Positions 1 through 64,000 of a stretch of 64,000 nt of DNA are shown one piece after another. Positions within the stretch are counted from its first letter, which is position 1. The number at the start of each line of letters is the position of its first letter. The notes beneath the pieces are model-generated. The model was not told the origin of the DNA. It searched no databases and saw only the letters and a program-made list of their open reading frames with translations. A program made the position numbers and the translations under genes. Location of the stretch: the NCBI RefSeq assembly GCF_002154335.2, contig NZ_MTPX02000075.1:62001-126000 (forward strand), read 5' to 3'. The DNA comes from Actinomyces ruminis. GTDB taxonomy: Bacteria; Actinomycetota; Actinomycetes; Actinomycetales; Actinomycetaceae.

Positions 1-2
1 TG

Positions 3-1934
3 ATGCTCTCGCGACGCACACTCATGGGAGCGGTGCCGGTGGCGACACTGCTCGGGGCCGCGGGCCTGGCCGCCTGCTCCGACGACTCGGGAAACTCCGC
101 CAGCGGCTCGACCGCCGCCACACCGGCAGCGACCACCGACGCCTCTCTCACGCTTGACTCCGCCGCCTGGAACTATGACGCCGACGGTGACGTGTACTAC
201 CAGCTGGGCCTGTCCTACGTGGCCTCCCCACAGGACACCAGCTACGAGACCCTGGGCGTCTTCGTGCCCGGCGCCTACCTGTCCGCCACCGACAACGGCG
301 ACGGTACCTTCACCGCCGAAGTCGCCTCCGACGGCGCGGTCGGCGGCTGGACGGCGGCGACGGCGCCGATCGTGCTGCCGGTCAACACCCCCGGCTACGC
401 GGCCCAGCAGCCGCCCAGCGAGTACTCCTATGACACGGTCTCAGCCTACATGGAGGCCGGCTTCATCTACGTGCAGGCGGGACTGCGCGGCAAGGACTCC
501 ACCACCGACGCGGCCCCCGGTAACGCACCCTGGGGCGTGACAGACCTGAAGGCGGCGGTGCGCTACCTGCGCTACAACTCCGCCGCCCTGCCCGGCGACC
601 CGGAACAGATGTACGTGTTCGGCCACTCCGGCGGCGGCGCCCAGTCCGCCGTGATGGGGGCCTCCGGTGACTCCGCCCTGTACACCCCCTACCTGGAGGC
701 GCTCGGCGCGGCCACCACCGACACCGACGGCGCTGCCCTATCCGATGCGATCGCCGGCGCCATGTGCTGGTGCCCGATCACCAGCCTGGACGCCGCCAAT
801 GCCGCCTACGAGTGGAACATGGGCCAGTTCGCCACCACCGACACCCGCGCGGAGGGCACCTGGACGCAGGCCTACTCCCAGGATCTGGCTGCCGCCTACG
901 CCGGCTACCTCAACGGCCTGGGGCTGGTAGACGCCGATGGCAACACCCTGACGCTGGAGGAGTCCGAGGGCGGGCAGTACCTGGCCGGCTCCTACTACGA
1001 CCATATGGTCGCGGTGGTCGAGCAGTCCCTGAACGACTTCCTGGCCAACACCGAGTTCCCTTATACGCCCAACAGCACCGAGATGGCCGGCATGGAGTCC
1101 CAGGGTGGCTCCGGCGCACCCGAGGGCGGTGCCGGCAGCCCCGACGGGGCGGATGGCGACGCCTCTGCGCTCCCCTCCGGGTCCCCTGGAGACGGCGAGG
1201 CCCCCGACGGCGCCCCGACGGACGGCGCGAGCGGCGGTCCTGGGGGCGCCACCTCCGGTGCGGGCGGCCCCGGGGATGGTTCCTCGACGGATTCATCCGA
1301 GTCGGTCACCTATGAGACCGTGGAGGACTACATCGCCGCCTTGAACGAGGACGTTGCCTGGGTCTCCTACGACTCCTCGACCAACACGGCCACGGTCACC
1401 GGGCTGGAGGGCTTCGTCACCAGTCAGAAGACGGCGACCAAGGACGTGGGCGCACTCGACGGCGTCGACCGCGGCCAGACCGAGAACACGGTCCTGGGGG
1501 TTGGAGACACCACGCTACACTTCTCCGAGCTCTCCCGCGACGTTATCTCCGCCAATCAGGACACCTATGCCTCGCTGACCAACTGGTCCGACGACTACGG
1601 CGCGGACGGTTACGACTCCGACTTCGCACAGACCGACGCGCAGGGGATGGACGTGCTCACCCGCGAGCACATGTACAACCCCATGTACTTCCTGTCCAGC
1701 GCCTATGAGGGTGCCGGCACCTCCACGGTGGCGCCCAACTGGCGCATCCGCACCGGCATCACCCAGGGCGACACCGCCAGCACGGTGGAGGTGAACCTGG
1801 CGCTGGCGCTGCAGGCGGCCGGCCAGTCGGTGGACTTCGGGACGATCTGGGGTCAGGGGCACACCATGGCCGAGTTGACCGGCACCGGCGAGGAGAACTT
1901 CATTTCCTGGGTAGCCGAGCGGGCCGCCTCCTGA
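3..1934 (+). CDS. Secreted tannase-like alpha/beta-hydrolase lipoprotein
   Basis: The 643-residue protein opens with a twin-arginine-like stretch (SRRTLMG) and a lipobox GLAAC with Cys25, so it is probably exported and lipid-anchored. The nucleophile elbow GHSGGG puts the catalytic Ser at residue 209. A segment reading RIRTGITQGDT supplies the likely acid Asp590, and GQGHTMAE the likely His620. This Ser-Asp-His layout and the region around the Asp resemble bacterial subtype-B tannases, which cut gallate or other phenolic esters. A Gly/Ser/Pro/Asp-rich linker of about 70 residues (about 365-432) sits inside the catalytic domain, probably in a surface lid. The ATG lies at the window edge, so a start further upstream cannot be excluded. 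The general hydrolase call is safe; the substrate is inferred. Confidence 0.7.
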   Translation: MLSRRTLMGAVPVATLLGAAGLAACSDDSGNSASGSTAATPAATTDASLTLDSAAWNYDADGDVYYQLGLSYVASPQDTSYETLGVFVPGAYLSATDNGDGTFTAEVASDGAVGGWTAATAPIVLPVNTPGYAAQQPPSEYSYDTVSAYMEAGFIYVQAGLRGKDSTTDAAPGNAPWGVTDLKAAVRYLRYNSAALPGDPEQMYVFGHSGGGAQSAVMGASGDSALYTPYLEALGAATTDTDGAALSDAIAGAMCWCPITSLDAANAAYEWNMGQFATTDTRAEGTWTQAYSQDLAAAYAGYLNGLGLVDADGNTLTLEESEGGQYLAGSYYDHMVAVVEQSLNDFLANTEFPYTPNSTEMAGMESQGGSGAPEGGAGSPDGADGDASALPSGSPGDGEAPDGAPTDGASGGPGGATSGAGGPGDGSSTDSSESVTYETVEDYIAALNEDVAWVSYDSSTNTATVTGLEGFVTSQKTATKDVGALDGVDRGQTENTVLGVGDTTLHFSELSRDVISANQDTYASLTNWSDDYGADGYDSDFAQTDAQGMDVLTREHMYNPMYFLSSAYEGAGTSTVAPNWRIRTGITQGDTASTVEVNLALALQAAGQSVDFGTIWGQGHTMAELTGTGEENFISWVAERAAS

Positions 1935-1944
1935 CGCAGCAGTG

Positions 1945-1982
1945 GTGCGGGCCCGGGCACCAGAGGGTGCCCGGGCCCGCAC
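1945..1982. terminator. GC-rich perfect hairpin between convergent genes
   Basis: Two 17-base arms (1945-1961 and 1966-1982) are exact reverse complements around an AGAG loop. The hairpin lies between the stop codons of the convergent esterase and antiporter genes, as expected for a bidirectional terminator. There is no T-tract on either side. Confidence 0.7.
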
Positions 1983-2003
1983 GTCGTCGGCAGGGTGGCG
2001 TCG

Positions 2004-3407
2004 TCAGGCGTCGGCCAGTGCCAGGCGGCGGCTGGAGCGCAGCAGCCGAGCGTTGTTGGCCAACAGCGCGATCACGATGATCACGCCAACCAGCTTCGCC
2101 CACAGCGAGCCGGCGATGAACAGCAGGACCATGGCCACCAGGATCGGCCCGAGATACATGTAGGCGCGAACGATATAGCCGCCGAAGGACGGCATCTCCA
2201 CGTCGCGCGCCTCGGCGACGGACTTGACCATGAAGTTCGGTCCGTTACCGATGTAGGTCAGCGCCCCGCACAGCACGGAGCCGAGCGAGATGGAGCGCAG
2301 GTACAACTCGGGCACGCCGGCAATCGTGGCCCCGCCGGGGTGAGCCACCTGGCCTGCCATCTCGAAGAAGGTCGCGTAGGTGGGGGCGTTGTCCAGCATG
2401 GAGGACAGCCCGCCGGTGAATACGAAGAAGGTGATCTCGTTCAGCGGCAGGCTGCCGGCGATCTCGTCCAGGTAGCGCAGTGCCGGGATCATGGTCAGGA
2501 AGATGCCGACGAACAGGGCGGCGACCTCGGCGATCGGTCCCCACTCGAACTGGTTGTCCTCAAAACGGGCGCGCTTGTCACCCAGCTTGTAGGAGGCTCC
2601 TGCGGCGGCGAGCATGATGATCTCCCGCACGGGGATCCAGTCCATTACGGTGGCGTGCCCCGCCTCGATGGCCTCGGCGTCGATGGAGGGGGCGAAGGCG
2701 ACGGCGGCGATGATGACTACGAACCAGATCAGGTTGGAGGCACCGCGCAGTCCGAGGGGCTCGATCTCGGTCTTGTCCGCGAGGATGTCGGCCGCGGGCT
2801 CCTGCGAGTAGTACCAGGTGTCCAGGGCGAAGTAGCTGGCGAGCAGCATGGCGTTGACGAACAGCCACTCGACTGCCAGGTTGAAGGTCCAGGTGAAGGG
2901 CACGCCGCGCAGGAAGCCGAGGAAAAGCGGCGGGTCACCGAGCGGAGTCAGCAGACCACCGCAGTTGGCCACCATGAAGATCGTGAACAGCACGGTGTGT
3001 ACGCGGTACTCGCGCTCGCGGTTGGTGTTCAGCAGCGGACGGATCAGCAGCATGGCGGCGCCGGTGGTGCCGACGAAACTCGCCAGCAGCGCGCCGATCG
3101 CCAGGAAGATCGTGTTGTTGCGCGGGGTGGCCTGAATGTCACCTTTCAGGAAGATGCCGCCCGAGACGACGAACAGCGCCAGCAGCAGCGAAATGAACTG
3201 TATGTACTCCACCACGGCGCCGAATACCGGCTCCCAGCCCAGGGCCAGCCACATCCAAACCGCGACGGGGAGCCCCAGGACCAGGGCGACCGTGAGCTGG
3301 CTGGAGTTCTTCTCCCACCAGTGAGAGGTCGCCGGTACCAGTGGGAACACCGCGATCGAGGCGAGCATGACGACGAAGGGCAGTATGGACCACCACTGCA
3401 ACTGCAC
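2004..3407 (-). CDS. NhaD-type sodium/proton antiporter family membrane protein
   Basis: The 467-residue protein is almost entirely hydrophobic, with roughly ten to twelve membrane segments. It resembles the sodium:proton antiporters of the ion-transporter (ArsB/NhaD) superfamily. The opening WWSILPF, the TGAAMLLIRP and NCGGLLTPLGDPP segments (the latter a re-entrant signature with GDPP) and the SSMLDNAPTYATF segment match that family. It probably exchanges Na+ for H+ across the cytoplasmic membrane. The start is GTG at 3407, preceded by AGGAG at the right distance. The gene stands alone, convergent with the esterase. An anion transporter of the same superfamily is the main alternative. Confidence 0.8.
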   Translation of the reverse strand: MQLQWWSILPFVVMLASIAVFPLVPATSHWWEKNSSQLTVALVLGLPVAVWMWLALGWEPVFGAVVEYIQFISLLLALFVVSGGIFLKGDIQATPRNNTIFLAIGALLASFVGTTGAAMLLIRPLLNTNREREYRVHTVLFTIFMVANCGGLLTPLGDPPLFLGFLRGVPFTWTFNLAVEWLFVNAMLLASYFALDTWYYSQEPAADILADKTEIEPLGLRGASNLIWFVVIIAAVAFAPSIDAEAIEAGHATVMDWIPVREIIMLAAAGASYKLGDKRARFEDNQFEWGPIAEVAALFVGIFLTMIPALRYLDEIAGSLPLNEITFFVFTGGLSSMLDNAPTYATFFEMAGQVAHPGGATIAGVPELYLRSISLGSVLCGALTYIGNGPNFMVKSVAEARDVEMPSFGGYIVRAYMYLGPILVAMVLLFIAGSLWAKLVGVIIVIALLANNARLLRSSRRLALADA

Positions 3408-3585
3408 GTGAGACTCCTAAGTTCGGGGCCGGTATGCGGGCCGCCCCATCAAAGATGCGACGACGCTAACGCCACCCTATGACGAGATCCATCCCGCATC
3501 GCGAGACATCGGCGCGTCCCGGGCACAAGGTGACCGGAAGCACGCCGATGTTCTGGCCCCGCGGGCGCCAACGACGCGACGCAGG

Positions 3586-4347
3586 TCAACCCTGGCTCGG
3601 GTAGCGAGCCACGTCCCGCCCCTGGACGCGCACGTAGGCGTAGGTGGTCATCAGCGCGACTAGCGGGCCGGTGATGATCCAGCCGATCACGGTGATCGCG
3701 CCGGCGACGTACAGCAGGAAGCCGATCAGCGCGAAGGGCAACAGCAGGCCGACATTATCCGACAACAGGCGCATGGAGTAGCGCATGGCGGCAGTCACCC
3801 CCAGGTTGCGCTCGACGGCGGCGTACGCAACGAAGCTGAACAGATAGCCCAGGATAATGCCGGGGATGATCAGGAAGATGGTGCCGATCAGGATGGCCAA
3901 GCGCGACAGGAGGATGGCAAGGAAGGCCTGTAAGAAATTCGGAAAGGTGAAGACGTCGCGGAAACTCGCCTTGCGGCCGGAGGACGTCAGGATCCCCACG
4001 TGCGCCAAGGCGATGGGGCCGATCAGTATGGCGGCCAAGGAGATGATGTTGCCGCCGGGGATTCCCAGGCCGTAGCTGTGCTCGACGCCATTGACCGTGT
4101 AGCTCGCCTCCACGCCAATACCGGTGAGCACCGTCCAAAGGCCGAACCCGACCAGCAGGACCACGGGGTTGTCGGTGATGCGGGACCAGGCCCATGACAG
4201 CCCGTCGCCGACCGTGATGGCGGGCTGGGCCGGAGACGGGTAACCGTAGGGCTGGGAGGCTCCATAACCGTTGCCCTGGCCGGTGTTTCCGTAGTTCCCG
4301 TAACCGTTGTTCTGGGGTGCTCCATAACCGGGCATGCCTGTGCTCAT
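3586..4347 (-). CDS. Membrane protein with Gly/Tyr/Asn-rich N-terminus
   Basis: I chose the ATG at 4347 (protein starts MSTGMPGYGAPQ, 253 residues) because GGAG lies just before it and the upstream in-frame extension looks non-coding. Residues 1 to about 45 are a cytoplasmic low-complexity tail rich in Gly, Tyr, Asn and Gln. The rest carries about five or six hydrophobic segments, including long runs around FLIIPGIILGYLFSF and ITVIGWIITGPLVAL. The pattern resembles actinobacterial DUF4013/DUF975-like membrane proteins of unknown role. The family call is uncertain; the gene itself is well supported by its length and clean transmembrane pattern. Confidence 0.7.
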   Translation of the reverse strand: MSTGMPGYGAPQNNGYGNYGNTGQGNGYGASQPYGYPSPAQPAITVGDGLSWAWSRITDNPVVLLVGFGLWTVLTGIGVEASYTVNGVEHSYGLGIPGGNIISLAAILIGPIALAHVGILTSSGRKASFRDVFTFPNFLQAFLAILLSRLAILIGTIFLIIPGIILGYLFSFVAYAAVERNLGVTAAMRYSMRLLSDNVGLLLPFALIGFLLYVAGAITVIGWIITGPLVALMTTYAYVRVQGRDVARYPSQG

Positions 4348-4451
4348 GACTCCAGGATGCCAAATCGACACCTTGCGTGTCCCGCCGAAACACTGTGGAG
4401 ACCGCCACGCCGGTGGAGCGGTGAGGGGGCAGACCGAACAGGAACGACCAC

Positions 4452-4799
4452 ATGGGCACGACACGCGGTTGCAGGTTCCGATCCAACGAGGTGACCACGA
4501 ACTCCGAGTTGCTGGGATGCTCGTCTCAGGGGCAACTGGCCTTCAGCCTCATACCGATCACCGTTCCCCCGACCCTCGACGGTATTCGCACCTGGGTGTT
4601 CCTGTACAACTTCGACTCTCAAACCGGCGTGCTGAACATGGAGGTGTCGCTGCCGTCAGCCTTCGCGGAGAGGTTCATCACCGCTTGGCAGCAACGGATT
4701 CTTCTTCCGTCGGTCGGCACCTTCGAGAGCGCGGGCACAGATCTGTCCGACGTCCTCCCGCCCGCGACAGTCAACTTCGAAATCAAAGACGTCGGCTGA
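4452..4799 (+). CDS. Hypothetical protein coupled to ImmA/IrrE-like gene
   Basis: A 115-residue soluble protein that I do not recognise. It is mostly beta-prone in the middle (TWVFLYNFDS, LNMEVSLPSAF) and ends VNFEIKDVG. Its TGA stop overlaps the ATG of the next gene (TGATG at 4797-4801), which argues for translational coupling and a shared function with the ImmA/IrrE-like protein. In mobile elements such partners are often repressors or antitoxins, but no helix-turn-helix is visible here. The start is not firmly fixed: only a weak GGA-containing site precedes 4452, and ATGs inside the ORF are possible. Confidence 0.5.
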   Translation: MGTTRGCRFRSNEVTTNSELLGCSSQGQLAFSLIPITVPPTLDGIRTWVFLYNFDSQTGVLNMEVSLPSAFAERFITAWQQRILLPSVGTFESAGTDLSDVLPPATVNFEIKDVG

Positions 4800-5243
4800 T
4801 GTCGATTGCTGCCGACCGCGTACGCCTGGCACGCGAACTCGGCCACCTGCTCCTGCACGGGGCGACCCGAACAGGCGAAGCAACTGACAGGGGCGCTAAA
4901 GGAGGAGACGAACCGATTCGCCGGCGAGTTGCTGCTGCGTCGCGACTCGGTGCGCGCATCCACGGGCCTCGCTCCATCACTCGGTTTGCTCTTGCGTCTC
5001 AAGGAACGCTTTGGGCTCTCGGTGATGGCGACCGCGCGAGCACTCGCACACCTGGCCGACCAGCTCCGCCGCGAGCAGGTTTCGGCCGCACGCTGGGCCG
5101 TATTCATCGGCCAGCGTCCAGGAGACCTCTCCGCCTTCGCCTTCGGCCAGCTCCTGGTACCCGCCGACGGCGGTGGCGCATCGGCCGACGGAACCGTCGA
5201 GAGACCAACGCTTCGGCTGGTGCAGGAAGAGATGATCCAGTAG
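4799..5243 (+). CDS. ImmA/IrrE-family metallopeptidase-like protein, frameshifted
   Basis: From the ATG at 4799 the protein reads RVRLARELGHLLLHG, the zinc-peptidase core of ImmA/IrrE proteins. It then leaves frame near 4895 and resumes with KEETNRFAGELLL and LKERFGLSVMATARA, the usual downstream ImmA/IrrE helices. In the family the core is HELGH; here the first His is Arg (ARELGH), which would remove one zinc ligand. ImmA-type enzymes cleave repressors of mobile elements. The shift can be explained by two missing G in the GGGG run, so it may be a sequence error. The His-to-Arg change cannot be explained that way, so the protein may be catalytically dead. Confidence 0.55.
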
Positions 5244-5268
5244 CGATCGGCTACTGGATCATCTCTTC
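5226..5268. terminator. Perfect 19-bp hairpin over the ImmA-like stop codon
   Basis: Bases 5226-5244 and 5250-5268 are exact reverse complements around a GATCG loop. The stop codon of the ImmA/IrrE-like gene lies inside the left arm. It probably acts as a transcription terminator, though no T-tract follows. Confidence 0.6.
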
Positions 5269-5463
5269 GGCTCGTCCCACATCCCCAGGCATGCGGCAAT
5301 ACATTCGCGGATGACGGCTAGTACCTCGCAACATGCACTCACCACACTTTTGTGTTGACGACCACACCCGGCATGTCTAAGCTAACGCCCGTGTCGGCGT
5401 GTTCCGCGAACGGATCGATCACACCCTGAATCGGACACCAAGTGAGATTCATGAGGAGCAACA

Positions 5464-5697
5464 ATGCGTACCGGGCTGACGCGTGCCATCGCCATCGCGG
5501 TCCTTGGCATGATCCTTGCGGCCGGAAACACTACCGCAAGCGTCGCCACCGAAATCAACAGCACCGCGGCAGCAACCATAATCACTACTGCGCATCGCAC
5601 AGCGTCCCCCACGAGCGGGGTTGCACCGGCAGTTGCTAATCTCATCATGCCCGCAGCAGCTACGAGCCGCCTCGTCGGAGGCGGAACATGGAACTAA
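5464..5697 (+). CDS. Small secreted peptide, possible lactococcin-972-type precursor remnant
   Basis: A 77-residue ORF with a good ribosome site (GAGGAG before ATG). It starts with a classic signal peptide (RAIAIAVLGMILAAG) followed by a small Ala/Thr-rich stretch, and ends VGGGTWN before TAA. Lactococcin-972-type bacteriocins have a signal peptide and a mature part that begins with GGTW. The downstream genes (membrane immunity-like proteins plus ABC ATPase) match the layout of such loci. However, the mature 60 or so residues expected after GGTW are missing: stops follow at once, and other frames (for example CNVYWDTY) give only weak resemblance. It may be decayed, frameshifted, or an unrelated secreted peptide. 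Confidence 0.45.
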   Translation: MRTGLTRAIAIAVLGMILAAGNTTASVATEINSTAAATIITTAHRTASPTSGVAPAVANLIMPAAATSRLVGGGTWN

Positions 5698-5848
5698 CTC
5701 TAAAGACACCTCACTGCGCTGCAACGTCTACTGGGATACTTACTGACAAGCAGACAAACGGCCGGAGCGAGCGGCAGTCAACTGACCATCCACCGCATCG
5801 ACCGTCCGATTACTCCTAACCACGCAAGGTAGCACCTGGACGAGAACC

Positions 5849-6846
5849 ATGCGAACGTCCTTATACGCCATCCTGGCCCTCATCATGGTCTTGATACCAA
5901 CATCAACCACAGTCGACTACACACGCAATCAGGAGCAGCAACACCTGCACGCGGCCGAACGAATAGGAACAACGTTCGAATGGCCGACGGCAGTCGATGT
6001 CGCGGAACCCGAGGAGGCACTTGAAACGCTCTCAACAGCAGCCACCGAGTCGGGAGTCAACGCCTGAGAACGTCAATCGATTCCGCCGGGCGCGATCGCA
6101 GGCATATCCACTACTACATTTACTTGGGCACCCAAGACACGCAACTATTCCACATCATCAAGCTGAGCCACGGCACCTGGCCCTCCGCATCCGGCCTGCG
6201 GCACGGACAGACCGCCACTACCACAGAACCGACCATGCCCGGAGTGGTGGGCGTGCCGAATGTCGTAGCGAGGCGATACGATCTCAGCATCGAGCCTCTC
6301 GAGGCCGCCTATAACAGGCTGCCCGCCGAGGGCACTTACACCGTCGAGGCGCCTACGCGAGACGCTCGAGACCATTTTCTTCAACTCGTTGCCGGAGCAC
6401 TCACAGACCTGAGCGGAGAGGAGTACACACCCACCGACTTGAACCCGCTGGATCCGTCCGAGATCAACAACGGCCAGTCACGAACGACCGCATCCAGGTT
6501 CTTCTTGTACGCGCCCTACCTATTGACACTGATCGCCGCAACGCTGATCCCCGCCACGGTAACACGGTCAGGCAGGCGACTCGGAGTACTATCATTGCAC
6601 GGCTACCCCGATAATCGCATTTGGTACACCACTACCGGCAGACCCACGCTAATAATGCTGGGGGCGGGTCTCACCGCCACCGTTGTTCTCGCGTTAACAG
6701 TTCCCGAGATGAATGGAGTCCTGGTTCGCACCCTGTTCCTGCGATACATGTCCGCATCCGCCGCCGTACTACTGACCACCTATGGCGTCGGCATGGCGGC
6801 GATAAGGAGGTTCAAGGTGTCCGACCTCGTAAAAGGCCGCCTCTAA
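5849..6846 (+). CDS. FtsX-like membrane protein, first half of a bacteriocin-associated pair, frameshifted
   Basis: The protein starts with one membrane helix (residues 3-20), followed by a long extracellular part and, from about 6490, three or four membrane helices (FLYAPYLLTLIAATLI, TLIMLGAGLTATVVLALT, AVLLTTYGVGMAAI). It leaves frame near 6060, at TESGVN, and resumes at once as LRTSIDSAGRD. One missing base in the GCC there restores the frame. Single N-terminal helix, external domain and C-terminal helices make up one FtsX/MacB-type half. Lactococcin-972 loci carry a protein of about 650-700 residues with two such halves; here they look like separate genes. The likely role is self-immunity or export with the ABC ATPase downstream. 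Confidence 0.55.
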
Positions 6847-6903
6847 GTCACCGTCGCAACTCACATCCAGTAACGACTATCAGCAAATCAGTAGAGAGAA
6901 CCG

Positions 6904-8208
6904 ATGTCAGCCCATTCGACCCCGCTGTTTCTGTCGTTGACCGTAAAGACACTGGCAACCACGATGCTGATAATCATCATCTCGCAGGCGTCCGCATCAA
7001 TTCTTGATTCGCGGGATGAGCGACAGCACCTGTCCGAATGGGGAGACACGGACGATTACGGAGTACTCTTCCCCTATTATGTGGGCGCTGACGAGCAGGA
7101 AATCGATTCCGGCGGCTACGCAACCGAAGTGACCGTCGCGAGTGAACTGTACCCCATGCTGGACCAGGCCGGAGCGTTGTACATCGAATCGTTTAGCTAC
7201 GAACCGAATTACTCTCCGCCCGACGATCCGATAATGCAGTCGCTGACCGTGAACCTAAACTACTTGGCCCGCTACCCAGTATATGCGGAAGACGGACAAC
7301 CACTAGAGATCGACCCCTCCGAGGACTCCTGGATCGTCGCCGCCCCCTCAACTCTCAAAAGCCAGGAGGAGCACATTCTTCAGACGTACTACGTGTCTCG
7401 CAACGGGACCCCTGAAGTAGAAGGCGTCATTCAGGCCGATGAGCACATGGGCCTGCCCGTGCCCGAGGATCTACACGAACAGGACGTCACCATTATTTGG
7501 ACCGCACCCGGACAGGACGTATTCACATTCAACTCCAAGATCTCCCCCGAATCTGGGAACACGGTACGGGATCCCATCATCGAGATCATGACGCCTTCCA
7601 ACAGCCTCGTCGGTGACAGGCTGAACTCGATTACCGGCGATCCCGACACCGCTCTCAAGATCTTCACCGACGGGGATCCGGAGTCCGCATACGAGGGACT
7701 CCTCCCTACCCTGCAGGAGCTCGGCCTTGACGATAATTTCAAGCACCTGGTCACCACGAGCGACGCCCAGCGCTTCGAGCTCGCGCTCGATGAGCGCGAG
7801 CTGTTCTGGAACACCGCGACTGCGGGTTCTTCGCTGTTCGCGCTGGTGGTTGTGCTCGGTGCCTCCGCGACCGTCATCTACTTCAACTCGCAGTACCGCG
7901 TGATCGCCGTGCTTCGATTGCATGGGGCATCATTGATGCGGACGTACTCCGGCTTGCTCCGCATACTAGGAGGCACCTGGCTGCTCGCACTCCTATTCAC
8001 GATCGCCCTGGGCTCGCTCAGCTCCCTGGGCCTTCCACTACCCTACCTCAGCCCTTTGCAATACACCCTTGACGCGCTCGGCGCTCAGGGGCTTCTGCTG
8101 GTGGCGGCCGTGTTGTGCGCCGCCGCGGCGGTTGAAGCCGCGATCGGATTCCTCACTGCGCTGGTCACCGAGCGCATAAGCCTGACCAGACGATTGAAGG
8201 AGCTCTGA
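6904..8208 (+). CDS. FtsX-like membrane protein, second half of a bacteriocin-associated pair
   Basis: The 434-residue protein is intact. It has one membrane helix at the N-terminus (TTMLIIIISQASASI), an external domain of about 270 residues rich in acidic residues, and three or four C-terminal helices (LFALVVVLGASATVIYF, LLALLFTIALGSLS, GLLLVAAVLCAAAAV). This matches the second half of bacteriocin-associated integral membrane proteins seen next to lactococcin-972 peptides. It lies 57 bp after the first half and one base before the ATPase start, so the three were probably one transcript and one transporter. Codon use is visibly less GC-rich than in flanking genes, suggesting horizontal acquisition. 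Confidence 0.6.
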   Translation: MSAHSTPLFLSLTVKTLATTMLIIIISQASASILDSRDERQHLSEWGDTDDYGVLFPYYVGADEQEIDSGGYATEVTVASELYPMLDQAGALYIESFSYEPNYSPPDDPIMQSLTVNLNYLARYPVYAEDGQPLEIDPSEDSWIVAAPSTLKSQEEHILQTYYVSRNGTPEVEGVIQADEHMGLPVPEDLHEQDVTIIWTAPGQDVFTFNSKISPESGNTVRDPIIEIMTPSNSLVGDRLNSITGDPDTALKIFTDGDPESAYEGLLPTLQELGLDDNFKHLVTTSDAQRFELALDERELFWNTATAGSSLFALVVVLGASATVIYFNSQYRVIAVLRLHGASLMRTYSGLLRILGGTWLLALLFTIALGSLSSLGLPLPYLSPLQYTLDALGAQGLLLVAAVLCAAAAVEAAIGFLTALVTERISLTRRLKEL

Positions 8209-8209
8209 G

Positions 8210-8898
8210 ATGTCCTCCGTAACAAGCACTCAGACCACGCCGAGCGGGGTGCAGAGCAGCGTGGCCGTTGATGTTCGTAACCTCTGCAAGCCTACGGCAA
8301 GCACCGGGTCCTGAACGACGTCTCGTTCACCATCGGCGGCGGGCAGATGTTCGCCATCACCGGCCCCTCGGGCTCGGGCAAGTCGACACTGCTCAACATC
8401 CTCGGTTTGCTGGAATCACCCGGGAGCTGTGACGTTCTCCTGAATGGCTCCCCTTCACCGCGTCCCCGCACCCGCGCCGCCAACCGTTTCATCCGCTATC
8501 AACTCGGCTACTTGTTTCAGAACTACGCGTTGATCGATCATGAGTCAGTCGAGAGCAATCTACGCATCGCCCTCACCTACGCCGACACCGAGGGCCGGGC
8601 CAAGGCCGATCTCATATCCGAGGCTCTGGCCGCAGTGGGCCTTCCTGGCTTCGAATCGCGCAAGGTTTATACCCTTTCCGGAGGCGAGCAGCAGCGCACC
8701 GCCATCGCGCGACTGCTGCTCAAGCCCTGCAACATCATCCTGGCAGACGAACCCACCGGCTCCTTGGACAGCGCAAACCGGGACGCGGTACTCGATCTAT
8801 TGAAGGAACTGCGGGATCGAGGGAAGACGATCGTCGTGGCCAGCCACGACGAAGCCGTAATCGCCGCCTGCTCCGACACCGTTGATCTCCAGCCCTAG
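8210..8898 (+). CDS. ABC transporter ATP-binding protein, MacB/LolD-type, frameshifted
   Basis: The ATG at 8210 follows AAGGAG and nearly touches the stop of the preceding membrane gene. The first 25 codons end in VRNLCK; one base is then missing near 8288 and the protein continues as YGKHRVLNDVSF. The remainder has all ATPase motifs: Walker A GPSGSGKST, Q-loop LFQNYALI, signature LSGGEQQR, Walker B IILADEPTGSLDS and the switch His in VASHDE. The short MacB/LolD-like form pairs with FtsX-type permeases, which fits the two halves upstream. It should power export or immunity at the cytoplasmic membrane. Confidence 0.85.
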
Positions 8899-8925
8899 GC
8901 GCCGTCCGACAGGCCCGGGAACACG

Positions 8926-10208
8926 TCACTCAACTAGCCCGCGAGTGACCGTGTCGGCCATGAGCCGCCCGCGCAGGGTTAGCACGGCGCGGCCGGCCAT
9001 GGCGGCGGCGCCGTCAAGCAGCCCCTGGGCCACGTACTGACCCACCACGGGCACGAGCCGCCGCGGGGCGCCCGACGCCGTCGTCTCCTCCCCCAGCCGC
9101 GTCAGGCTCCGCAACTCCAGGCCCTCACGCATGCGAATGCCGAGCATGACCCGCTCCAATTCTCGCGAATCAGCATCGACTACCTCATGCCCCGCGACGG
9201 CAGCCGCCCGTCCGCCACCTGCCCGGCCCAGGCCACCGGGTGCTTGACGTTCCACAGGCGCACGTCCCCCAGGTGGCTGTGCGCCCCCGGGCCGGCACCC
9301 CACCAGTCCCAGTCGCGCCAGTAGGCCTGGTTGTGCAGGCACGCGTGCCCGGGCCGCGCCCAGTTGGAGATCTCGTACCACTCGTAGCCGGCTCGCCCCA
9401 GCACCTGGTCGGCCAGTTCGTACTTGGCGGCCTCGTCGTCGTCGGTGGGCAGGGGCAGTTCGCCGCGGCGCACCTGCGTCCACATGCGGGTGCCCTCCTC
9501 AATCACCAAAGCGTAGGCGCTCAGGTGGTCCGGGCCGATCTCCACCGCCGCCTCCAGGGAGCGGCGCCAGTCCTCCAGGGACTCCCCCGGGGTTCCGTAG
9601 ATCAGGTCCAGGCTGGTCGCCAATCCGACGCCCCGCGCCCAGGCCACCACCTGTGGCACCCGCTCGGGGGTGTGGGTGCGGTCCAGGGTGCGCAGCACGT
9701 GCGGCACCGCCGACTGCATGCCGAAGGACACCCGGGTGAAGCCGGCCTGCGCCAGGGCGGCCAGGTAGCGTTCGTCAACGGTCTCCGGGTTGGCCTCCGT
9801 GGTCACCTCGGCGCCGTCGACCAGCCCCCAGGTCTGACGCACCAGGGTCAGCATGCGGGCCAGGTCCCCGGCGGGCAGCATGGTGGGGGTGCCACCGCCG
9901 ACGAACACGGTGCGGGCCGCCCGCTGCTCCAGGCCGGCCCGGTCCATGCCGGTGCGGGCCAGGCGCAGCTCGTCGGCGAGCGTATCCACGTAGTCACCCG
10001 CCGACGCCCCGCCACCCATGGCCAGGTTCGTGTAGGTGTTGAAGTCACAGTAGCCGCAGCGCACCCGGCAGTAGGGCACGTGCAGGTACACCGAGAACGG
10101 CCGCTCCCGCAGCGTCTCCTCCCCGGTGCCCGACGACGTCGCCCGGACCCGTGCGGGCAACTCGCCCGCTCCGGGCAGGGGTTCCCCGTCGGGCTGAGCC
10201 GGACTCAA
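8926..10208 (-). CDS. hemW: Radical SAM heme chaperone HemW, frameshifted
   Basis: The radical-SAM cluster motif CRVRCGYC (Cys47, Cys51, Cys54) is present, followed by FVGGGTPTML, EANPETVD, FGMQSAVPHVL and ISNWARPG, a run characteristic of HemW. HemW binds heme and delivers it to membrane acceptors; it was once named as an oxygen-independent coproporphyrinogen oxidase. The frame is lost near 9190 (GGCATG where GGCCATG is expected) and resumes with HEVVDADSREL to the C-terminus. The start appears to be TTG at 10208, overlapping the trmB stop (TTGA), so the two are translationally coupled. The order lepA, trmB, hemW on one strand is typical of actinobacteria. Confidence 0.88.
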
Positions 10209-11113
10209 AAGGGCACCGCCTCACGCCGGGGAGGCACCCAGATCTCCCCCGTGCGCACCGCGGTCAGGTCACGGATGGTGCGCCCAGCGCGGGTGCCCTT
10301 GTCCTCGAAGCGGGTCAGCACCCGCCCCGCATAGCGTTGCGACCAGCCGCCCCGCACACCTGCGGGAGAGCCGGGATCGGGGCCGTTGCCGAGGCTGCCC
10401 TCCTCGGCGGTGTCGGCGCCCAGGTCGGGTTGCGCCCCGGCGTCGGGGTAGCGGAAATACGGCCCGGTGGAGTCGGACTCAATGCCCTCGGGCAGGGCGG
10501 AGGCGGCCTCCAGCACATCGCGCATCTGCCAGGCGTAGTCCGCCCAGTCGGTGGCCAGCCGCCACACTCCGCCCGGGCGCAGCACCCGGGCCACGGAGTC
10601 GGCGAAGGCGGAGTTGACCAGGCGGCGCTTGCGGTGGCGGGGCTTGCGCCACGGGTCCGGGAAGAACACCCACACCTCGCTGGCGCAGCCCACCGGCAGG
10701 GCGGTAGCCAGCAGCTGAGCGGCGTCGGCGGGCACCACCCGCAGGTTGCGCAGGCCCGCCTTGGCGGCACCGGCCACCAGCTTGGCGATCGCCGTCTCCC
10801 AGGCCTCCACCGCCAGGTGATCCACCCCCGGGTGGGCGGCGGCGTGGGCGAGGATCGCCTCACCCGAGCCGGAACCCACCTCCACGATCAGCGGGCGCAG
10901 CTGGCCGACATGGCCGAAAGCGGCGGCCGGGTCCAGACGGAAGGCCGGATCGACGGTGCGGATCGCGTCGGCGCGCGGCACGTCAATGACGTAGCGGTCC
11001 CCGTAGCGTTCCAGGGCGCGGACCTGTGATTCGGTCAGGCGGCCCCCGGCCCGCGAGTACGAGCGCACCCGGGCGCGAATGGCGTGCGAGCGGGGAGGGT
11101 GCTGTTGGGGCAC
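10205..11113 (-). CDS. trmB: tRNA (guanine-N7)-methyltransferase TrmB
   Basis: The protein has the SAM-binding loop VEVGSGSGEA and the TrmB signature FFPDPWRKPRHRKRR, followed by the usual catalytic-domain segments (RPGGVWRLATDW). It methylates G46 of tRNAs. I chose GTG at 11113 because AGGAGG lies ten bases upstream and homology-like sequence begins soon after (RVRSYSRAGGRLT). The reading frame stays open further upstream, but that part looks non-coding. The resulting 302 residues are slightly longer than usual, owing to an insertion near residue 240 (PDLGADTAEEGSLGNG). Its stop overlaps the hemW start. Confidence 0.9.
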   Translation of the reverse strand: MPQQHPPRSHAIRARVRSYSRAGGRLTESQVRALERYGDRYVIDVPRADAIRTVDPAFRLDPAAAFGHVGQLRPLIVEVGSGSGEAILAHAAAHPGVDHLAVEAWETAIAKLVAGAAKAGLRNLRVVPADAAQLLATALPVGCASEVWVFFPDPWRKPRHRKRRLVNSAFADSVARVLRPGGVWRLATDWADYAWQMRDVLEAASALPEGIESDSTGPYFRYPDAGAQPDLGADTAEEGSLGNGPDPGSPAGVRGGWSQRYAGRVLTRFEDKGTRAGRTIRDLTAVRTGEIWVPPRREAVPF

Positions 11114-11177
11114 TGGACCGGTTCCTCCTGGTTGTGTTCGAATTCGCTCCGGCAGCTCCTGCCGTGGCGCTGCCGGC

Positions 11178-11494
11178 TCAGGCGACCGGCTCGTGGGCTG
11201 CGGTCTGCGCGTAGTGGATGGCGGATACGCCCGCCTCCCCCGGCGTCCGGGCGCACCTGCTCCGGGGCGCAGACGACACCGACGGTTCCCGCCGGGTCGC
11301 CGTCGTGGAAGGGCGAGGGCTCGTCCGCATGGCGGCCGTCCGCGCCCGCGTGGGGGCATCCAGGCGGCGCGCCAAGGTGGAGGTCAGTTCCAGACCGGAG
11401 CGTCATCGGTCAGAGCGGCCTGAACCGTGCCGGAGGTGACCGGAACGCCGTCTATCCGCTCCGGGGCCCGCTCGTGACCGCTTGCCTCACTCAT
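11178..11494 (-). pseudogene. Small unknown gene broken by frame changes, upstream of trmB
   Basis: An ATG at 11494 has a good AGGAG site seven bases upstream and starts a plausible peptide (MSEASGHERAPERIDGVPV). It stops after 36 codons, but near that point another frame continues with ELTSTLARRLDAPTRA. A third frame then gives DEPSPFHDGDPAGTVGVV, and the last resumes as EAGVSAIHYAQTAAHEPVA. Read together these give a protein of about 100 residues that needs at least two frame corrections. I do not recognise it. The strong ribosome site is the best evidence that a gene exists here. Confidence 0.4.
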
Positions 11495-11576
11495 CTGTAC
11501 GCTCCTGACCGCCGTGTCCGCCGCTTGCCCACCCTACTGCGTACCATCCGGCCGACCGAGGGGTTTGCGGCTCGCA

Positions 11577-13445
11577 TCACTTTCCGGTGGGCTGGTCCGC
11601 GCCCAGCACGGCGATGAAGGCCTCCTGGGGGACCTCCACGCGGCCGACGGCTTCATGCGCTTCTTGCCCTCCTTCTGCTTCTCCAGCAGCTTGCGCTTAC
11701 GGGTGATGTCGCCGCCGTAGCACTTGGCGAGCATGTCCTTGCGTAGGGCGCGAATGGTCTCGCGGGCAATGATGCGACTGCCCACCGCGGCCTGCACGGG
11801 CACCTCGAACTGCTGGCGGGGAATCAGCTCCTTGAGCCTGCGGGTCATCTTCTGCCCGTAGGAGTAGGCGGAGTCCTTGTGGACGATGGCGCTGAAGGCA
11901 TCCACCTTCTCGCCGTTGAGCAGAATGTCCACCTTGGTCAGATCGGCGCTCTGGGTGCCGTCGGGCTCATAGTCCAGGGAGGCGTAGCCGCGGGTGCGAG
12001 ATTTCAGGGCGTCGAAGAAGTCGAAGACGATCTCCGCCAGCGGCAGCCGGTAGCGCATTTCCACACGCGTCTCGGACAGGTAGTCCATGCCGAGCATGGT
12101 GCCGCGCCGGGCCTGGCACAGCTCCATGATCGCGCCGATGTACTCACTCGGGGTCAGGATGGTGGCGCGCACCACCGGCTCCTGGACGTCGCGGACCTTG
12201 CCCTCGGGGAACTCGCTGGGATTGGTGACCGTGTGCACGCTGCGGTCCTCCATGGTGACCTCGTAGACCACGGAGGGGGCGGTGGAGATGATGTCAAGGC
12301 TGAATTCGCGCTCCAGGCGCTCGCGGATGATCTCCAGGTGCAGCAGGCCCAGGTAGCCGCAGCGGAAGCCGAATCCGAGCGCCACCGAGGTCTCCGGTTC
12401 GTAGGTCAGGGCGGCGTCGTTGAGCTTGAGCTTGTCCAGGGCGTCGCGCAACGCCGGGAAGTCGGAGCCGTCCACGGGGAACAGTCCGGAGAACACCATG
12501 GGCTTGGGGTCCTGGTAGCCGGACAGCGGCTCGGTGGCCGGTGCGGCGGCGGAGGTGACGGTGTCGCCGACCTTCGACTGGCGCACGTCCTTCACGCCGG
12601 TGATCAGGTAGCCGACTCGCCGGCCCGCAGCCCCCGGGTCGGAACCGGCTCGGGGCTGATGACGCCGATCTCCAGCAGGTCGTGGACGGCGCCGGTGGAC
12701 ACCATCTTGATGCGCTCGCGCTGGTTCAGGGCGCCGTCGACCACGCGCACGTAGGTGACCACACCCCGGTAGACGTCGTACACGGAGTCGAAGATCATGG
12801 CACGGGCGGCGCCGTCGGGATCACCGCTGGGGGCGGGGACCGTCTCGACGATCCGGTCCAGCAGCTCGGGCACGCCCGCGCCGGTCTTGCCGGACACGCG
12901 CAGGACCTCCTCGGGCTCGCAGCCGATGAGGGAGGCGATTTCCGCCGCGTGACGGTCCGGCTCGGCCGAAGGCAGGTCGATCTTGTTCAGCACCGGATGA
13001 TGGTCAGGTCACCCTCCATGGCCATGTACAGGTTGGCGAGGGTCTGCGCCTGGATGCCCTGGGCGGCGTCGACCAGCAGCACCGCGCCCTCGCAGGCGGC
13101 CAGCGACCGGTTGACCTCATAGGAGAAGTCGACGTGCCCCGGGGTGTCGATCATATTCAGCGCGTAGGCGCGTGTGACGCCGTCGGCGCCTGCGACCGCC
13201 CAGGGCATGCGCACGGCCTGGGACTTGATGGTGATGCCGCGCTCGCGCTCGATGTCCATGCGGTCCAAGTACTGGGCGCGCATGTCGCGTGGGGCGACGA
13301 CGCCGGTGGCCTGGAGCATCCGGTCCGCCAGGGTGGACTTGCCGTGGTCAATGTGCGCAATGATCGAGAAGTTGCGGATCTGGGCCTGCTCGGTGGCCGC
13401 GGGGGCGACGGCAGCGGCCTGCTCGGACGTGGGGATCGGTGACAC
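11577..13445 (-). CDS. lepA: Elongation factor 4 (LepA), frameshifted three times
   Basis: LepA is a ribosome-associated GTPase that back-translocates or remodels stalled ribosomes. The N-terminal segment (12987-13445) has the G1 loop [16 protein letters not shown] and DTPGHVDFS. The next (12604-12993) has [11 protein letters not shown] and the domain-II start. The third carries YGYQ-like [13 protein letters not shown] and the LepA-specific C-terminal domain ([27 protein letters not shown]). Frame is lost near 12990, 12610 and 11655; each fits one missing G or C. After the last shift the true end reads [15 protein letters not shown] and stops at 11577. The start is GTG at 13445 with GAAGG five bases upstream. 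Confidence 0.93.
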
Positions 13446-13571
13446 AGAAGCCTTCCATTACGGCGCCTTCGGACCTGAGGCCTGGGCGCAGGACAGAAAC
13501 CTGGACCAAGTCTCCCACGTGCCGGGCGGAATGCCGCGTCGGCACAGGTGTGATGCCCGACGGCAAGCCTG

Positions 13572-14150
13572 TCACCTACCGCCCCCACGGATCACCAGCC
13601 ACCCGCGCCCCAAAGGACGCTCAAGAACCAGCGTGGCGTTACCAAAATCAGTACTCATCGGGTTGGAAATGTTCTTAAGGTCAATGTCCTCCAGCCCATC
13701 GGTCTTTGACACATGCGTCGCCTCTGAGTGCTTTTCAATAAGATCGCCAGACACCGCGGTGTAAGTCTCCGTATATTCGCGGATGGCCTGGTCGCTGGCG
13801 GTGAACTCGATGATGTACCCCCACCCGCCCGGGTAGGCCTCGGCAAAGTTCACCGCGGGCTCCACCGACACCACCTCAGCACCCTCCGGCAAACTACCAC
13901 CATCGATCGCCAGGATCTCATCCAGGTGCTCCACATCCGCCGGGCACGGAGCCCCCACCTGCACCCCAGCAGCACTCGCCGACGCAGACGCCCTAGCCTC
14001 GGACCTCTCAACCTGCACACTAGAAAGAAACAAGTACCCCACCGCAAAAAGCACCCAAAACGCCCCAATCCCCACCAACACGGCAACCACAACAAGCAAC
14101 TGCCGACCAGTCACCTCCTCACCACCCACAACCGGCCGCCTAACCCTCAC
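13572..14150 (-). CDS. Membrane-anchored protein of WXG100-like module
   Basis: This 192-residue protein has one strong membrane helix (residues about 17-43, LLVVVAVLVGIGAFWVLFAVGYLFL) and an external domain with no motif I know. Its GTG start overlaps the stop of the upstream gene (GTGA at 14147-14150), so it is made together with the putative exported protein. Position last in a WXG100-like set suggests an anchor, chaperone or immunity protein, but that is only positional inference. The 13446-13571 gap to lepA shows nothing recognisable. Confidence 0.65.
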   Translation of the reverse strand: MRVRRPVVGGEEVTGRQLLVVVAVLVGIGAFWVLFAVGYLFLSSVQVERSEARASASASAAGVQVGAPCPADVEHLDEILAIDGGSLPEGAEVVSVEPAVNFAEAYPGGWGYIIEFTASDQAIREYTETYTAVSGDLIEKHSEATHVSKTDGLEDIDLKNISNPMSTDFGNATLVLERPLGRGWLVIRGGGR

Positions 14151-15553
14151 GACCCGCTCCCATGCAACACCGAAAAACCACCCGACATGTCATACTCCTG
14201 AGCCAAACCAGCGCGATGCAGTTCCTGGAGCTGGCTATCTTTAACGTTGAAAGGACCGATCTGCGTCGACTTGTCCCCGTCCCAGTTGTACCGGTCCGCC
14301 ACGTGAACACGGTAGTCATAGGAATAGGTCCACTCCGGATTGTCGGCCGTGGGTGGGTAGACCGTGACAGTCCCATCCGTCGCGTAGTTACAGCCACCCG
14401 TGGCATAGAACCAGTTCTGATCCTCCTCCGCTCTGATGTAGTACCCCTCCCACTCAGTGGTGAAGGGGTAGGTGACCGGCCCGGTCACGCCCGAGACCTC
14501 AGCATCATTACGCGCCGCCTCCGCCATAGCTTCAACGGCTTGCTGCGTTTTTGTATTCAACCCGTCAACATCTTCCAGCATACGGTCGGCGTCCAGTTCC
14601 TGCGGTTCCCCGCTGTTCCCCAGGTAGTGCAGCAGGTTTCTTGACGCGTCCGGCCAGTCCGAGGCCTTGGCAACCGCGCCGATCATGGCCGCATCGTGGA
14701 CAAGATGATCAAACGGATCCGCTGGCCGACTCCCGTATTGCCCGGACCCCTCCTTGGCGGTATCCCCCGGATAGACCCAGGGGGTCACCCCCGGCATTTC
14801 AGCATGTTCTCCAGGTACCGGGTCGCCGAGCTCTGTCTTGCCCTGCGTCTCGGGATCATTATTCCCACTCCTGCGGTTGCTCTCCGTTTTCCTATCGCTG
14901 TCATCCGTCTTCCTGCGACTGTCCTCTTTGTCCCGAGGATCAGTCCACTGCCGTCCCGACCGGGCCTGGTCCGGGCTGTCATAGCTCGAGCCAGCCAGGA
15001 CGGTGGCATAGTCCTCATCGACCTGAGTGGCCAAGGTCAGAGTAGAGGAGACCATCTCCTCCAGCTCGACGGCGTGGGCCTGGGCCCGGGCGGCCTCCAC
15101 CATGGCCCCGCCCAGGCCCACGGCGACCATCCTCACCGGGCCTACCGCCGCTGCCACGGCGCTTCCGGTGGCCTTCTCTGCACCGCTGTCAGCCGCCTCG
15201 GCCAGGGACACCGAAACCGAGCCGTCAGCGCCCAGCGTCAGGTAGGGGTGCTCAGCAGCGAAGTCCTGGCAGGCCAGTACCCTGCGCCGTACCTGGGTCA
15301 CACCCTCGCAGGCGTCGGCGGTGGCACGCGTGAGGACTCCGATCCGCTCGGTCATCTCGGAGTGAGCGGCTGTGCACCGGTGCAGCGCACCAAGCGCGGC
15401 CTCCACGCTGGGGGCCCGCGAGATCACCCGCGAGCTCGCGGCTTGCGCATCATCCCCCATCTCCGCCATGGAGGTATGCAGTCTCCTCAGCCCATCCGAG
15501 GCGTCGGCCAGCGGCTCAGGGGCCCAGGTCAGGACCTCACTCCACGTCGTCAT
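14147..15553 (-). CDS. Large WXG100/LXG-like exported protein, possible toxin-type effector
   Basis: The 468-residue protein has three parts. Residues 1-200 are helical and Ala-rich without a signal peptide, like the export domains of type VII (ESX/LXG) substrates. Residues about 205-280 form a charged, low-complexity linker rich in Asp, Ser, Arg and Lys. Residues about 370-468 form a compact aromatic domain with WEGYYI, DQNWFYATGGCNY and DRYNWDGDK, ending in LHRAGLAQEYD. A helical head, polar linker and distinct tail are usual for polymorphic toxins. The tail's activity is unknown, and a harmless surface protein is possible. It starts one base after the stop of the small WXG100-like gene. 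Confidence 0.6.
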   Translation of the reverse strand: MTTWSEVLTWAPEPLADASDGLRRLHTSMAEMGDDAQAASSRVISRAPSVEAALGALHRCTAAHSEMTERIGVLTRATADACEGVTQVRRRVLACQDFAAEHPYLTLGADGSVSVSLAEAADSGAEKATGSAVAAAVGPVRMVAVGLGGAMVEAARAQAHAVELEEMVSSTLTLATQVDEDYATVLAGSSYDSPDQARSGRQWTDPRDKEDSRRKTDDSDRKTESNRRSGNNDPETQGKTELGDPVPGEHAEMPGVTPWVYPGDTAKEGSGQYGSRPADPFDHLVHDAAMIGAVAKASDWPDASRNLLHYLGNSGEPQELDADRMLEDVDGLNTKTQQAVEAMAEAARNDAEVSGVTGPVTYPFTTEWEGYYIRAEEDQNWFYATGGCNYATDGTVTVYPPTADNPEWTYSYDYRVHVADRYNWDGDKSTQIGPFNVKDSQLQELHRAGLAQEYDMSGGFSVLHGSGS

Positions 15554-15554
15554 C

Positions 15555-15908
15555 TCACATCAGCCCCCTGGCGCGCGCCCACTGGTTCGCTGAGGCCGAT
15601 GGCACAGCAGCCCCCAGTGCTGCGGCCCCCTGGGCCACGAACTCGTCATTGCACCGGTGGGCGGACGCCAGGTCCCGGACGCCCTCACCCACATTCCCGT
15701 AGCGGCTTCCCAGGGACGTCCTGCGGCTCTCCAGCCTGGCCGCGGCGGTTCCGGCACTCCCCGAACTCAGCGAGCCCGGCATGGCCGCGCCGATGCTCTC
15801 GAAGGGACCAGAGGTGTCCAGGGCGCCGACCGCGTCACGAAGCTCCTCCAGGGAGGAGGCCAGCATCTCCAGATCACCGCCGACGATATGGATATCCGCA
15901 TCCGCCAC
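15555..15908 (-). CDS. Small WXG100/ESAT-6-like helical protein
   Basis: The 117-residue Ala-, Ser- and Leu-rich protein lacks a signal peptide and is predicted to be two long helices. Its length and position directly before a large helical-headed protein match WXG100-type partners of type VII export. A canonical W-x-G is not obvious; the turn region may be GSLSSGSAG. It begins MADADIHIVGGDLEMLA, a common opening for actinobacterial relatives. It probably pairs with the next gene product for export. No ESX ATPase is present in the window. Confidence 0.55.
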   Translation of the reverse strand: MADADIHIVGGDLEMLASSLEELRDAVGALDTSGPFESIGAAMPGSLSSGSAGTAAARLESRRTSLGSRYGNVGEGVRDLASAHRCNDEFVAQGAAALGAAVPSASANQWARARGLM

Positions 15909-16056
15909 GAAAACCTCCAGAGCTTCAAGGAATTAGGCCGCCCGCAGAACACCCATAAGTGAACCGGACGCAAGACAACCACTGTGACCTGCCCGCGTCA
16001 AGAGCGTGATCACAATGAGCGCACCGCCCGGACGGGACAGCCCACTGTCTTGCTCC

Positions 16057-17217
<1,161 letters not shown>

Positions 17218-17443
17218 TTACGCCCTCCGTCGTCGTTCGGCAGGATCGCCTCGCCGATCGGCCACCGATCGTGAACGCCTCCAGGACCGCAGCCCGCCTA
17301 CGGCGCCGGTACACTAGCATGGTTGTAACCGTTACTTTCGGTGCTCATGAGAACGCTCGATTCTGATGTCTCTCTGACCGTCGCGCACCCCTGTGCCGTC
17401 GGTATCAGCGCCCATGCACCGTAACCCGCAGCCGCAGCCGCCG

Positions 17444-18184
17444 ATGAAAGTGAATACGAGCATCCACTCCACACTCCGCATTGGCGTCGTTGAAGACGAC
17501 GCCCGCCACCGCCGCGTCCTTTCCGACTATCTCGCACGCTTCGGCCACGAGCGGGGCCTGGAGCTGCAGGTCTCCACTTTTGAGGACGGCCAGGCCCTCC
17601 TGAACGGCTTCCGCCCCGTCTACGACATCCTCCTGCTGGACATCCGCATGAAGAGCACAGACGGTCTTGCCCTCGCCCGGGCGGTACGTCGCACCGACCC
17701 GGATGTCGTCATCATCTTCATCACCGTTGCCCAGCAGTACGCGATCAACGGCTACGAGGTCTTCGCCCTCGGCTACCTGGTCAAGCCCTTCCCCTACGCC
17801 TCCCTGGCACGTGAGCTGAGCCGCGCCGTGGATGTGCTGGAGCGACGGGAGACCGCCGACGTGGTGCTGAAGGACGGACAGGGGCTGAGGCGCGTTCCCG
17901 TACGCGACATCGTTTACCTGGAGTCCTCCGGTCACCGCCTTCAGGTGCACCTGACTGACGGCACCATCACTATGACCGGTTCGCTCAAGCAGATGGAGCC
18001 GCAGCTGGTGCCGCACGGGTTCTTCCGGTCCAATTCCTGCTACATCGTCAACCTGCGGCACGTGGTAGGGGTACGGGAGCAGGAGTCCGTGATGAGTACC
18101 GGCCAGACGCTGCGCATCTCCCGGCCCCGTAAGAAAGAGTTCATGCGCGCCCTGACCGAGCACGTTTCCGGAACGCTCACGTGA
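17444..18184 (+). CDS. LytTR-family response regulator
   Basis: The N-terminal receiver domain has the acidic pair VVEDD, the phospho-acceptor Asp in LLLDIRMKS, and the Lys of LVKPF. From about residue 140 a LytTR DNA-binding domain follows (IVYLESSGHRLQVHL, FFRSNSCYIVNLRHV). This family controls surface, virulence or bacteriocin genes, commonly with a GHKL kinase like the next gene. The start is uncertain: ATG 17444 gives a standard N-terminus, but ATG 17414 and GTG 17393 are in frame, and none has a clear ribosome site. Its stop overlaps the kinase's GTG start (GTGA at 18181-18184). Confidence 0.9.
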   Translation: MKVNTSIHSTLRIGVVEDDARHRRVLSDYLARFGHERGLELQVSTFEDGQALLNGFRPVYDILLLDIRMKSTDGLALARAVRRTDPDVVIIFITVAQQYAINGYEVFALGYLVKPFPYASLARELSRAVDVLERRETADVVLKDGQGLRRVPVRDIVYLESSGHRLQVHLTDGTITMTGSLKQMEPQLVPHGFFRSNSCYIVNLRHVVGVREQESVMSTGQTLRISRPRKKEFMRALTEHVSGTLT

Positions 18185-19521
18185 TCCAGGATGCGCTGCC
18201 GGACATCCCCCGGCTGTGGACAGCATTGGCCGAGTGGGGCGCATGCCTGCTGTATGTGCTGGCCACCTGGAGGCCGCAGGACTCTCGACGCCGCGGCGTG
18301 GTGGTGATGGCTGCGGCCCTGCCGGCGTTGGGCGTCTACCAGGCGCTTGCTGAGCGCCTGCCGATCTCATTGTGGCTGTTGGGCATGCTGGGGGCGGTGA
18401 CCGCCATGTGGGGGGTGCTGCATCTGGCTCTGAATGGGTCGCTGCGGAGATCCACCTACCTGGTGGTGCGGGCCTTCGTGGCCGCCGAGTTGGTGGCGTC
18501 CCTGGAGTGGCAGTTGGAGCTGTTCATCCTCCACGACCGCGCCGGCACGGTCTGGGCCGCGCCATTGACCATCGCCGTTGACGGCGTCGCCCTGGGTGTG
18601 GTCTACCTGCTGGAGCGTCCCCGGTTCCGCACCGACGTGGTGCCAACCGTCGCCACCGTGGCCGGGGCGGCCGCAATCGCCGCCATTACCTTCGCCATGT
18701 CCAACCTCAGCTTCCTGAGCACGGCCACGCCCTTCTCCGGACGGCTGGGGTCAGAGGTCTTCTACATCCGCACACTGGTGGACCTGTGCGGCTTCATCAT
18801 CCTGTACGCCCAGCGGGAGGTCGACCTGCAGAACCGTGCAAGCGTCGAGCTGGCCACCTCTGAGGCGCTGCTGCGCTCGCAGTACGAGCAGTACCTGACC
18901 TCCAAGCGGGCGATTGACATCGTCAACCGCAAGTACCACGACCTGCGGCACATGATCGCGTCGGTGCGCGCCGAGCCGGATCCCACGGTGCGACTGGATC
19001 GGCTCGGCGAATTGGAGGCGTCCGTGCGCCCTTACGAAGTATTCGTGCGCACCGGCAGCCCCGTGCTCGACGTCATCCTCACCGACCGGGAGCAGGCCTG
19101 TCTGGAGGCCGATGTCACCATGACCACGATCGCCGACGGCGCCGCGCTCACCTTCATGACTGCCGCGGATCTGGCCACGCTGGTCGGCACCGCCCTGGAC
19201 CACGCCCTCGAAGCCGTCGCTCGCATCGATGACACCGGTGACCGCTGGATTCGTCTGGACGTGCGCACCCACCGTGGCTTCGTCCTGCTGGAGGTGGAGA
19301 ATCCGGCAGCGGTAGCGGCGGTCGAGACGGCCGCCCGTAAGCGTCGTTCCGCCGCCGGAACGGGTGCGGGGTCACGCGGATCGGGTCTGAACGCCATCCG
19401 GGCCGCGGCGCAGACCTACGGCGGCCAGGTCACCGCCGGAGAGAGTTCTCAGGGCACCTTCCTGCTGCGCGTACTCCTGCCACTGCCCGCCGATTCTCCC
19501 CACCGAGACCGGCACTTGTAG
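18181..19521 (+). CDS. GHKL-type sensor histidine kinase
   Basis: Residues 1 to about 220 form roughly six membrane helices with little external sequence, as in AgrC-like quorum or peptide sensors. The phospho-acceptor box is KYHDLRHM. The ATPase part has a weak N-box (TALDHALEAVARI, where the second Asn of the usual motif is His/Glu-like) and a clear glycine loop GSRGSGLNAIRAAA. It should phosphorylate the LytTR regulator encoded just upstream, with which it shares four bases. The ligand is unknown. A peptide signal is plausible from the architecture, but no signal peptide gene is adjacent. Confidence 0.88.
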   Translation: MIQDALPDIPRLWTALAEWGACLLYVLATWRPQDSRRRGVVVMAAALPALGVYQALAERLPISLWLLGMLGAVTAMWGVLHLALNGSLRRSTYLVVRAFVAAELVASLEWQLELFILHDRAGTVWAAPLTIAVDGVALGVVYLLERPRFRTDVVPTVATVAGAAAIAAITFAMSNLSFLSTATPFSGRLGSEVFYIRTLVDLCGFIILYAQREVDLQNRASVELATSEALLRSQYEQYLTSKRAIDIVNRKYHDLRHMIASVRAEPDPTVRLDRLGELEASVRPYEVFVRTGSPVLDVILTDREQACLEADVTMTTIADGAALTFMTAADLATLVGTALDHALEAVARIDDTGDRWIRLDVRTHRGFVLLEVENPAAVAAVETAARKRRSAAGTGAGSRGSGLNAIRAAAQTYGGQVTAGESSQGTFLLRVLLPLPADSPHRDRHL

Positions 19522-19622
19522 CGCATCGGGACCGGCATCAGTGACGTGCCCAGTCGCAGACGTTCGCCCATCACACGTCCCAGGTATCAGTGACCGGATA
19601 CCAGTCACCGGATGTAACAACC

Positions 19623-20711
19623 TCAGTTCAGGGCGAGCACCCGGCGGGCCACCTGATAGCCGGCCACCGGCACCCAGTTGCCGGGGCGTCCGGGTAGCGT
19701 CATCAGCCGTCCCATTGCTGAAGCCCGCACCCGCCGCGCTATATCCGGCCGGGTGGTGTCCAGGCGCTCCCACAGCTGCTGCTTGATGGCCAGGTTGCGC
19801 GGCGTGCGCGAGCGCAGCGCCATGGTGGTGATGACCACCGCGCTCATGGTGTAGATGTGCACCAGGTAGCGCAGGAGGGCCTCCGGGACCTCGCCCGCGC
19901 GGGGCATCGCCTCCAGCATGAGCGCATTGACCCGGTCGTGCTGATCCAGGCGTGCCACGATCACGTCGTCGGCGACTGACTGCCCTGCCCGACCCACCGT
20001 GTAGTAGTACAGGTCGAGGTCCAGGTAGATCAGCGTTCTCACCTGCCGCAGCGGCTCGAAGGCGAACAGGTTGTCCACGTAGAAGCAGTGCTCGGGCAGT
20101 CGCAGCCCGGAATGCTCCAGCACCTCCCGCCGGTAGGCGAGGGAGTGCATCATCAGGTACTGGTCGGGGCGGAAGCGTCCGACGTCATTCCAGTTGCCGA
20201 TGCGCCCGACCGGGAGCAGTCCCCGGAAGCGCACCACGTGGCGGCCGGGTCGGATTCCACGGGGGCCCCGGCGGGCGGGGCCGTGGCTCAGGCGGTACCA
20301 GGAGGGTGTGCCCTCGCGGACGTACACGAAGTTGGTTACTACCAGGTCCGGCTCGGTGCCCTCCTGCCGCCAAGAGCGCAGGGCGGCCAGTAGGGCGCGC
20401 AGAGCTCCAGGGTCGATGGCGTCGTCGGCGTCACACACCTTCAGCCAGGTGCCATGTGCCGCGGCGACGCCGGTATTGATGGCACCGCCGTGGCCCTTGT
20501 TGGCCTGGTGGATGACCTCGATGGCCGTGTGCGCCTGGGCGTAGGCGTCGGCGAGGGGACCGGTGCCGTCCGTGGCGCCGTCGTCGACGACAATGATCTC
20601 CAGGGCACCGCCCCCGTCGTCGGCGGCCACGAGACTGGACAGGCAACGGCCCAGACAGTCCTCGGCGTTATAGGCGGGGACAACGACCGTCAAAAGGGGG
20701 CTGGCGGGCAC
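19623..20711 (-). CDS. Family 2 glycosyltransferase
   Basis: The 362-residue protein begins with the GT2 core LLTVVVPAYNAEDCL and has the nucleotide-binding DDG (IIVVDDGATDGTG) and DxD-type motif VCDADDAID. The C-terminal half lacks membrane helices, apart from one mildly hydrophobic stretch around VHIYTMSAVVITTMAL. It probably adds a sugar to a cell-wall or capsular glycan in the cytoplasm. It is convergent with the kinase gene and lies 120 bp from the GtrA-like gene on the same strand, which suggests joint work on a lipid-linked sugar. Confidence 0.9.
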   Translation of the reverse strand: MPASPLLTVVVPAYNAEDCLGRCLSSLVAADDGGGALEIIVVDDGATDGTGPLADAYAQAHTAIEVIHQANKGHGGAINTGVAAAHGTWLKVCDADDAIDPGALRALLAALRSWRQEGTEPDLVVTNFVYVREGTPSWYRLSHGPARRGPRGIRPGRHVVRFRGLLPVGRIGNWNDVGRFRPDQYLMMHSLAYRREVLEHSGLRLPEHCFYVDNLFAFEPLRQVRTLIYLDLDLYYYTVGRAGQSVADDVIVARLDQHDRVNALMLEAMPRAGEVPEALLRYLVHIYTMSAVVITTMALRSRTPRNLAIKQQLWERLDTTRPDIARRVRASAMGRLMTLPGRPGNWVPVAGYQVARRVLALN

Positions 20712-20833
20712 CGCGCGGGTCTCCTTGATCTACGGAGTCGGCCAAGGTATCGCGGTTGCCGGGCAGGTGCCCGACCCGTACCCGGGCCCTCCTGGTGTTT
20801 AACGTGTATGACACTACCGGACCGTGGCCCGGC

Positions 20834-21466
20834 TCAGCGTGCCGACGTTGCCTCGGCCCCCTCCGGCTGCGCATCCGCATCCTCGGGCACGCGCTTGAAG
20901 ATGACCTTGAAAATGGGGAAGAACACCCAGAAGGAGATGGCCGCGTTGATGATCATGGTGACCACGTCCGCAACGGTCTCGCCGGTGGAAGCACCCAGCG
21001 CGCTCTTGCACCAGGAGTAGATGGGCTCCTTGTACAGCACCTGCAGCGCGGCGGCGACGATGGTGATGACCACGTAGGCGACGGCGTACCAGAACGCAGC
21101 CTTCCAGATCGAGGAGTTCGACTTGAAGGTGATGGAGCGCTGCGCGAAGAAGTTGATGACCTGGGCGATCAGCAACGTAATCTCCACGGCCAGGAAGTAG
21201 GCCAGGCCGCCGCCGGAGCCGTCGGCCTGGATGGGGCCGGCCACGTAGTCGAACAGGTAGACGGGACTGCCGCCGGAGGAGCCGACCGGCAGGAACTGGA
21301 AGGTGGTGCCCTGCAACGAGGTGAATCCGAAGATCCACCGGAATACCGGCATCAGGATGAGCTGCAGCACCGTGACGCCGTTGGACAGGATGAAGAAGAC
21401 GATGAACTGGGCGATGGTCTCGTGGCGCTCCTCGAAGCGGCGCCACCAGGCGGCGATCGTTTTCAT
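20834..21466 (-). CDS. GtrA-like membrane protein
   Basis: A 210-residue protein with four hydrophobic segments (FIVFFILSNGVTVLQLILM, FLAVEITLLIAQVINFF, FWYAVAYVVITIVAAAL, VTMIINAAISFWVFFPIF). The SNGVTVLQ and QVINFFAQRSITFKS segments are typical of GtrA proteins, which flip or present undecaprenyl-phosphate-linked sugars. An insertion of about 50 residues between helices one and two (GTTFQFLPVGSSGGS onward) is larger than usual. It has a charged C-terminal tail. Its neighbour glycosyltransferase supports a role in surface glycan decoration. Confidence 0.75.
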   Translation of the reverse strand: MKTIAAWWRRFEERHETIAQFIVFFILSNGVTVLQLILMPVFRWIFGFTSLQGTTFQFLPVGSSGGSPVYLFDYVAGPIQADGSGGGLAYFLAVEITLLIAQVINFFAQRSITFKSNSSIWKAAFWYAVAYVVITIVAAALQVLYKEPIYSWCKSALGASTGETVADVVTMIINAAISFWVFFPIFKVIFKRVPEDADAQPEGAEATSAR

Positions 21467-21543
21467 TAGAGGTCTCGGTCTCTCTTATCGGGGGAACTGG
21501 ATGGATGGGCCACAGGCCTTGGGGCGCGGATTCGAAGGCGGAT

Positions 21544-23958
21544 TCAGCGAGGGGAATCGAGCTGCCGCTGGGTGGTCTTGTCCTGCCTGCGGTTGCGGAA
21601 GAAGCCGCCTACGACGGTGCGCGCCCCGCGCAGGCCGTGGCCGCCCACGAAGTCGACGATGCCGTCGACCATCTCGGCCGATACCAGGCCGCCGGTCATC
21701 TTGCCCATGGCGCGCAGCGGCATGTTGAGCATGAACAGGATGTTCAGATCGGGCTTACCGGAGGCCTCGGCCTTGGCCTTGCGCCGCTCCAGCACTTTGA
21801 CCGCCATCCGGCCGATGCGACTGCGGCCGTGGGCCAGGTCGGAGACCGGGCTGTTGGGGCCGATCCGTCCGGACGTATCCGCCTGTGGCACCGGGCGTCC
21901 CAGCAGGGCGGCGAACTCGGCATCGGTCGTCTCGGTGACGGTGCCGTTCAAGTAGTGGCCCAGGGCCGGGTCGGCCGGGGCGATCGGGTCGCCGTCCACC
22001 TCCCAGGTGGTCTCGAGCGGCAGGTCCTCCACGTTCCGGCCCACTCGCACCGTCCAGGTGCCCGCCGGGCGCACCCAGCGTCCCTCATTCACCGAGTAGC
22101 GGCGGAAGGTGTAGTCGTCGAAGGGGATAGTCACCGTCACCGTCTCCCCCGCCGCCACGGGCACCTTGGCGAAGCCTTCAGCTCCCGGGTCGGTCCCCAC
22201 ACGCCCGCGGGGGCGGTGACGTACAGCTGCACCACCTCGGTACCGTCCACGGCGGAGGTGTTGGTGACCGTCAGGTGCGCGCCGCCCTCGTCCACGCTCA
22301 GCCCGGCATATTCGAAGTGGGAGTAGGACAGGCCAAACCCGAAGGGGTGGGCCACCGGTGTGCCGGTGGTGCTGTAGTAGCGGTAGCCGACGTAGGGGCC
22401 GTCCTGGTACAGGGCGAGTTCCCCGGTGGCCGGGAACCAGGCGGAGGTGGGGTTGTCCTCGTAGCGGACGGGGTAGGTCTCGGCCAGCCGGCCGGAGGGG
22501 TTGACCGCTCCGGTGAGCACCCGCAGTGCGGCGCTGGCGCCGGCCTGCCCAGACAGGCTGGTGTGTACCACGGCCCGGGTGTGTTCCTCCCAGGCGGTCT
22601 CCACTGCGGAGCCGGCCGACACGACGGCGACGATGTTCGGGTTGGTCCGGTACAGGGCCTCCAGCAGCCGCGTCTGGACCTGTGGCAGGCGCATGTGGGA
22701 GCGGTCCAGGCCCTCGGATTCGGACAGCTCGTCCAGCCCGATGCAGGCCAGGACGACGTCGGCCCGTGCGGCCAGGGCGACCGCCTCGTCGAGTAGGGCC
22801 TGGTCGGGGGCGCCCTGCCGGTCGTATCCCTGGGCGTAGCCGACCAGTTCCAGCTCGGCGGCGGCGAGCTCGTCCAGGAGGTTCTCCAGCCGGGTCGGGT
22901 TGATCTGGGAGGAGCCGGAGCCTGGTAGCGGGGTGTCTTAGCCATGTCACCGACGACGGCGACGCGCGTGCCGGGGGCCAGCGGCAGGACGCCGTCCTGG
23001 TTGCGCAGCAGCACCATGGACTCCTCGGCGACCCGTCGGGCCAGGGCGTGATGGGCCTCGACCTCGATCCGGGGACGGTCGGCCGCAGCGGTGCGGGCCG
23101 AGGGTGCGGAGGAGGCCATGGCAATGACCTCTGCCGCACGGGCATAGACGGCCTCACGGCTGATGCGGCCCGCCTCGACGGCGGCTACGACTTCGCGGGC
23201 GGAGTGCAGACCGGGCGCGGGCATCTCCAGGGAGGACCCGGCCGCGGCGGCCGCGGCGGCGTCGTTGGAACCGCCCCAGTCGGAGACGACCAGGCCGGTG
23301 AAGCCCCACTCCTGGCGCAGGATCTCGGTGAGCAGGTGGCGACTCTCGTTGGCGTAGGTGCCGTTGACCCGGTTGTAGGAGCTCATCAGGGCGCGAGGGG
23401 CTGCCTCGCGCACGACGATCTCGAAGGCGGTCAGGTAGATCTCCCGCATGGTGGCCTCGTCCACCACGGAGTCGGAGGCCATGCGGCGCAGCTCCTGGCC
23501 GTTGACCGCGAAGTGCTTAGGGGTGGCGGCCACCCCTGGGACTGGATGCCCCGGACGAGTCCGGCGGCCATACGACCGGTGAGGATCGGGTCCTCGGAGT
23601 AGTACTCGAAGTTGCGTCCACACAGCGGGGAGCGCTTGATGTTCATTCCCGGCCCCAGCAGCACGTCGACTCCGAGGGCGAGTGCCTCCTGGCCCAGCGC
23701 CGCGCCCATCTGCTCGGCCAGCTCCGGGTCCCATGAGTTGGCGACCGTGGCCGCCGTCGGGAAACAGGTGGCGGGCTCCGAGGCGGCGATGCCGAGGTGG
23801 TCGCCGCTGCCGAGTTGCCGGCGCACTCCGTGCGGGCCGTCGGAGAGGACGAAGGAGGGTAGTTCCCGTGCGGGCAGGGCGCGCGAGTCCCACTCCGAGG
23901 ACCCCGAAAGCAGGGCGGCGGCCTCCAAGAGGGTGAGATCCGAGGCGGTGGTAGTCAC
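21544..23958 (-). CDS. Family 3 glycoside hydrolase (beta-glucosidase-like), frameshifted three times
   Basis: The start is GTG at 23958 with AAGGAG upstream (protein begins MTTTASDLTLLE). The catalytic barrel includes FVLSDGPHGVRRQ, LGPGMNIKRSPLCGRNFEYYSEDP, KHFAVNGQE and the nucleophile Asp in LVVSDWGGSND. The C-terminal GH3 domain and fibronectin-like module follow (PFGFGLSYSHFEY, LTVTNTSAVDGTEVVQLYV). Frame is lost near 23530, 22925 and 22175; each fits one G missing from a G run. There is no signal peptide, so it probably acts in the cytoplasm on imported beta-glucosides or related oligosaccharides. An unusual tail of about 110 residues after the fibronectin module resembles none I know. 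Confidence 0.9.
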
Positions 23959-24026
23959 GGCATGCTCCTTACCTTGACGGGTAGTTAGGATGGCGGGGAG
24001 TTGTGCGCGCGGGTTCGGGCAGGTCG

Positions 24027-24071
24027 CCGGTGGGTGGGGGCGAGGACAGCGTCCTCGCCCCCACCCACCGG
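24027..24071 (-). terminator. Perfect 21-bp GC hairpin after the permuted GH3 gene
   Basis: Bases 24027-24047 and 24051-24071 are exact complements around a three-base AGC loop. It lies just beyond the stop of the GH3 gene ending at 24083 and upstream of the next minus-strand GH3 gene. It probably separates the two transcripts. No T-tract is present. Confidence 0.65.
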
Positions 24072-24082
24072 GGTATCGATCG

Positions 24083-27004
24083 CTACTTCTCGGAACTCTC
24101 GACGGCGACCGTGGCCTCGGCCCGACGCTTGCGGTAGCGGCGGATGGCCAGCGTCTCAAGGGCGATCAGGCCGATGCCGAGAGCCGCCAGCACACCCCAG
24201 GTCAGGTACTCCCAGGAGGCCCGCTGCACCTCCGGCTGGCCATCCTCGTAGATCCACGAGTTGGCCACCGTGTACAGGATGTTGTGCGCGGACTCCCGCA
24301 TCGCCTGGACGGCGGCCGCGGAGTCGGTGGTCTGGACGTAGTTGACCGTGATGTCCGTGGTCGCAAGCATCATGTCGCCACCGTTGCGGACAAGCTGGTC
24401 GGCGTTCTGGTAGCCGTAGCCACCGAAGTAGTCCGTCAGCGTCATGCCCCGGAAGCCCCACTCATCGCGCAGGACGCTCTCCTGCAGGCCGGAGTGGGCG
24501 CCGGCGTAGGTGGTGCCGATGTAGTTGAAGGCGGTCATGACCGCACCGGCACCGCCGTCCTTGATCCCGATCTCGAAGGGCTTGAGGTAGATTTCGCGAA
24601 TCGCCTGCTCGTTTGACCAGGTGGCCAGCATGTTGGTGCGGTTGGTCTCCTGGTCGTTGAGGGCGAAGTGCTTGATGAAGGCGTACACCCCCAGTTCCTT
24701 GGCCCCCTGAATCTCCTGGGCATTCTGGGTGCCGGCCAGGACCGGGTCCTCGGAGAAGTACTCGAAGTTACGGCCGGCGTAGGCGTAGCGGTGGGTGTTG
24801 GTCGCCGGGGCGTACCAGCCGGCGACGTCCATGTCGTGCGCCATGGTGCCGATGGCGGTGCCGAAGTCGTGCGCCAGCTCCTGGTTCCAGGTGGCGGCCA
24901 CGGAGACGGCGACCGGTAGGCCGATGGAGCCGACACCGGTGAAGTTGTTGTTCAGTGAGGCGGGGCCGTCCACATCGGACACACGCACCTTGCCGACGGA
25001 GTCGACGGCCACCGAGCCGTAACCGCCGTTGGCGATCAGGTTGTTCATGTCGGCGACGGACAGCTGGTCAAGCAGTTGGTCCCACTTCTCATCGTCGTAG
25101 TCCAGGCCGTACATGTCGCCCAGGACCAGGCCGTTGTCAGCGCCGGTGACGGGCATCTCGGCGTCGGGGTTCTCCGCGGCGTCCTCGGCGGCAGCGTCGT
25201 AGTTGGAGGTGTTGATGAAGGTGTCCTTGTAGTCCTCGCTCAGCTCGTAGGAGGCGGGGGCGGCGGTGGCCTCGTCATAGTTGGCGAAGGCGTCGGCGCG
25301 CGACAGGTAGGTGACGTCTCCGGCGGCGGCATCGAACTGGTTCGTGGCGGCTACGGCGTCACCGTTGTGCGTGTTGTCGTCGGAGTCGTAGGTGATGGTC
25401 TCATCAACGGTGATCGTCTGGGAGTCGATGACGGTGTGAGAGTCCGAGCGCAGGGAGATCTCGTAGTCACCGGCCTCGAGGACATAGGCCTTGGCCGAGT
25501 CGGCGTCGTAAGAGGCCATGTCATCCTCGTCGAAGGTGAGGGTGAGCGTCTCCGAGGCGCCCGGCTCAAGCAGCGTGGTCTTGCCGTAGGCGGCTAGGTT
25601 CACGGCAGACTTCTCGATGCCGCCGTTGGTGTAGGGCGCGGTGTAGTAGGCCTCGACGACGTCCTTGCCTGCCACGTCACCGGTGTTGGTGACGGTGACG
25701 TCGAAGGAGATCGTGCCATCGTCGGCGTAGGTAACCTCGCCCATCTCCTGGGTGAAGGTGGTGTAGCTCAGGCCGTAGCCGAAGGGGTAAACGACCTGTT
25801 CGTCGTAGTCAATGACGCCCTCCACGGCGGCAGTCTCGTACCAGCGATAGCCGACGTAAATGCCCTCGACGTAGTTGACGAAGCCGGGGACCGTGGTGGT
25901 GCCGGTGAACTTGGAGGTCTGGGCGTACTCGTCCATATTGGTGTAGTTGAAACCGCCGAAGTTGTTGGCGGCCGGCGAGGACTTGATGTCGTACAGGAAG
26001 GTGTCGGGCGTCTTTGCAGACGGGTTCACCTCGCCGTCGAGGATGCGGCCGAGCGCGTTGAAGCCGACCTGCCCGGCGGGCAGAGCCCACACGATGGCAT
26101 CGACGTCGAGATCGTCGGCAAGCTCACCGAGCTGCATGGCATTGGCGGCGTTGATGACGACTACAACATTCTCAGAAGTGGACTTGGCCAGTTCGATGAG
26201 GTCCTTCTCCGGGTTGGTCAGCTCCAAGTAGCCCTGGCCGTCCTCGAAATCGGGCTGGGAGGTGGAGTTGTCCGTGTAGGAGAAGGCGTCGTTGGCAGCT
26301 ACCTCGGCGTTGACGTCCTGCGGCAGGTCGAAGCCCTCACCGCCGGAGCGGGCGATGACCACAACAGAGGTGTCGGAGAAGGACTCGATGGAGGAGGTGA
26401 TGGTGTCGGTGTAGGCCTCCGCGGTCGGTTCAGGGAGTGTCCAGTCGGCGGCGTGCATGCCGATCTCGGGACGGTCGGCGCGATACTCCGTGTACATCGC
26501 AGTCAGGTCGTCATTAGTGGTGAAGCCGGCATTGTGTAGGCCGTCCAGCAGGGAGGTGGTGGGGTTGTCCGCGTTCAGCGAGCCGGAACCGGTGCCACCG
26601 TAGACCGGGTTGGTGGAGGCCCAGCCGAGCACGTTGATCGCCGATCCGTCCTCGAGCGGCAGGGTGGCGTTCTCGTTCTTGAGCAGGACCATGCCCTCAT
26701 CGGAGATCGTATTGCCGAGCTCCTCAACGGTTGCCTTGGTCTCGTCGGTCAGGGTACCGGAGCCGGAGGACAGGTCCAGAACGGTTTTCAGGCCGCCATA
26801 CATCATTCCGGTGACGGCCACTGCCACCACGACCACCGCGGCGATCCAGGTGGTGGAGCGCACGAGCTTGCGGGTCGGTTTGTTGAGCCTGCGTACGGCA
26901 ATGGTGATGACGAGCGCCGCCAGCAGCGCCACGCCGATGGCGATCAGCTGCGGCCGCAGGCTCACCACCACGTTCCAGACGTCGTTCCAGTTGATTGCCA
27001 GCAC
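24083..27004 (-). CDS. Membrane-anchored GH3 glycosidase with swapped domain order
   Basis: The ORF is intact (about 973 residues from GTG 27004; an in-frame ATG at 27034 lacks a ribosome site, whereas GAGAGG precedes 27004). Two membrane helices lie within residues 10-70. The alpha/beta C-terminal GH3 domain comes first (ISDEGMVLLKNENATLPL, RSGGEG), then a fibronectin module (PFGYGLSYTTFTQ). The catalytic barrel comes last (SDVDGPASLNN, GRNFEYFSEDP, KHFALNDQETNR, nucleophile in MTLTDYFGGYG). A final membrane helix and an Arg/Lys-rich tail follow (LAALGIGLIALETLAIRRYRKRR). The order is the reverse of ordinary GH3 but known from some gut beta-glucosidases. Membrane topology suggests surface-bound action on beta-glycosides. 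Confidence 0.9.
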   Translation of the reverse strand: MLAINWNDVWNVVVSLRPQLIAIGVALLAALVITIAVRRLNKPTRKLVRSTTWIAAVVVVAVAVTGMMYGGLKTVLDLSSGSGTLTDETKATVEELGNTISDEGMVLLKNENATLPLEDGSAINVLGWASTNPVYGGTGSGSLNADNPTTSLLDGLHNAGFTTNDDLTAMYTEYRADRPEIGMHAADWTLPEPTAEAYTDTITSSIESFSDTSVVVIARSGGEGFDLPQDVNAEVAANDAFSYTDNSTSQPDFEDGQGYLELTNPEKDLIELAKSTSENVVVVINAANAMQLGELADDLDVDAIVWALPAGQVGFNALGRILDGEVNPSAKTPDTFLYDIKSSPAANNFGGFNYTNMDEYAQTSKFTGTTTVPGFVNYVEGIYVGYRWYETAAVEGVIDYDEQVVYPFGYGLSYTTFTQEMGEVTYADDGTISFDVTVTNTGDVAGKDVVEAYYTAPYTNGGIEKSAVNLAAYGKTTLLEPGASETLTLTFDEDDMASYDADSAKAYVLEAGDYEISLRSDSHTVIDSQTITVDETITYDSDDNTHNGDAVAATNQFDAAAGDVTYLSRADAFANYDEATAAPASYELSEDYKDTFINTSNYDAAAEDAAENPDAEMPVTGADNGLVLGDMYGLDYDDEKWDQLLDQLSVADMNNLIANGGYGSVAVDSVGKVRVSDVDGPASLNNNFTGVGSIGLPVAVSVAATWNQELAHDFGTAIGTMAHDMDVAGWYAPATNTHRYAYAGRNFEYFSEDPVLAGTQNAQEIQGAKELGVYAFIKHFALNDQETNRTNMLATWSNEQAIREIYLKPFEIGIKDGGAGAVMTAFNYIGTTYAGAHSGLQESVLRDEWGFRGMTLTDYFGGYGYQNADQLVRNGGDMMLATTDITVNYVQTTDSAAAVQAMRESAHNILYTVANSWIYEDGQPEVQRASWEYLTWGVLAALGIGLIALETLAIRRYRKRRAEATVAVESSEK

Positions 27005-27252
27005 TGTCGGGACACCTCTCTGTGGTCCTCGCATGGGAATGCAAGGGGATGGGGATGCTCACGGACGGGCCTGGCTCCGATCAACCCATGACGCATGGGC
27101 GGCTCGGAGCCGCGACCTGTCTGTGATTAACATGCGGTCTAATTCGAACCGATGTCAGCGCGTGATGTTGTCTCAAGCGCTCGATCTGTCGGTTCGGGCG
27201 CATAACCTGTCTAAGCCACGGCCCGAGATTACGGAACTGCCCCGGAGGATCC

Positions 27253-28038
27253 ATGGACACCGCACGCATACTCATCATGATTGCCACCTACGCTCTCACC
27301 ATCATCATGGTGGTGTTGACGCTGCCCCTGCTGCACGGCGGCGCTCGCCCGGACAAGGCCCGCATCACCGAACCCGTGCCCGGGGCGGGGACCACCACCT
27401 ATGAGTACCCCATCCAGCGCCCCAGCGTGGCGGTCAATATCGGCCTGGTCATCCTGTTCGGCGGTGGCGCGTTGTTCCTCGTTATCCTCGCCCTGCCCGT
27501 CGTGTATGGTCTGCAGACTGCCGGGATCTTCGCCGCGTTGGCGCTCCTTAGCGTCGGTTACGGCTGTTACTCCCTGGCCGCCTACCGCAACTGCAGCCTC
27601 ATCGATGCTCCTACGCTGATCGCTGGCACCGACTGGCGCGGCCGCGCCATACAGATACCCCACCAGGAGATCGCCTCGTTCTCGACCACAGGTCAGTACT
27701 CGTCCGTCGTGCAAGATCAGCGCGGGCGGAAACTGCGGCTCAACATGAACTGGTTCTCCGCACCCAACCTGGCCCTCTACCTGCTGCGGGCCACCGCGGA
27801 GGGGCGCTTTCCGGGCAAGCATCCGGAGGATCCGCGGGAACTCAACCGGGGCCTGAACCGGGTGCAGTCCGCGCTCAACTTCCAATGCGCCAAGCCCTTG
27901 CGTCAGGTCCTGCTCCAGGGACCGGCCGCCAATCCGGGAGCCTTCCGCCGCGACCCCACCGCACCGGAGGGAACCGGCTGGACCGGCCCGGAGTATGAGG
28001 CATGGACCGGGGCGGTCAGCACCATCTTCTGGAGCTAG
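27253..28038 (+). CDS. Membrane protein with PH-like domain, unknown function
   Basis: The 261-residue protein has an N-terminal helix (ILIMIATYALTIIMVVLTLPLL) and a pair of helices at about 60-115. A soluble part follows that starts like a bacterial PH domain (LIAGTDWRGRAIQIPHQEIASFSTTG). The remainder is Arg/Pro-rich without motifs. The ATG at 27253 follows a GGAGGA sequence. It lies between two GH3 genes on the opposite strand, with no obvious functional link. The gap at 27005-27252 shows nothing beyond presumed divergent promoters. Confidence 0.65.
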   Translation: MDTARILIMIATYALTIIMVVLTLPLLHGGARPDKARITEPVPGAGTTTYEYPIQRPSVAVNIGLVILFGGGALFLVILALPVVYGLQTAGIFAALALLSVGYGCYSLAAYRNCSLIDAPTLIAGTDWRGRAIQIPHQEIASFSTTGQYSSVVQDQRGRKLRLNMNWFSAPNLALYLLRATAEGRFPGKHPEDPRELNRGLNRVQSALNFQCAKPLRQVLLQGPAANPGAFRRDPTAPEGTGWTGPEYEAWTGAVSTIFWS

Positions 28039-28051
28039 CTCCCGGCCCCCG

Positions 28052-28089
28052 GCGCGGGGCGCGGACAGCCCACTGTCCGCGCCCCGCGC
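28052..28089. terminator. Perfect 17-bp GC hairpin between convergent genes
   Basis: Arms 28052-28068 and 28073-28089 are exact complements around CCCA. The hairpin lies between the convergent membrane-protein and GH3 genes, so it can stop transcription in both directions. No T-tract is seen. Confidence 0.7.
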
Positions 28090-28111
28090 ACCGTCCGGTC
28101 GGGTTGCTCGG

Positions 28112-30513
28112 TCAGTCCTTGATCACCGAGCCGTCCAGGTGCAGGCCGAAGCCGTAGTCGTAGGTGTTGCCGATTGAGTCCGTGTAAGGAGTCAGATCCT
28201 TCGGTACGTCCTCCTGGTTGGCCTCCACGGTGTCCATGTCCGCGGGGAACTGGATGGGCAGGCGCCCGTTGGACTCGTGCAGCCCGAGCGCGACCCGGAT
28301 AAGCGCCTCATCGGCGACGCCGAAGCCGACGACGATGGCGTCAGCACGCGCCTCGAACTCCGTGTGAATCACCGGGTTCGTCGCCTTGAGCGCGACGACG
28401 ACGGGTATGTCCCTGCCCGAGGCCTCTACCGCGTCGGCGGCACGGTTGAAGGCGTCCAGGTCGGCGCCGTTGGAGATCGCGGAGCTGGCGCCGTAGTAGG
28501 AGCGGTTCTCCCGGCTGCCGTCGTCGAGCAGGTCCCCGGAGACCGAGGTGCGCCGGACGTTATCGCCGTCCGCCGTGTAGGTGCCGTACTGGAGGGACAG
28601 CGGGTACCAGGTGCCCGCCTCCTCGTCCCAACCCGCCTTGGAAAAGCTGGTGCCGTTGATCGGCGAGCGCATCCCCACCAGCACCAGGTCCACGTCGCTG
28701 AGGTCGGGGGCGGTGTAGCCGGTGACGCGGCCCTCGGAGTCATACTCGACCTCGTCGGTGACGACCTTGCCGAAGTACTTGCCTGCGGCCTCGACGTCGA
28801 TCGAGGGCCCCTCGGTGTACTCGGCCTCGCTGAAGGCGCCGTTGAAGCCGGTGTCGTAGGTCTGCGGGATGTAGACCGTCTTGTCCGACCAGTCCCCCTC
28901 CGGGTCCAGAGTGATGGCCCCGTCATTCTTGAGGGTAACAATGGAGTTCAGCTGCGCCTCCTGGCCGGCGGCCACCTTGTCCTGCGAACCCACCTGCGCC
29001 TGGGAGGCAGCCAGGTCCAGGAAGGGATTGTCGAAGGCGCCTATGTTGAAGGACATGGTCAGGATGCGGGAGGCTGACTGCTGCCAGCGGGTGCGAGCAT
29101 CCACCTCCAGCTCCCCGGCCTCGTACGCCTCCTGCCACAGGTCGTAGGCAGCCAGGACGGGTGCGGCATCGTTGTTGCCGCCGAACATGTCGGTGCCGTT
29201 CTTGATGATCTCGAAGTGCCGCTCCTCGACGCTCAAGTCCTCCGCTCCCCAGGCGGTAGCGATGACCGGCTCGTCAGGGTCGGTAGTGGCGCGGGTGACG
29301 CCCCAGTCGGTGACGACCACGCCCTCGTAGGAGTTGTCCTCGCGCAGCGCGGTGAGCTTGCCGTCGTCGTAGGAGGAGCCCATCCGCTGGGCGTACTCCG
29401 GCTCGCCGTCGGCGCCGAGGGTGATGGAGTAGGAGGTCATCACGGCCGCGGAGTCCAGGGCCTGCTGGAACACGGACCAGTGCTCGGCGGAGTTGTCGCC
29501 CACCATGACTTCGTACTTGCCGGCGTTGGTGTGGGACTCGCGCCCGCCCTCCCCGGCGCCGTCGCCGGGCCAGTGCTTGATCATGGTGGCCACCGAGTCG
29601 GTGCCCCAGGTGGCGTCGCCGTCATCGGCGTAGGTGCCCTGGAAGCCGGCGACGTAGTTGGCTGCCATGGCCCCGGCCATTTCGGCGTCCTCACCGAAGG
29701 TGCCGGACACGCGCAGCCACCGGGGCTCGGTGGCCAGGTCGATCTGTGGAGACAAGGCGGTGCCGATGCCGAGGCTCTTGTACTCCTGGGAGGCCATCTG
29801 CCCGAACTGGAGCACCGTGTCGGGGTCGAAGGTGGCGGCCAGCCCCAGCGAGCTGGGCCAGCTGGAAATCTCGCCGACCTCGGTGAAGGAGCCGTCTCCG
29901 GAGGCGTCCGAGCGCGGGTCGGAGGAGAAGTTGACGGGGATATAGGGGGTGTCGGCGGAGCCCAGGGTCTCCACATAGGCCTGCATCTGGTTGACCCACT
30001 GCACGTTGGCGGTCACGTCCGAGCTGCCCGCGTTGAGCACGGCCCGCAGGTAGGACTCGGACAGGTACTCCTGCTGCTCGGCCGTAAGCCCCTCCTCGGG
30101 GGCGCGCTCGTGGGAGGAGAAGAGCATCAGCCCGCCATCTGCTCCTTGGACAGGCCGGTGGCGTAGTCGGCGGCGCGCTCGCTGCCCTCCAGGCGCCAGT
30201 CCTCGGCCGGGTCGAGTTCGCCGTCACCATCTAGGTCCTTGAAGGCGTAGGTGTACTCGCCGTCGGTCTGCTCGATGATGGACATGCCGCCGTCGGCCGA
30301 GTAGCTGAGCACCTGGCCGCCGTTGGGGTTGACGACCCGGGTGAAGTGGGTCTGTCCGTCGTCCAGTTCTTGCGTGATGTAGGTGTTGCCGTTGTTGTCC
30401 AATCCGGGGGATGCGGTCGCATCGGCGGTGGATCCGCCGGAGGCGCATCCCGTCAGGGCCAGGGCTGCCGCGACGGTTGCCACGGTCAGACCCCTTCCGT
30501 ATGTGATCTTCAT
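28112..30513 (-). CDS. Secreted GH3 glycosidase lipoprotein, one frameshift
   Basis: The ATG at 30513 follows AAGGAG. The N-terminus is a lipoprotein signal (VATVAAALALTGCASGGS). A calcium-loop-like DLDGDGELDPAEDWR stretch follows. Frame is lost near 30130 (GGCTGATG where GGCCTGATG is expected) and resumes MLFSSHE. The barrel has the nucleophile Asp in VVVTDWGVTRA and FGGNNDAAPVLAA. The C-terminal GH3 domain (LVGMRSPINGTSF, VVVALKATNPVI) ends with YDYGFGLHLD. About 800 residues is normal for an extracellular GH3. It is probably a cell-surface exo-beta-glycosidase that complements the other two GH3 enzymes. Confidence 0.88.
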
Positions 30514-30563
30514 CGATCTCTCCTTGCAGGGTTTCACAGGGACATCCACCATCATATGAGATG

Positions 30564-30597
30564 CAGATCACCCTGACGGAGGCGCGGGCGTGATCTG
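30564..30597. promoter_or_regulatory. Inverted repeat CAGATCAC/GTGATCTG between divergent genes
   Basis: Two exact 8-base arms (30564-30571 and 30590-30597), 18 bases apart, lie in the spacer between the divergent GH3 lipoprotein and trpB genes. The arrangement suggests an operator or an overlapping-promoter element, but no regulator is assigned. A second small hairpin (ACCGCC-GTCG-GGCGGT) lies just upstream of the trpB ribosome site. Confidence 0.35.
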
Positions 30598-30761
30598 TCA
30601 ACCGCGACGCATAACCTGCACCGAGACCGCGGCGCTCCCGAACACGCCGCCACGGTCCCGCGATTTGAGACACCCGGGCCAGCTTTTGCCCGCCGACGGG
30701 AACGCCCCTACCCTCACGCACGCGACCGCCGTCGGGCGGTGGAGACAGCAAGGAGGCACCC

Positions 30762-32085
30762 ATGCGCACCCCCGCCGAATCAGACACCGTCCTGCCCGGG
30801 GCGGCCCCCACCGCCAACCGCGTGCCCACCGGGCCGCTCGGACCCGACGCCCCGGGCTACACGCCTCCCCCGCCCGGTGCGGACGTGCCGCGCGAGACGC
30901 TCCTGCCCGCCTACTTCGGGCGCTTCGGCGGCCAGGAGGTCCCCGCCGAGCTGCTGCCCGCCCTTGACGAGCTCGAGGCCGCGTACGCCGAGGCCGTAGC
31001 CGACCCCGCCTTCGAGGCGGAGCTGGAGGATCTGCGCGCCACCTACCTGGGCCGGGAGACCCCCATCTTCGAATGCCGTCACCTGCCGCTGACCGGCGGC
31101 GCCCGCATCCTGCTCAAGCGTGAGGACCTGGCCCATGGCGGCGCGCACAAGGGGAACAACGCCCTTGGCCAGGCACTGCTGGCCAAGCGCATGGGCAAGC
31201 GGCGCCTGATCGCGGAGACCGGCGCCGGCCAGCACGGCACCGCCACCGCCATGGTGGCCGCGCTGATGGGCATGGAGTGCACCATCTACATGGGCGCGCA
31301 CGACGTCGAGCGCCAGCGCCCGAACGTGGAGCGCATGAAGCTGATGGGCGCCACCGTGGTTCCGGTAGCCGCCGGGCAGGCGGGCCTGAAGGACGCGATC
31401 GACGCCGCCCTGGCGGAGTGGTGCACCCGTCTGGAGGACACCTTCTACCTGATGGGGTCGGCCACCGGACCGCACCCCTTCCCCACGATCGTGCGGCACT
31501 TCCAGCAGGTCATCTCCGCCGAGTCCCGCCGCCAGGTGCTCGCGCGCTACGGCACTCTGCCCGACGCCGTGATCGCCGCCGTCGGCGGGGGGTCCAATGC
31601 GATCGGCGCCTTCGCCGCCTACCTGGATGACCCCTCCGTGCAACTGATCGGCGTGGAGCCTGCCGGACGAGGCCTGGCCACCGGTGAGCACGGCGCCCCC
31701 ATCAACGCCGGCCGCACCGGAGTGCTGCACGGCATGCGCTCCTTCGTCATGCTCGATGACGACGGCACCGTCCTGCCCTCCCACTCGGTCTCCGCCGGGC
31801 TCGACTACCCGTCGGTGGGACCCGAGCACGCTTATCTGGCGGACACCGGGCGGGCCGAGTACGTGGCCGTCACCGACGCCGAGGCGCTGGAGGCCTTCCG
31901 CCTGTTGAGTCGGCACGAGGGCATCATCCGGCCATGGAGTCGGCGCACGCGTCGCCCAGGCGCTCAAGCTCGCCCGCGAGCACGCCGAGCGGACGCCCGG
32001 CGAGCCCGCACCGCTGCTGCTGGTGAACCTGTCCGGCCGGGGCGACAAGGACATGGACGAGGTGCGTGAGCACCTGACGCTCTAG
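30762..32085 (+). CDS. trpB: Tryptophan synthase beta chain, stand-alone copy, one frameshift
   Basis: The ATG at 30762 has AGGAGG upstream. After an extended Pro-rich N-terminus (about 45 residues) come FGRFGGQEVPAEL, the PLP lysine region [15 protein letters not shown], the [13 protein letters not shown] loop, and the phosphate-binding GGGSNAIG. Frame is lost near 31930 (ATCATCCGG for ATCATCCCGG). The true C-terminus follows in another frame, including [13 protein letters not shown], and stops at 32085. It joins indole and serine to make tryptophan. It lies ahead of the attenuated trp operon and is distinct from the second trpB at 36.8 kb. Its own promoter lies in the upstream spacer. Confidence 0.92.
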
Positions 32086-32150
32086 AGCCGTCCGTCTCAA
32101 ATTCTCGTCACCGATTTGGCACTGCCGGGCTCCCGTTCTACTGTTCCCCC

Positions 32151-32216
32151 ATGACCGCGTTCCGTACCCGCCAGTGGTGGTGGCTCCCCAATGGGCGAGC
32201 CACTCACGCCGCATAG
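32151..32216 (+). CDS. trpL: trp operon leader peptide
   Basis: A 21-residue peptide, MTAFRTRQWWWLPNGRATHAA, has three consecutive Trp codons (32175-32183). Its position about 90 bases before trpE and the run of Trp codons are the hallmarks of an attenuation leader. When charged tRNA-Trp is scarce, the ribosome stalls on these codons. Streptomyces and Corynebacterium have similar WWW leaders. The ribosome site before the ATG is weak. Confidence 0.85.
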   Translation: MTAFRTRQWWWLPNGRATHAA

Positions 32217-32257
32217 CCGGCGCCGGATCATAAGAGCTCGCCACCAGGCGGGCTCTT
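32180..32257 (+). promoter_or_regulatory. trp attenuator with mutually exclusive hairpins
   Basis: Four segments can pair in alternative ways. Segment 1 (GTGGCTC, 32180-32186, overlapping the last Trp codons) pairs with segment 2 (GAGCCAC, 32197-32203). Segment 2 (GGCGAGC, 32194-32200) also pairs with segment 3 (GCTCGCC, 32236-32242) as an antiterminator. Segment 3 (AAGAGCTCGCC, 32232-32242) pairs with segment 4 (GGCGGGCTCTT, 32247-32257) as an 11-bp terminator with one G-U. No U-run follows, as with other terminators in this window. Confidence 0.8.
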
Positions 32258-32304
32258 CGCATTCGGGGCGGGTTCTGCCGGTGGCACGAACAGGAAGGCA
32301 CCCC

Positions 32305-33998
32305 ATGACGCTTCCCCCACCCGCCGTGCTGACGCGGTCGGTGCGCTACCAACACGACGGCGGCGCCCTGCTGGATCATTTGGCGCGCCGCGGTCTGATC
32401 GCCACCGCGCCGGACACCGCCGGGAACCCGCGTCCCCTCGACGCCGTGCTGCTGGAGTCCGTCGACATCGCCACCAAGGTCTCGCGCACCACCATCGCCG
32501 TCCTGGAGGCCTCGGCCCGCCTGACCTGCCAGGGACGGAGCGTCGTCGCCGAGGCGCTCCCCCAGGCGCCCGCCGACGGCGCCGCCGCCCTGGACCGCTT
32601 GCGCACCGCCCTGGCCGAATATGTCACCGCCGACGCCGACCAGACGCTCACCCTCGCCTTCCCGGCCGCCCCGGGCGACGTGGAGGAGCGCGACCGGCTC
32701 AAGGCCATCTCCACCATTGAGCCGCTGCGCGCACTCGCGGCGACCGAGGTCGACCACCCGCACCTGCCACTGGAGGCGGGCGTGTTCGCCTTCGACTACC
32801 TGGCCACCTTCGAGGCCCTGCCCGAAGTGGCGATGGGCGCGAATACCTGCCCCGACTACCTCTTCTACGACGCCCGCATCATCCTGGTGATCGACCATCC
32901 CACCCGCACCGCCACGCTGGTGGGCGCCTCGGTGGACACCGCGGGCCTGGCCGCTCGGCTGGAAGCACTGGGCGCCGCCGCGGACGCGCTCGCCGATCAG
33001 GCCGCGGCCGTCGGGCAGGAACCTGTGCTGGCCCCCGCGCGCACCGGCCCCGATGGCGTCGGCCGCCCGGCGCTGCACGCCGTACCCACCCAGTCCGACG
33101 CCGAGTACGCCGCCGTGGTGGAGACCATGAAGGAGTCGATCGCCGCCGGCGACGTCTACCAGGTGGTGCCTGCGCGCGGCTTCGCCCTGCCGTGCCCGGA
33201 TGCGCTGGCCGCCTACCACGCACTGCGCGAGTCCAACCCGAGCCCGTACATGTTCTACGTGGGCGCCCCGGACTTCGAGCTCCTGGGCGCCTCCCCGGAG
33301 TCCGCCCTGCTGCACTCGGCCAAGACCGGGCAGGTCGCCATCCGCCCCATCGCCGGCACTCGCCCCCGCGGTCTTGCCCCCGACGGCGCCGTGGACCACG
33401 AGCGGGACACCCGCCTGGAGCTGGAGCTGCGCACCGATGCCAAGGAGGTCGCCGAGCACGTCATGCTGGTGGACCTGGCCCGCAACGACGTCGCCCGCGT
33501 GTCGGTCCCCGGCACCCGCAGTCGAGGACCTGCTGCGCGTGGACCGCTACAGCCGAGTCATGCACCTGGTCTCGGAGGTGTCCGGGAAGCTGGCCCCGGA
33601 CCTGGACGCCCTGGACGCCTTCCGCGCCTCCATGACCATGGGCACGCTCACCGGGGCCCAAGCTGCGCGCCGCCGAACTCATTCGCGGCGCCGAGGGGGT
33701 GCGCCGCGGCAGCTACGGCGGCTCGGTCGGCTACTTCCGGGGCGACGGCGAGCTGGACACCTGCATCGTGATCCGCTCCGCCTTCGTGCGCGAGGGCACG
33801 GCGCTGGTGCAGGCCGGGGCGGGGGTGGTCGCCGACTCGGTGCCCGCCGCGGAGGCCGCCGAGACCGTGCACAAGGCCAGTGCGGTGCTGGCCGCTGTGG
33901 CCGCCGCCCAGGGGGCACAGCTAGTCATCGACTCCGGCGCGGGCGACGCCCCCGTCCCCGCGGCCACGGCACCTGACATGGGGAAAGGGGGGCGCTGA
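32305..33998 (+). CDS. trpE: Anthranilate synthase component I, two frameshifts
   Basis: The ATG at 32305 follows AGGAAGG. The N-terminus carries the LLESVD segment typical of the Trp feedback site. The catalytic part has [63 protein letters not shown] and SEVSGKL. Frame changes near 33525 and 33660 each fit two missing bases (the second a CCCCC run shortened to CCC). The protein then continues [21 protein letters not shown] to the end. It converts chorismate and ammonia to anthranilate. Expression should follow the attenuator upstream, and trpG starts one base after its stop. Confidence 0.94.
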
Positions 33999-33999
33999 G

Positions 34000-34650
34000 A
34001 TGCACGTGGTCCTGCTCGACAACCGCGACTCCTTCGTCTACAACCTGGTGGACCAGTTCGCCTCCCTCGGGGCGGGCATCGAGGTCTACCGCAACACGGC
34101 CCCGGCCGCCACGGTGCTGCGCGCGCTCGCCCCCGATGACGGCGGCACCGCCCACGCCGGGGGCGAGCGTCCGGTGCTGTGCCTATCCCCCGGTCCCGGC
34201 CACCCACGCACCTCCGGCAGCCTGATGGAGCTGATCGAGGCCGCCCTGGAGCGCGGCATCCCCACGCTCGGCATCTGCCTGGGCTTCCAGGCGATCGTCG
34301 AGGCCTGCGGCGGAAGCATCGGGCGGGTCGGCCCCGTACACGGCCGCAGCGTGCGCGTGGAACTGACCGACGCCGGCCGCACCGACCCGGCCTTCCAGGA
34401 CCTGCCCGACGGCCGTCTGGATGTGGCCCGCTACCACTCCCTGGGCACCCGCGAGCTGCCCGGGGCACTCGCCCCGCTGGCGGTGACCGGAGCCGACGAT
34501 CCCGCCGGGCCCGGCGTGGTCATGGCGGCCCGCCACCGCACCCGTCCCGTCGTCGGTCTCCAATTCCACCCCGAGTCGGTGCTGACGCCGCACGGCCCCG
34601 GCATCCTGCATGCACTCACCGCGGATCTGGCCGCCGCGGCCTCCGCTTGA
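34000..34650 (+). CDS. trpG: Anthranilate synthase component II, glutamine amidotransferase
   Basis: This intact 216-residue class-I amidotransferase has the oxyanion PGPGHPRTSG region, nucleophile Cys in LGICLGFQAI and catalytic His/Glu in GLQFHPESVLTPHG. It hydrolyses glutamine to feed ammonia to TrpE. It starts one base after the trpE stop, so the two subunits are made together. Confidence 0.95.
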   Translation: MHVVLLDNRDSFVYNLVDQFASLGAGIEVYRNTAPAATVLRALAPDDGGTAHAGGERPVLCLSPGPGHPRTSGSLMELIEAALERGIPTLGICLGFQAIVEACGGSIGRVGPVHGRSVRVELTDAGRTDPAFQDLPDGRLDVARYHSLGTRELPGALAPLAVTGADDPAGPGVVMAARHRTRPVVGLQFHPESVLTPHGPGILHALTADLAAAASA

Positions 34651-34698
34651 AGCCACAGCCATCGAACAACCACACGATTCATCTTTGAGGAGCACACC

Positions 34699-35813
34699 AT
34701 GACCCCCGCACCCGCCGAGAACAACGCCATGCATACCCCGGCGAATGCCCCCGCAAATTCCTCGGCCGCCGCAATCGCCGACGCCGAGGACGCCCACCGC
34801 CTGCTGCGCGGCGTCATCCAGGGCAAGCGCCTGAGCCAGGACGAGACCGGCATCGTCTTCGCCGCGCTCGGCGCCGGCGACCTGTCCGCGGCCGAGACCG
34901 CCGCCCTGCTGGCAGCCCTGCACGCCCGCGGCGAGACCGCCGACGAGGTTGCCGGCGCCGCGAGCGCCTTCCGTGAGGCGGCTCGCCCCTTCCCCGAGGT
35001 CACCTTCCCACTGGTGGACGTCGTCGGCACCGGCGGCGACGGGGTGGGCACCATCAACATCTCCACCGGCGCCGGCATCGTGGCCGCTCCATGGGCGTGT
35101 CGGTGGCCAAGCACGGCAACCGGGCCGTCTCCTCCAAGACCGGGGCCGCAGACGTCGTCGCCGCCCTGGGCCTGCCCCTGGACGTGTCCCCCGAGCAGGC
35201 GGTGGAGATCCTGGCCCGGGACCACTTCACCTTCCTGTTCGCCCAGGCGTACCACCCGGCCATGCGGCACGTCGCCCCGATCCGCAAGGCCCTGGCCACG
35301 CCGACGATCTTCAACGTCCTGGGCCCCCTGCTCAACCCCGCCCACCTGACCTACCAGCTCATGGGCGTGGCCGACCCGGACATCCTGGACATGATCGCCG
35401 AGACCATGGTCAAGCTGGGCCGCAAGCGCGCCCTCATCGTGCACGGCGCGGGCACCGATGAGATCGCCGTCCACGGCACCACCCAGGTGCGCGAGGCCAC
35501 CCCGCGGGGGGTCAAGGCCTACGAGGTCACGCCCGAGGAGCTGGGGGTATCCACCTACGCACTCGACGACATCCTGGGCGGTGAGCCGGAGGAGAACGCC
35601 GCTCTGCTGCGGGAGGTGTTCTCCGGCCGGGGCGAGCCGGCACACCGTGACGCCATCGCCGTCAACGCCGGGGCGCTGCTGTACCTCGCGGGTCCTGCCG
35701 ACAACCTGGCCGACGGCACCCGCATGGCGCTGGACCAGCTGGCCAGCGGCCGGGTGGCCGAGCACCTGGCCTCCATGACCAAGGCCGACGGCGCGGACGG
35801 TGAGGCCCGATGA
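34699..35813 (+). CDS. trpD: Anthranilate phosphoribosyltransferase, one frameshift
   Basis: The ATG at 34699 follows GAGGAG. The N-terminal helical domain (LLRGVIQGKRLSQDE) leads to the PRPP loop VDVVGTGGDGVGTINIST. One base is missing near 35088, after GIVAA. The protein continues as SMGVSVAKHGNRAVSSKTGAADV, with FLFAQAYHPAM, NVLGPLLNPA and HGAGTDEIAVHGTT downstream. These are the family's PRPP-, magnesium- and anthranilate-binding segments. It makes phosphoribosyl-anthranilate. Its stop overlaps the trpC start (ATGA). Confidence 0.94.
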
Positions 35814-36766
35814 CCGCCGACCGCCCCGATGCCGGACTCTCCGAGCGCCCGCAGCGGCGGCCGGTGGACGAGCGGCTGATCGCCACCGGCACCGTCCTGG
35901 ACTCGATTGTGGCCTCCCGGCGCAAGCGCCTGCCCGAGCTGCGCGCTCGCTTCGGGCACCTGCGCGCCGAGGAATTGGAACCCTCCCAGCACTCTTTCGC
36001 CGACGCGCTGCGCACCCGCTCCGGCGAACAGGCGAGCCCGCGTCCCGCCCTGATCATGGAGTGCAAGTCCGCCTCTCCTTCGCGCGGCACCATCCGTTCC
36101 AGCTATGACCCGGCGGCCCTGGCCCGCGCCTATGCGCCGTGGGCGGCGGCCGTGTCGGTGCTGACCGAGCCGGACCGTTTCAACGGCTCCTTCGAGGATC
36201 TGGCCGCCGTGCGCGGCGCGGTGGATGTGCCGGTGCTGTGCAAGGACTTCATCGTGGACCCTGTGCAGGTGCTGGCTGCCCGCAACCTGGGTGCGGACGC
36301 GATCTTGCTGATGCTGTCGGTGGTCCCGGACGATGTCTACACCGAGTTGGCACAGCTGGCTCACGACCTCGGCATGGAGGTGCTCACCGAGGTGTCCACG
36401 CCGGAGGAGATGCACCGGGCCGCCGCGTTGGGGGCGCAGGTGATCGGCATCAACAACCGCGACCTGCGCACCCTGGCCACCGATATCTCCCGCACCGAAG
36501 AGATGGCGCCGCTGGCGCCGTCCGGCGTGGTGCTGGTGGGCGAGTCCGGAGTAGAGACGGCCGAGGACGTGCGCCGCCTGGCCGGGCAGGTCGATGCCCT
36601 GCTAGTCGGCTCGGCCCTGTCGTCCGCCCCGGACCCGGGCGTGGTGGCGCAGGTGCTGGCCACCGCCGTGCCGGTGCCCGCCCGGGGTGGAGCACGTCCC
36701 GGGGCGGAGGACGCCGTCGAGCCGGATGCCGCCGGCGCCAGCGACGCCTCGGCGAAACGGGAGCAC
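35810..36766 (+). CDS. trpC: Indole-3-glycerol phosphate synthase, possibly fused to TrpB
   Basis: The barrel enzyme shows [13 protein letters not shown], the catalytic Lys in [41 protein letters not shown] and [15 protein letters not shown]. It closes the indole ring of CdRP. The frame does not stop at the end of the enzyme. It runs on through a linker of about 37 residues rich in Ala, Gly, Asp and Pro into the TrpB N-terminus ([10 protein letters not shown]). The end given is therefore only the last base before TrpB-like sequence; the open frame continues to 36838. Whether this is a true fusion or a missing-base artefact cannot be decided here. Confidence 0.9.
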
Positions 36767-38099
36767 GCCGACCACACCCACCCGCGGCTGAGCGCTACTT
36801 CGGCCCCTACGGGGGCCAGTACGTGCCCGAGCTGCTGATCCCCGCCCTGGACCAGCTAGAGGACGCCTTCATCGACGCCCAGTCGGATCCGTCCTTCGCC
36901 GCCGAGCTGGACGAGCTCATGCGCCGCTACCTGGGGCGTCCCACCCCGGTGACCGAACTGCACAATCTGCCCCGCGAGGGCCATGCCCGCATCTTCCTCA
37001 AGCGGGAGGATCTGGTGCACGGTGGCGCTCATAAGGGCAACCAGGTGCTGGGGCAGGCGCTGCTGGCCAAGCGCATGGGCAAGACCCGCATCATTGCCGA
37101 GACTGGCGCCGGTCAGCACGGCACCGCCACCGCCATGGTGTGCGCGCTGCTGGGCCTGGACTGCACCATCTACATGGGGGCAACCGACGTGGTGCGGCAG
37201 GCCGCCAACGTCGAGCGCATGGAGCTGATGGGGGCCCGTGTGGTGCCCGTGGCCAGTGGCGCCGGCACCCTGAAGGATGCCGTCAACGAGGCGCTGCGCG
37301 ATTGGACCGCATCCTTCGCCACCACCCACTACCTGCTGGGTACGGCCGCCGGGGCGCATCCCTTCCCCACTATCGTGCACGAGTACCACCGCTGCATCTC
37401 CCGCGAGGCCCGCGCCCAGATCCTGGCCCTGACTGGCCGCCTGCCCGACCAGGTGATCGCCTGCGTGGGCGGCGGCTCGAACGCGATCGGCATGTTCTCT
37501 GAGTTCATCGACGACGTCGGTGTCGGGCTGATCGGGGTGGAACCTGGCGGCGAGGGGCTGGACACGCCCCGCAACGGCGCCCCGATCAACAACGGCACCA
37601 CCGGCATTCTCCACGGGGCGCGCAGCTACCTGATGCGCACCCCCGACGGGCAGGTCGAGGAGTCCTTCTCCGTGTCTGCGGGCCTGGACTATCCGGCGTC
37701 GGACCCGAGCACGCCTGGCTGGCCGACTCCGGGCGCGCCCAGTACGTGGCCATCACGGATGACGAGGCCGTGGAGGCCTTCCGGCTGCTGAGCCGCTGGG
37801 AGGGCATCATCCCGGCTCTGGAGTCGGCCCATGCGCTGGCCCAGGCCCTCAAGATTGCACGCGATACGCCTGCCGAGGCGCCCACGCCGCACCTGCTGGT
37901 GTGCCTGTCGGGGCGCGGGGACAAGGACCTGGAGCAGGTGCGTATGCGCCTGGGCGGCAGCTTCTCCGAGGACTCCGCCGTCGCCCGTGCCGCCGCCATG
38001 GTCGAGCAGATGGGCAAGCGCACCGAATACCTGTCGCTGGCCCGTACCGAGAGCCACGGCAATGCGGCCGTTTCCGCCGCCGCACCCGAGGAGGCCTGA
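36767..38099 (+). CDS. trpB: Tryptophan synthase beta chain, operon copy, two frameshifts
   Basis: The sequence reads [10 protein letters not shown], then after one missing base near 36798 [13 protein letters not shown]. The PLP lysine region [28 protein letters not shown] and [13 protein letters not shown] follow. A second shift near 37690 (one G missing) leads to [20 protein letters not shown] and [10 protein letters not shown]. An extra C-terminal stretch of about 40 residues ([18 protein letters not shown] onward) exceeds the usual TrpB end. It sits directly before trpA, so it is the partner in the TrpAB complex. No independent start codon with a ribosome site is visible; see trpC. Confidence 0.92.
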
Positions 38100-38100
38100 G

Positions 38101-38961
38101 ATGAGTCGTTATCCCGCCATGTTCTCCCGCCTGGCCGACGCCGGGGAGGGCGCCTTTGTGCCCTTCGTCATGGTCGGCGACCCGACCCCCGCCGCCTCCG
38201 AGGCGATCATCGAGGCGCTGATCGACGGCGGTGCAGACGCCCTGGAGTTGGGCGTGCCCTTCTCCGATCCGGTGGCCGACGGACCGACCATTCAGCGCGC
38301 CCATCTGCGGGCGCTGGGCGCCGGGGCGAATCTCACCGACTGTCTGGAGGTGGTGGGCCGGGTGCGCGCACGCCACCCTCAGTTGCCCATCGGCATGCTT
38401 ATCTACGGCAATGTGCCCTTCGCGATCGGCCTGGAGGAGTTCTACCGCCGCTGCGCCGCCGCCGGCATCGACTCGGTGCTGCTACCGGATGTGCCGGTGC
38501 GCGAGTCCGAAGAGTTCTCCGCCGCCGCAGATGCCGCGGGCATCGACGCCGTCTACATCGCCCCGCCGTCGGCCTCTGCACAGACGCTGGACGCGGTGGC
38601 CAGGGCCTCACGCGGCTACGTGTACGCGGTGTCCCGAGCCGGAGTGACCGGCACCGAACGGGCCTCCTCCACGGTAGGGCTCGCGCAGTCAGTTGCGCGG
38701 CTGCGGCAGGACGCGGCCGCGCCGGTGATGCTGGGCTTCGGCATCTCCGCACCGGCGCAAGTGGCCGAGGCGATCGAGGCGGGAGCGGACGGGGCGATCT
38801 CCGGCTCGGCCGTGGTCAAGATCGTGGAGTCGCATGTCCCGGCCCTGGCGGCGGCTGCCGCCGAGGCGGGCACCGACTCGCAGCAGTACACCGCCGCCAT
38901 GCAGGCCCTCCAGGCCGAGCTGCGCGACTTCGTCGCCGCCATGAAGGCCGCCACCCGCTAG
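38101..38961 (+). CDS. trpA: Tryptophan synthase alpha chain
   Basis: This intact 286-residue protein shows the alpha-subunit landmarks FVMVGDPTPA, catalytic Glu in ALELGVPFSDPVADGPTIQ and Asp in LLPDVPVRES, plus VYAVSRAGVTGTER and LGFGISAPAQVAEAI. It cleaves indole-glycerol phosphate to indole, which is channelled to TrpB. It starts one base after the trpB stop. Its stop overlaps, as CTAG, the stop of the convergent response-regulator gene. The operon ends here without a trpF; isomerisation by PriA elsewhere in the genome is likely. Confidence 0.95.
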   Translation: MSRYPAMFSRLADAGEGAFVPFVMVGDPTPAASEAIIEALIDGGADALELGVPFSDPVADGPTIQRAHLRALGAGANLTDCLEVVGRVRARHPQLPIGMLIYGNVPFAIGLEEFYRRCAAAGIDSVLLPDVPVRESEEFSAAADAAGIDAVYIAPPSASAQTLDAVARASRGYVYAVSRAGVTGTERASSTVGLAQSVARLRQDAAAPVMLGFGISAPAQVAEAIEAGADGAISGSAVVKIVESHVPALAAAAAEAGTDSQQYTAAMQALQAELRDFVAAMKAATR

Positions 38962-39661
38962 TCCGGCGAGACGGAGTCGGCGAACAGTTCTTCGACCTCG
39001 ACGACGCCGGTGCGCAGTGCCAGCAGCACCAGCTGTACCCGGTCGCGCGCCCCGGTCTTGGCCAGCAGGTGGGTCACGTGCGTCTTCACGGTCGCCATGG
39101 ACAGCCACAGCCGGTCGCAGATCTCCTGGTTGGTCAGACCCCGGGCGATCAGGCTAGCACCTCCTCCTCCCGCCGTGTCAACCCAGCCGGCAGCGCCGTG
39201 TACCGGGACTGGACCCCGGCCTGCATCTCCTGGCTGGTGCGGACCGCGGTCAGCAGTCGCCGCGTCGGCCCCGGCGAGATGACCGAGTCGCCGGCGTGGA
39301 CGGTGCGCAAGGCCTCCACCAGGTGCTCCGGCGGGGTGTTCTTCAGCAGGAATCCTGCGGCGCCCGCCTCGATGGCGCCCATGACGTAGCCGTCGGTGTC
39401 GAAGGTGGTGAGTATGACGATGCGGCCGTGTGCTCCCGCCTGAATCAGGCGTCTGGTGGTGGCCAGGCCGTCGAGGCCGGGCATCTGTACGTCCAGCAGG
39501 ATCACATCCGCGGGATCGCGCTGCGCCCGCCGCAGTGCCTGACAACCATCCGTGGCCTGCCAAGTGATCTCCATATCCGGTTGCGCACCCAGCAGCATGG
39601 CCAGTCCCGCGGTGAACAGCGGTTCGTCGTCCACCAGCGCGACTCTGATGGTGCTGCTCAT
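38958..39661 (-). CDS. NarL/LuxR-type response regulator, one frameshift
   Basis: The ATG at 39661 overlaps the kinase stop (ATGA). The receiver domain has VALVDDEPLF, phospho-acceptor Asp in VILLDVQMPGLDGL and Lys in FLLKNTPPEHL. Frame is lost near 39155 (GCTAGCCTGATC, one base short), inside the start of the LuxR DNA-binding domain. It resumes as LIARGLTNQEICDRLWLS and ATVKTHVTHLLAKTGARDR. It probably controls the divergent ABC exporter, since such cassettes respond to cell-envelope antibiotics. That target is inferred from position only. Confidence 0.9.
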
Positions 39662-40998
39662 ATGTTCTCCTCTGTTCGTACCTCTATTTGCGCCTCGGCA
39701 CCGTGCGGCGCCGCCGGTGCGACGGCGTGGACGCGCCAGCCGCCCTCCGCCAGCGCCCCGGCGCACAGCGCCCGCCGACCGCGCCATGCGTTCACGCATG
39801 GTGGTCAGCCCCGTTCCCCGCCTGGCCTCGTGGTCCGCCGTGTTGGGGCCAGCCGACGCCGGCTCCGCGTTCTCAACGACGACGTCGACTCCCCCGCTCT
39901 CCGCCCGCACCCAGACCGTGGTCGGGGCGCCGTCGGCATGCCGCATCGCATTGGTCAGCGCCTCTTGGACACAGCGGTACACGGCCTCTCCCACCGGGGC
40001 CGGCGGGTCGAAGTCGCAGTGCAGGTCGAGGGTGAGTGGCAGGCCCGCCCGCCGTGCCCCAGCCACCAGGCCTGGCACGTCATCGAGGGCCGGGGCCCGG
40101 CCGATCGGTGGCCTGTTCCCGTCCGACCGCGCCGAAAGGTGAGCCGGCGAGGGCTCATCGACGTCGGCACGCAGCATGTCGACCAGGCCGTGCACCTCGG
40201 CAACGGAGCGCCGGCTCGTGCGCCCGATCACGGCGAGCGCTTCGGCGGCGGCATCGGGGTCGGTGACCAGGACGGCCCGGGCGCCCTCGGCCTGCATGGC
40301 GATGACGGACAGTGAGTGCCCCAGCAGGTCGTGCACGTCTCGCGCGATGCGCTGCCGCTCGGCGTTGACCGCCAGGCGGCGTTCGGCCTCCTGGCCGGCG
40401 GCCAATATTCCGGCGCGTTCCAGGGCCTGTTCGACCCGCTCGCGCGAGCGTCGTCGCAGCAGGCCCGTCAGGACGGCGACGGTGATGAATGCCCAGGTGA
40501 CCGCCAGGACGATCAGTCGGGCCCCCGGGTGGGCGGGTCGATCAGCTTCTCGGCACGCAGGGCGCCGACCGTACCGCCCAGGTACCCCAGGGCCGCCAAG
40601 GCCCAGGCGCGAGGACGCGGCACGCGGCTGGTGCAGGTCTCCGCCGCCACCAGGCAGGCGACCACCGCAAGGATGGAAAGCCCGTCAAAGATCAGCACGT
40701 GGACGGTGAGAGCCACGCCGATCGCGGCGACGGCCGCGGTCGGAGCGAGGCGGCGCAAGGCGATGGCCACGCAGCACACCGCGAGGATGATGACGTATGC
40801 GCCAGAGTCGAACAGTGCCGCGCGCAGGCCTGCGCCGGTCGGCGTCTCCAGGAGCGTGGGCGGATTCCATGCGCATACATAGGCCAGGCCGACGGCCAGC
40901 AGCGTGTCTGCCGCACCCGGACGGCTCCGCGGGAGATGCCGCCGAATACCGCTGAACGCTCCCGGTGTCGACGGACCCGCCGCCTCGTCGTCGTTCAT
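39658..40998 (-). CDS. NarL-type sensor histidine kinase, two frameshifts
   Basis: From ATG 40998 the N-terminal part has about five membrane helices (AYVIILAVCCVAIALRRL, ALTVHVLIFDGLSILAVVA). Frame is lost near 40520 and resumes VLAVTWAFITVAVLTGLL. The HisKA_3 box is ERQRIARDVHDLLGHSLSV, with the phospho-acceptor His. The ATPase domain has VQEALTNAMRHA and GTGLTTMRERM. A second shift near 39780 restores a C-terminus ending EVRTEENI. It should phosphorylate the adjacent NarL-type regulator. It is divergent from the ABC exporter, consistent with a stress-sensing cassette. Confidence 0.9.
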
Positions 40999-41186
40999 CT
41001 CTGTCTCCGCCTCTCCGCCCGTATGCGGGAATGCCCCTCAGCCGGGCCGCCATCCGGTATGCGACGGTAGCGGCACGGCGGGAGTCGGGTCGTCATACCC
41101 GGGTATGAGTGCAGTGGTGGGTTCGGTCTCGAGTTTCAGACCCGGGCCCGATGTCATGGGCGGCGTGCACCGGAATGCTGCCAGGC

Positions 41187-42208
41187 ATGGACACAGCCAC
41201 CTTCCCCCGCCCCGGGCCCGCCGCAAGAGACGTCGCAGCGCGGCAAACGGACGCCGTCGTCACCACCCACGCCCTGACCAAGACCTTCGGCAGGGGCGCC
41301 GCCGCCCGCACCGCCGTAGACCGCCTCGACCTGGTTATCCCCCGCGGCGTCGTCTACGGCTTCCTGGGTCCCAACGGCTCGGGCAAGTCCACGACCATGA
41401 AGCTGCTGCTCGGCCTGCTCACGCCGACCTCCGGGAGCGTCCGCCTGTTCGGATCCCCGCTCGACCGACGCCACCGGGGAGCGCTCATGGCGCGCATCGG
41501 CTCCATGATCGAGCAGCCGCCCGGCTACGGGCACCTCACCGGGGCCGAGAACATGCGCCTGGTACAGCGCATGCTGGGACTGCAGCAGGCGCAGGTGGAG
41601 CGGGCGCTGGAGCTGGTGCGTCTGACCGAGCACCGGGACCGGCTGGTAAGGACCTATTCGATGGGTATGAAGCAGCGCCTGGGCATCGCCATGGCGCTGG
41701 CCCGCGAGCCCGAGCTGCTCATCCTGGATGAACCGACCAACGGGTTGGACCCCGCCGGCATCGAGGAGATCCGCAACCTGCTGATGTCCTTGGCGGGCGA
41801 GGGGGTGACGGTGTTGGTCTCCAGTCACCTGCTCGATGAGATCGACCGCATGGCAGGTGTGCTCGGCATTCTCTCGGCCGGCAGGCTCGTCTTTCAGGCA
41901 CGCGCGCCGAGCTGATGCGTCATTCGGTGCCGGATCTGCTCCTGGTCACCCCCCGCCCGCAGGCGGTTGCTCCGGGGCTGCTGGCCGGACTCGGGGGTAC
42001 CGAAGGGGCCGGGCCCGCGCCGGATGGCAGGAGCGTCATGACTCCCACACAGGCGGGCGTGCGCATTCATGGGCTGGCGCCCGACGCCGTCGCCGAGCTG
42101 GTGCGGCGCCTGGTGGCGGAGGGCGTGCCCGTGCACGAGCTGCGGCGCGAGCCGCAGAGCCTGGAGGACGTCTTCATGGACCTGACCGGCGGAGCGAGGG
42201 TGCTGTGA
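41187..42208 (+). CDS. ABC exporter ATP-binding protein, lantibiotic-immunity type, one frameshift
   Basis: It has Walker A GPNGSGKST, Q-loop-region MIEQPPGYGHLTG, signature YSMGMKQRL (the SMGMKQR form typical of ABC-2/LanF proteins), Walker B LLILDEPTNGLDP and switch His in VSSHLLDE. Frame is lost near 41900 (CAGGCACG for CAGGGCACG) and resumes RAELMRHSVPDLLLVTP to the end. ATG 41187 is the likely start, though ATG 41175 is possible and neither has a strong ribosome site. With the two permeases it forms a LanFEG-like exporter that may protect against lantibiotics or bacitracin-like peptides. Confidence 0.9.
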
Positions 42209-43053
42209 TGAGCAGGTCGCCCAGAGCCATCGCCCCCTCCGTCGGTCTGCGCGAACGCGGTGGCTCCACGTCTCCGTCCACTGCCGGGCAGCGCCTCTCC
42301 TTCGCCGCCTCCGTCCGGCTGGAACTGGTCAAGATGCGGCGTCTGCGCCTGGCGGTGGTCGTCGTCGTACTGGCGGTGATCGCCGTCCTGTTCGCCGCGC
42401 CGTTGTCCGAGTCCTCCCGGGCGGGTCTGGATGATCCGTCCGCGCGTCCCTGGGAGGCGCTGCTGCTGCAGTACGCGTTGGTGAGCGCCCTGTTCTCCCC
42501 GATCCTGGTGTCCGTCACAGCCAGCCGACTGACGGACATTGAGCACGACGGTGGCTGGTACCTGGCGGCGACGGCGGGCCTGACGCCGGGACGGCTGTGT
42601 CGGGCCAAGCTCGCCGCGTTGGCGATCGTGCTCGTGCCGACGCTCGCGCTGCAGACGGTGGCGCTGGTGGGTGTGGCCCGCGCCGTCGGCGCCACCGTGC
42701 CGCTGCCAATCGGGGTGTGGGCCGGATACACCGTCGGGCTGATCGCCGTCGACCTGGCCGTGTGTGCGCTGCATATCCTGCTCGCCGCCGTCGTCGACAA
42801 CCAGATCCTGTGCGTGGGGATCGGCCTGCTGGGGGCGTTTATCGCCGTGTACATGTTTCTCGCGCCGCAGTGGTTGGCGCGCCTGCTGCCGTGGGGCTAC
42901 TGGGCGTTGATCTGCCCCGTCACCCAGACCGGCACTCACCTGGGCGAGGTGGCGATCGTCATGCCGGCGCTGAGTTGGATTTCGGGGTTCCTGTGCCTGG
43001 CCGCCGGCTGCTTCCACGTAATGACCGCCCGACTTGACCGGATGGAAAGGTGA
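42208..43053 (+). CDS. ABC-2 type permease, lantibiotic-immunity-like (first)
   Basis: The 281-residue protein has about six membrane helices after a 35-residue polar N-terminus. The segment RLTDIEHDGGWYLAAT resembles the D-x-E-H stretch conserved in lantibiotic-immunity permeases. Its ATG overlaps the ATPase stop (TGATG), and its own stop overlaps the next GTG start. It forms the membrane part of the exporter together with the second permease. Confidence 0.85.
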   Translation: MSRSPRAIAPSVGLRERGGSTSPSTAGQRLSFAASVRLELVKMRRLRLAVVVVVLAVIAVLFAAPLSESSRAGLDDPSARPWEALLLQYALVSALFSPILVSVTASRLTDIEHDGGWYLAATAGLTPGRLCRAKLAALAIVLVPTLALQTVALVGVARAVGATVPLPIGVWAGYTVGLIAVDLAVCALHILLAAVVDNQILCVGIGLLGAFIAVYMFLAPQWLARLLPWGYWALICPVTQTGTHLGEVAIVMPALSWISGFLCLAAGCFHVMTARLDRMER

Positions 43054-43913
43054 TCGTCATGCCCGCGCCCTCCCCCTCCGAAGGCTCTGACGCTGCCGCA
43101 CGTGCGACCCGCTCCGGCGTACCCGGTACCTGCCGCGACCGCCCCATGGGGCGAGCCTGGTGGCCCGCGCTGTTGGCGGTGGAGGCGCTCAAACTGCGCC
43201 GGTCCCCGGTGTGGTGGATCGTGGTGGCGCTGCCGGTGCTCGCCGTCGTCTCCGGATCCGTCAACTTCGCCATGAACCAGGGGGCCCTGACGGCGACCTG
43301 GGAGTCGCTGACCAGCCAGGTCACGTTGTTCTATGGCCTGTTCTTCTTCTCGGTCGCCGTCGCCCTGATCCTGGCAGCCGCCTGGCGCCCGGAGCACCGG
43401 GGCTCATCCTGGAACTGCATGGCCACGATGCCGCACTCACCCGCAGCGGTCGCCTTGGCGAAGACCGCGGTGGTACTGGTCCCGGTGCTGGTCATGCAGA
43501 TGCTTCTGGTCATCGCCACATGGCTGTCCGGGCTGGTGTTCCTACACCTGGACGGGGGCGTACCCGTCGGCTTCGCGGTCTCGGCGCTGCTGGCGGTGGT
43601 GGCCGCGGTGCCGCTGGTGGGCTTGCAGTCGACCCTGTCGATGCTCATGCGGTCCTTCGCCACGCCCGTGGCCCTGGGACTGGTGGGAACAGTGATCGGC
43701 ATCGCCGTGGCCTACCAGTCGCGGACGGTGGCGGGGCTGTGGCCGTATTCGTTGGTGACGCGGGCGCTGACGCTCGGTTCTGGCGCAATAACCGATGCCG
43801 GCGGCCTGGACTGGGCCGGCATCGGCCCCGTCCTGGCCTGGTCCGCGGTGGGCGGCGCGGTCTTCTGGGCAGTGCTGGGGTACATGGCCGGACGAGCAAC
43901 GCCCCGGGTTTAG
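43050..43913 (+). CDS. ABC-2 type permease, lantibiotic-immunity-like (second)
   Basis: The start is GTG 43050, overlapping the previous stop (GTGA). The 287-residue protein has a 45-residue hydrophilic head, then about six membrane helices, including WWIVVALPVLAVVSGSV, LFFFSVAVALILAAAW and PVLAWSAVGGAVFWAVLGY. The RPEHRGSSWNCM segment matches the polar loop of the partner permease. The arrangement of one ATPase and two related but distinct permeases is that of LanF-LanE-LanG. No lantibiotic structural or modification genes are in the window. Confidence 0.85.
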   Translation: MIVMPAPSPSEGSDAAARATRSGVPGTCRDRPMGRAWWPALLAVEALKLRRSPVWWIVVALPVLAVVSGSVNFAMNQGALTATWESLTSQVTLFYGLFFFSVAVALILAAAWRPEHRGSSWNCMATMPHSPAAVALAKTAVVLVPVLVMQMLLVIATWLSGLVFLHLDGGVPVGFAVSALLAVVAAVPLVGLQSTLSMLMRSFATPVALGLVGTVIGIAVAYQSRTVAGLWPYSLVTRALTLGSGAITDAGGLDWAGIGPVLAWSAVGGAVFWAVLGYMAGRATPRV

Positions 43914-43942
43914 CCGAGTCGGCTCTCCGGTAGGGTCTGCCC

Positions 43943-44572
43943 ATGCCCTCCCCACTGCTCAAGCGGATCGCCCGGATCTTCACCTCCGCCGCCAAGGAGA
44001 CCATCACCGATGTGCTCGAGGAGGAGCTGGCCACCCGGGAGAACTCGCGCAAGCGCAGCCCCTCCCGGCCCACGGCGGAGCAGGCCGGCGCGTCCAAGCG
44101 TGCCACGTCTACCGCCGCCCCGGCGCCTGCCCGCAGCTCCCGCGCCGGCGCACACGCCGGCATCGACGTCTACGACGTCGCCACTCTGGGCCTGCCGAAG
44201 TTCGTCTACTCCCCCGACCCGGACGGCGACGCCGACCCCGGCGAGGTGGTTTGGACCTGGGTGCCCTTCGAAGAGGACGCCACCCAGGGCAAGGACCGGC
44301 CCGTGCTCGTCCTGGCCCGGCACGGCAAGCGGCTCGTCGTCGCCCAGCTGACCAGCAAGGACCACGACCTCGACGCCGCCCAGGAGGCCCGCTGGGGACG
44401 CTACTGGCACGACGTCGGCACCGGACCCTGGGACCCCAAGGGCCGCCCCAGCGAAGTGCGTCTGGATCGTCTGCTGCTCGTCGAACCGGGCGTGGTGCGC
44501 CGCGAGGGCGCCACCATGAAGCGCTCCACCTTCGACGGCGTCGTCGTCGCCCTGCGCGCGCACTGGGCCTGA
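43943..44572 (+). CDS. PemK/MazF-like toxin-domain protein
   Basis: Residues 1-75 are a variable, charged and Ala/Ser-rich head. The remainder looks like a PemK/MazF fold: GEVVWTWVPFEEDATQGKDRPVLVLARHG, where GKDRPVLV is the family's typical strand, then VVAQLTSKDHD and a C-terminal segment with RLDRLLLVEPG. MazF toxins are sequence-specific RNases. No antitoxin gene lies on either side, and the longer actinobacterial form is widespread, so a housekeeping or non-toxic role is possible. The start has no strong ribosome site. Confidence 0.7.
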   Translation: MPSPLLKRIARIFTSAAKETITDVLEEELATRENSRKRSPSRPTAEQAGASKRATSTAAPAPARSSRAGAHAGIDVYDVATLGLPKFVYSPDPDGDADPGEVVWTWVPFEEDATQGKDRPVLVLARHGKRLVVAQLTSKDHDLDAAQEARWGRYWHDVGTGPWDPKGRPSEVRLDRLLLVEPGVVRREGATMKRSTFDGVVVALRAHWA

Positions 44573-44800
44573 CCGCCCGCCAGAGCCGGCCACGGCGCGA
44601 CGCACCTCACGTCGTCGGGCGGTTTCCGACCGAGAATCGCCGACACATCCGGTGCTAGAGTGCACCCGGACCTCTGGCCTGGCCGGCTTCGGGGTCCGGC
44701 GACCGGGCCTGCCGGGTGCTTCCACCACCTCAAGTCCGCCCGCGGCGCCAACCCTCTCTCCGGCCATTGACCATTCAGACACCAGAAAGCTTCACTCACA

Positions 44801-45061
44801 GTGGCGAACATCAAGTCTCAGATCAAGCGCATCAAGACCAACGAGAAGGCCCGCCTGCGCAACAAGGCCGTCAAGTCCGAGCTCAAGACCTACGTGCGTC
44901 GCACGCGCGAGGCCGTTGAGGCCGGTGACAAGCAGGCCGCCGAGGAGCACCTGCGCAAGGCCTGCCGCAAGCTGGACAAGGCCGTCTCCAAGGGCGTCAT
45001 TCACCGCAACCAGGCCCGCAACCGCAAGTCCAAGCTGGCCAAGCGCGTCAACGCCATGTGA
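44801..45061 (+). CDS. rpsT: 30S ribosomal protein S20
   Basis: The 86-residue, Lys/Arg-rich protein starts [20 protein letters not shown] and contains [15 protein letters not shown], all typical of S20, which binds 16S rRNA in the small subunit. The start is GTG. About 230 bases without a gene precede it and should hold the promoter. A clear terminator follows. In many actinobacteria rpsT lies next to lepA or holA; here both are elsewhere. Confidence 0.96.
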
Positions 45062-45083
45062 CCTGTCGCGCATCTAGCTGCAC

Positions 45084-45127
45084 GAGGAGGGGCGTCTCTC
45101 ACCGGAGGGGCGTCCCTCCTCTTTTTT
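45084..45127 (+). terminator. Intrinsic terminator of rpsT
   Basis: An 8-bp stem (GAGGAGGG 45084-45091 with CCCTCCTC 45114-45121) is followed directly by six T (45122-45127). This is the only classical hairpin plus T-tract I see in the window. Confidence 0.85.
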
Positions 45128-45212
45128 CTGCCTCCTTCCTGGGTTAGCGGCGCGATCGTGTTGCTTAAGTGCTGCGTGCCGGGAGGATGGGCGCCGGCAG
45201 CCTCCTCCCCTG

Positions 45213-45343
45213 TTTGGACCGCTGTCCCCTGTTTGGACCGTGTAAGTCCATTTGGACCGCTTGCCCCTGTTTGGACCGCCGTTGTGTGCAACTGGGGCGG
45301 TCCAAACGACGTAAGAGGTCCAAACCGACGTAAGGGGTCCAAA
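45213..45343. repeat. Fold-back array of TTTGGACC repeats, 19-bp spacing
   Basis: TTTGGACC occurs four times in direct orientation, starting at 45213, 45232, 45251 and 45270 (exactly 19 apart). It then occurs three times inverted (GGTCCAAA) at 45299, 45317 and 45336 (18 and 19 apart). The innermost pair extends to an 11-bp perfect stem (GTTTGGACCGC 45269-45279 with 45297-45307). A small GTTG-TGTG-CAAC hairpin lies inside its loop. The spacers are only partly alike. No ORF is credible here. It could be a protein-binding array or a structured RNA. Confidence 0.85.
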
Positions 45344-45457
45344 CTCGGGGTGGCGCGGCGCCATGAGCGGCTGGGCTGGAGGTGCGTCTGGCCGGGCGGT
45401 GGCAGGCAGGGGCGGGCGGCCCGGCACCAGGCGACGCGGCGGCAGACGCCACGACGT

Positions 45458-45584
45458 CTCTCACGTACGCGTTCGCCTCTCACGTACGCGTTTTGGAGGT
45501 TTGCCCGTGCCAGAACCCCGTAGAACTCCAAAACGCGTGCGTGTGGCGGAAAACCGTACGTGAGGCAGAAAGTCGTACGTCAGG
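45458..45584. repeat. Fold-back array of CTCACGTACG repeats, 19-bp spacing
   Basis: CTCTCACGTACGCGTT occurs at 45458 and again at 45477, exactly 19 bases apart. Inverted, less exact copies of the core (CGTGCGTGTGG, CGTACGTGAGG, CGTACGTCAGG) start at 45536, 45555 and 45574, again 19 apart. The arms meet in a 13-bp perfect stem (ACGCGTTTTGGAG 45486-45498 with CTCCAAAACGCGT 45526-45538). The architecture copies that of the neighbouring TTTGGACC array, but the repeated word is different. Confidence 0.85.
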
Positions 45585-45960
45585 CGATGCCCGGGTGCCA
45601 GCGTTGAGTGCCGGGAGTGATCGGCGCGCGCCTCGGCGCTGTCAGCACCACCCCTAATTAGCGGCGCTCCGTGTTTGGGGACGTGGTCGTTCAAGCTGAG
45701 GCTGCGGTGGAGTGATCATATTCGGGCCTGGGAGGCCGTCCTCGGGCACACAAGGACGTCGTCAGCACCGGACGGGCCCCATCCACAGCGGCCCCGCGTC
45801 TCGCGGCCCACCCCCCTCCACAGACCCCGGAGTTTGACCGGGCGCGTCGGGCTTCCATCCACCGGACCCGTTCTATTGGCAGCGGCCGATGGCGTTACGA
45901 TTCGTCAGGCCGGCGCCCTCCCGCTCGGCCGCACCATTGAAGCGACCGCGAGGAGAACGC
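45585..45960. other. Non-coding stretch upstream of the DUF1846 gene
   Basis: I see no credible gene here. It contains a second copy of TTAGCGGCGC (45658-45667; the first is at 45144-45153) and, near 45715-45730, a more AT-rich stretch (GGAGTGATCATATTCGGG). The promoter of the DUF1846 gene should lie in its distal part. Confidence 0.5.
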
Positions 45961-47448
45961 ATGCGTATCGGGTTTGATCGGGACAAGTACCTCAAGATGC
46001 AGTCCGAACGCATCGCCCAGCGGCGCGCCCAGTTCGGCGGCAAGCTGTACCTGGAGTTCGGCGGCAAGCTCATCGATGACATGCACGCCTCCCGCGTACT
46101 GCCCGGTTTCACCCCCGACAACAAGATCGTCATGCTCGCCGAGTTGGCCGACGACGTGGAGATCATCGTCGCCGTCAACGCCAGGGACTTCGCCCGGCAC
46201 AAGATCCGCGCCGACCACGGCACCTCCTACGAGGACGAGGTACTGCGCCACGTGGATGCCTTCCGCGACTACGGGCTGTATGTGGGCAGCGTCGTGATCA
46301 CCCAGTGGACGGACGACAACCAGCAGGCCGCCGAGTTCAAGCGCAAGTTGGAGAAGCTCGGTATCACCGTCTACCGTCACTACCCCATCCCCGGCTACCC
46401 CAACGACGTCGCCCGCATCGTCTCCGACCAGGGGTACGGGCGCAACGAGTACATCGAGACCAGCCGCGATCTGATCGTCGTCACCGCACCGGGGCCAGGC
46501 TCGGGCAAGATGGCCACCTGCCTGTCGCAGATCTACCACGACCACATGCGCGGCATCGCCTCCGGATACGCGAAATTCGAGACCTTCCCCATCTGGAACC
46601 TGCCGCTGGACCACCCGGTAAACATCGCCTATGAGGCCGCCACCGCCGACCTCGACGACGTGAACATGATCGATCCCTACCACCTGGCCGCCCACGGCGT
46701 GCAGACGGTCAACTACAACCGCGATGTCGAGGTGTTCCCGGTACTGTCGCGCCTGTTCGAGCAGATCATGGGCTCCTCCCCCTACGCCTCCCCCACCGAC
46801 ATGGGGGTCAACATGGCCGGCTACTGCATCAGCGACGACGAGGTCTGCCGGGAGGCATCCAAGCAGGAGGTCATCCGCCGCTACTACAAGGCGCTGGTCA
46901 CTGAGAAGCGGGACATGCTGGAGCCGGTCCAGTCCGGACGCATCGCGCTGCTGATGAGCAAGCTCGGCATCGCCAAGGAGGACCGTCCGGTGGTGGTACC
47001 GGCGCTGGAACTGGCCGAGGTGACCAAGGCGCCGGCGGCCGCCATCGAGCTGCCGGACGGGACGATCGAACTGGGCAAGACCTCTCCGCTGCTCGGGTGC
47101 TCCTCGGCCATGCTGCTCAACGCCCTCAAGCGTCTGGCCGGCATCGACCCGCAGGTGGACCTGCTGGCCAAGGAGTCGATCGAGCCGATCCAGACGCTCA
47201 AGACCCGTCATCTGGGCAGCCGCAACCCGCGCCTGCACACCGACGAGGTCCTGATCGCGTTGGCGGTGTCCGCCAACGGGGACACCAATGCCGCCCGGGC
47301 GCTGGACCAGCTGGGCAGCCTGCGCGGCTGCGACGTGCACACCTCGACCATCCTCGGGAGCGTCGACGAGGGGATCTTCCGCGCGCTCGGCATCCAGGTG
47401 ACTAACGAGCCGGTCTTCGCCACGAAGTCGCTCTACCGGAAGAAGTAG
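45961..47448 (+). CDS. DUF1846 (UPF0371) family protein
   Basis: The ATG at 45961 follows GAGGAG. The 495-residue protein has the usual family length and matches the opening [18 protein letters not shown] and [25 protein letters not shown]. Further family-like segments are [14 protein letters not shown], the glycine loop [21 protein letters not shown] and [18 protein letters not shown]. Structures of the family show nucleotide-binding-like folds, but the reaction is not established. The GPGSGK loop suggests phosphate or nucleotide binding. It lies directly before the FMN riboswitch, with no evident link to riboflavin synthesis. Confidence 0.9.
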
Positions 47449-47480
47449 TGCGGTATATTTCGCCGCAACGAGACAATCTC

Positions 47481-47606
47481 GTGTGCTCTGGGGTCGGTGT
47501 AAGTCCGAACCGGCGGTGACAGTCCGCGACCCGTCCGCATCCTGCGGTCGGCTGACCAGGTGAAACTCCTGGACCGACGGTGAAAGTCCGGATGGGAAGT
47601 GCACAC
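47481..47606 (+). promoter_or_regulatory. FMN riboswitch (RFN element)
   Basis: The conserved RFN core is plain: GGGTCGGTGTAAGTCCGAAC, CGGCGGTGACAGTCCGCGAC, GACCAGGTGAAACTCCTGG and CGACGGTGAAAGTCCGGATG. The outer P1 stem pairs GTGTGC (47481-47486) with GCACAC (47601-47606). It should repress the rib operon when FMN is plentiful. Confidence 0.97.
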
Positions 47607-47607
47607 G

Positions 47608-47692
47608 GGACACATGGTGTCGCGCCGCGCGCCACCTGCCCGCTGGCCGCCGCACCCGTGTGTCCTCTCCCTCAGCGCACCCGAGGGAGAGG
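47608..47692 (+). promoter_or_regulatory. Riboswitch expression platform sequestering the ribD ribosome site
   Basis: CCTCTCCCTC (47664-47673) and GAGGGAGAGG (47683-47692) form a perfect 10-bp stem that includes the GAGAGG ribosome site of ribD. An alternative stem, GGACACA (47608-47614) with TGTGTCC (47659-47665), overlaps the first arm by two bases and could prevent its formation. This suggests control of translation rather than termination. Confidence 0.6.
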
Positions 47693-47697
47693 AACGC

Positions 47698-48825
47698 ATG
47701 ACCTGGTTCACGTCGGCAGAGACGGCCGCGATGCACCGCGCCATCGCCATTGCCGCCTCCCCCGATGCCCCCGCCGGCCCCAATCCCCGAGTCGGCTGCG
47801 TCATCCTCTCCGCCGCGGGCCGCGTCCTCGCCGAGGGCCACCACCGCGGCGCCGGCACCGCCCATGCCGAGGTCGACGCCCTGGCGCACCTGGCCGCATC
47901 GGGCATTAGCGCATACGGCACCACCGCCGTCGTCACACTCGAGCCCTGCAACCACTACGGCCGCACCGGTCCGTGCGCCCAGGCGCTCCTCGACGCCGGG
48001 GTCACCGACGTCATCTACGCCCAGGACGATCCCACCACGCAGGCTCGCGGCGGCGCGGCAGCCCTCGCCGCCGCCGGAGTCCACGTCCGGAGCGGTCTGT
48101 GCGCCGACGAGGCCGCCCAACTCAACCGCGCGTGGCTCCTCGCCGTGACGACCGGTCGCCCCATGGTGACGTGGAAGCTCGCGGCCACCCTTGACGGTCG
48201 TATCGCCGCCGCCGACACAACCAGCCGCTGGATCACCCCTCCGGCGGCCCGCCACGACGCCCACCGCCTGCGCCGCCAGTGCGACGCCATCATGGTGGGC
48301 ACCGGCACCGCCCTCGCCGACGACCCGGCCCTGACCATCCGCGACGAGGCGGGGCAGCCGGCTCCGCCCCACCTCCAGCCGCTGCGCGTCGTCGTCGGCT
48401 CGCGGCCCATTCCGTCCACCGCGCAGGTACTCGCCGACGACAACCACCTCCTACTGCCGGACCACGACCCGCACGCCGTGCTCGCCGTCCTCGCCTCCCG
48501 CGAGATCCGGCACGTACTCCTGGAGGGCGGCCCGACTCTCGCAGCCGCATTTCTGCGCGCCGGCGTCGTCGACGAGGTGGTCGCCTACGTGGCGCCCGCG
48601 CTGCTCGGTGCGGGACCCGCCGCTGTAGCCGACTTCGGGGTGTCGACGATCGCCGACATAGTGCGGCTCCGCCACCCCCGGGTCCAAGTTCTCGGCGAGG
48701 GCGACGATCTCGCCATCCGCCTGGCCGGCGACCCCGATCCCGGCGGCCCGGAGCGAACCGCCCATCCATCACCCCCATCCACCACCACGCCGAGGAGAAT
48801 CGCTGATGTTCACAGGAATTGTTGA
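47698..48825 (+). CDS. ribD: Riboflavin biosynthesis deaminase/reductase RibD
   Basis: The N-terminal deaminase has the zinc motifs AHAEVDAL and EPCNHYGRTGPC. The C-terminal reductase follows (VTWKLAATLDGRIA, DAIMVGTGTALADDPALTIR, VLLEGGPTLAAAFL). It deaminates the pyrimidine made by GTP cyclohydrolase II and reduces its ribose. The ATG at 47698 is preceded by GAGAGGA, part of the riboswitch-controlled hairpin. The end overlaps ribE by 20 bases; the C-terminal Pro/Ser/Thr-rich tail has no known role. Confidence 0.95.
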   Translation: MTWFTSAETAAMHRAIAIAASPDAPAGPNPRVGCVILSAAGRVLAEGHHRGAGTAHAEVDALAHLAASGISAYGTTAVVTLEPCNHYGRTGPCAQALLDAGVTDVIYAQDDPTTQARGGAAALAAAGVHVRSGLCADEAAQLNRAWLLAVTTGRPMVTWKLAATLDGRIAAADTTSRWITPPAARHDAHRLRRQCDAIMVGTGTALADDPALTIRDEAGQPAPPHLQPLRVVVGSRPIPSTAQVLADDNHLLLPDHDPHAVLAVLASREIRHVLLEGGPTLAAAFLRAGVVDEVVAYVAPALLGAGPAAVADFGVSTIADIVRLRHPRVQVLGEGDDLAIRLAGDPDPGGPERTAHPSPPSTTTPRRIADVHRNC

Positions 48826-49453
48826 GGAGCTCGGACGAGTCGTCCGGCTCGACGCCGTCGGGGACTCCGCCCGGCTCACGGTTGCCGCGCCGGTCGTCAC
48901 CCGGGACGCACGGGCAGGTGACTCCATCGCTGTCAACGGCTGCTGCCTGACCGTCGCCGAGCTGCACGACGGCGCCTTCACGGCGGACCTCATGGCGGAG
49001 ACGCTCACCCGCACGAACCTGGGTGCCGTGGCCCCCGGCGAGCGGGTCAACCTCGAGCGGGCGCTGCGCCTGGCCGACCGCCTCGGCGGACACGTCGTCC
49101 AAGGTCACGTCGACGCCACCGTCTGCGTCATCGACCGTCACCATGGGGAGCACTGGGACCTCGTGCGCCTGGCCCTGCCTCGGAACCTCGCCCGCTACGT
49201 CGCGGTCAAGGGCTCGATCGCCGTCGACGGGGTCTCCCTGACCGTGGTCGACGTCGACGACGGCGATGCCCGTTCCAGTGACAATCCGGCGCCGGTCGGA
49301 CCGGCCTTCAGCGTCGGTCTCATTCCGGAAACCCTGCGCCGCACCACGCTCGGCGCGAGGGCGGCGGGCGATCGGGTCAATCTCGAGGTCGATGTCATGT
49401 CGAAGTACGTTGAGCGGCTCCTGGGGGCTACGTCCGACGAGGGGGCGGCGTAA
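48806..49453 (+). CDS. ribE: Riboflavin synthase alpha chain
   Basis: Two lumazine-binding repeats are visible: the first starts MFTGIVEELGRVV with SIAVNGCCLTV and LAETLTRTNL-like sequence. The second contains GGHVVQGHVD, SIAVDGVSLTVV and IPETLRRTTLG. It dismutates two 6,7-dimethyl-8-ribityllumazines to riboflavin. The length of 215 residues is normal, with a short insertion (DDGDARSSDNPAPVGP) in the second repeat. It overlaps ribD and lies three bases before ribBA. Confidence 0.95.
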   Translation: MFTGIVEELGRVVRLDAVGDSARLTVAAPVVTRDARAGDSIAVNGCCLTVAELHDGAFTADLMAETLTRTNLGAVAPGERVNLERALRLADRLGGHVVQGHVDATVCVIDRHHGEHWDLVRLALPRNLARYVAVKGSIAVDGVSLTVVDVDDGDARSSDNPAPVGPAFSVGLIPETLRRTTLGARAAGDRVNLEVDVMSKYVERLLGATSDEGAA

Positions 49454-49455
49454 GC

Positions 49456-50793
49456 ATGCGCAGCGACACCCGTGTCCGCCTCGACACCGTCGAAGACGCC
49501 CTGGGCGCGCTCGGCGAGGGCCGCATGGTAATCGTCGTCGACGACGAGAGCCGGGAGAACGAGGGAGACCTCATCTTCCCGGCACGCACGGCCACGACCG
49601 AACAGCTGGCCTTCGCGATCCGTCATTCGACGGGCATCATCTGCGCGCCGACGACGGCGCAGGAGCTCGATCGCCTGGGCATCCCCATGATGACCGAACA
49701 CAACACCGATCCCAAGCGAACGGCCTTCACGCTGAGCGCCGATGCTCGCAACGGGATCACTACCGGCGTGAGCGCGGCCGACCGGGCGCGCACCATTCGC
49801 GTCCTGGCGGACCCTGACTCCGTACCGGCCGACCTCGCCCACCCCGGTCACGTCTTCCCCCTGCGCGCATGCGAGGGCGGGATCCTCGCGCGCCGCGGAC
49901 ACACGGAGGCCGCCGTCGATCTCATGCGCCTGTCGGGTCAGCGGCCGGTCGGCGTTCTCGTCGAAGTAGTCAACGACGACGGCACCATGGCGCGCCGCCA
50001 CCAGCTGCGGGACTTCGCCGATGCGCACTCCCTGCCCATGATCTCGATCGGCGATCTGGAGCGCTACCGGTGGCTGCATGAGGAGCTCGTCGAGGAGGTC
50101 GTCACGACTCACCTGCCCACCGCCCTTGGGGAGTTCCAGGCTCACGCCCTGCGCAGCAGGGTCGACGGCGCCGAGTACCTCGCGCTCGTATGCGGCAGTC
50201 TCGCGGATGGTGAGGACGTCCTCACCCGGGTGCACTCGGCGTGCCTGACCGGCGACGTCCTGTCCTCCCTGCGCTGCGACTGCGGGCCTCAGCTGCACGC
50301 CGCCATGGAGGCGATCAGCACCCGTGGGCGCGGGGTCCTCGTCTACGCCTCCGACCATGAGGGGCGCGGCATCGGGCTCATCGACAAGCTGCGCGCCTAC
50401 GCCCTCCAGGAGGGGGGAATGGACACCCTCGACGCCAATGTCGCGCTGGGACTGCCCGCGGATGCGCGCAGCTACGCCACCGCCGCCCAGGTGCTGCGGT
50501 TCCTCGGCGTGCGCTCGGTCGAACTCATGACGAACAACCCGGACAAGGTCACCGGCCTGGAGCGTTACGGGGTGCGCGTTTCGTCCCGGCGGGCGACACC
50601 GACCTTCGCCAACGGGGAGAACCTCACCTACCTGCGCACCAAGCGCGACCGCATGGGGCACCTGCTCGCGGGTCTCGAGCCCGGCGATATGCCGCCCCCT
50701 GCGGCGGCGCTCCGCCCCGAGGCGGCCCGCGCCGGCGGCCTGCCGACGCACACCGACCCCAACAGCCACGAGCACGAAGGAGCAGCACAATGA
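49456..50793 (+). CDS. ribBA: Bifunctional DHBP synthase / GTP cyclohydrolase II
   Basis: Residues 1 to about 210 are DHBP synthase (VVDDESRENEGDLIFPA, PGHVFPLRACEGGILARRGHTEAAVDL). Residues about 215-420 are GTP cyclohydrolase II, with the zinc site DVLSSLRCDCGPQL and YASDHEGRGIGLIDKLRAYALQ. It performs both first committed steps, from GTP and from ribulose 5-phosphate. Its end overlaps ribH (ATGA). Confidence 0.95.
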   Translation: MRSDTRVRLDTVEDALGALGEGRMVIVVDDESRENEGDLIFPARTATTEQLAFAIRHSTGIICAPTTAQELDRLGIPMMTEHNTDPKRTAFTLSADARNGITTGVSAADRARTIRVLADPDSVPADLAHPGHVFPLRACEGGILARRGHTEAAVDLMRLSGQRPVGVLVEVVNDDGTMARRHQLRDFADAHSLPMISIGDLERYRWLHEELVEEVVTTHLPTALGEFQAHALRSRVDGAEYLALVCGSLADGEDVLTRVHSACLTGDVLSSLRCDCGPQLHAAMEAISTRGRGVLVYASDHEGRGIGLIDKLRAYALQEGGMDTLDANVALGLPADARSYATAAQVLRFLGVRSVELMTNNPDKVTGLERYGVRVSSRRATPTFANGENLTYLRTKRDRMGHLLAGLEPGDMPPPAAALRPEAARAGGLPTHTDPNSHEHEGAAQ

Positions 50794-51266
50794 GCGGAAC
50801 CGGGGCACCGGAGCAGAGCGCGCCGCAAGCGCGAGGCATGCGGGTGACGGTCGTTGCCGCGCAGTGGCACGAGCAGGTCATGGCCGGCCTGCTCGCCGGA
50901 GCACTGCGCGCCATCGAGGACGCCGGGGCGAGGGCGCGCGTCGTGCGGGCGGTCGGCTCCTTCGAGCTGCCGATCCTCGCCGCTGCCGCCGCCCGGGGCG
51001 GGGCCGATGCCGTGGTCGCGCTGGGCGTCGTCATCCGCGGCGGCACTCCCCACTTCGACTACGTGTGCCGGGCCGCCACCGACGGGCTGAGCCGGGTCGC
51101 CCTCGACACGGGGGTGCCAGTGGGTTTCGGCCTGCTCACCTGCGACAACGAGGCCCAGGCGCTCGCCCGCTGCGGTGGCCCCGGCGCCGACGAGGACAAG
51201 GGCTACGAGGCGGCGTGCGCGGCCATGAGCACGGCAATCACGCTGGCCGCCATCGCGCGAAGCTGA
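50790..51266 (+). CDS. ribH: 6,7-dimethyl-8-ribityllumazine synthase
   Basis: The 158-residue protein has VGSFELPILAAAAA, the phosphate-binding VALGVVIRGGTPHFDYVC (with the general-base His) and VPVGFGLLTCDNEAQA, the lumazine-synthase signatures. It assembles into hollow icosahedral or pentameric complexes and supplies RibE. It ends the operon and is convergent with holA. Confidence 0.95.
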   Translation: MSGTGAPEQSAPQARGMRVTVVAAQWHEQVMAGLLAGALRAIEDAGARARVVRAVGSFELPILAAAAARGGADAVVALGVVIRGGTPHFDYVCRAATDGLSRVALDTGVPVGFGLLTCDNEAQALARCGGPGADEDKGYEAACAAMSTAITLAAIARS

Positions 51267-51315
51267 GTTCCGGGCAGCCCGCACCGACCCCCACGCCCCG
51301 GGAGCGGGCCCAAGC

Positions 51316-52358
51316 CTAGGAGGACTGCTTGGGCAATCGCCCGCGGCGGGCGTCGCAAATGGTGATCACCGCGCGCTCGACGGCGTATACGGGGTCGCGC
51401 GCGGCGCCCTTGACCTCGGCGTCGGCGCGGGCCACCGCCTGGATCGCCACGGCCAGGGCGTCGTCGGACCAGCCGGACAACTCGCGGCGGGCGCGCTCGG
51501 CCTGCCATGGCGCCATGCCCAGGTCGCGGGCGGTCAGTCCCCTGCGGCCGCCCATGGCGGCGACCCGGGCCAGTTGGCGGATCTTCATGGCCAGGGCGGC
51601 GACGATAGGCACCGGGTCGGTGCCGGTGGCGAGCGCATGCCGCAGGGCGGTGACGGCCTTGGCGACGTTCCCGGCCGCGGCGGCGTCCGCGACGGTGAAA
51701 CCGGTGGCCTCGAAGCGACCCGCGTAGTAGGTGTTGACGGTGCCGACGGTGATGGTGCCCTGGGTATCGGCGATGAGCTGCTCGGCGGCGGAGCACAGCT
51801 CCCGCAGGTCGGTTCCCAGCGCGTCTACGAGCGCGCCGACGGCGTCGGGCTCCATGCGGCGTCCGGCCCTGCGCACGTCTGCGGCGACCAGGGCGCCTTG
51901 TCCTTGGGGGACTTAACGGCCTGGATGGTGCACACCGGGTAGGGGGACTTGGCGAGCGCGTCCAGGAGCCGCTTGCCGCGCTGTCCCCCGTTGTGCCGCA
52001 GGATGACGGCTACGTCCGGGGCAGGCGCGGCGACGTAGGCGAGCAGGTCGGTCAGCAGCGCGTCGGTCATCTGCTCCAGGGCGGGAATGAGCACGAGCTT
52101 GGGCTCGCCGAACAGGGACGGGGACACCAGCGTGTCCAGCTGATGCGACTCGTAGGTTGCAGCCTCGATGGTGGTGACTTCGGTGGCCGGATCCTGCTGA
52201 CGCGCCTGGGCCAAGAGCCGGGAAACGGCCCGGTCGGCGAGCAGCTCCTCCCCCGCCCGGATCAGTACGATCGGAGCGAGATTCACCTCGTCCCAGGCGG
52301 GTCCGGCGGGGGCGCGCCGGGCGCCGCGGGCGCCGCGGGCGGGTCGGGAGGTTGCCAT
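51316..52358 (-). CDS. holA: DNA polymerase III delta subunit, one frameshift
   Basis: The ATG at 52358 lies three bases after the comEC stop. The N-terminal half shows LAPIVLIRAGEELLADRAV, the delta-subunit opening, and VILRHNGGQRGKRLLDAL. Frame is lost near 51895 (GGCGCCCTG for GGCGGCCCTG). The C-terminal half (ALVDALGTDLRELCSAAEQL, TVNTYYAGRFEATGFTVADA) matches HolA. It opens the sliding clamp within the clamp loader. The gene is essential in bacteria, so the shift is probably a sequence error. The comEA-comEC-holA order is conserved in actinobacteria. Confidence 0.92.
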
Positions 52359-52361
52359 GGC

Positions 52362-54085
52362 TCATAGCCTGCCACGCCCGGGCGGGCGGCGCCGACGACG
52401 CCAGTACAGCAGACCGATGACCGCCGCCTCGCCGGCCGCCAGGAGCAGTGCCCCACCCAGCTGTCCCGGCCAGGCAAGCGCCGCGCCCGGAAGGCGGGCG
52501 AAGGCGCGGGCCACCAGCGCCAGCCAGGCGCACGACGCCGTCGCTGGCCAGGCAATGACGGCCGCAGCCTGCGGCCACAGCGGCGCCACCAGGGTGGCGA
52601 GGATGCCGCAGACGGTGGCCACAGGCACGGGCGGAGCCGCAACCACGTTAGCCGCTACCGACCAGATTCCGACTACCGGTTGCAGCAGCACCAGCACCGG
52701 GGCGCAGGCCAGCTGGGCGACCAGTGGCAGGGCCACCCCCGCGGCAAGCGGGCGGGGCAGGCGCCGGGACAGCGCGGCGGTCAGCGGGGCGGCGCCGAGC
52801 AGGATGCCGGCGGTGGCCAGCACGGACAAGGCGAAGCCGTAGTCGCGGGACTGCCAGGGGTCGAGAAGCAGCAAGACGATCACGCCTACGCATAGGGCGG
52901 GCAGGGACGCGGAGCGTCTTCCCGCGGCCACGCCCAGTAGCATAACCGCGCCCATGGCGGCGGCCCGCAGCACGGACCCGTCCGGGCGCACCAGTACCAC
53001 GAGCCCGGCCAGGATCAGGCACCGACGCCGGCACGCGCCCACCGGGGCAGGACGCCCAGCCCGGCCAGGACCAGGCCCATGATTATGGCGACGTGCTCCC
53101 CGGAGACCGCCGTCAAGTGAGTCATGGATACGGTGCGCATGTCCTCGCGCACCTGGGTGGGCAGGGCGTGGTCGTCGCCGAGAGCGACGCCGGGGACGAG
53201 AGCGCGGGCTCCGGTCGGCCAGGTCATCCGGGTCCCGCCCCGGGAGCCCGCCGTGGTGGGCTCCGGCCCGACGGCGGCTATGAGCCCGTCACGTAAGGAG
53301 GCAACGGTGCCGAGCACTCCGGTGGCGGGGCCGATCACGTCCACGGCGGCGTTGGCGCCGATGATGGCAGCCTCAGCACTGCCGGGGTCCGCGGGGCGCA
53401 ACCGCGCCTGCACGCGCACGGGCGTTCCCATGGGGATCTCCAGCCAGTCCGCGTCGCCCAGCACGGTCGCGGACAGGCGCGAGGGGACGCCGTCGACGGT
53501 GTCCACGGCAACGGCGGTCAGGACGGTCGTCCAGCGTGCGGATGCGGTGGCGCGCGGCGTGCGAGTGACGGTGCCGGTCAAAGTGACGATGCGCTCCTGC
53601 GCAGCGGCGCGGGTGAGCGGATCACGATCACGGGCCCAGGAGCCGGCCGCAGTGGCCGTGAGCACCGCTGCCGCAGCCAACGCCAGGACCAGCAGCGAAG
53701 CCGCCACCGATCCGATCGCGGAGCCATCGGGAACGTCCGCGCCGGGCCGGGGGTCGCGGCGGTGACGGGGCGGGCGGAAGCGGGCAGCGGCTATGGCCAG
53801 TGGGATCGCCGCTGCCGCGGCGCCGACCGCGCCCAGGGTCGGAGGAAGCCAGGGGCGTTCTCCGTGAAGACCGACCGCCCAGAAGGCGGCCGCCCAGGCG
53901 CCGACTGCGGCCGGGGCCAGGCGCAGATCCAGCGGTGGCGGGGCGCTCTCACTTACTGCGTGACGGGCACGACGGCGCGGGGACAGGCGGCGCAGGGTGG
54001 CGGTGTCGTCCCAGGGGGCAGTCGTGCTGCGGTACTGGCGGTACCGGCGCGGACCGGAGGGCGTGGCGCTGCCGTTGGGCGTCAT
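52362..54085 (-). CDS. comEC: ComEC-type DNA uptake channel, one frameshift
   Basis: The N-terminal half has about three membrane helices and a DUF4131-type soluble domain (ERIVTLTGTVTRTPRA). The competence domain follows: PGVALGDDHALPTQVREDM, MTHLTAVSGEHVAIIMGL. Frame is lost near 53020 and resumes LILAGLVVLVRPDGSVLRAAAMG, then LLLLDPWQSRDYGFALSVLATAGILL, a ComEC hallmark. It ends after the membrane part, without the C-terminal metallo-beta-lactamase domain present in some ComECs. It imports single-stranded DNA across the cytoplasmic membrane. Its ATG overlaps the comEA stop (ATGA). Confidence 0.9.
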
Positions 54086-54858
54086 ACGGTTGCCTCGTCC
54101 CGGAGGGACTCGAGCTTGGCCGCACCGATGCCGGAAACGGCCGTCAAGTCCTCGATGGAGGAGAAGGGGCCGTGCTCGGTGCGGTAGTCGACGATACGCT
54201 GTGCCAGCGTGGGCCCGATGCCCGTCAGTCCCTCCAGCTCGGCGGCGGTGGCGGTGTTGATGTTGATATGGCCATCGGTGGAGATTCCGGTCCCGCCGCT
54301 GCCCGCGGCGGTACTCGCACCCGCCGGCTCCGTACCATCGTCCGGGTTCCAGCTGGAGGCGTCCTCCCCCTGGTGTGGCACGCGCACCTGTTCGCCGTCG
54401 GACAGGACGCGGGCGAGGTTTAGCTGGTCGGTGTCCGCGTCGGGTAGGGCGCCGCCAGCGGCGGTGATGGCGTCGACAACGCGCGCCCCCGCCGGCAGCA
54501 CCACCACGCCGGGGCTGGTGACGGCGCCGGCGACGTGCACCACCACCTCCCCGTCCGCCTCACCGGTGGGCGCGGCGGTCCCCAGCGGGTCGGGGACCGA
54601 CACCGTCGCGGGGGGCAGGCGAAGCCGTGCCGGCGTCGGTGCCGCTGGCCTGGGGCGTGGGCGCGACCAGCACGGTGCGCAGGGCGAGGGCAAGTGCCAG
54701 TGTCACCAGGCGACGCCGATGGTGATGGCGGCCCTGGGGGCGAGAGCGAGTCGGCGCGGGCGTCGCACCGGCTCGATCGGATCGGTGGAACAGGCGATGC
54801 GGACGAAGTCCGCCAGGGGGCGCTTGCCCACCCGCTCCGCCACCCGTTTGCCACTCAT
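54082..54858 (-). CDS. comEA: ComEA-type DNA-binding protein, about two frameshifts
   Basis: From the ATG at 54858 the peptide reads MSGKRVAERVGKRPLADFV. Frame is lost near 54710 and resumes around LALALALRTVLVAP (the single membrane helix), then changes again near 54625. The main frame has a SLBB domain (VVVHVAGAVTSPGVVVLPAG) and a C-terminal helix-hairpin-helix pair (ININTATAAELEGLTGIGP, AVSGIGAAKLESLRD). ComEA binds DNA outside the membrane and passes it to ComEC, the next gene. Confidence 0.88.
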
Positions 54859-54961
54859 ACGCCGACGGTAGGGCGAACGGGGCCGGCCCGTCTCGGGGCC
54901 TGTGGACGGTGTCGGCGGCGGGTGCGGCGAACGGTGCCTGTGGACGGCGGCGGGCCGTGGC

Positions 54962-55794
54962 CTAGCGCGGCGGGTCCAGGTGTGGGGCGACGACGATGCC
55001 CAGGGCGCCCGGTCCCAGATGGACGCGGCTGGCCGGGTCGGCAGGCGAACGCATGATGGACTCGACGACGGCTCCGGCCTCCACCATGGCGTCGGCCAGG
55101 TCGTTCTCCAGGGCGCGCCCGTCGGCCGGGTCGTCGCCGTAGTGCACGGCCAGTCGTACGGGTGCGGCGGGTGGTCGCGGGCCGGTCAGGGCGGTTCCGC
55201 CGGCCGCGCGCACCGCCTGCGCAATCAGGTGTCGGCGGGCGCGAGCGGCCCCGCGTACCATCTCGACGACGCCGATTCCCTCCGGTCCGGTGGTCAGGAT
55301 GGGACGTACGCCCAGGCTCCGCCGGCGAAGGCGGTGGCCCGGTCGATCCTGCCGCCGCGGCGCAGGTGGGACAGGTCTTGGACCAGAAAGAACAGGCGGG
55401 AGCGCGCTACGGACTCGCGGGCGCGGGCAGCGCCGCGGCGGACGTCGTCGGCCTCGGCGGCGGCCAGGGCGGCCAGTCCCAGGGCCCCGCCGGAGGCCCC
55501 GGAGTCCAGCACCGTGACCGTCCCCCCTTGAGCGGCCAGTTCGCGCGCCGCCAGCCGGGCGTTTTCTACCGTGCCCGACAGGGAGGCGGTGACGTGCAGC
55601 GCGAGCACCTCGTCGCCGTGCTGCGCGGCCAGACGGTAGGCGTCGGTGAGTTCGGCGACCGACGGGCGCGCCGTCGTCGTCGGCGCGTCATCATCCGCGT
55701 CTACGGTGTGCAGGGGGACGACGACGATGCCGTGCGCCTCCGCGAGCGCGGGGGGCAGGCAGGCTGCCGAGTCGGTGACCACCGTGAGCGACAT
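54962..55794 (-). CDS. DegV family fatty-acid-binding protein, one frameshift
   Basis: The protein starts MSLTVVTDSAACLPP, the DegV opening, and has HVTASLSGTVENARLAA, TVLDSGASGGALGLAAL and LSHLRRGGRIDRATAFAG. Frame is lost near 55315 (GGCGGAGCC for GGCCGGAGCC) and resumes SLGVRPILTTGPEGIGVVEM to the end. DegV (FakB-like) proteins bind a single fatty acid and pass it to a kinase. ATG 55794 is chosen by homology-like length; an in-frame GTG at 55824 is less likely. The gene lies 100 bp downstream of the comEA promoter region on the same strand. Confidence 0.92.
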
Positions 55795-55857
55795 GCTCGA
55801 AGCGTATGCCCCCGGCGCCGACACCCCGGTGACCGGCGGAGGCCGCTGCTGCGCGTG

Positions 55858-56271
55858 TCAGGTCCGGAGCGGCCTGGCCGCAGCGAGGGCGAGCGCGCTC
55901 AGGCCCGAGAGATCATCGAGTCGATGCCACTGGCAGCCGCCGGTGTCGGACGACGCCGGGACCAGCGGCGGCAGCTCGTCCGCCAGCGCTACATCCGCCA
56001 CCACCCCGTAGTGGTGGAAGTCAATCGGGTTGCCGCGTGAGTCCTCGGTCACGTGCACTTCCACGCGTCGCAGTCCCTTCGCCGTGAAGGACGAGACCCC
56101 CAGTTCTTCAGTCAGCTCACGCAACAGCGTCTCCTCCCAGTACTCGCCCGGCTCAGGTCTTCCGCCCGGCAGGTCCAATAGCCCCGTGTAAGGTCCGCGC
56201 GTCTTGCGGACACAGAGCATGCGAGCGTCCTCGACAATGCGGGCGTAGACACCGAAGTGACATTGACTCAT
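55858..56271 (-). CDS. Nudix hydrolase
   Basis: The Nudix box is complete: GGRPEPGEYWEETLLRELTEELGV matches Gx5Ex7REUxEExGU, with residues at about 37-60 from the chosen start. The chosen start gives MSQCHFGVYARIVEDARML; in-frame ATGs nine and more bases upstream also exist. At about 137 residues it is a small, general NUDIX enzyme that probably hydrolyses nucleoside diphosphate derivatives. It is divergent from the HerA-like gene. Confidence 0.9.
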   Translation of the reverse strand: MSQCHFGVYARIVEDARMLCVRKTRGPYTGLLDLPGGRPEPGEYWEETLLRELTEELGVSSFTAKGLRRVEVHVTEDSRGNPIDFHHYGVVADVALADELPPLVPASSDTGGCQWHRLDDLSGLSALALAAARPLRT

Positions 56272-56342
56272 GCCAACCATCGTGTCATGCGCGGCAGCAA
56301 CCGACCTCGCATCGATAACACACGGCCGCATACGATGCGGGC

Positions 56343-58336
56343 ATGACGAGCAACACACCGGACCCCGCCGAGATCGCCCGCCTCAAGGCCGAGGCGGCAC
56401 AGGCGGCCGCGGAGGCCGCCGCGGCGAAGGCGGCCGCCGCCCAGGCCGCTCTGGAGGCGGCGCTGGCCGCCCAGACCGGCGCCGAGTCCTCACCTCCAAT
56501 GGCGGACGCTCCGACTCAGCCGCAGGAGTCATCGTCCAGTGCGGCGGAACCGCCTGTCACGGAGCCGCCGGCTCCCGATGCACCGGCGCCGCCGGATGCC
56601 CCGGCAACGGAATCGGAAGCCGTATCCGCGCACGCCGCCCGCGTGCGCGACGGCTACGCCTTCTCCGGCCCCGTGCTGCCCGTGGGCACCTACCTGGACT
56701 ACCCGACCGATGACCGTCCAGATTCGAAAGAGATGGCACCGGAGCCAGCCCCGGTGCCCGGCGTGCGTGTGGGGATTCCGCTCGGGTTGCTCAACCGTCA
56801 CGCCCTGGTTGCCGGCGCCACCGGCACGGGCAAGACCCGCACGCTCCAGCTGCTCGCGGAGGGGCTGTCCGCCGCCGGCGTGCCGGTGTTCCTGTCCGAT
56901 GTCAAAGGGGACCTGACGGGACTGGCGGAGGCCGGCGTCACCTCCGACAAGCTTGCGGCGCGCAACGCCTCCACCGGCCAGGCCTGGGAGGGGCGGTCCT
57001 TCCCGCTGGAGCTTTTCACGCTCGGAGACGCGGGCACCGCTGCCGACCATCCCGCCGACGCCTCGGCCGTGGCGGGCGTTCCGATCCGCACCACGGTGAC
57101 GGCCTTCGGACCGGTGCTGCTCTCCCGCGTCCTGGGCCTGAACGACACTCAGACCTCCGCATTGGAGCTCGTCTTCCACTGGCAGATGCTCAGGGGCTGG
57201 CGCTGATCGACCTCAAGGACCTGCGCAGCGTGGTCGACTATCTGACCGCCACGGAGCAGGGCAAGCAGGGGCTGCGGGGCATCGGCGGGGTCTCCGCCGC
57301 GACGGCCGGGGTGATCCTGCGGCAGGTCTCCGCCCTGGAGGCCGCAGGGGGGTCGGTCTTCTTCGGAGAGCCGGCCCTGGATGTGCGCGACCTGCTGCGC
57401 ACCGCCGCCGACGGGCGGGGCATAATCTCCTCCCTGGAACTGGCGGACATCCAGTCTCAGGGGCGGTTGTTCTCCACCTTCCTGATGTGGCTGCTGGGCG
57501 AGCTGTTCGAGGTGCTGCCGGAGGTCGGTGACCCGGACCAGCCGAAGCTGGTGTTCTTCTTCGACGAGGCGCACCTGCTGTTCGACGGCGCGTCCAGCGC
57601 CTTCCTGGAGGCGGTCACCCGCACTGTGCGGCTCATCCGCTCCAAGGGCGTCGGGATCGTGTTCATCACCCAGTCCCCCACGGATGTGCCCGAGGCCGTG
57701 CTGGCCCAGTTGGGCAGCCGTATTCAGCACGCACTGCGCGCGCACACGCCGGCCGACGCCGCCAAGCTGAAGCAGGCCGTGGCCACCTTCCCGGTCTCGC
57801 CACTGGATCTGACTCGAGTACTAACCAGTCTGGGCACCGGACAGGCGGTGGTGTCGGTACTGGACGAGAAGGGGCGGCCGGCGCCGGTCGCGCCCGTCGT
57901 CGTGGACACCCCGGCGGCGGTGATGGGTCCGGCGCAACCCGTCACCATCCAGTCGCTGCTATCCGCCTCCGCCCTCATCCCCAAGTACGCCACCGCGGTG
58001 GACAACGAGTCCGCCTACGAGCTACTGGCCAGGCGCGCCGAAGACGAGGCCGCCCGGCAGGAGGCGGCTCGCGCCCAGGCCGAGGCCAAGGCGGCAGCGG
58101 AGAAGGCCGCGCAGGAGGCCGCCAAGGCACAGGCGAAAGCCGAGGCCGCGGCCGCCAAGGAGGCGCAGCGCCGGGCGGATCGGCTGCAGCGGGAGGCAGA
58201 GAAGGCGGCCGAGCGCGAGCAGCGGGCCCGGGAACGAGCGGCCGAGCGGCGCCAGCGCGAGGTGGAGAAGCTGATCGGCAGCGCCGGCCGCCAGATCACC
58301 CGCTCCATCCTCGGCAACATCCTGCGCGGCCGCTGA
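56343..58336 (+). CDS. HerA-like/DUF853 ATPase with coiled-coil ends, one frameshift
   Basis: The N-terminal 40 residues form an Ala/Glu/Lys coiled coil, followed by a Pro/Ala/Ser-rich linker. The ATPase core has NRHALVAGATGTGKTRTLQLLAEGL (Walker A GATGTGKT) and VFLSDVKGDLTGLAEAG. Frame is lost near 57195 (one base short after FHW) and resumes ALIDLKDLRSVVDYL. Walker B-like LVFFFDEAHLLFD and IVFITQSPTDVPEAVLAQLG follow, as in DUF853 (YjgR-like) proteins. The C-terminus is a long Ala/Glu/Arg coiled coil. The function is unestablished; a DNA or envelope-associated motor is possible. Confidence 0.9.
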
Positions 58337-58379
58337 CTCTGGCACGTAATACGTCGACGCGCCTACCCCATCTGCACCA

Positions 58380-58404
58380 TCTGTACTAGTATTAGCAGTA
58401 CAGA
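58380..58404. promoter_or_regulatory. Palindromic operator for the GntR/YtrA-type regulator
   Basis: TCTGTACT (58380-58387) and AGTACAGA (58397-58404) are exact complements separated by nine bases (AGTATTAGC). The site lies 33 bases before the ATG of a YtrA-type GntR gene, where self-repression would be expected. Half sites with GTACT are like those of YtrA-family regulators. Confidence 0.65.
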
Positions 58405-58437
58405 CGGTTTGTCCTCACCCTCTTGAGAGTTCGCAGC

Positions 58438-58820
58438 ATGGACCTTGAAATCGATCCCCTATCCCCCACTCCGATCTACCAACAGATCCGTGACCGGACC
58501 GTGGAAGGAATTGCGCGCGGCGAGCTGAGATCCGGGCAGCGGCTGCCCTCCGTGCGCGCGCTCGCGTCGCATTCGCCATAAACCCCGCCACTGTCTCCAA
58601 GGCATACGATCTTCTGCGTGCCGAGGCCCTGGTCGTCACCAGCGCCAAGTCCGGCACTGTCATCGCCCCTGCCGGCGACTGGAACGAGGCCGCGACTTGG
58701 CAGTCGCGTCTGCGCACGCTGCTGGCCGAAGCTCGCGCACACGGTATGACCGAGCAGCGGATTCTCGCCGCCGCAGCCCACCAGCTCGACACGCTCTCAC
58801 CCGTGGGGAGCGAGCGGTAA
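58438..58820 (+). CDS. Short GntR-family (YtrA-type) regulator, one frameshift
   Basis: The 127-residue protein begins MDLEIDPLSPTPIYQQIRDR and has the winged-helix segment LRSGQRLPSVRALA. One base is missing near 58575, after which the recognition helix continues (FAINPATVSKAYDLLRAEALV). It ends with a short dimerisation helix, typical of YtrA-type regulators that control adjacent transporter or membrane genes. Its stop overlaps the ATG of the next gene (TAATG), so it should repress the two-gene operon through the palindrome upstream. Confidence 0.88.
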
Positions 58821-59919
58821 TGCTGGCTTACACCGTCATCATGATCTTGATGACCGTCGTGCTGGGCCTGGCGCTCTGGGCGACTCCGTCCATCTCCCGG
58901 GACACGGTTCCGCTGGGCGTTTCCGTCCCCGCAGACCGCGTCCGCGACCCGGTCGTGCGCCGCGCCATTCGCTCCTGGCACAGATGCTGCCTGGTAGGTG
59001 CCGCCGTCGCGGTGGCGGCGATTGCGCTGCTGCATTCGAGCGGCGTCTCCGCCAGCCGCCCGGGTCTACCCGGGATCGTCATGTTGGCGCAGTTGGTACA
59101 GCATTTGCGTCCTGGACGGTCGTGCGTCTGCCCATCATTGAGGTCAAACGGCAGGAGGGCTGGTACGAGGGTAAGCGGGTGCGGAAGCTGGCCACGATCG
59201 CTGCCACCGAGGAACCCGCCAACAGCGTGGCCTGGTACGTCGTCTCGGTGCTCTTGCTGTTGGTCGCCGCGGTCTTCGTACTGCTGCGCTACGACGCGCT
59301 TCCCGACCCGCTGCCGATCCATTGGGGGGCCGACGGCACCGTCGACGGCTGGGCACGGCGCAGCCCCCTGCAGGTCCTGCTGCCTGCGGTCATCGGGCTC
59401 GGGCTGATCGTCCTAGTGGCCCTGTGCGCCAGAATCATCCACCGCAGGTTGCTGCGGACCACCCCCGTCGACGGCGACCGGGGCAGGGCGCGCCGTCTCA
59501 CCACAACCCAGGCACTCCTAATCACCCGGGCGATGGGCCCTCTCGCCCTCGCCACCAGCGCATCCTTCGCCGGCATCCTGGTGCTACCACTTATGAAACC
59601 GCCGACCGCCGCGCGCTGGTGGCTGGCTGTCACGGTGGCGGTCACCTGCCTGCTAATCCTGTGGATAATCGCCGATCTGATCCGACTGTCCCGACGATTC
59701 ACGCGCAGGCTCACACCAATCGACGCCGACTCCCCCGACGACGATGCGCTCTGGCTCGGCGGGTTGTTCTACATCAACCGTGCGGACCCCTCGCTGCTGG
59801 TGCCCAAACGCGCCGGCGTCGGCGTCGATCTGAACTACGGGCACCCGGTGGGACGGGCGCTCGCAGTGTTCATCCTGATCGGCCTGATAGTCGCCATCGG
59901 CGTGTGCATCGTGGCGTGA
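58820..59919 (+). CDS. DUF1648/DUF5808 membrane protein, one frameshift
   Basis: From ATG 58820 the first helix is MLAYTVIMILMTVVLGLALW. After one shift near 59110 the protein continues with about seven helices. It carries the DUF1648 motif LPDPLPIHWGADGTVDGWA and the C-terminal DUF5808 motif GLFYINRADPSLLVPKR with GVGVDLNYGHPVGRA. SdpI-like proteins with DUF1648 give immunity to or sense cell-envelope toxins. Its coupling to a YtrA-type regulator suggests stress-inducible expression. The reaction, if any, is unknown. Confidence 0.85.
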
Positions 59920-59949
59920 CCGGGCACGCTCCCGACGGCGCCCCGCCCC

Positions 59950-62908
59950 TCACTCGGGGACGACGGACACCAGCTTGGGGGCGCGCACGATCACCTTGCG
60001 CACGCCGCGGCCGTCCAGCGCGCGGACCACGCCGGAGGCGGCCAGGGCCAGCTTCTCCAGCTCGGCGGCGTCGATGTCGGGGTCGACCTCCAGGCGGTCG
60101 CGGACCTTGCCCTTGACCTGCACCACGCAGGTGACCTTCTCGGCCGCCAGGAGCGCCTCGTCGGCAACCACCGGGAAGGGCTCGTGGGCGAGCGAGCGCT
60201 CGTGTCCGAGGCGCTGCCAGATCTCCTCGCAGATGTGCGGGGCCACGGGCGCGGCCATCAGGCCAGGGCCTCCACCGCCTCGCGCGGCACGGTCTTCAAG
60301 CCGGTGAGGTGGTTGTTGAGCACGATCAGCTTGGCGATCGCCGTGTTCAGGCGCAGACCCTCGTAGTCCTCGCGCACGCCCACAATGGTGCGGGCCACCA
60401 GGCGGCGGGTGGTCTCGTCGGCGGGGGCGTCGGCAACCGTCACCTCCCCGGTGGCCTCGTCGACGACGTTACGCCACAGCCGCTGCAGGAAGCGCTGGGC
60501 GCCGGCGACGGCGCGGGTGTCCCAGGGGCGGTCCTGGTCGAGCGGCCCCATGCTCATCTCGTAGACTCGGAAGGTGTCGGCGCCGTAGGCGTCGTACATC
60601 TCATCCGGGGTGACGATGTTCTTCAGGGACTTGCCCATCTTGCCGTACTCGCGGTTAACGGGCTGCCCCTGCCAGGTGAAGACAGGCTTGCCGTCCTCGT
60701 CCTGGGTCTCCTCCACCTCGTCGGCCGGCACGTACTGCCCGCGGGCATCGGTGTAGGCGTAGGCCTGCACGTAGCCTGGTTGAACAGCCGGTGGTAGGGC
60801 TCGGAGGAGGATACGACCCCCAGGTCGAAGAGCACCTTGTGCCAGAAGCGGGAGTAGAGCAGGTGCAGGACGGCGTGCTCGACACCGCCGACGTACAGGT
60901 CGGTGCCGCCGGAGGTGTTGCCGGCCTCGGGACGCGGCCCCATCCAGTAGGCCTCGTTGGCCGGGTCGACCATGTGCTCGGCGTCGGTGGGGTCGATGTA
61001 GCGCAACTCGTACCAGCAGGAGCCGGCCCACTGGGGCATGGTGTTGGTCTCGCGCCGGTACTTGCGCTTACCGTCACCGAGGTCCAGCTCGACCTCCACC
61101 CACTCAGTCGCCTTACCCAGCGGCGCCTCCGGGGAGGAGGCGGCGTCGTCGGGGTCAAAGGTGCGCGGGGAGTAGTCGCTGACCTCCGGCAGCTCCACCG
61201 GGAGCATGGACTCGGGCAGGGCGTGGGGGCGACCGTCCTCGTCCCAGACGATCGGGAAGGGCTCGCCCCAGTAGCGCTGGCGGGAGAACAGCCAGTCGCG
61301 CAGGCGGTAGGTGACGGCGCCACGACCGTAGCCCTTTTCCTCCAGCCAGACGGTCATGGTGGCCTTGGCCTCGTCCTTACCCATGCCGTTCAAGTCAATC
61401 TCGGCGTTGGCGGAGTTGATGATCTCTCCGTCCCCGGTCCAGGCGGCCTCGTCTAGGGAGAACCCCTCCGGCGGGGCGATGGTGGCGATGACGTCCAGGT
61501 CGTAGGCGCGGGCGAAGTCCCAGTCACGCTGGTCACCGGAGGGGACGGCCATGATGCGCCGGTGCCGTAGCCCATCAGTACGTAATCGGCGACGAATACG
61601 GGCACCTGCTTGCCGTTGACCGGGTTGGTGCCATACAGGCCGGTGAACACGCCGGTCTTGGTGCGCTCCTCGTCGGTGCGCTCGGCCTCGGTGGCCTTGG
61701 CGGCGCGGGCCCGGTAGGCAGCCACTGCCTCGGCCGGGGTGGCGTAACCGCCGGTCCAAGCCTCGCGGGTTCCCTCGGGCCAGGACTGCGGCACGGTCAG
61801 AGCGGCGGCGTCCTGCTCCTCGGGGCCCCCGACAGGCCGCCCAGCAGCGGGTGCTCGGGAGCCACCACCATGAAGGTGGCGCCGAACAGGGTGTCGGGCC
61901 GGGTCGTGTATACGGTCAGCTCGTTCTGGGCGGCGCCGACGGCGTCCGCCCCGGGCAGGGCGAAGGTGACCTCGGCGCCCTCGGAACGACCGATCCAGTT
62001 GCGCTGCATGGTCTTGACCTTCTCGGGCCAGTCCACGGTGTCCAGGTCCTCGGCCAGCCGGTCGCCGTAAGCGGTGATGCGCATCATCCATTGGCGCAGG
62101 TTCCGCTTGAACACGGGGTAGTTGCCGCGCTCGGAGCGGCCCTCGCTGGTGACCTCCTCGTTGGCCAGGACGGTGCCGAGCCCCGGACACCAATTGACCG
62201 GGGCGGAGGAGACGTACGCGAGCCGGTGAGAGTCGACGACGTCGGCCTGTTCCCCTGCAGTCAATTCCGACCAGGGGCGCCCGTCCGGGGTGGACACCTG
62301 CCCGGCGGCGAGCTTGTCGACCAGCTCGCTGACGGGGCGGGCGGCGCCGGTGCCGCGGCCGTCGCGGCGGGGGGCGTCGGGGTCGAACCAGGAGTTGAAC
62401 ACCTGCAGGAAGATCCACTGGGTCCAACGCACGTAGTCCACGTCGATGGTGGCCAGCGAACGGCGCGAGTCGTGGGACAGGCCGAGCCGCCGCAGCTGAC
62501 GGCGCATGTTGGCGATGTTGGCTCGGTGGAGATGCGCGGGTGCTGCCCGGTTTGGACCGCGTACTGTTCGGCCGGCAGGCCAAAGGCGTCGTACCCCATG
62601 GTGTACAGGACATTCTTGCCCGTCATGCGGGTAAAGCGGGCGATGACGTCGGTGGCGATATAGCCCAGCGGGTGGCCCACATGCAGGCCCTTGCCGGAGG
62701 GGTAGGGGAACATGTCCAGCAGGAAGAACTTCTCCTTGGCGGCGTCGGGTCCGGCCAGCGCGCCGGCGGGGTTGTCGGCGTGGAAGGTGCCCTCCTTCTC
62801 CCACCGGTCCTGCCAGGCGGTCTCCAGGCGTCCGGCCAGGGCGGCCGTGTACCGGTAGGGCGTGGCGTTCTGCTCGGCGGTCTGCTGGGCCCGACTGTTC
62901 TCCGTCAT
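59950..62908 (-). CDS. leuS: Leucyl-tRNA synthetase, five frameshifts
   Basis: Leucine charging enzyme. The HIGH-type motif is [16 protein letters not shown] and the KMSKS-type motif GKMGKSLKN. Editing-domain segments such as [23 protein letters not shown] and [10 protein letters not shown] are also present. Frame changes occur near 62530, 61830, 61560, 60780 and 60260; for example, GAGCCAAC stands where GAGGCCAAC is expected. The anticodon-binding and C-terminal parts end with [13 protein letters not shown] and [12 protein letters not shown]. As the gene is essential and otherwise complete, the shifts are almost surely sequence errors. The start is ATG 62908. Confidence 0.96.
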
Positions 62909-63109
62909 CGCGGGGGCGCTCCCTTTAGCTCGTGTGAATGGGGCGGGGCCGCGGTGCCGTCGGCAGGTAGGCCGAACGGCGCACGGCCCCGTTGCTGCGG
63001 GTCAGCCTATCCCCCGCCCGGCCTGGTGCCGGCGTCGGTCCGACTGGTGGAGGCGCGACGCCGGTCACGTGGAACGCCCGGCAGGCGCGTGCGCGGGGCG
63101 GAACCGGTC

Positions 63110-63580
63110 TCAGGTGAGGGCCGGGGAGCCCAGGGAAGCCGGCACGTTCTCGCCCCAGCCGTCCTCGCGCAGGCCGGCACGCAGGCGCTCCATGGCGGCA
63201 TCGAGTTCGGCGTCGGGCACGTCGTGGCGCGCAGCTGCGGGCGCTACATCCGCCTCGCCGCGGATGGGCAGCACATGCAGATGCAGGTGGTCGATCTCGT
63301 AGCCGACCACCATGACGCCGGCGCGCGCAGTACCGAAAACGCGCGTCTGGGTGCGGCCGATGCGCTTGGCGACGACGGCGAGGTGGGCGACGAGTTCGTC
63401 CGAGGCATCCACGTAGGAGGCAACCTGCTGCCGGGGTACAACCAGGACGTGCCCGTCGGTATGCGGGGCGATGGTAGCGAAGGCGACGCAGAGTTCGTCG
63501 GCCCAAACGAAGCGTCCAGGGATCTCGCCGTTGATGATCTTGGTGAACACGGATGGTGCGGGGCTGGTTGTGTCGGTCAC
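63110..63580 (-). CDS. HIT family protein (Hint-like)
   Basis: A small histidine-triad protein with FTKIINGEIPGRFVWADE, HTDGHVLVVPRQQV and the catalytic triad HLHLHVLP. These proteins hydrolyse nucleoside phosphoramidates or related nucleotides. GTG 63580 gives MTDTTSPAPSVF; ATG 63601 in the same frame is an alternative, and neither has a strong ribosome site. The C-terminal 40 residues (AELDAAMERLRAGLREDGW) are helical and slightly longer than usual. Confidence 0.9.
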   Translation of the reverse strand: MTDTTSPAPSVFTKIINGEIPGRFVWADELCVAFATIAPHTDGHVLVVPRQQVASYVDASDELVAHLAVVAKRIGRTQTRVFGTARAGVMVVGYEIDHLHLHVLPIRGEADVAPAAARHDVPDAELDAAMERLRAGLREDGWGENVPASLGSPALT

Positions 63581-63597
63581 AGCCCCAGCGTAGATGA

Positions 63598-64000
63598 TCA
63601 TGCTGCTTGTCTGCCGACTCCGGGCGCGCCAGCACCCACAAACTCCCTGCCGGAACGACGGCGTCCTGTCCCTCCCCCGCCGGGTCGACCACGGGCTGCA
63701 CGGCACGCACGCTGCTGGTGGGCCGGCCACCGTCGGAGGCGTCGCGCCCGACGACGACGATACGAGTGTCCAGCCCGATGCCCGCGCGAGCCAGCCGCTT
63801 GAGGAGAGTCGAGTCGTCGCGGATGCGGCCTACCACTCCGGACTGCCCGATCCGCAGTGTTTCCAGGGCGCACAGGGCGGGAAAGACGACGCTGCCGTCC
63901 GCCGCCGGGATGGGGTCGCCATGCGGGTCCCGGTCCGGGTGGCCCAGGGCGGCGTCAAGGGCGGAAAGCAGCCGGTCGGAGACGGCGTGCTCAAGCACCT
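63598..64000 (-). CDS. DtxR/IdeR-type metal-dependent regulator, C-terminal part
   Basis: The frame enters from beyond the window edge at VLEHAVSDRLLSALDAALGH, the end of the dimerisation domain, with the metal-site-like DPHGDPIP. A FeoA/SH3-like domain follows (LRIGQSGVVGRIRDDSTLLKRLARAGIGL and SLWVLARPE). It should sense Fe2+ or Mn2+ and repress iron or manganese genes. The N-terminal winged helix lies outside the window. In the present frame the protein does not stop but runs into the HIT gene. A stop is reached at 63598 in another frame, so the end is uncertain and probably disturbed by one missing base. Confidence 0.8.

Follow-up and report, generated by a model that had tools for sequence, protein, structure and literature searches.

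The window, a stretch of 64,000 nucleotides of the Actinomyces ruminis genome, contains a gap between two forward-strand genes that is occupied by several repeated features. The upstream gene (44801..45061), which we take to be rpsT (the name given in the preliminary description), is followed on the same strand by a hairpin with a T run (45084..45121), called terminator-like by a terminator scan; it lies between rpsT and the first array, where the preliminary description had placed the rpsT terminator. The downstream gene (45961..47448), presumably DUF1846-like, has matches in 46 of the 49 genus genomes and served as the anchor for locating the orthologous gap. Between them, array A (45213..45343) is composed of seven TTTGGACC words separated by steps of 19, 19 and 19 bp, a central step of 29 and steps of 18 and 19 bp. 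Its left arm (45213..45277, forward strand) carries four words at 19-bp steps, starting at 45213, 45232, 45251 and 45270; the centre, or dyad (45278..45298, with no strand assigned), is 21 nt long and is equivalent to the place where the ends of IS481-like elements occur in the arrays of relatives; the right arm (45299..45343, reverse strand) carries three inverted words starting at 45299, 45317 and 45336. Once re-located in the window, the word positions, the spacings and the mirror point near 45288 all proved to be as first described.

Two further features of the gap were absent from that description. The first is the end of an IS-derived element: a terminal inverted repeat of the GGGTTAGCGGCGCGATCGTGTTGC type (45141..45165, forward strand) that belongs to an IS1249-derived miniature element and starts 72 bp outside array A, the remnant of this array-bearing IS1249-type element extending from 45141 to about 45443 on the same strand. 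The second is array B (45460..45583, no strand assigned), which begins 117 bp past array A and consists of two CTCACGTACG words, a centre step of 57 and three inverted words (at most two mismatches), with 19-bp steps; its word is unrelated to TTTGGACC. A segment comprising the right part of array A together with array B (45295..45747, forward strand) recurs on contig C88 of this genome, where the second copy is 98% identical.

The regularity of array A is far from random. The window holds 10 copies of TTTGGACC against 0.82 expected, and 10 or more were found in none of 100 shuffles; moreover, Tandem Repeats Finder called a period of 19 for both arms, and the array strand folds at -76.7 kcal/mol (z -6.4), a value equalled by none of 200 shuffles. 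Arrays of this form are able to fold as a long hairpin or cruciform. The shuffles and the arrays recognized in the fetched stretches of the genome bear out the initial characterization of array A as a non-random, fold-back, strictly periodic and intergenic feature.

A dispersed family of mirrored arrays

The A. ruminis assembly comprises 3.41 Mb in 99 contigs and is 83% complete. When the 181 bases around array A were used as query, 81 matching pieces were retrieved from this genome (E <= 0.001), and in the stretches fetched around them at least 37 A arrays were recognized, a centre step of 29 and at least four words being required. All follow one plan, in which n words spaced 19 bp apart and n inverted words enclose a centre of 21 nt, and are thus, like REPs, an intergenic palindromic repeat present in many copies; one of the 37 shares 104 bases with the end of a predicted gene. 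The arms contain 1-7 words, mostly 3-4, often in unequal number on the left and right, the steps are 19 bp, rarely 18, and the arrays span about 75-210 bp. The centre step of 29 was a search condition for these 37 arrays; a condition-free listing also gives a centre step of 29 in all 37 two-orientation clusters, with the array of locus L022 split into two halves, and adds one cluster (L059) with a single orientation only. In 5 of the 37 arrays GTTGGACC or CTTGGACC words are found (L024:3750, L034:1858, L050, L051 and L062). The preliminary description held that only the word and the period are conserved, and this stands for the units within one array; among genomic copies it does not, since the spacers also resemble one another (76-94% identity at the best-matching places).

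Distribution and turnover among Actinomyces

By DNA similarity, the array family was found in 7 of the 49 genus genomes. A stricter search used the exact core, defined as two words, a 21-nt centre and two inverted words, with both lengths fixed in the pattern. This core is present in 9 of 213 family genomes, every one within the genus Actinomyces, so that the recurrence in related genomes anticipated in the preliminary description was confirmed. The 127 cores are distributed as follows: 31 in A. ruminis, 30 each in G010 and G024, 15 in G025, 10 in G041, 7 in G028 (Actinomyces ruminicola DSM 27982), 2 in G032 and one each in G017 and G027. A reversed-pattern control gave no match in any of the 213 family genomes, and arrays also occur in the single-contig genomes G024 and G025; together with the shuffles reported above, these results leave a negligible probability that the arrays are a product of chance or assembly.

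A conserved gene unites A. ruminis with G028, G041, G024, G034, G010 and G025 at 93-99% identity. The family is represented by dozens of copies in several genomes of one Actinomyces clade, in which the lengths of the arms differ by whole 19-bp units; G034, although a member of this clade, has no exact core. Individual positions are not stable. In the rpsT gap of G010, G024, G025, G034 and G041, the homologies flanking the gap are only about 50-145 bp apart, compared with 700-800 bp in A. ruminis, and there is therefore no array, or no room for one, in these five relatives, while the contig of G028 starts within the gap. Array A is thus not a special element of the rpsT gap alone: it is one copy of a dispersed repeat. 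Comparison by eye of other gaps gives a varied picture. In the gap presumably flanking ndk, an array is present in A. ruminis and absent from G028, G034, G041 and G024; in the gap that we take to be rplL-rpoB, A. ruminis has a TTTGGACC array, G028 an array of the GGTCCAAG type, G024 a GTTGGACC array, G034 a single word and G041 no array; the array beside locus L045 is common to A. ruminis and G028. For copies consisting of an array only, no empty site was clean enough to reveal an insertion duplication. In G025 (L076:2692-3108), an arm has expanded into a series of about 19 units with a 19-bp step, and a GGTCCAAC-type word is still recognizable in 16 of them.

Furthermore, no similar DNA was found in 72,556 plasmid or 50,697 phage records, and the exact core pattern has no occurrence in IMG/VR; on these searches, a phage or plasmid origin was ruled out.

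Association with an IS1249-type miniature element

Alignment of the copies showed that homology runs past the array, to GGGTTATCGGCGCGAGCGTGGTGC as the left end and its inverted copy as the right end. Five longer copies possessing both ends (four in A. ruminis, one in G028) measure 565-631 bp, the others 314-521 bp. In A. ruminis, an IS1249-type terminal repeat is located 60-88 bp outside the array in 22 of the 37 copies, that of the window included. Equally good matches occur elsewhere in the window at a rate of 8 per 126,572 strand-positions, so that about 0.1 would be expected against the 22 observed. The remaining 15 copies have no terminal repeat there (2 have a distant one, and in 13 none occurs up to 700 bp away), and either another mode of spread or the loss of ends is therefore needed for them. 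The window copy itself is one-ended: its homology to the other copies stops at about 45443, and the right end of the IS1249-type element was not seen.

An intact relative of these elements exists. In G025, a 1372-bp IS with ends of the same kind encodes a transposase that scores 388.8 bits against the NCBIfam IS1249 model (cut-off 300). A. ruminis has a decayed IS1249-type copy, interrupted by IS3- and ISAs1-type genes, whose pieces score 121, 104 and 26, below the cut-off. Exact 8-bp target duplications flank 3 of the 4 intact IS copies inspected. One array-bearing 819-bp element of G010 (L194) has an 8-bp target duplication as well, and at least one array has therefore moved as IS1249-type cargo; none of seven two-ended elements tested in A. 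ruminis carries an 8-bp duplication, and one has 6 bp. The arrays of G027 lie within another, unrelated element, which is about 1 kb long and is bounded by inverted repeats of 60 nt, and two G025 copies have in common 623 bp that start at the array edge.

Gene-gap context, folding and pairing

The gaps that contain arrays were classified with a home-made gene finder, two of the 37 A arrays being dropped because they have one neighbour only. The A arrays occupy 18 tandem, 11 convergent and 6 divergent gaps (35 in total) and the B arrays 7 tandem, 9 convergent and no divergent gaps (16 in total), while the element-free gaps of at least 100 bp at the same loci number 68 tandem, 6 convergent and 22 divergent (96 in total). 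Convergent gaps thus account for 11/35 A and 9/16 B arrays versus 6/96 element-free gaps of at least 100 bp and 17/166 of any length. This bias is compatible with promoter avoidance and with use as a terminator alike.

A transcribed hairpin, with an RNA role as a two-way terminator or as an RNase III substrate at the 3' ends of genes, would account for the excess of convergent gaps and for the strong folds, and the pairing between the two arms bears directly on it. Pairing was analysed in 86 distinct cores of the 127, some drawn from fetched loci, with subfamilies oriented by resemblance to reference centres. The free positions pair at 67% in register (Watson-Crick pairs 57%) and at 35-61% (Watson-Crick 23-35%) when slid by 1-4 positions, and changes on both sides concern 15 of 19 pairs in register versus 4-10 when slid. 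Within subfamilies, double changes number 0-2 in register versus 0-3 slid; since they are no commoner than when slid, the pairing signal lies between subfamilies. It sits in the centre stem and in the bases adjoining the inner word, and in the outer spacer (positions 8-14) pairing is no better than in shuffled columns. When G-T pairs are counted, the A. ruminis subfamily pairs slightly better slid by +3 (64.0%) than in register (61.9%); with Watson-Crick pairs only, the true register reaches 53% versus 22-33% slid. Three copies from G017 and G032 have differing but fully complementary spacers.

The rungs were also examined as units, by shuffling the right-arm units of 70 elements, and no rung-specific compensation was detected: the words give 36 mismatches versus a mean of 37.3 (p 0.12) and the spacers 680 versus 675.6 (p 0.85). 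With the bases of the inner spacers shuffled, mismatches increase from 339 to 471. As the shuffling of units is neutral and that of bases harmful, the arms are complementary as sets and not rung by rung, and strict rung-by-rung RNA covariation was ruled out. Of the covariation that the preliminary description proposed to look for in the rungs, in-register pairing between subfamilies was found, without an excess of double changes within subfamilies or rung-specific compensation. A strand test based on G-T versus A-C pairs was set aside because slid controls were equally biased. No Rfam family reaches its cut-off for array A, the only hits being to MIR839 with 22 and 18 bits (cut-off 200), and a known Rfam RNA was ruled out by these scores.

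The complementary changes of the centre stem between subfamilies are thus a further point for a transcribed hairpin. Against it stand the lack of compensation at single rungs and of double changes within subfamilies, the absence of an Rfam match at cut-off, the terminator scan, which found no terminator-like site at the arrays, and the A arrays located in six divergent gaps; in addition, the gap bias may equally reflect selection against insertions into promoters. We consider such an RNA role improbable.

Unrelated words on a similar design

Array B belongs to a family of its own, with 16 arrays and about six further weaker places in A. ruminis. A scan for mirrored arrays with steps of 14-30 bp over 853 kb of fetched loci gave 106 arrays at 19 bp (control 23), 26 at 20 bp (control 1) and 7 at 21 bp (control 4), and no other step yielded more than 3 (with controls of 8 or fewer); the peak at 19 bp is biased, most loci having been picked for their arrays, while the 20-21-bp families were not picked for. 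Among the latter, the ACGGTTCGT arrays (L021:2778-2928, L084:2026-2210 and L110:453-605) are mirrored step by step; in L021, where they are most regular, the steps are 20, 21, 20, then 20 across the centre, then 20, 21, 20, and they are close to these values in the others. The TTGCACGACC arrays (L039:2638-2744, L170:646-752, L171:2626 and L174:2146-2252) have steps of 20, 20, a centre of 17 and again 20, 20, and the CGAGGACG arrays are less regular, with a step of about 20. That two families with unrelated words have the same 19-bp step, and other families 20-21 bp, points to a constraint on geometry for which a mere passenger would have no use. Direct 23-bp repeats of the GATCTCGGCACGTAACTTCTACC type were also noticed in gaps of relatives (L091:1899-1977, L212 and L213), with no mirror visible by eye.

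An alternative is a phased binding array, in line with the seven helically phased protein sites offered as an option in the preliminary description: every word would be bound by a host nucleoid-associated or chromosome-organising protein, and the mirrored 19-bp array would serve to load it as an oligomer. The step and the length of the centre are constant despite the differing centres of the subfamilies (both lengths are fixed in the search pattern, but the condition-free listing from A. ruminis agrees), and the words lack rung-specific compensation, as expected of protein sites rather than of paired RNA. Copy number and location, however, vary between close relatives, the words vary between families, and G034 lies within the clade and is devoid of an exact core, so that a host binding array is in our judgement unlikely, if marginally less so than a transcribed hairpin.

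IS481-like insertions at array centres

At eleven contig ends of A. ruminicola (G028), an array meets, close to its centre, the end of an IS about 1.49 kb long. The 453-aa protein of this IS scores 65.7 bits against the NCBIfam IS481 model (cut-off 224), so that "IS481-like" is a weak designation. Exact 15-bp duplications (16 bp in one case) flank 12 of 16 two-ended copies; the other 4 have none. Junctions between this IS and array centres, for the most part with a constant spacing, are found at L243-L255 and L304-L306 in A. ruminicola and at L287-L302 in G041.

In a scripted test, which counts IS ends rather than independent insertions (two G028 ends have the same flank), all 13 ends of G028 lie in A arrays; the distance to the inner word is exactly 13 or 23 nt for 10 ends, and 4, 12 and 32 nt for the remaining three. 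Since 13 + 23 equals 21 + 15, the two main distances are the two sides of one insertion site. The three ends of G024 are likewise all in A arrays (13, 20 and 23 nt), as are 3 of 8 in G025 (13, 13 and 23 nt), where the other five are outside A and B arrays. In G041, 6 of 19 ends are in B centres; despite differing centre sequences, each of the six has a distance of exactly 21 nt to the inner repeat. The other 13 are outside both kinds of array, the patterns for B arrays having been written after the flanks had been viewed. Here 21 + 21 equals 27 + 15, and the insertions of G041 in B are therefore centred on the dyad. No end was found in A or B arrays in G032 (0/14), G034 (0/4) or G010 (0/3). 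Outside the scripted test are single ends of G028 and G032, three ends of G034 and all 24 of G027; by eye, one more end each in G028 (L306) and G041 (L290) is also at an array, and one copy each in G010 (L307) and G034 (L325) is at ACGGTTCG arrays. The centre of the array is thus a precise landing site for this IS in some relatives. In A. ruminis, no end of the IS481-like element was found within two mismatches.

The fold z-scores of the target sites are strong for the two array targets and one other, and near zero or positive for the rest; most target sites outside arrays have no hairpin beyond chance, and the IS therefore does not need one everywhere. On contig C39 of G028 (L246), a second type of IS occupies the same spot at the array centre. 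A further repeated sequence, TTGTCCAAATCTGCCACAAAGGC, is frequent in the flanks of the IS481-like copies of G032 (L316-L322).

Origin of the arrays and relation to known systems

From these data, array A is probably a fold-back repeat derived from mobile DNA, without a function specific to its locus. Arrays would have spread mainly as cargo of IS1249-type miniature elements and by some other route in the case of copies without a visible element end; their arms may lengthen or shorten via slippage or unequal recombination, and copies would persist by settling away from promoters. The IS481-like element, for its part, may read the folded or mirrored geometry of the centre. A broader proposal, which we put forward only tentatively, is that of a class of bacterial foldback elements independent of the word, in which a geometry of mirrored units, each about two turns of the helix long and arranged about a short centre, is kept and read by the IS481-like transposase, hairpins or cruciforms are extruded in vivo, and the words turn over between families.

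In bacteria, REP-type palindromic repeats are associated with RAYT transposases (PMC2817692), and IS elements that insert into REP sequences have been described (Tobes and Pareja, 2006; PMC1525189). REP/BIME sequences (PMC2817692; for REPINs, PMC3116915) are like the arrays in being short palindromic intergenic repeats that occur by the dozen in a genome and are IS targets. Arrays mobilized as REP/BIME-type palindromes by a REP-associated tyrosine transposase (RAYT) would share with REPs an intergenic position, a palindromic structure, multiple copies and the role of IS target (PMC1525189 and PMC2817692). Unlike REP/BIME, the arrays have tandem words of about 20 bp mirrored about one centre, in variable unit number; their unit is a tandem 19-bp word array and no single REP. 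Moreover, a Y1 transposase (PF01797) was detected in none of the 49 genus genomes, that of A. ruminis being 83% complete, while 5 of 14 controls were positive, a result that largely rules out mobilization by a RAYT and makes this origin highly improbable. The IS481-like element resembles the IS that insert into REPs (PMC1525189) in its preference for an intergenic palindromic repeat; it differs in being IS481-like, in inserting mostly at a fixed distance from the inner words, and in doing so in two families with unrelated words and varied centres.

With the miniature elements (MITEs) of the IS256/IS1249 group, the arrays have in common the IS1249-type terminal repeat around 22 of the 37 A. ruminis copies and the 8-bp duplication of the G010 element; unlike them, they also occur without such ends and in the unrelated element of G027. 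Among eukaryotic elements, the FB foldback elements of Drosophila have inverted arms made of short tandem repeats in variable unit number, and the arrays resemble them in both traits; they differ in being bacterial, about 75-210 bp long in A. ruminis and without a known transposase of their own.

The clade is thus rich in repeats in which several unrelated words share one mirrored design of about 20 bp, without a detected RAYT, and the exact placement of IS481-like elements in the centres of two families is a natural record of whether palindromes fold inside cells. No description of these arrays was found in the open-licence library searched, which does not imply their absence from print. A related pattern was noticed in a metagenome-assembled genome, Actinomycetes bacterium ZJ1.bin61, where three GGTCCAAA words follow one another at 19 bp in a single orientation (L108:3682-3727).
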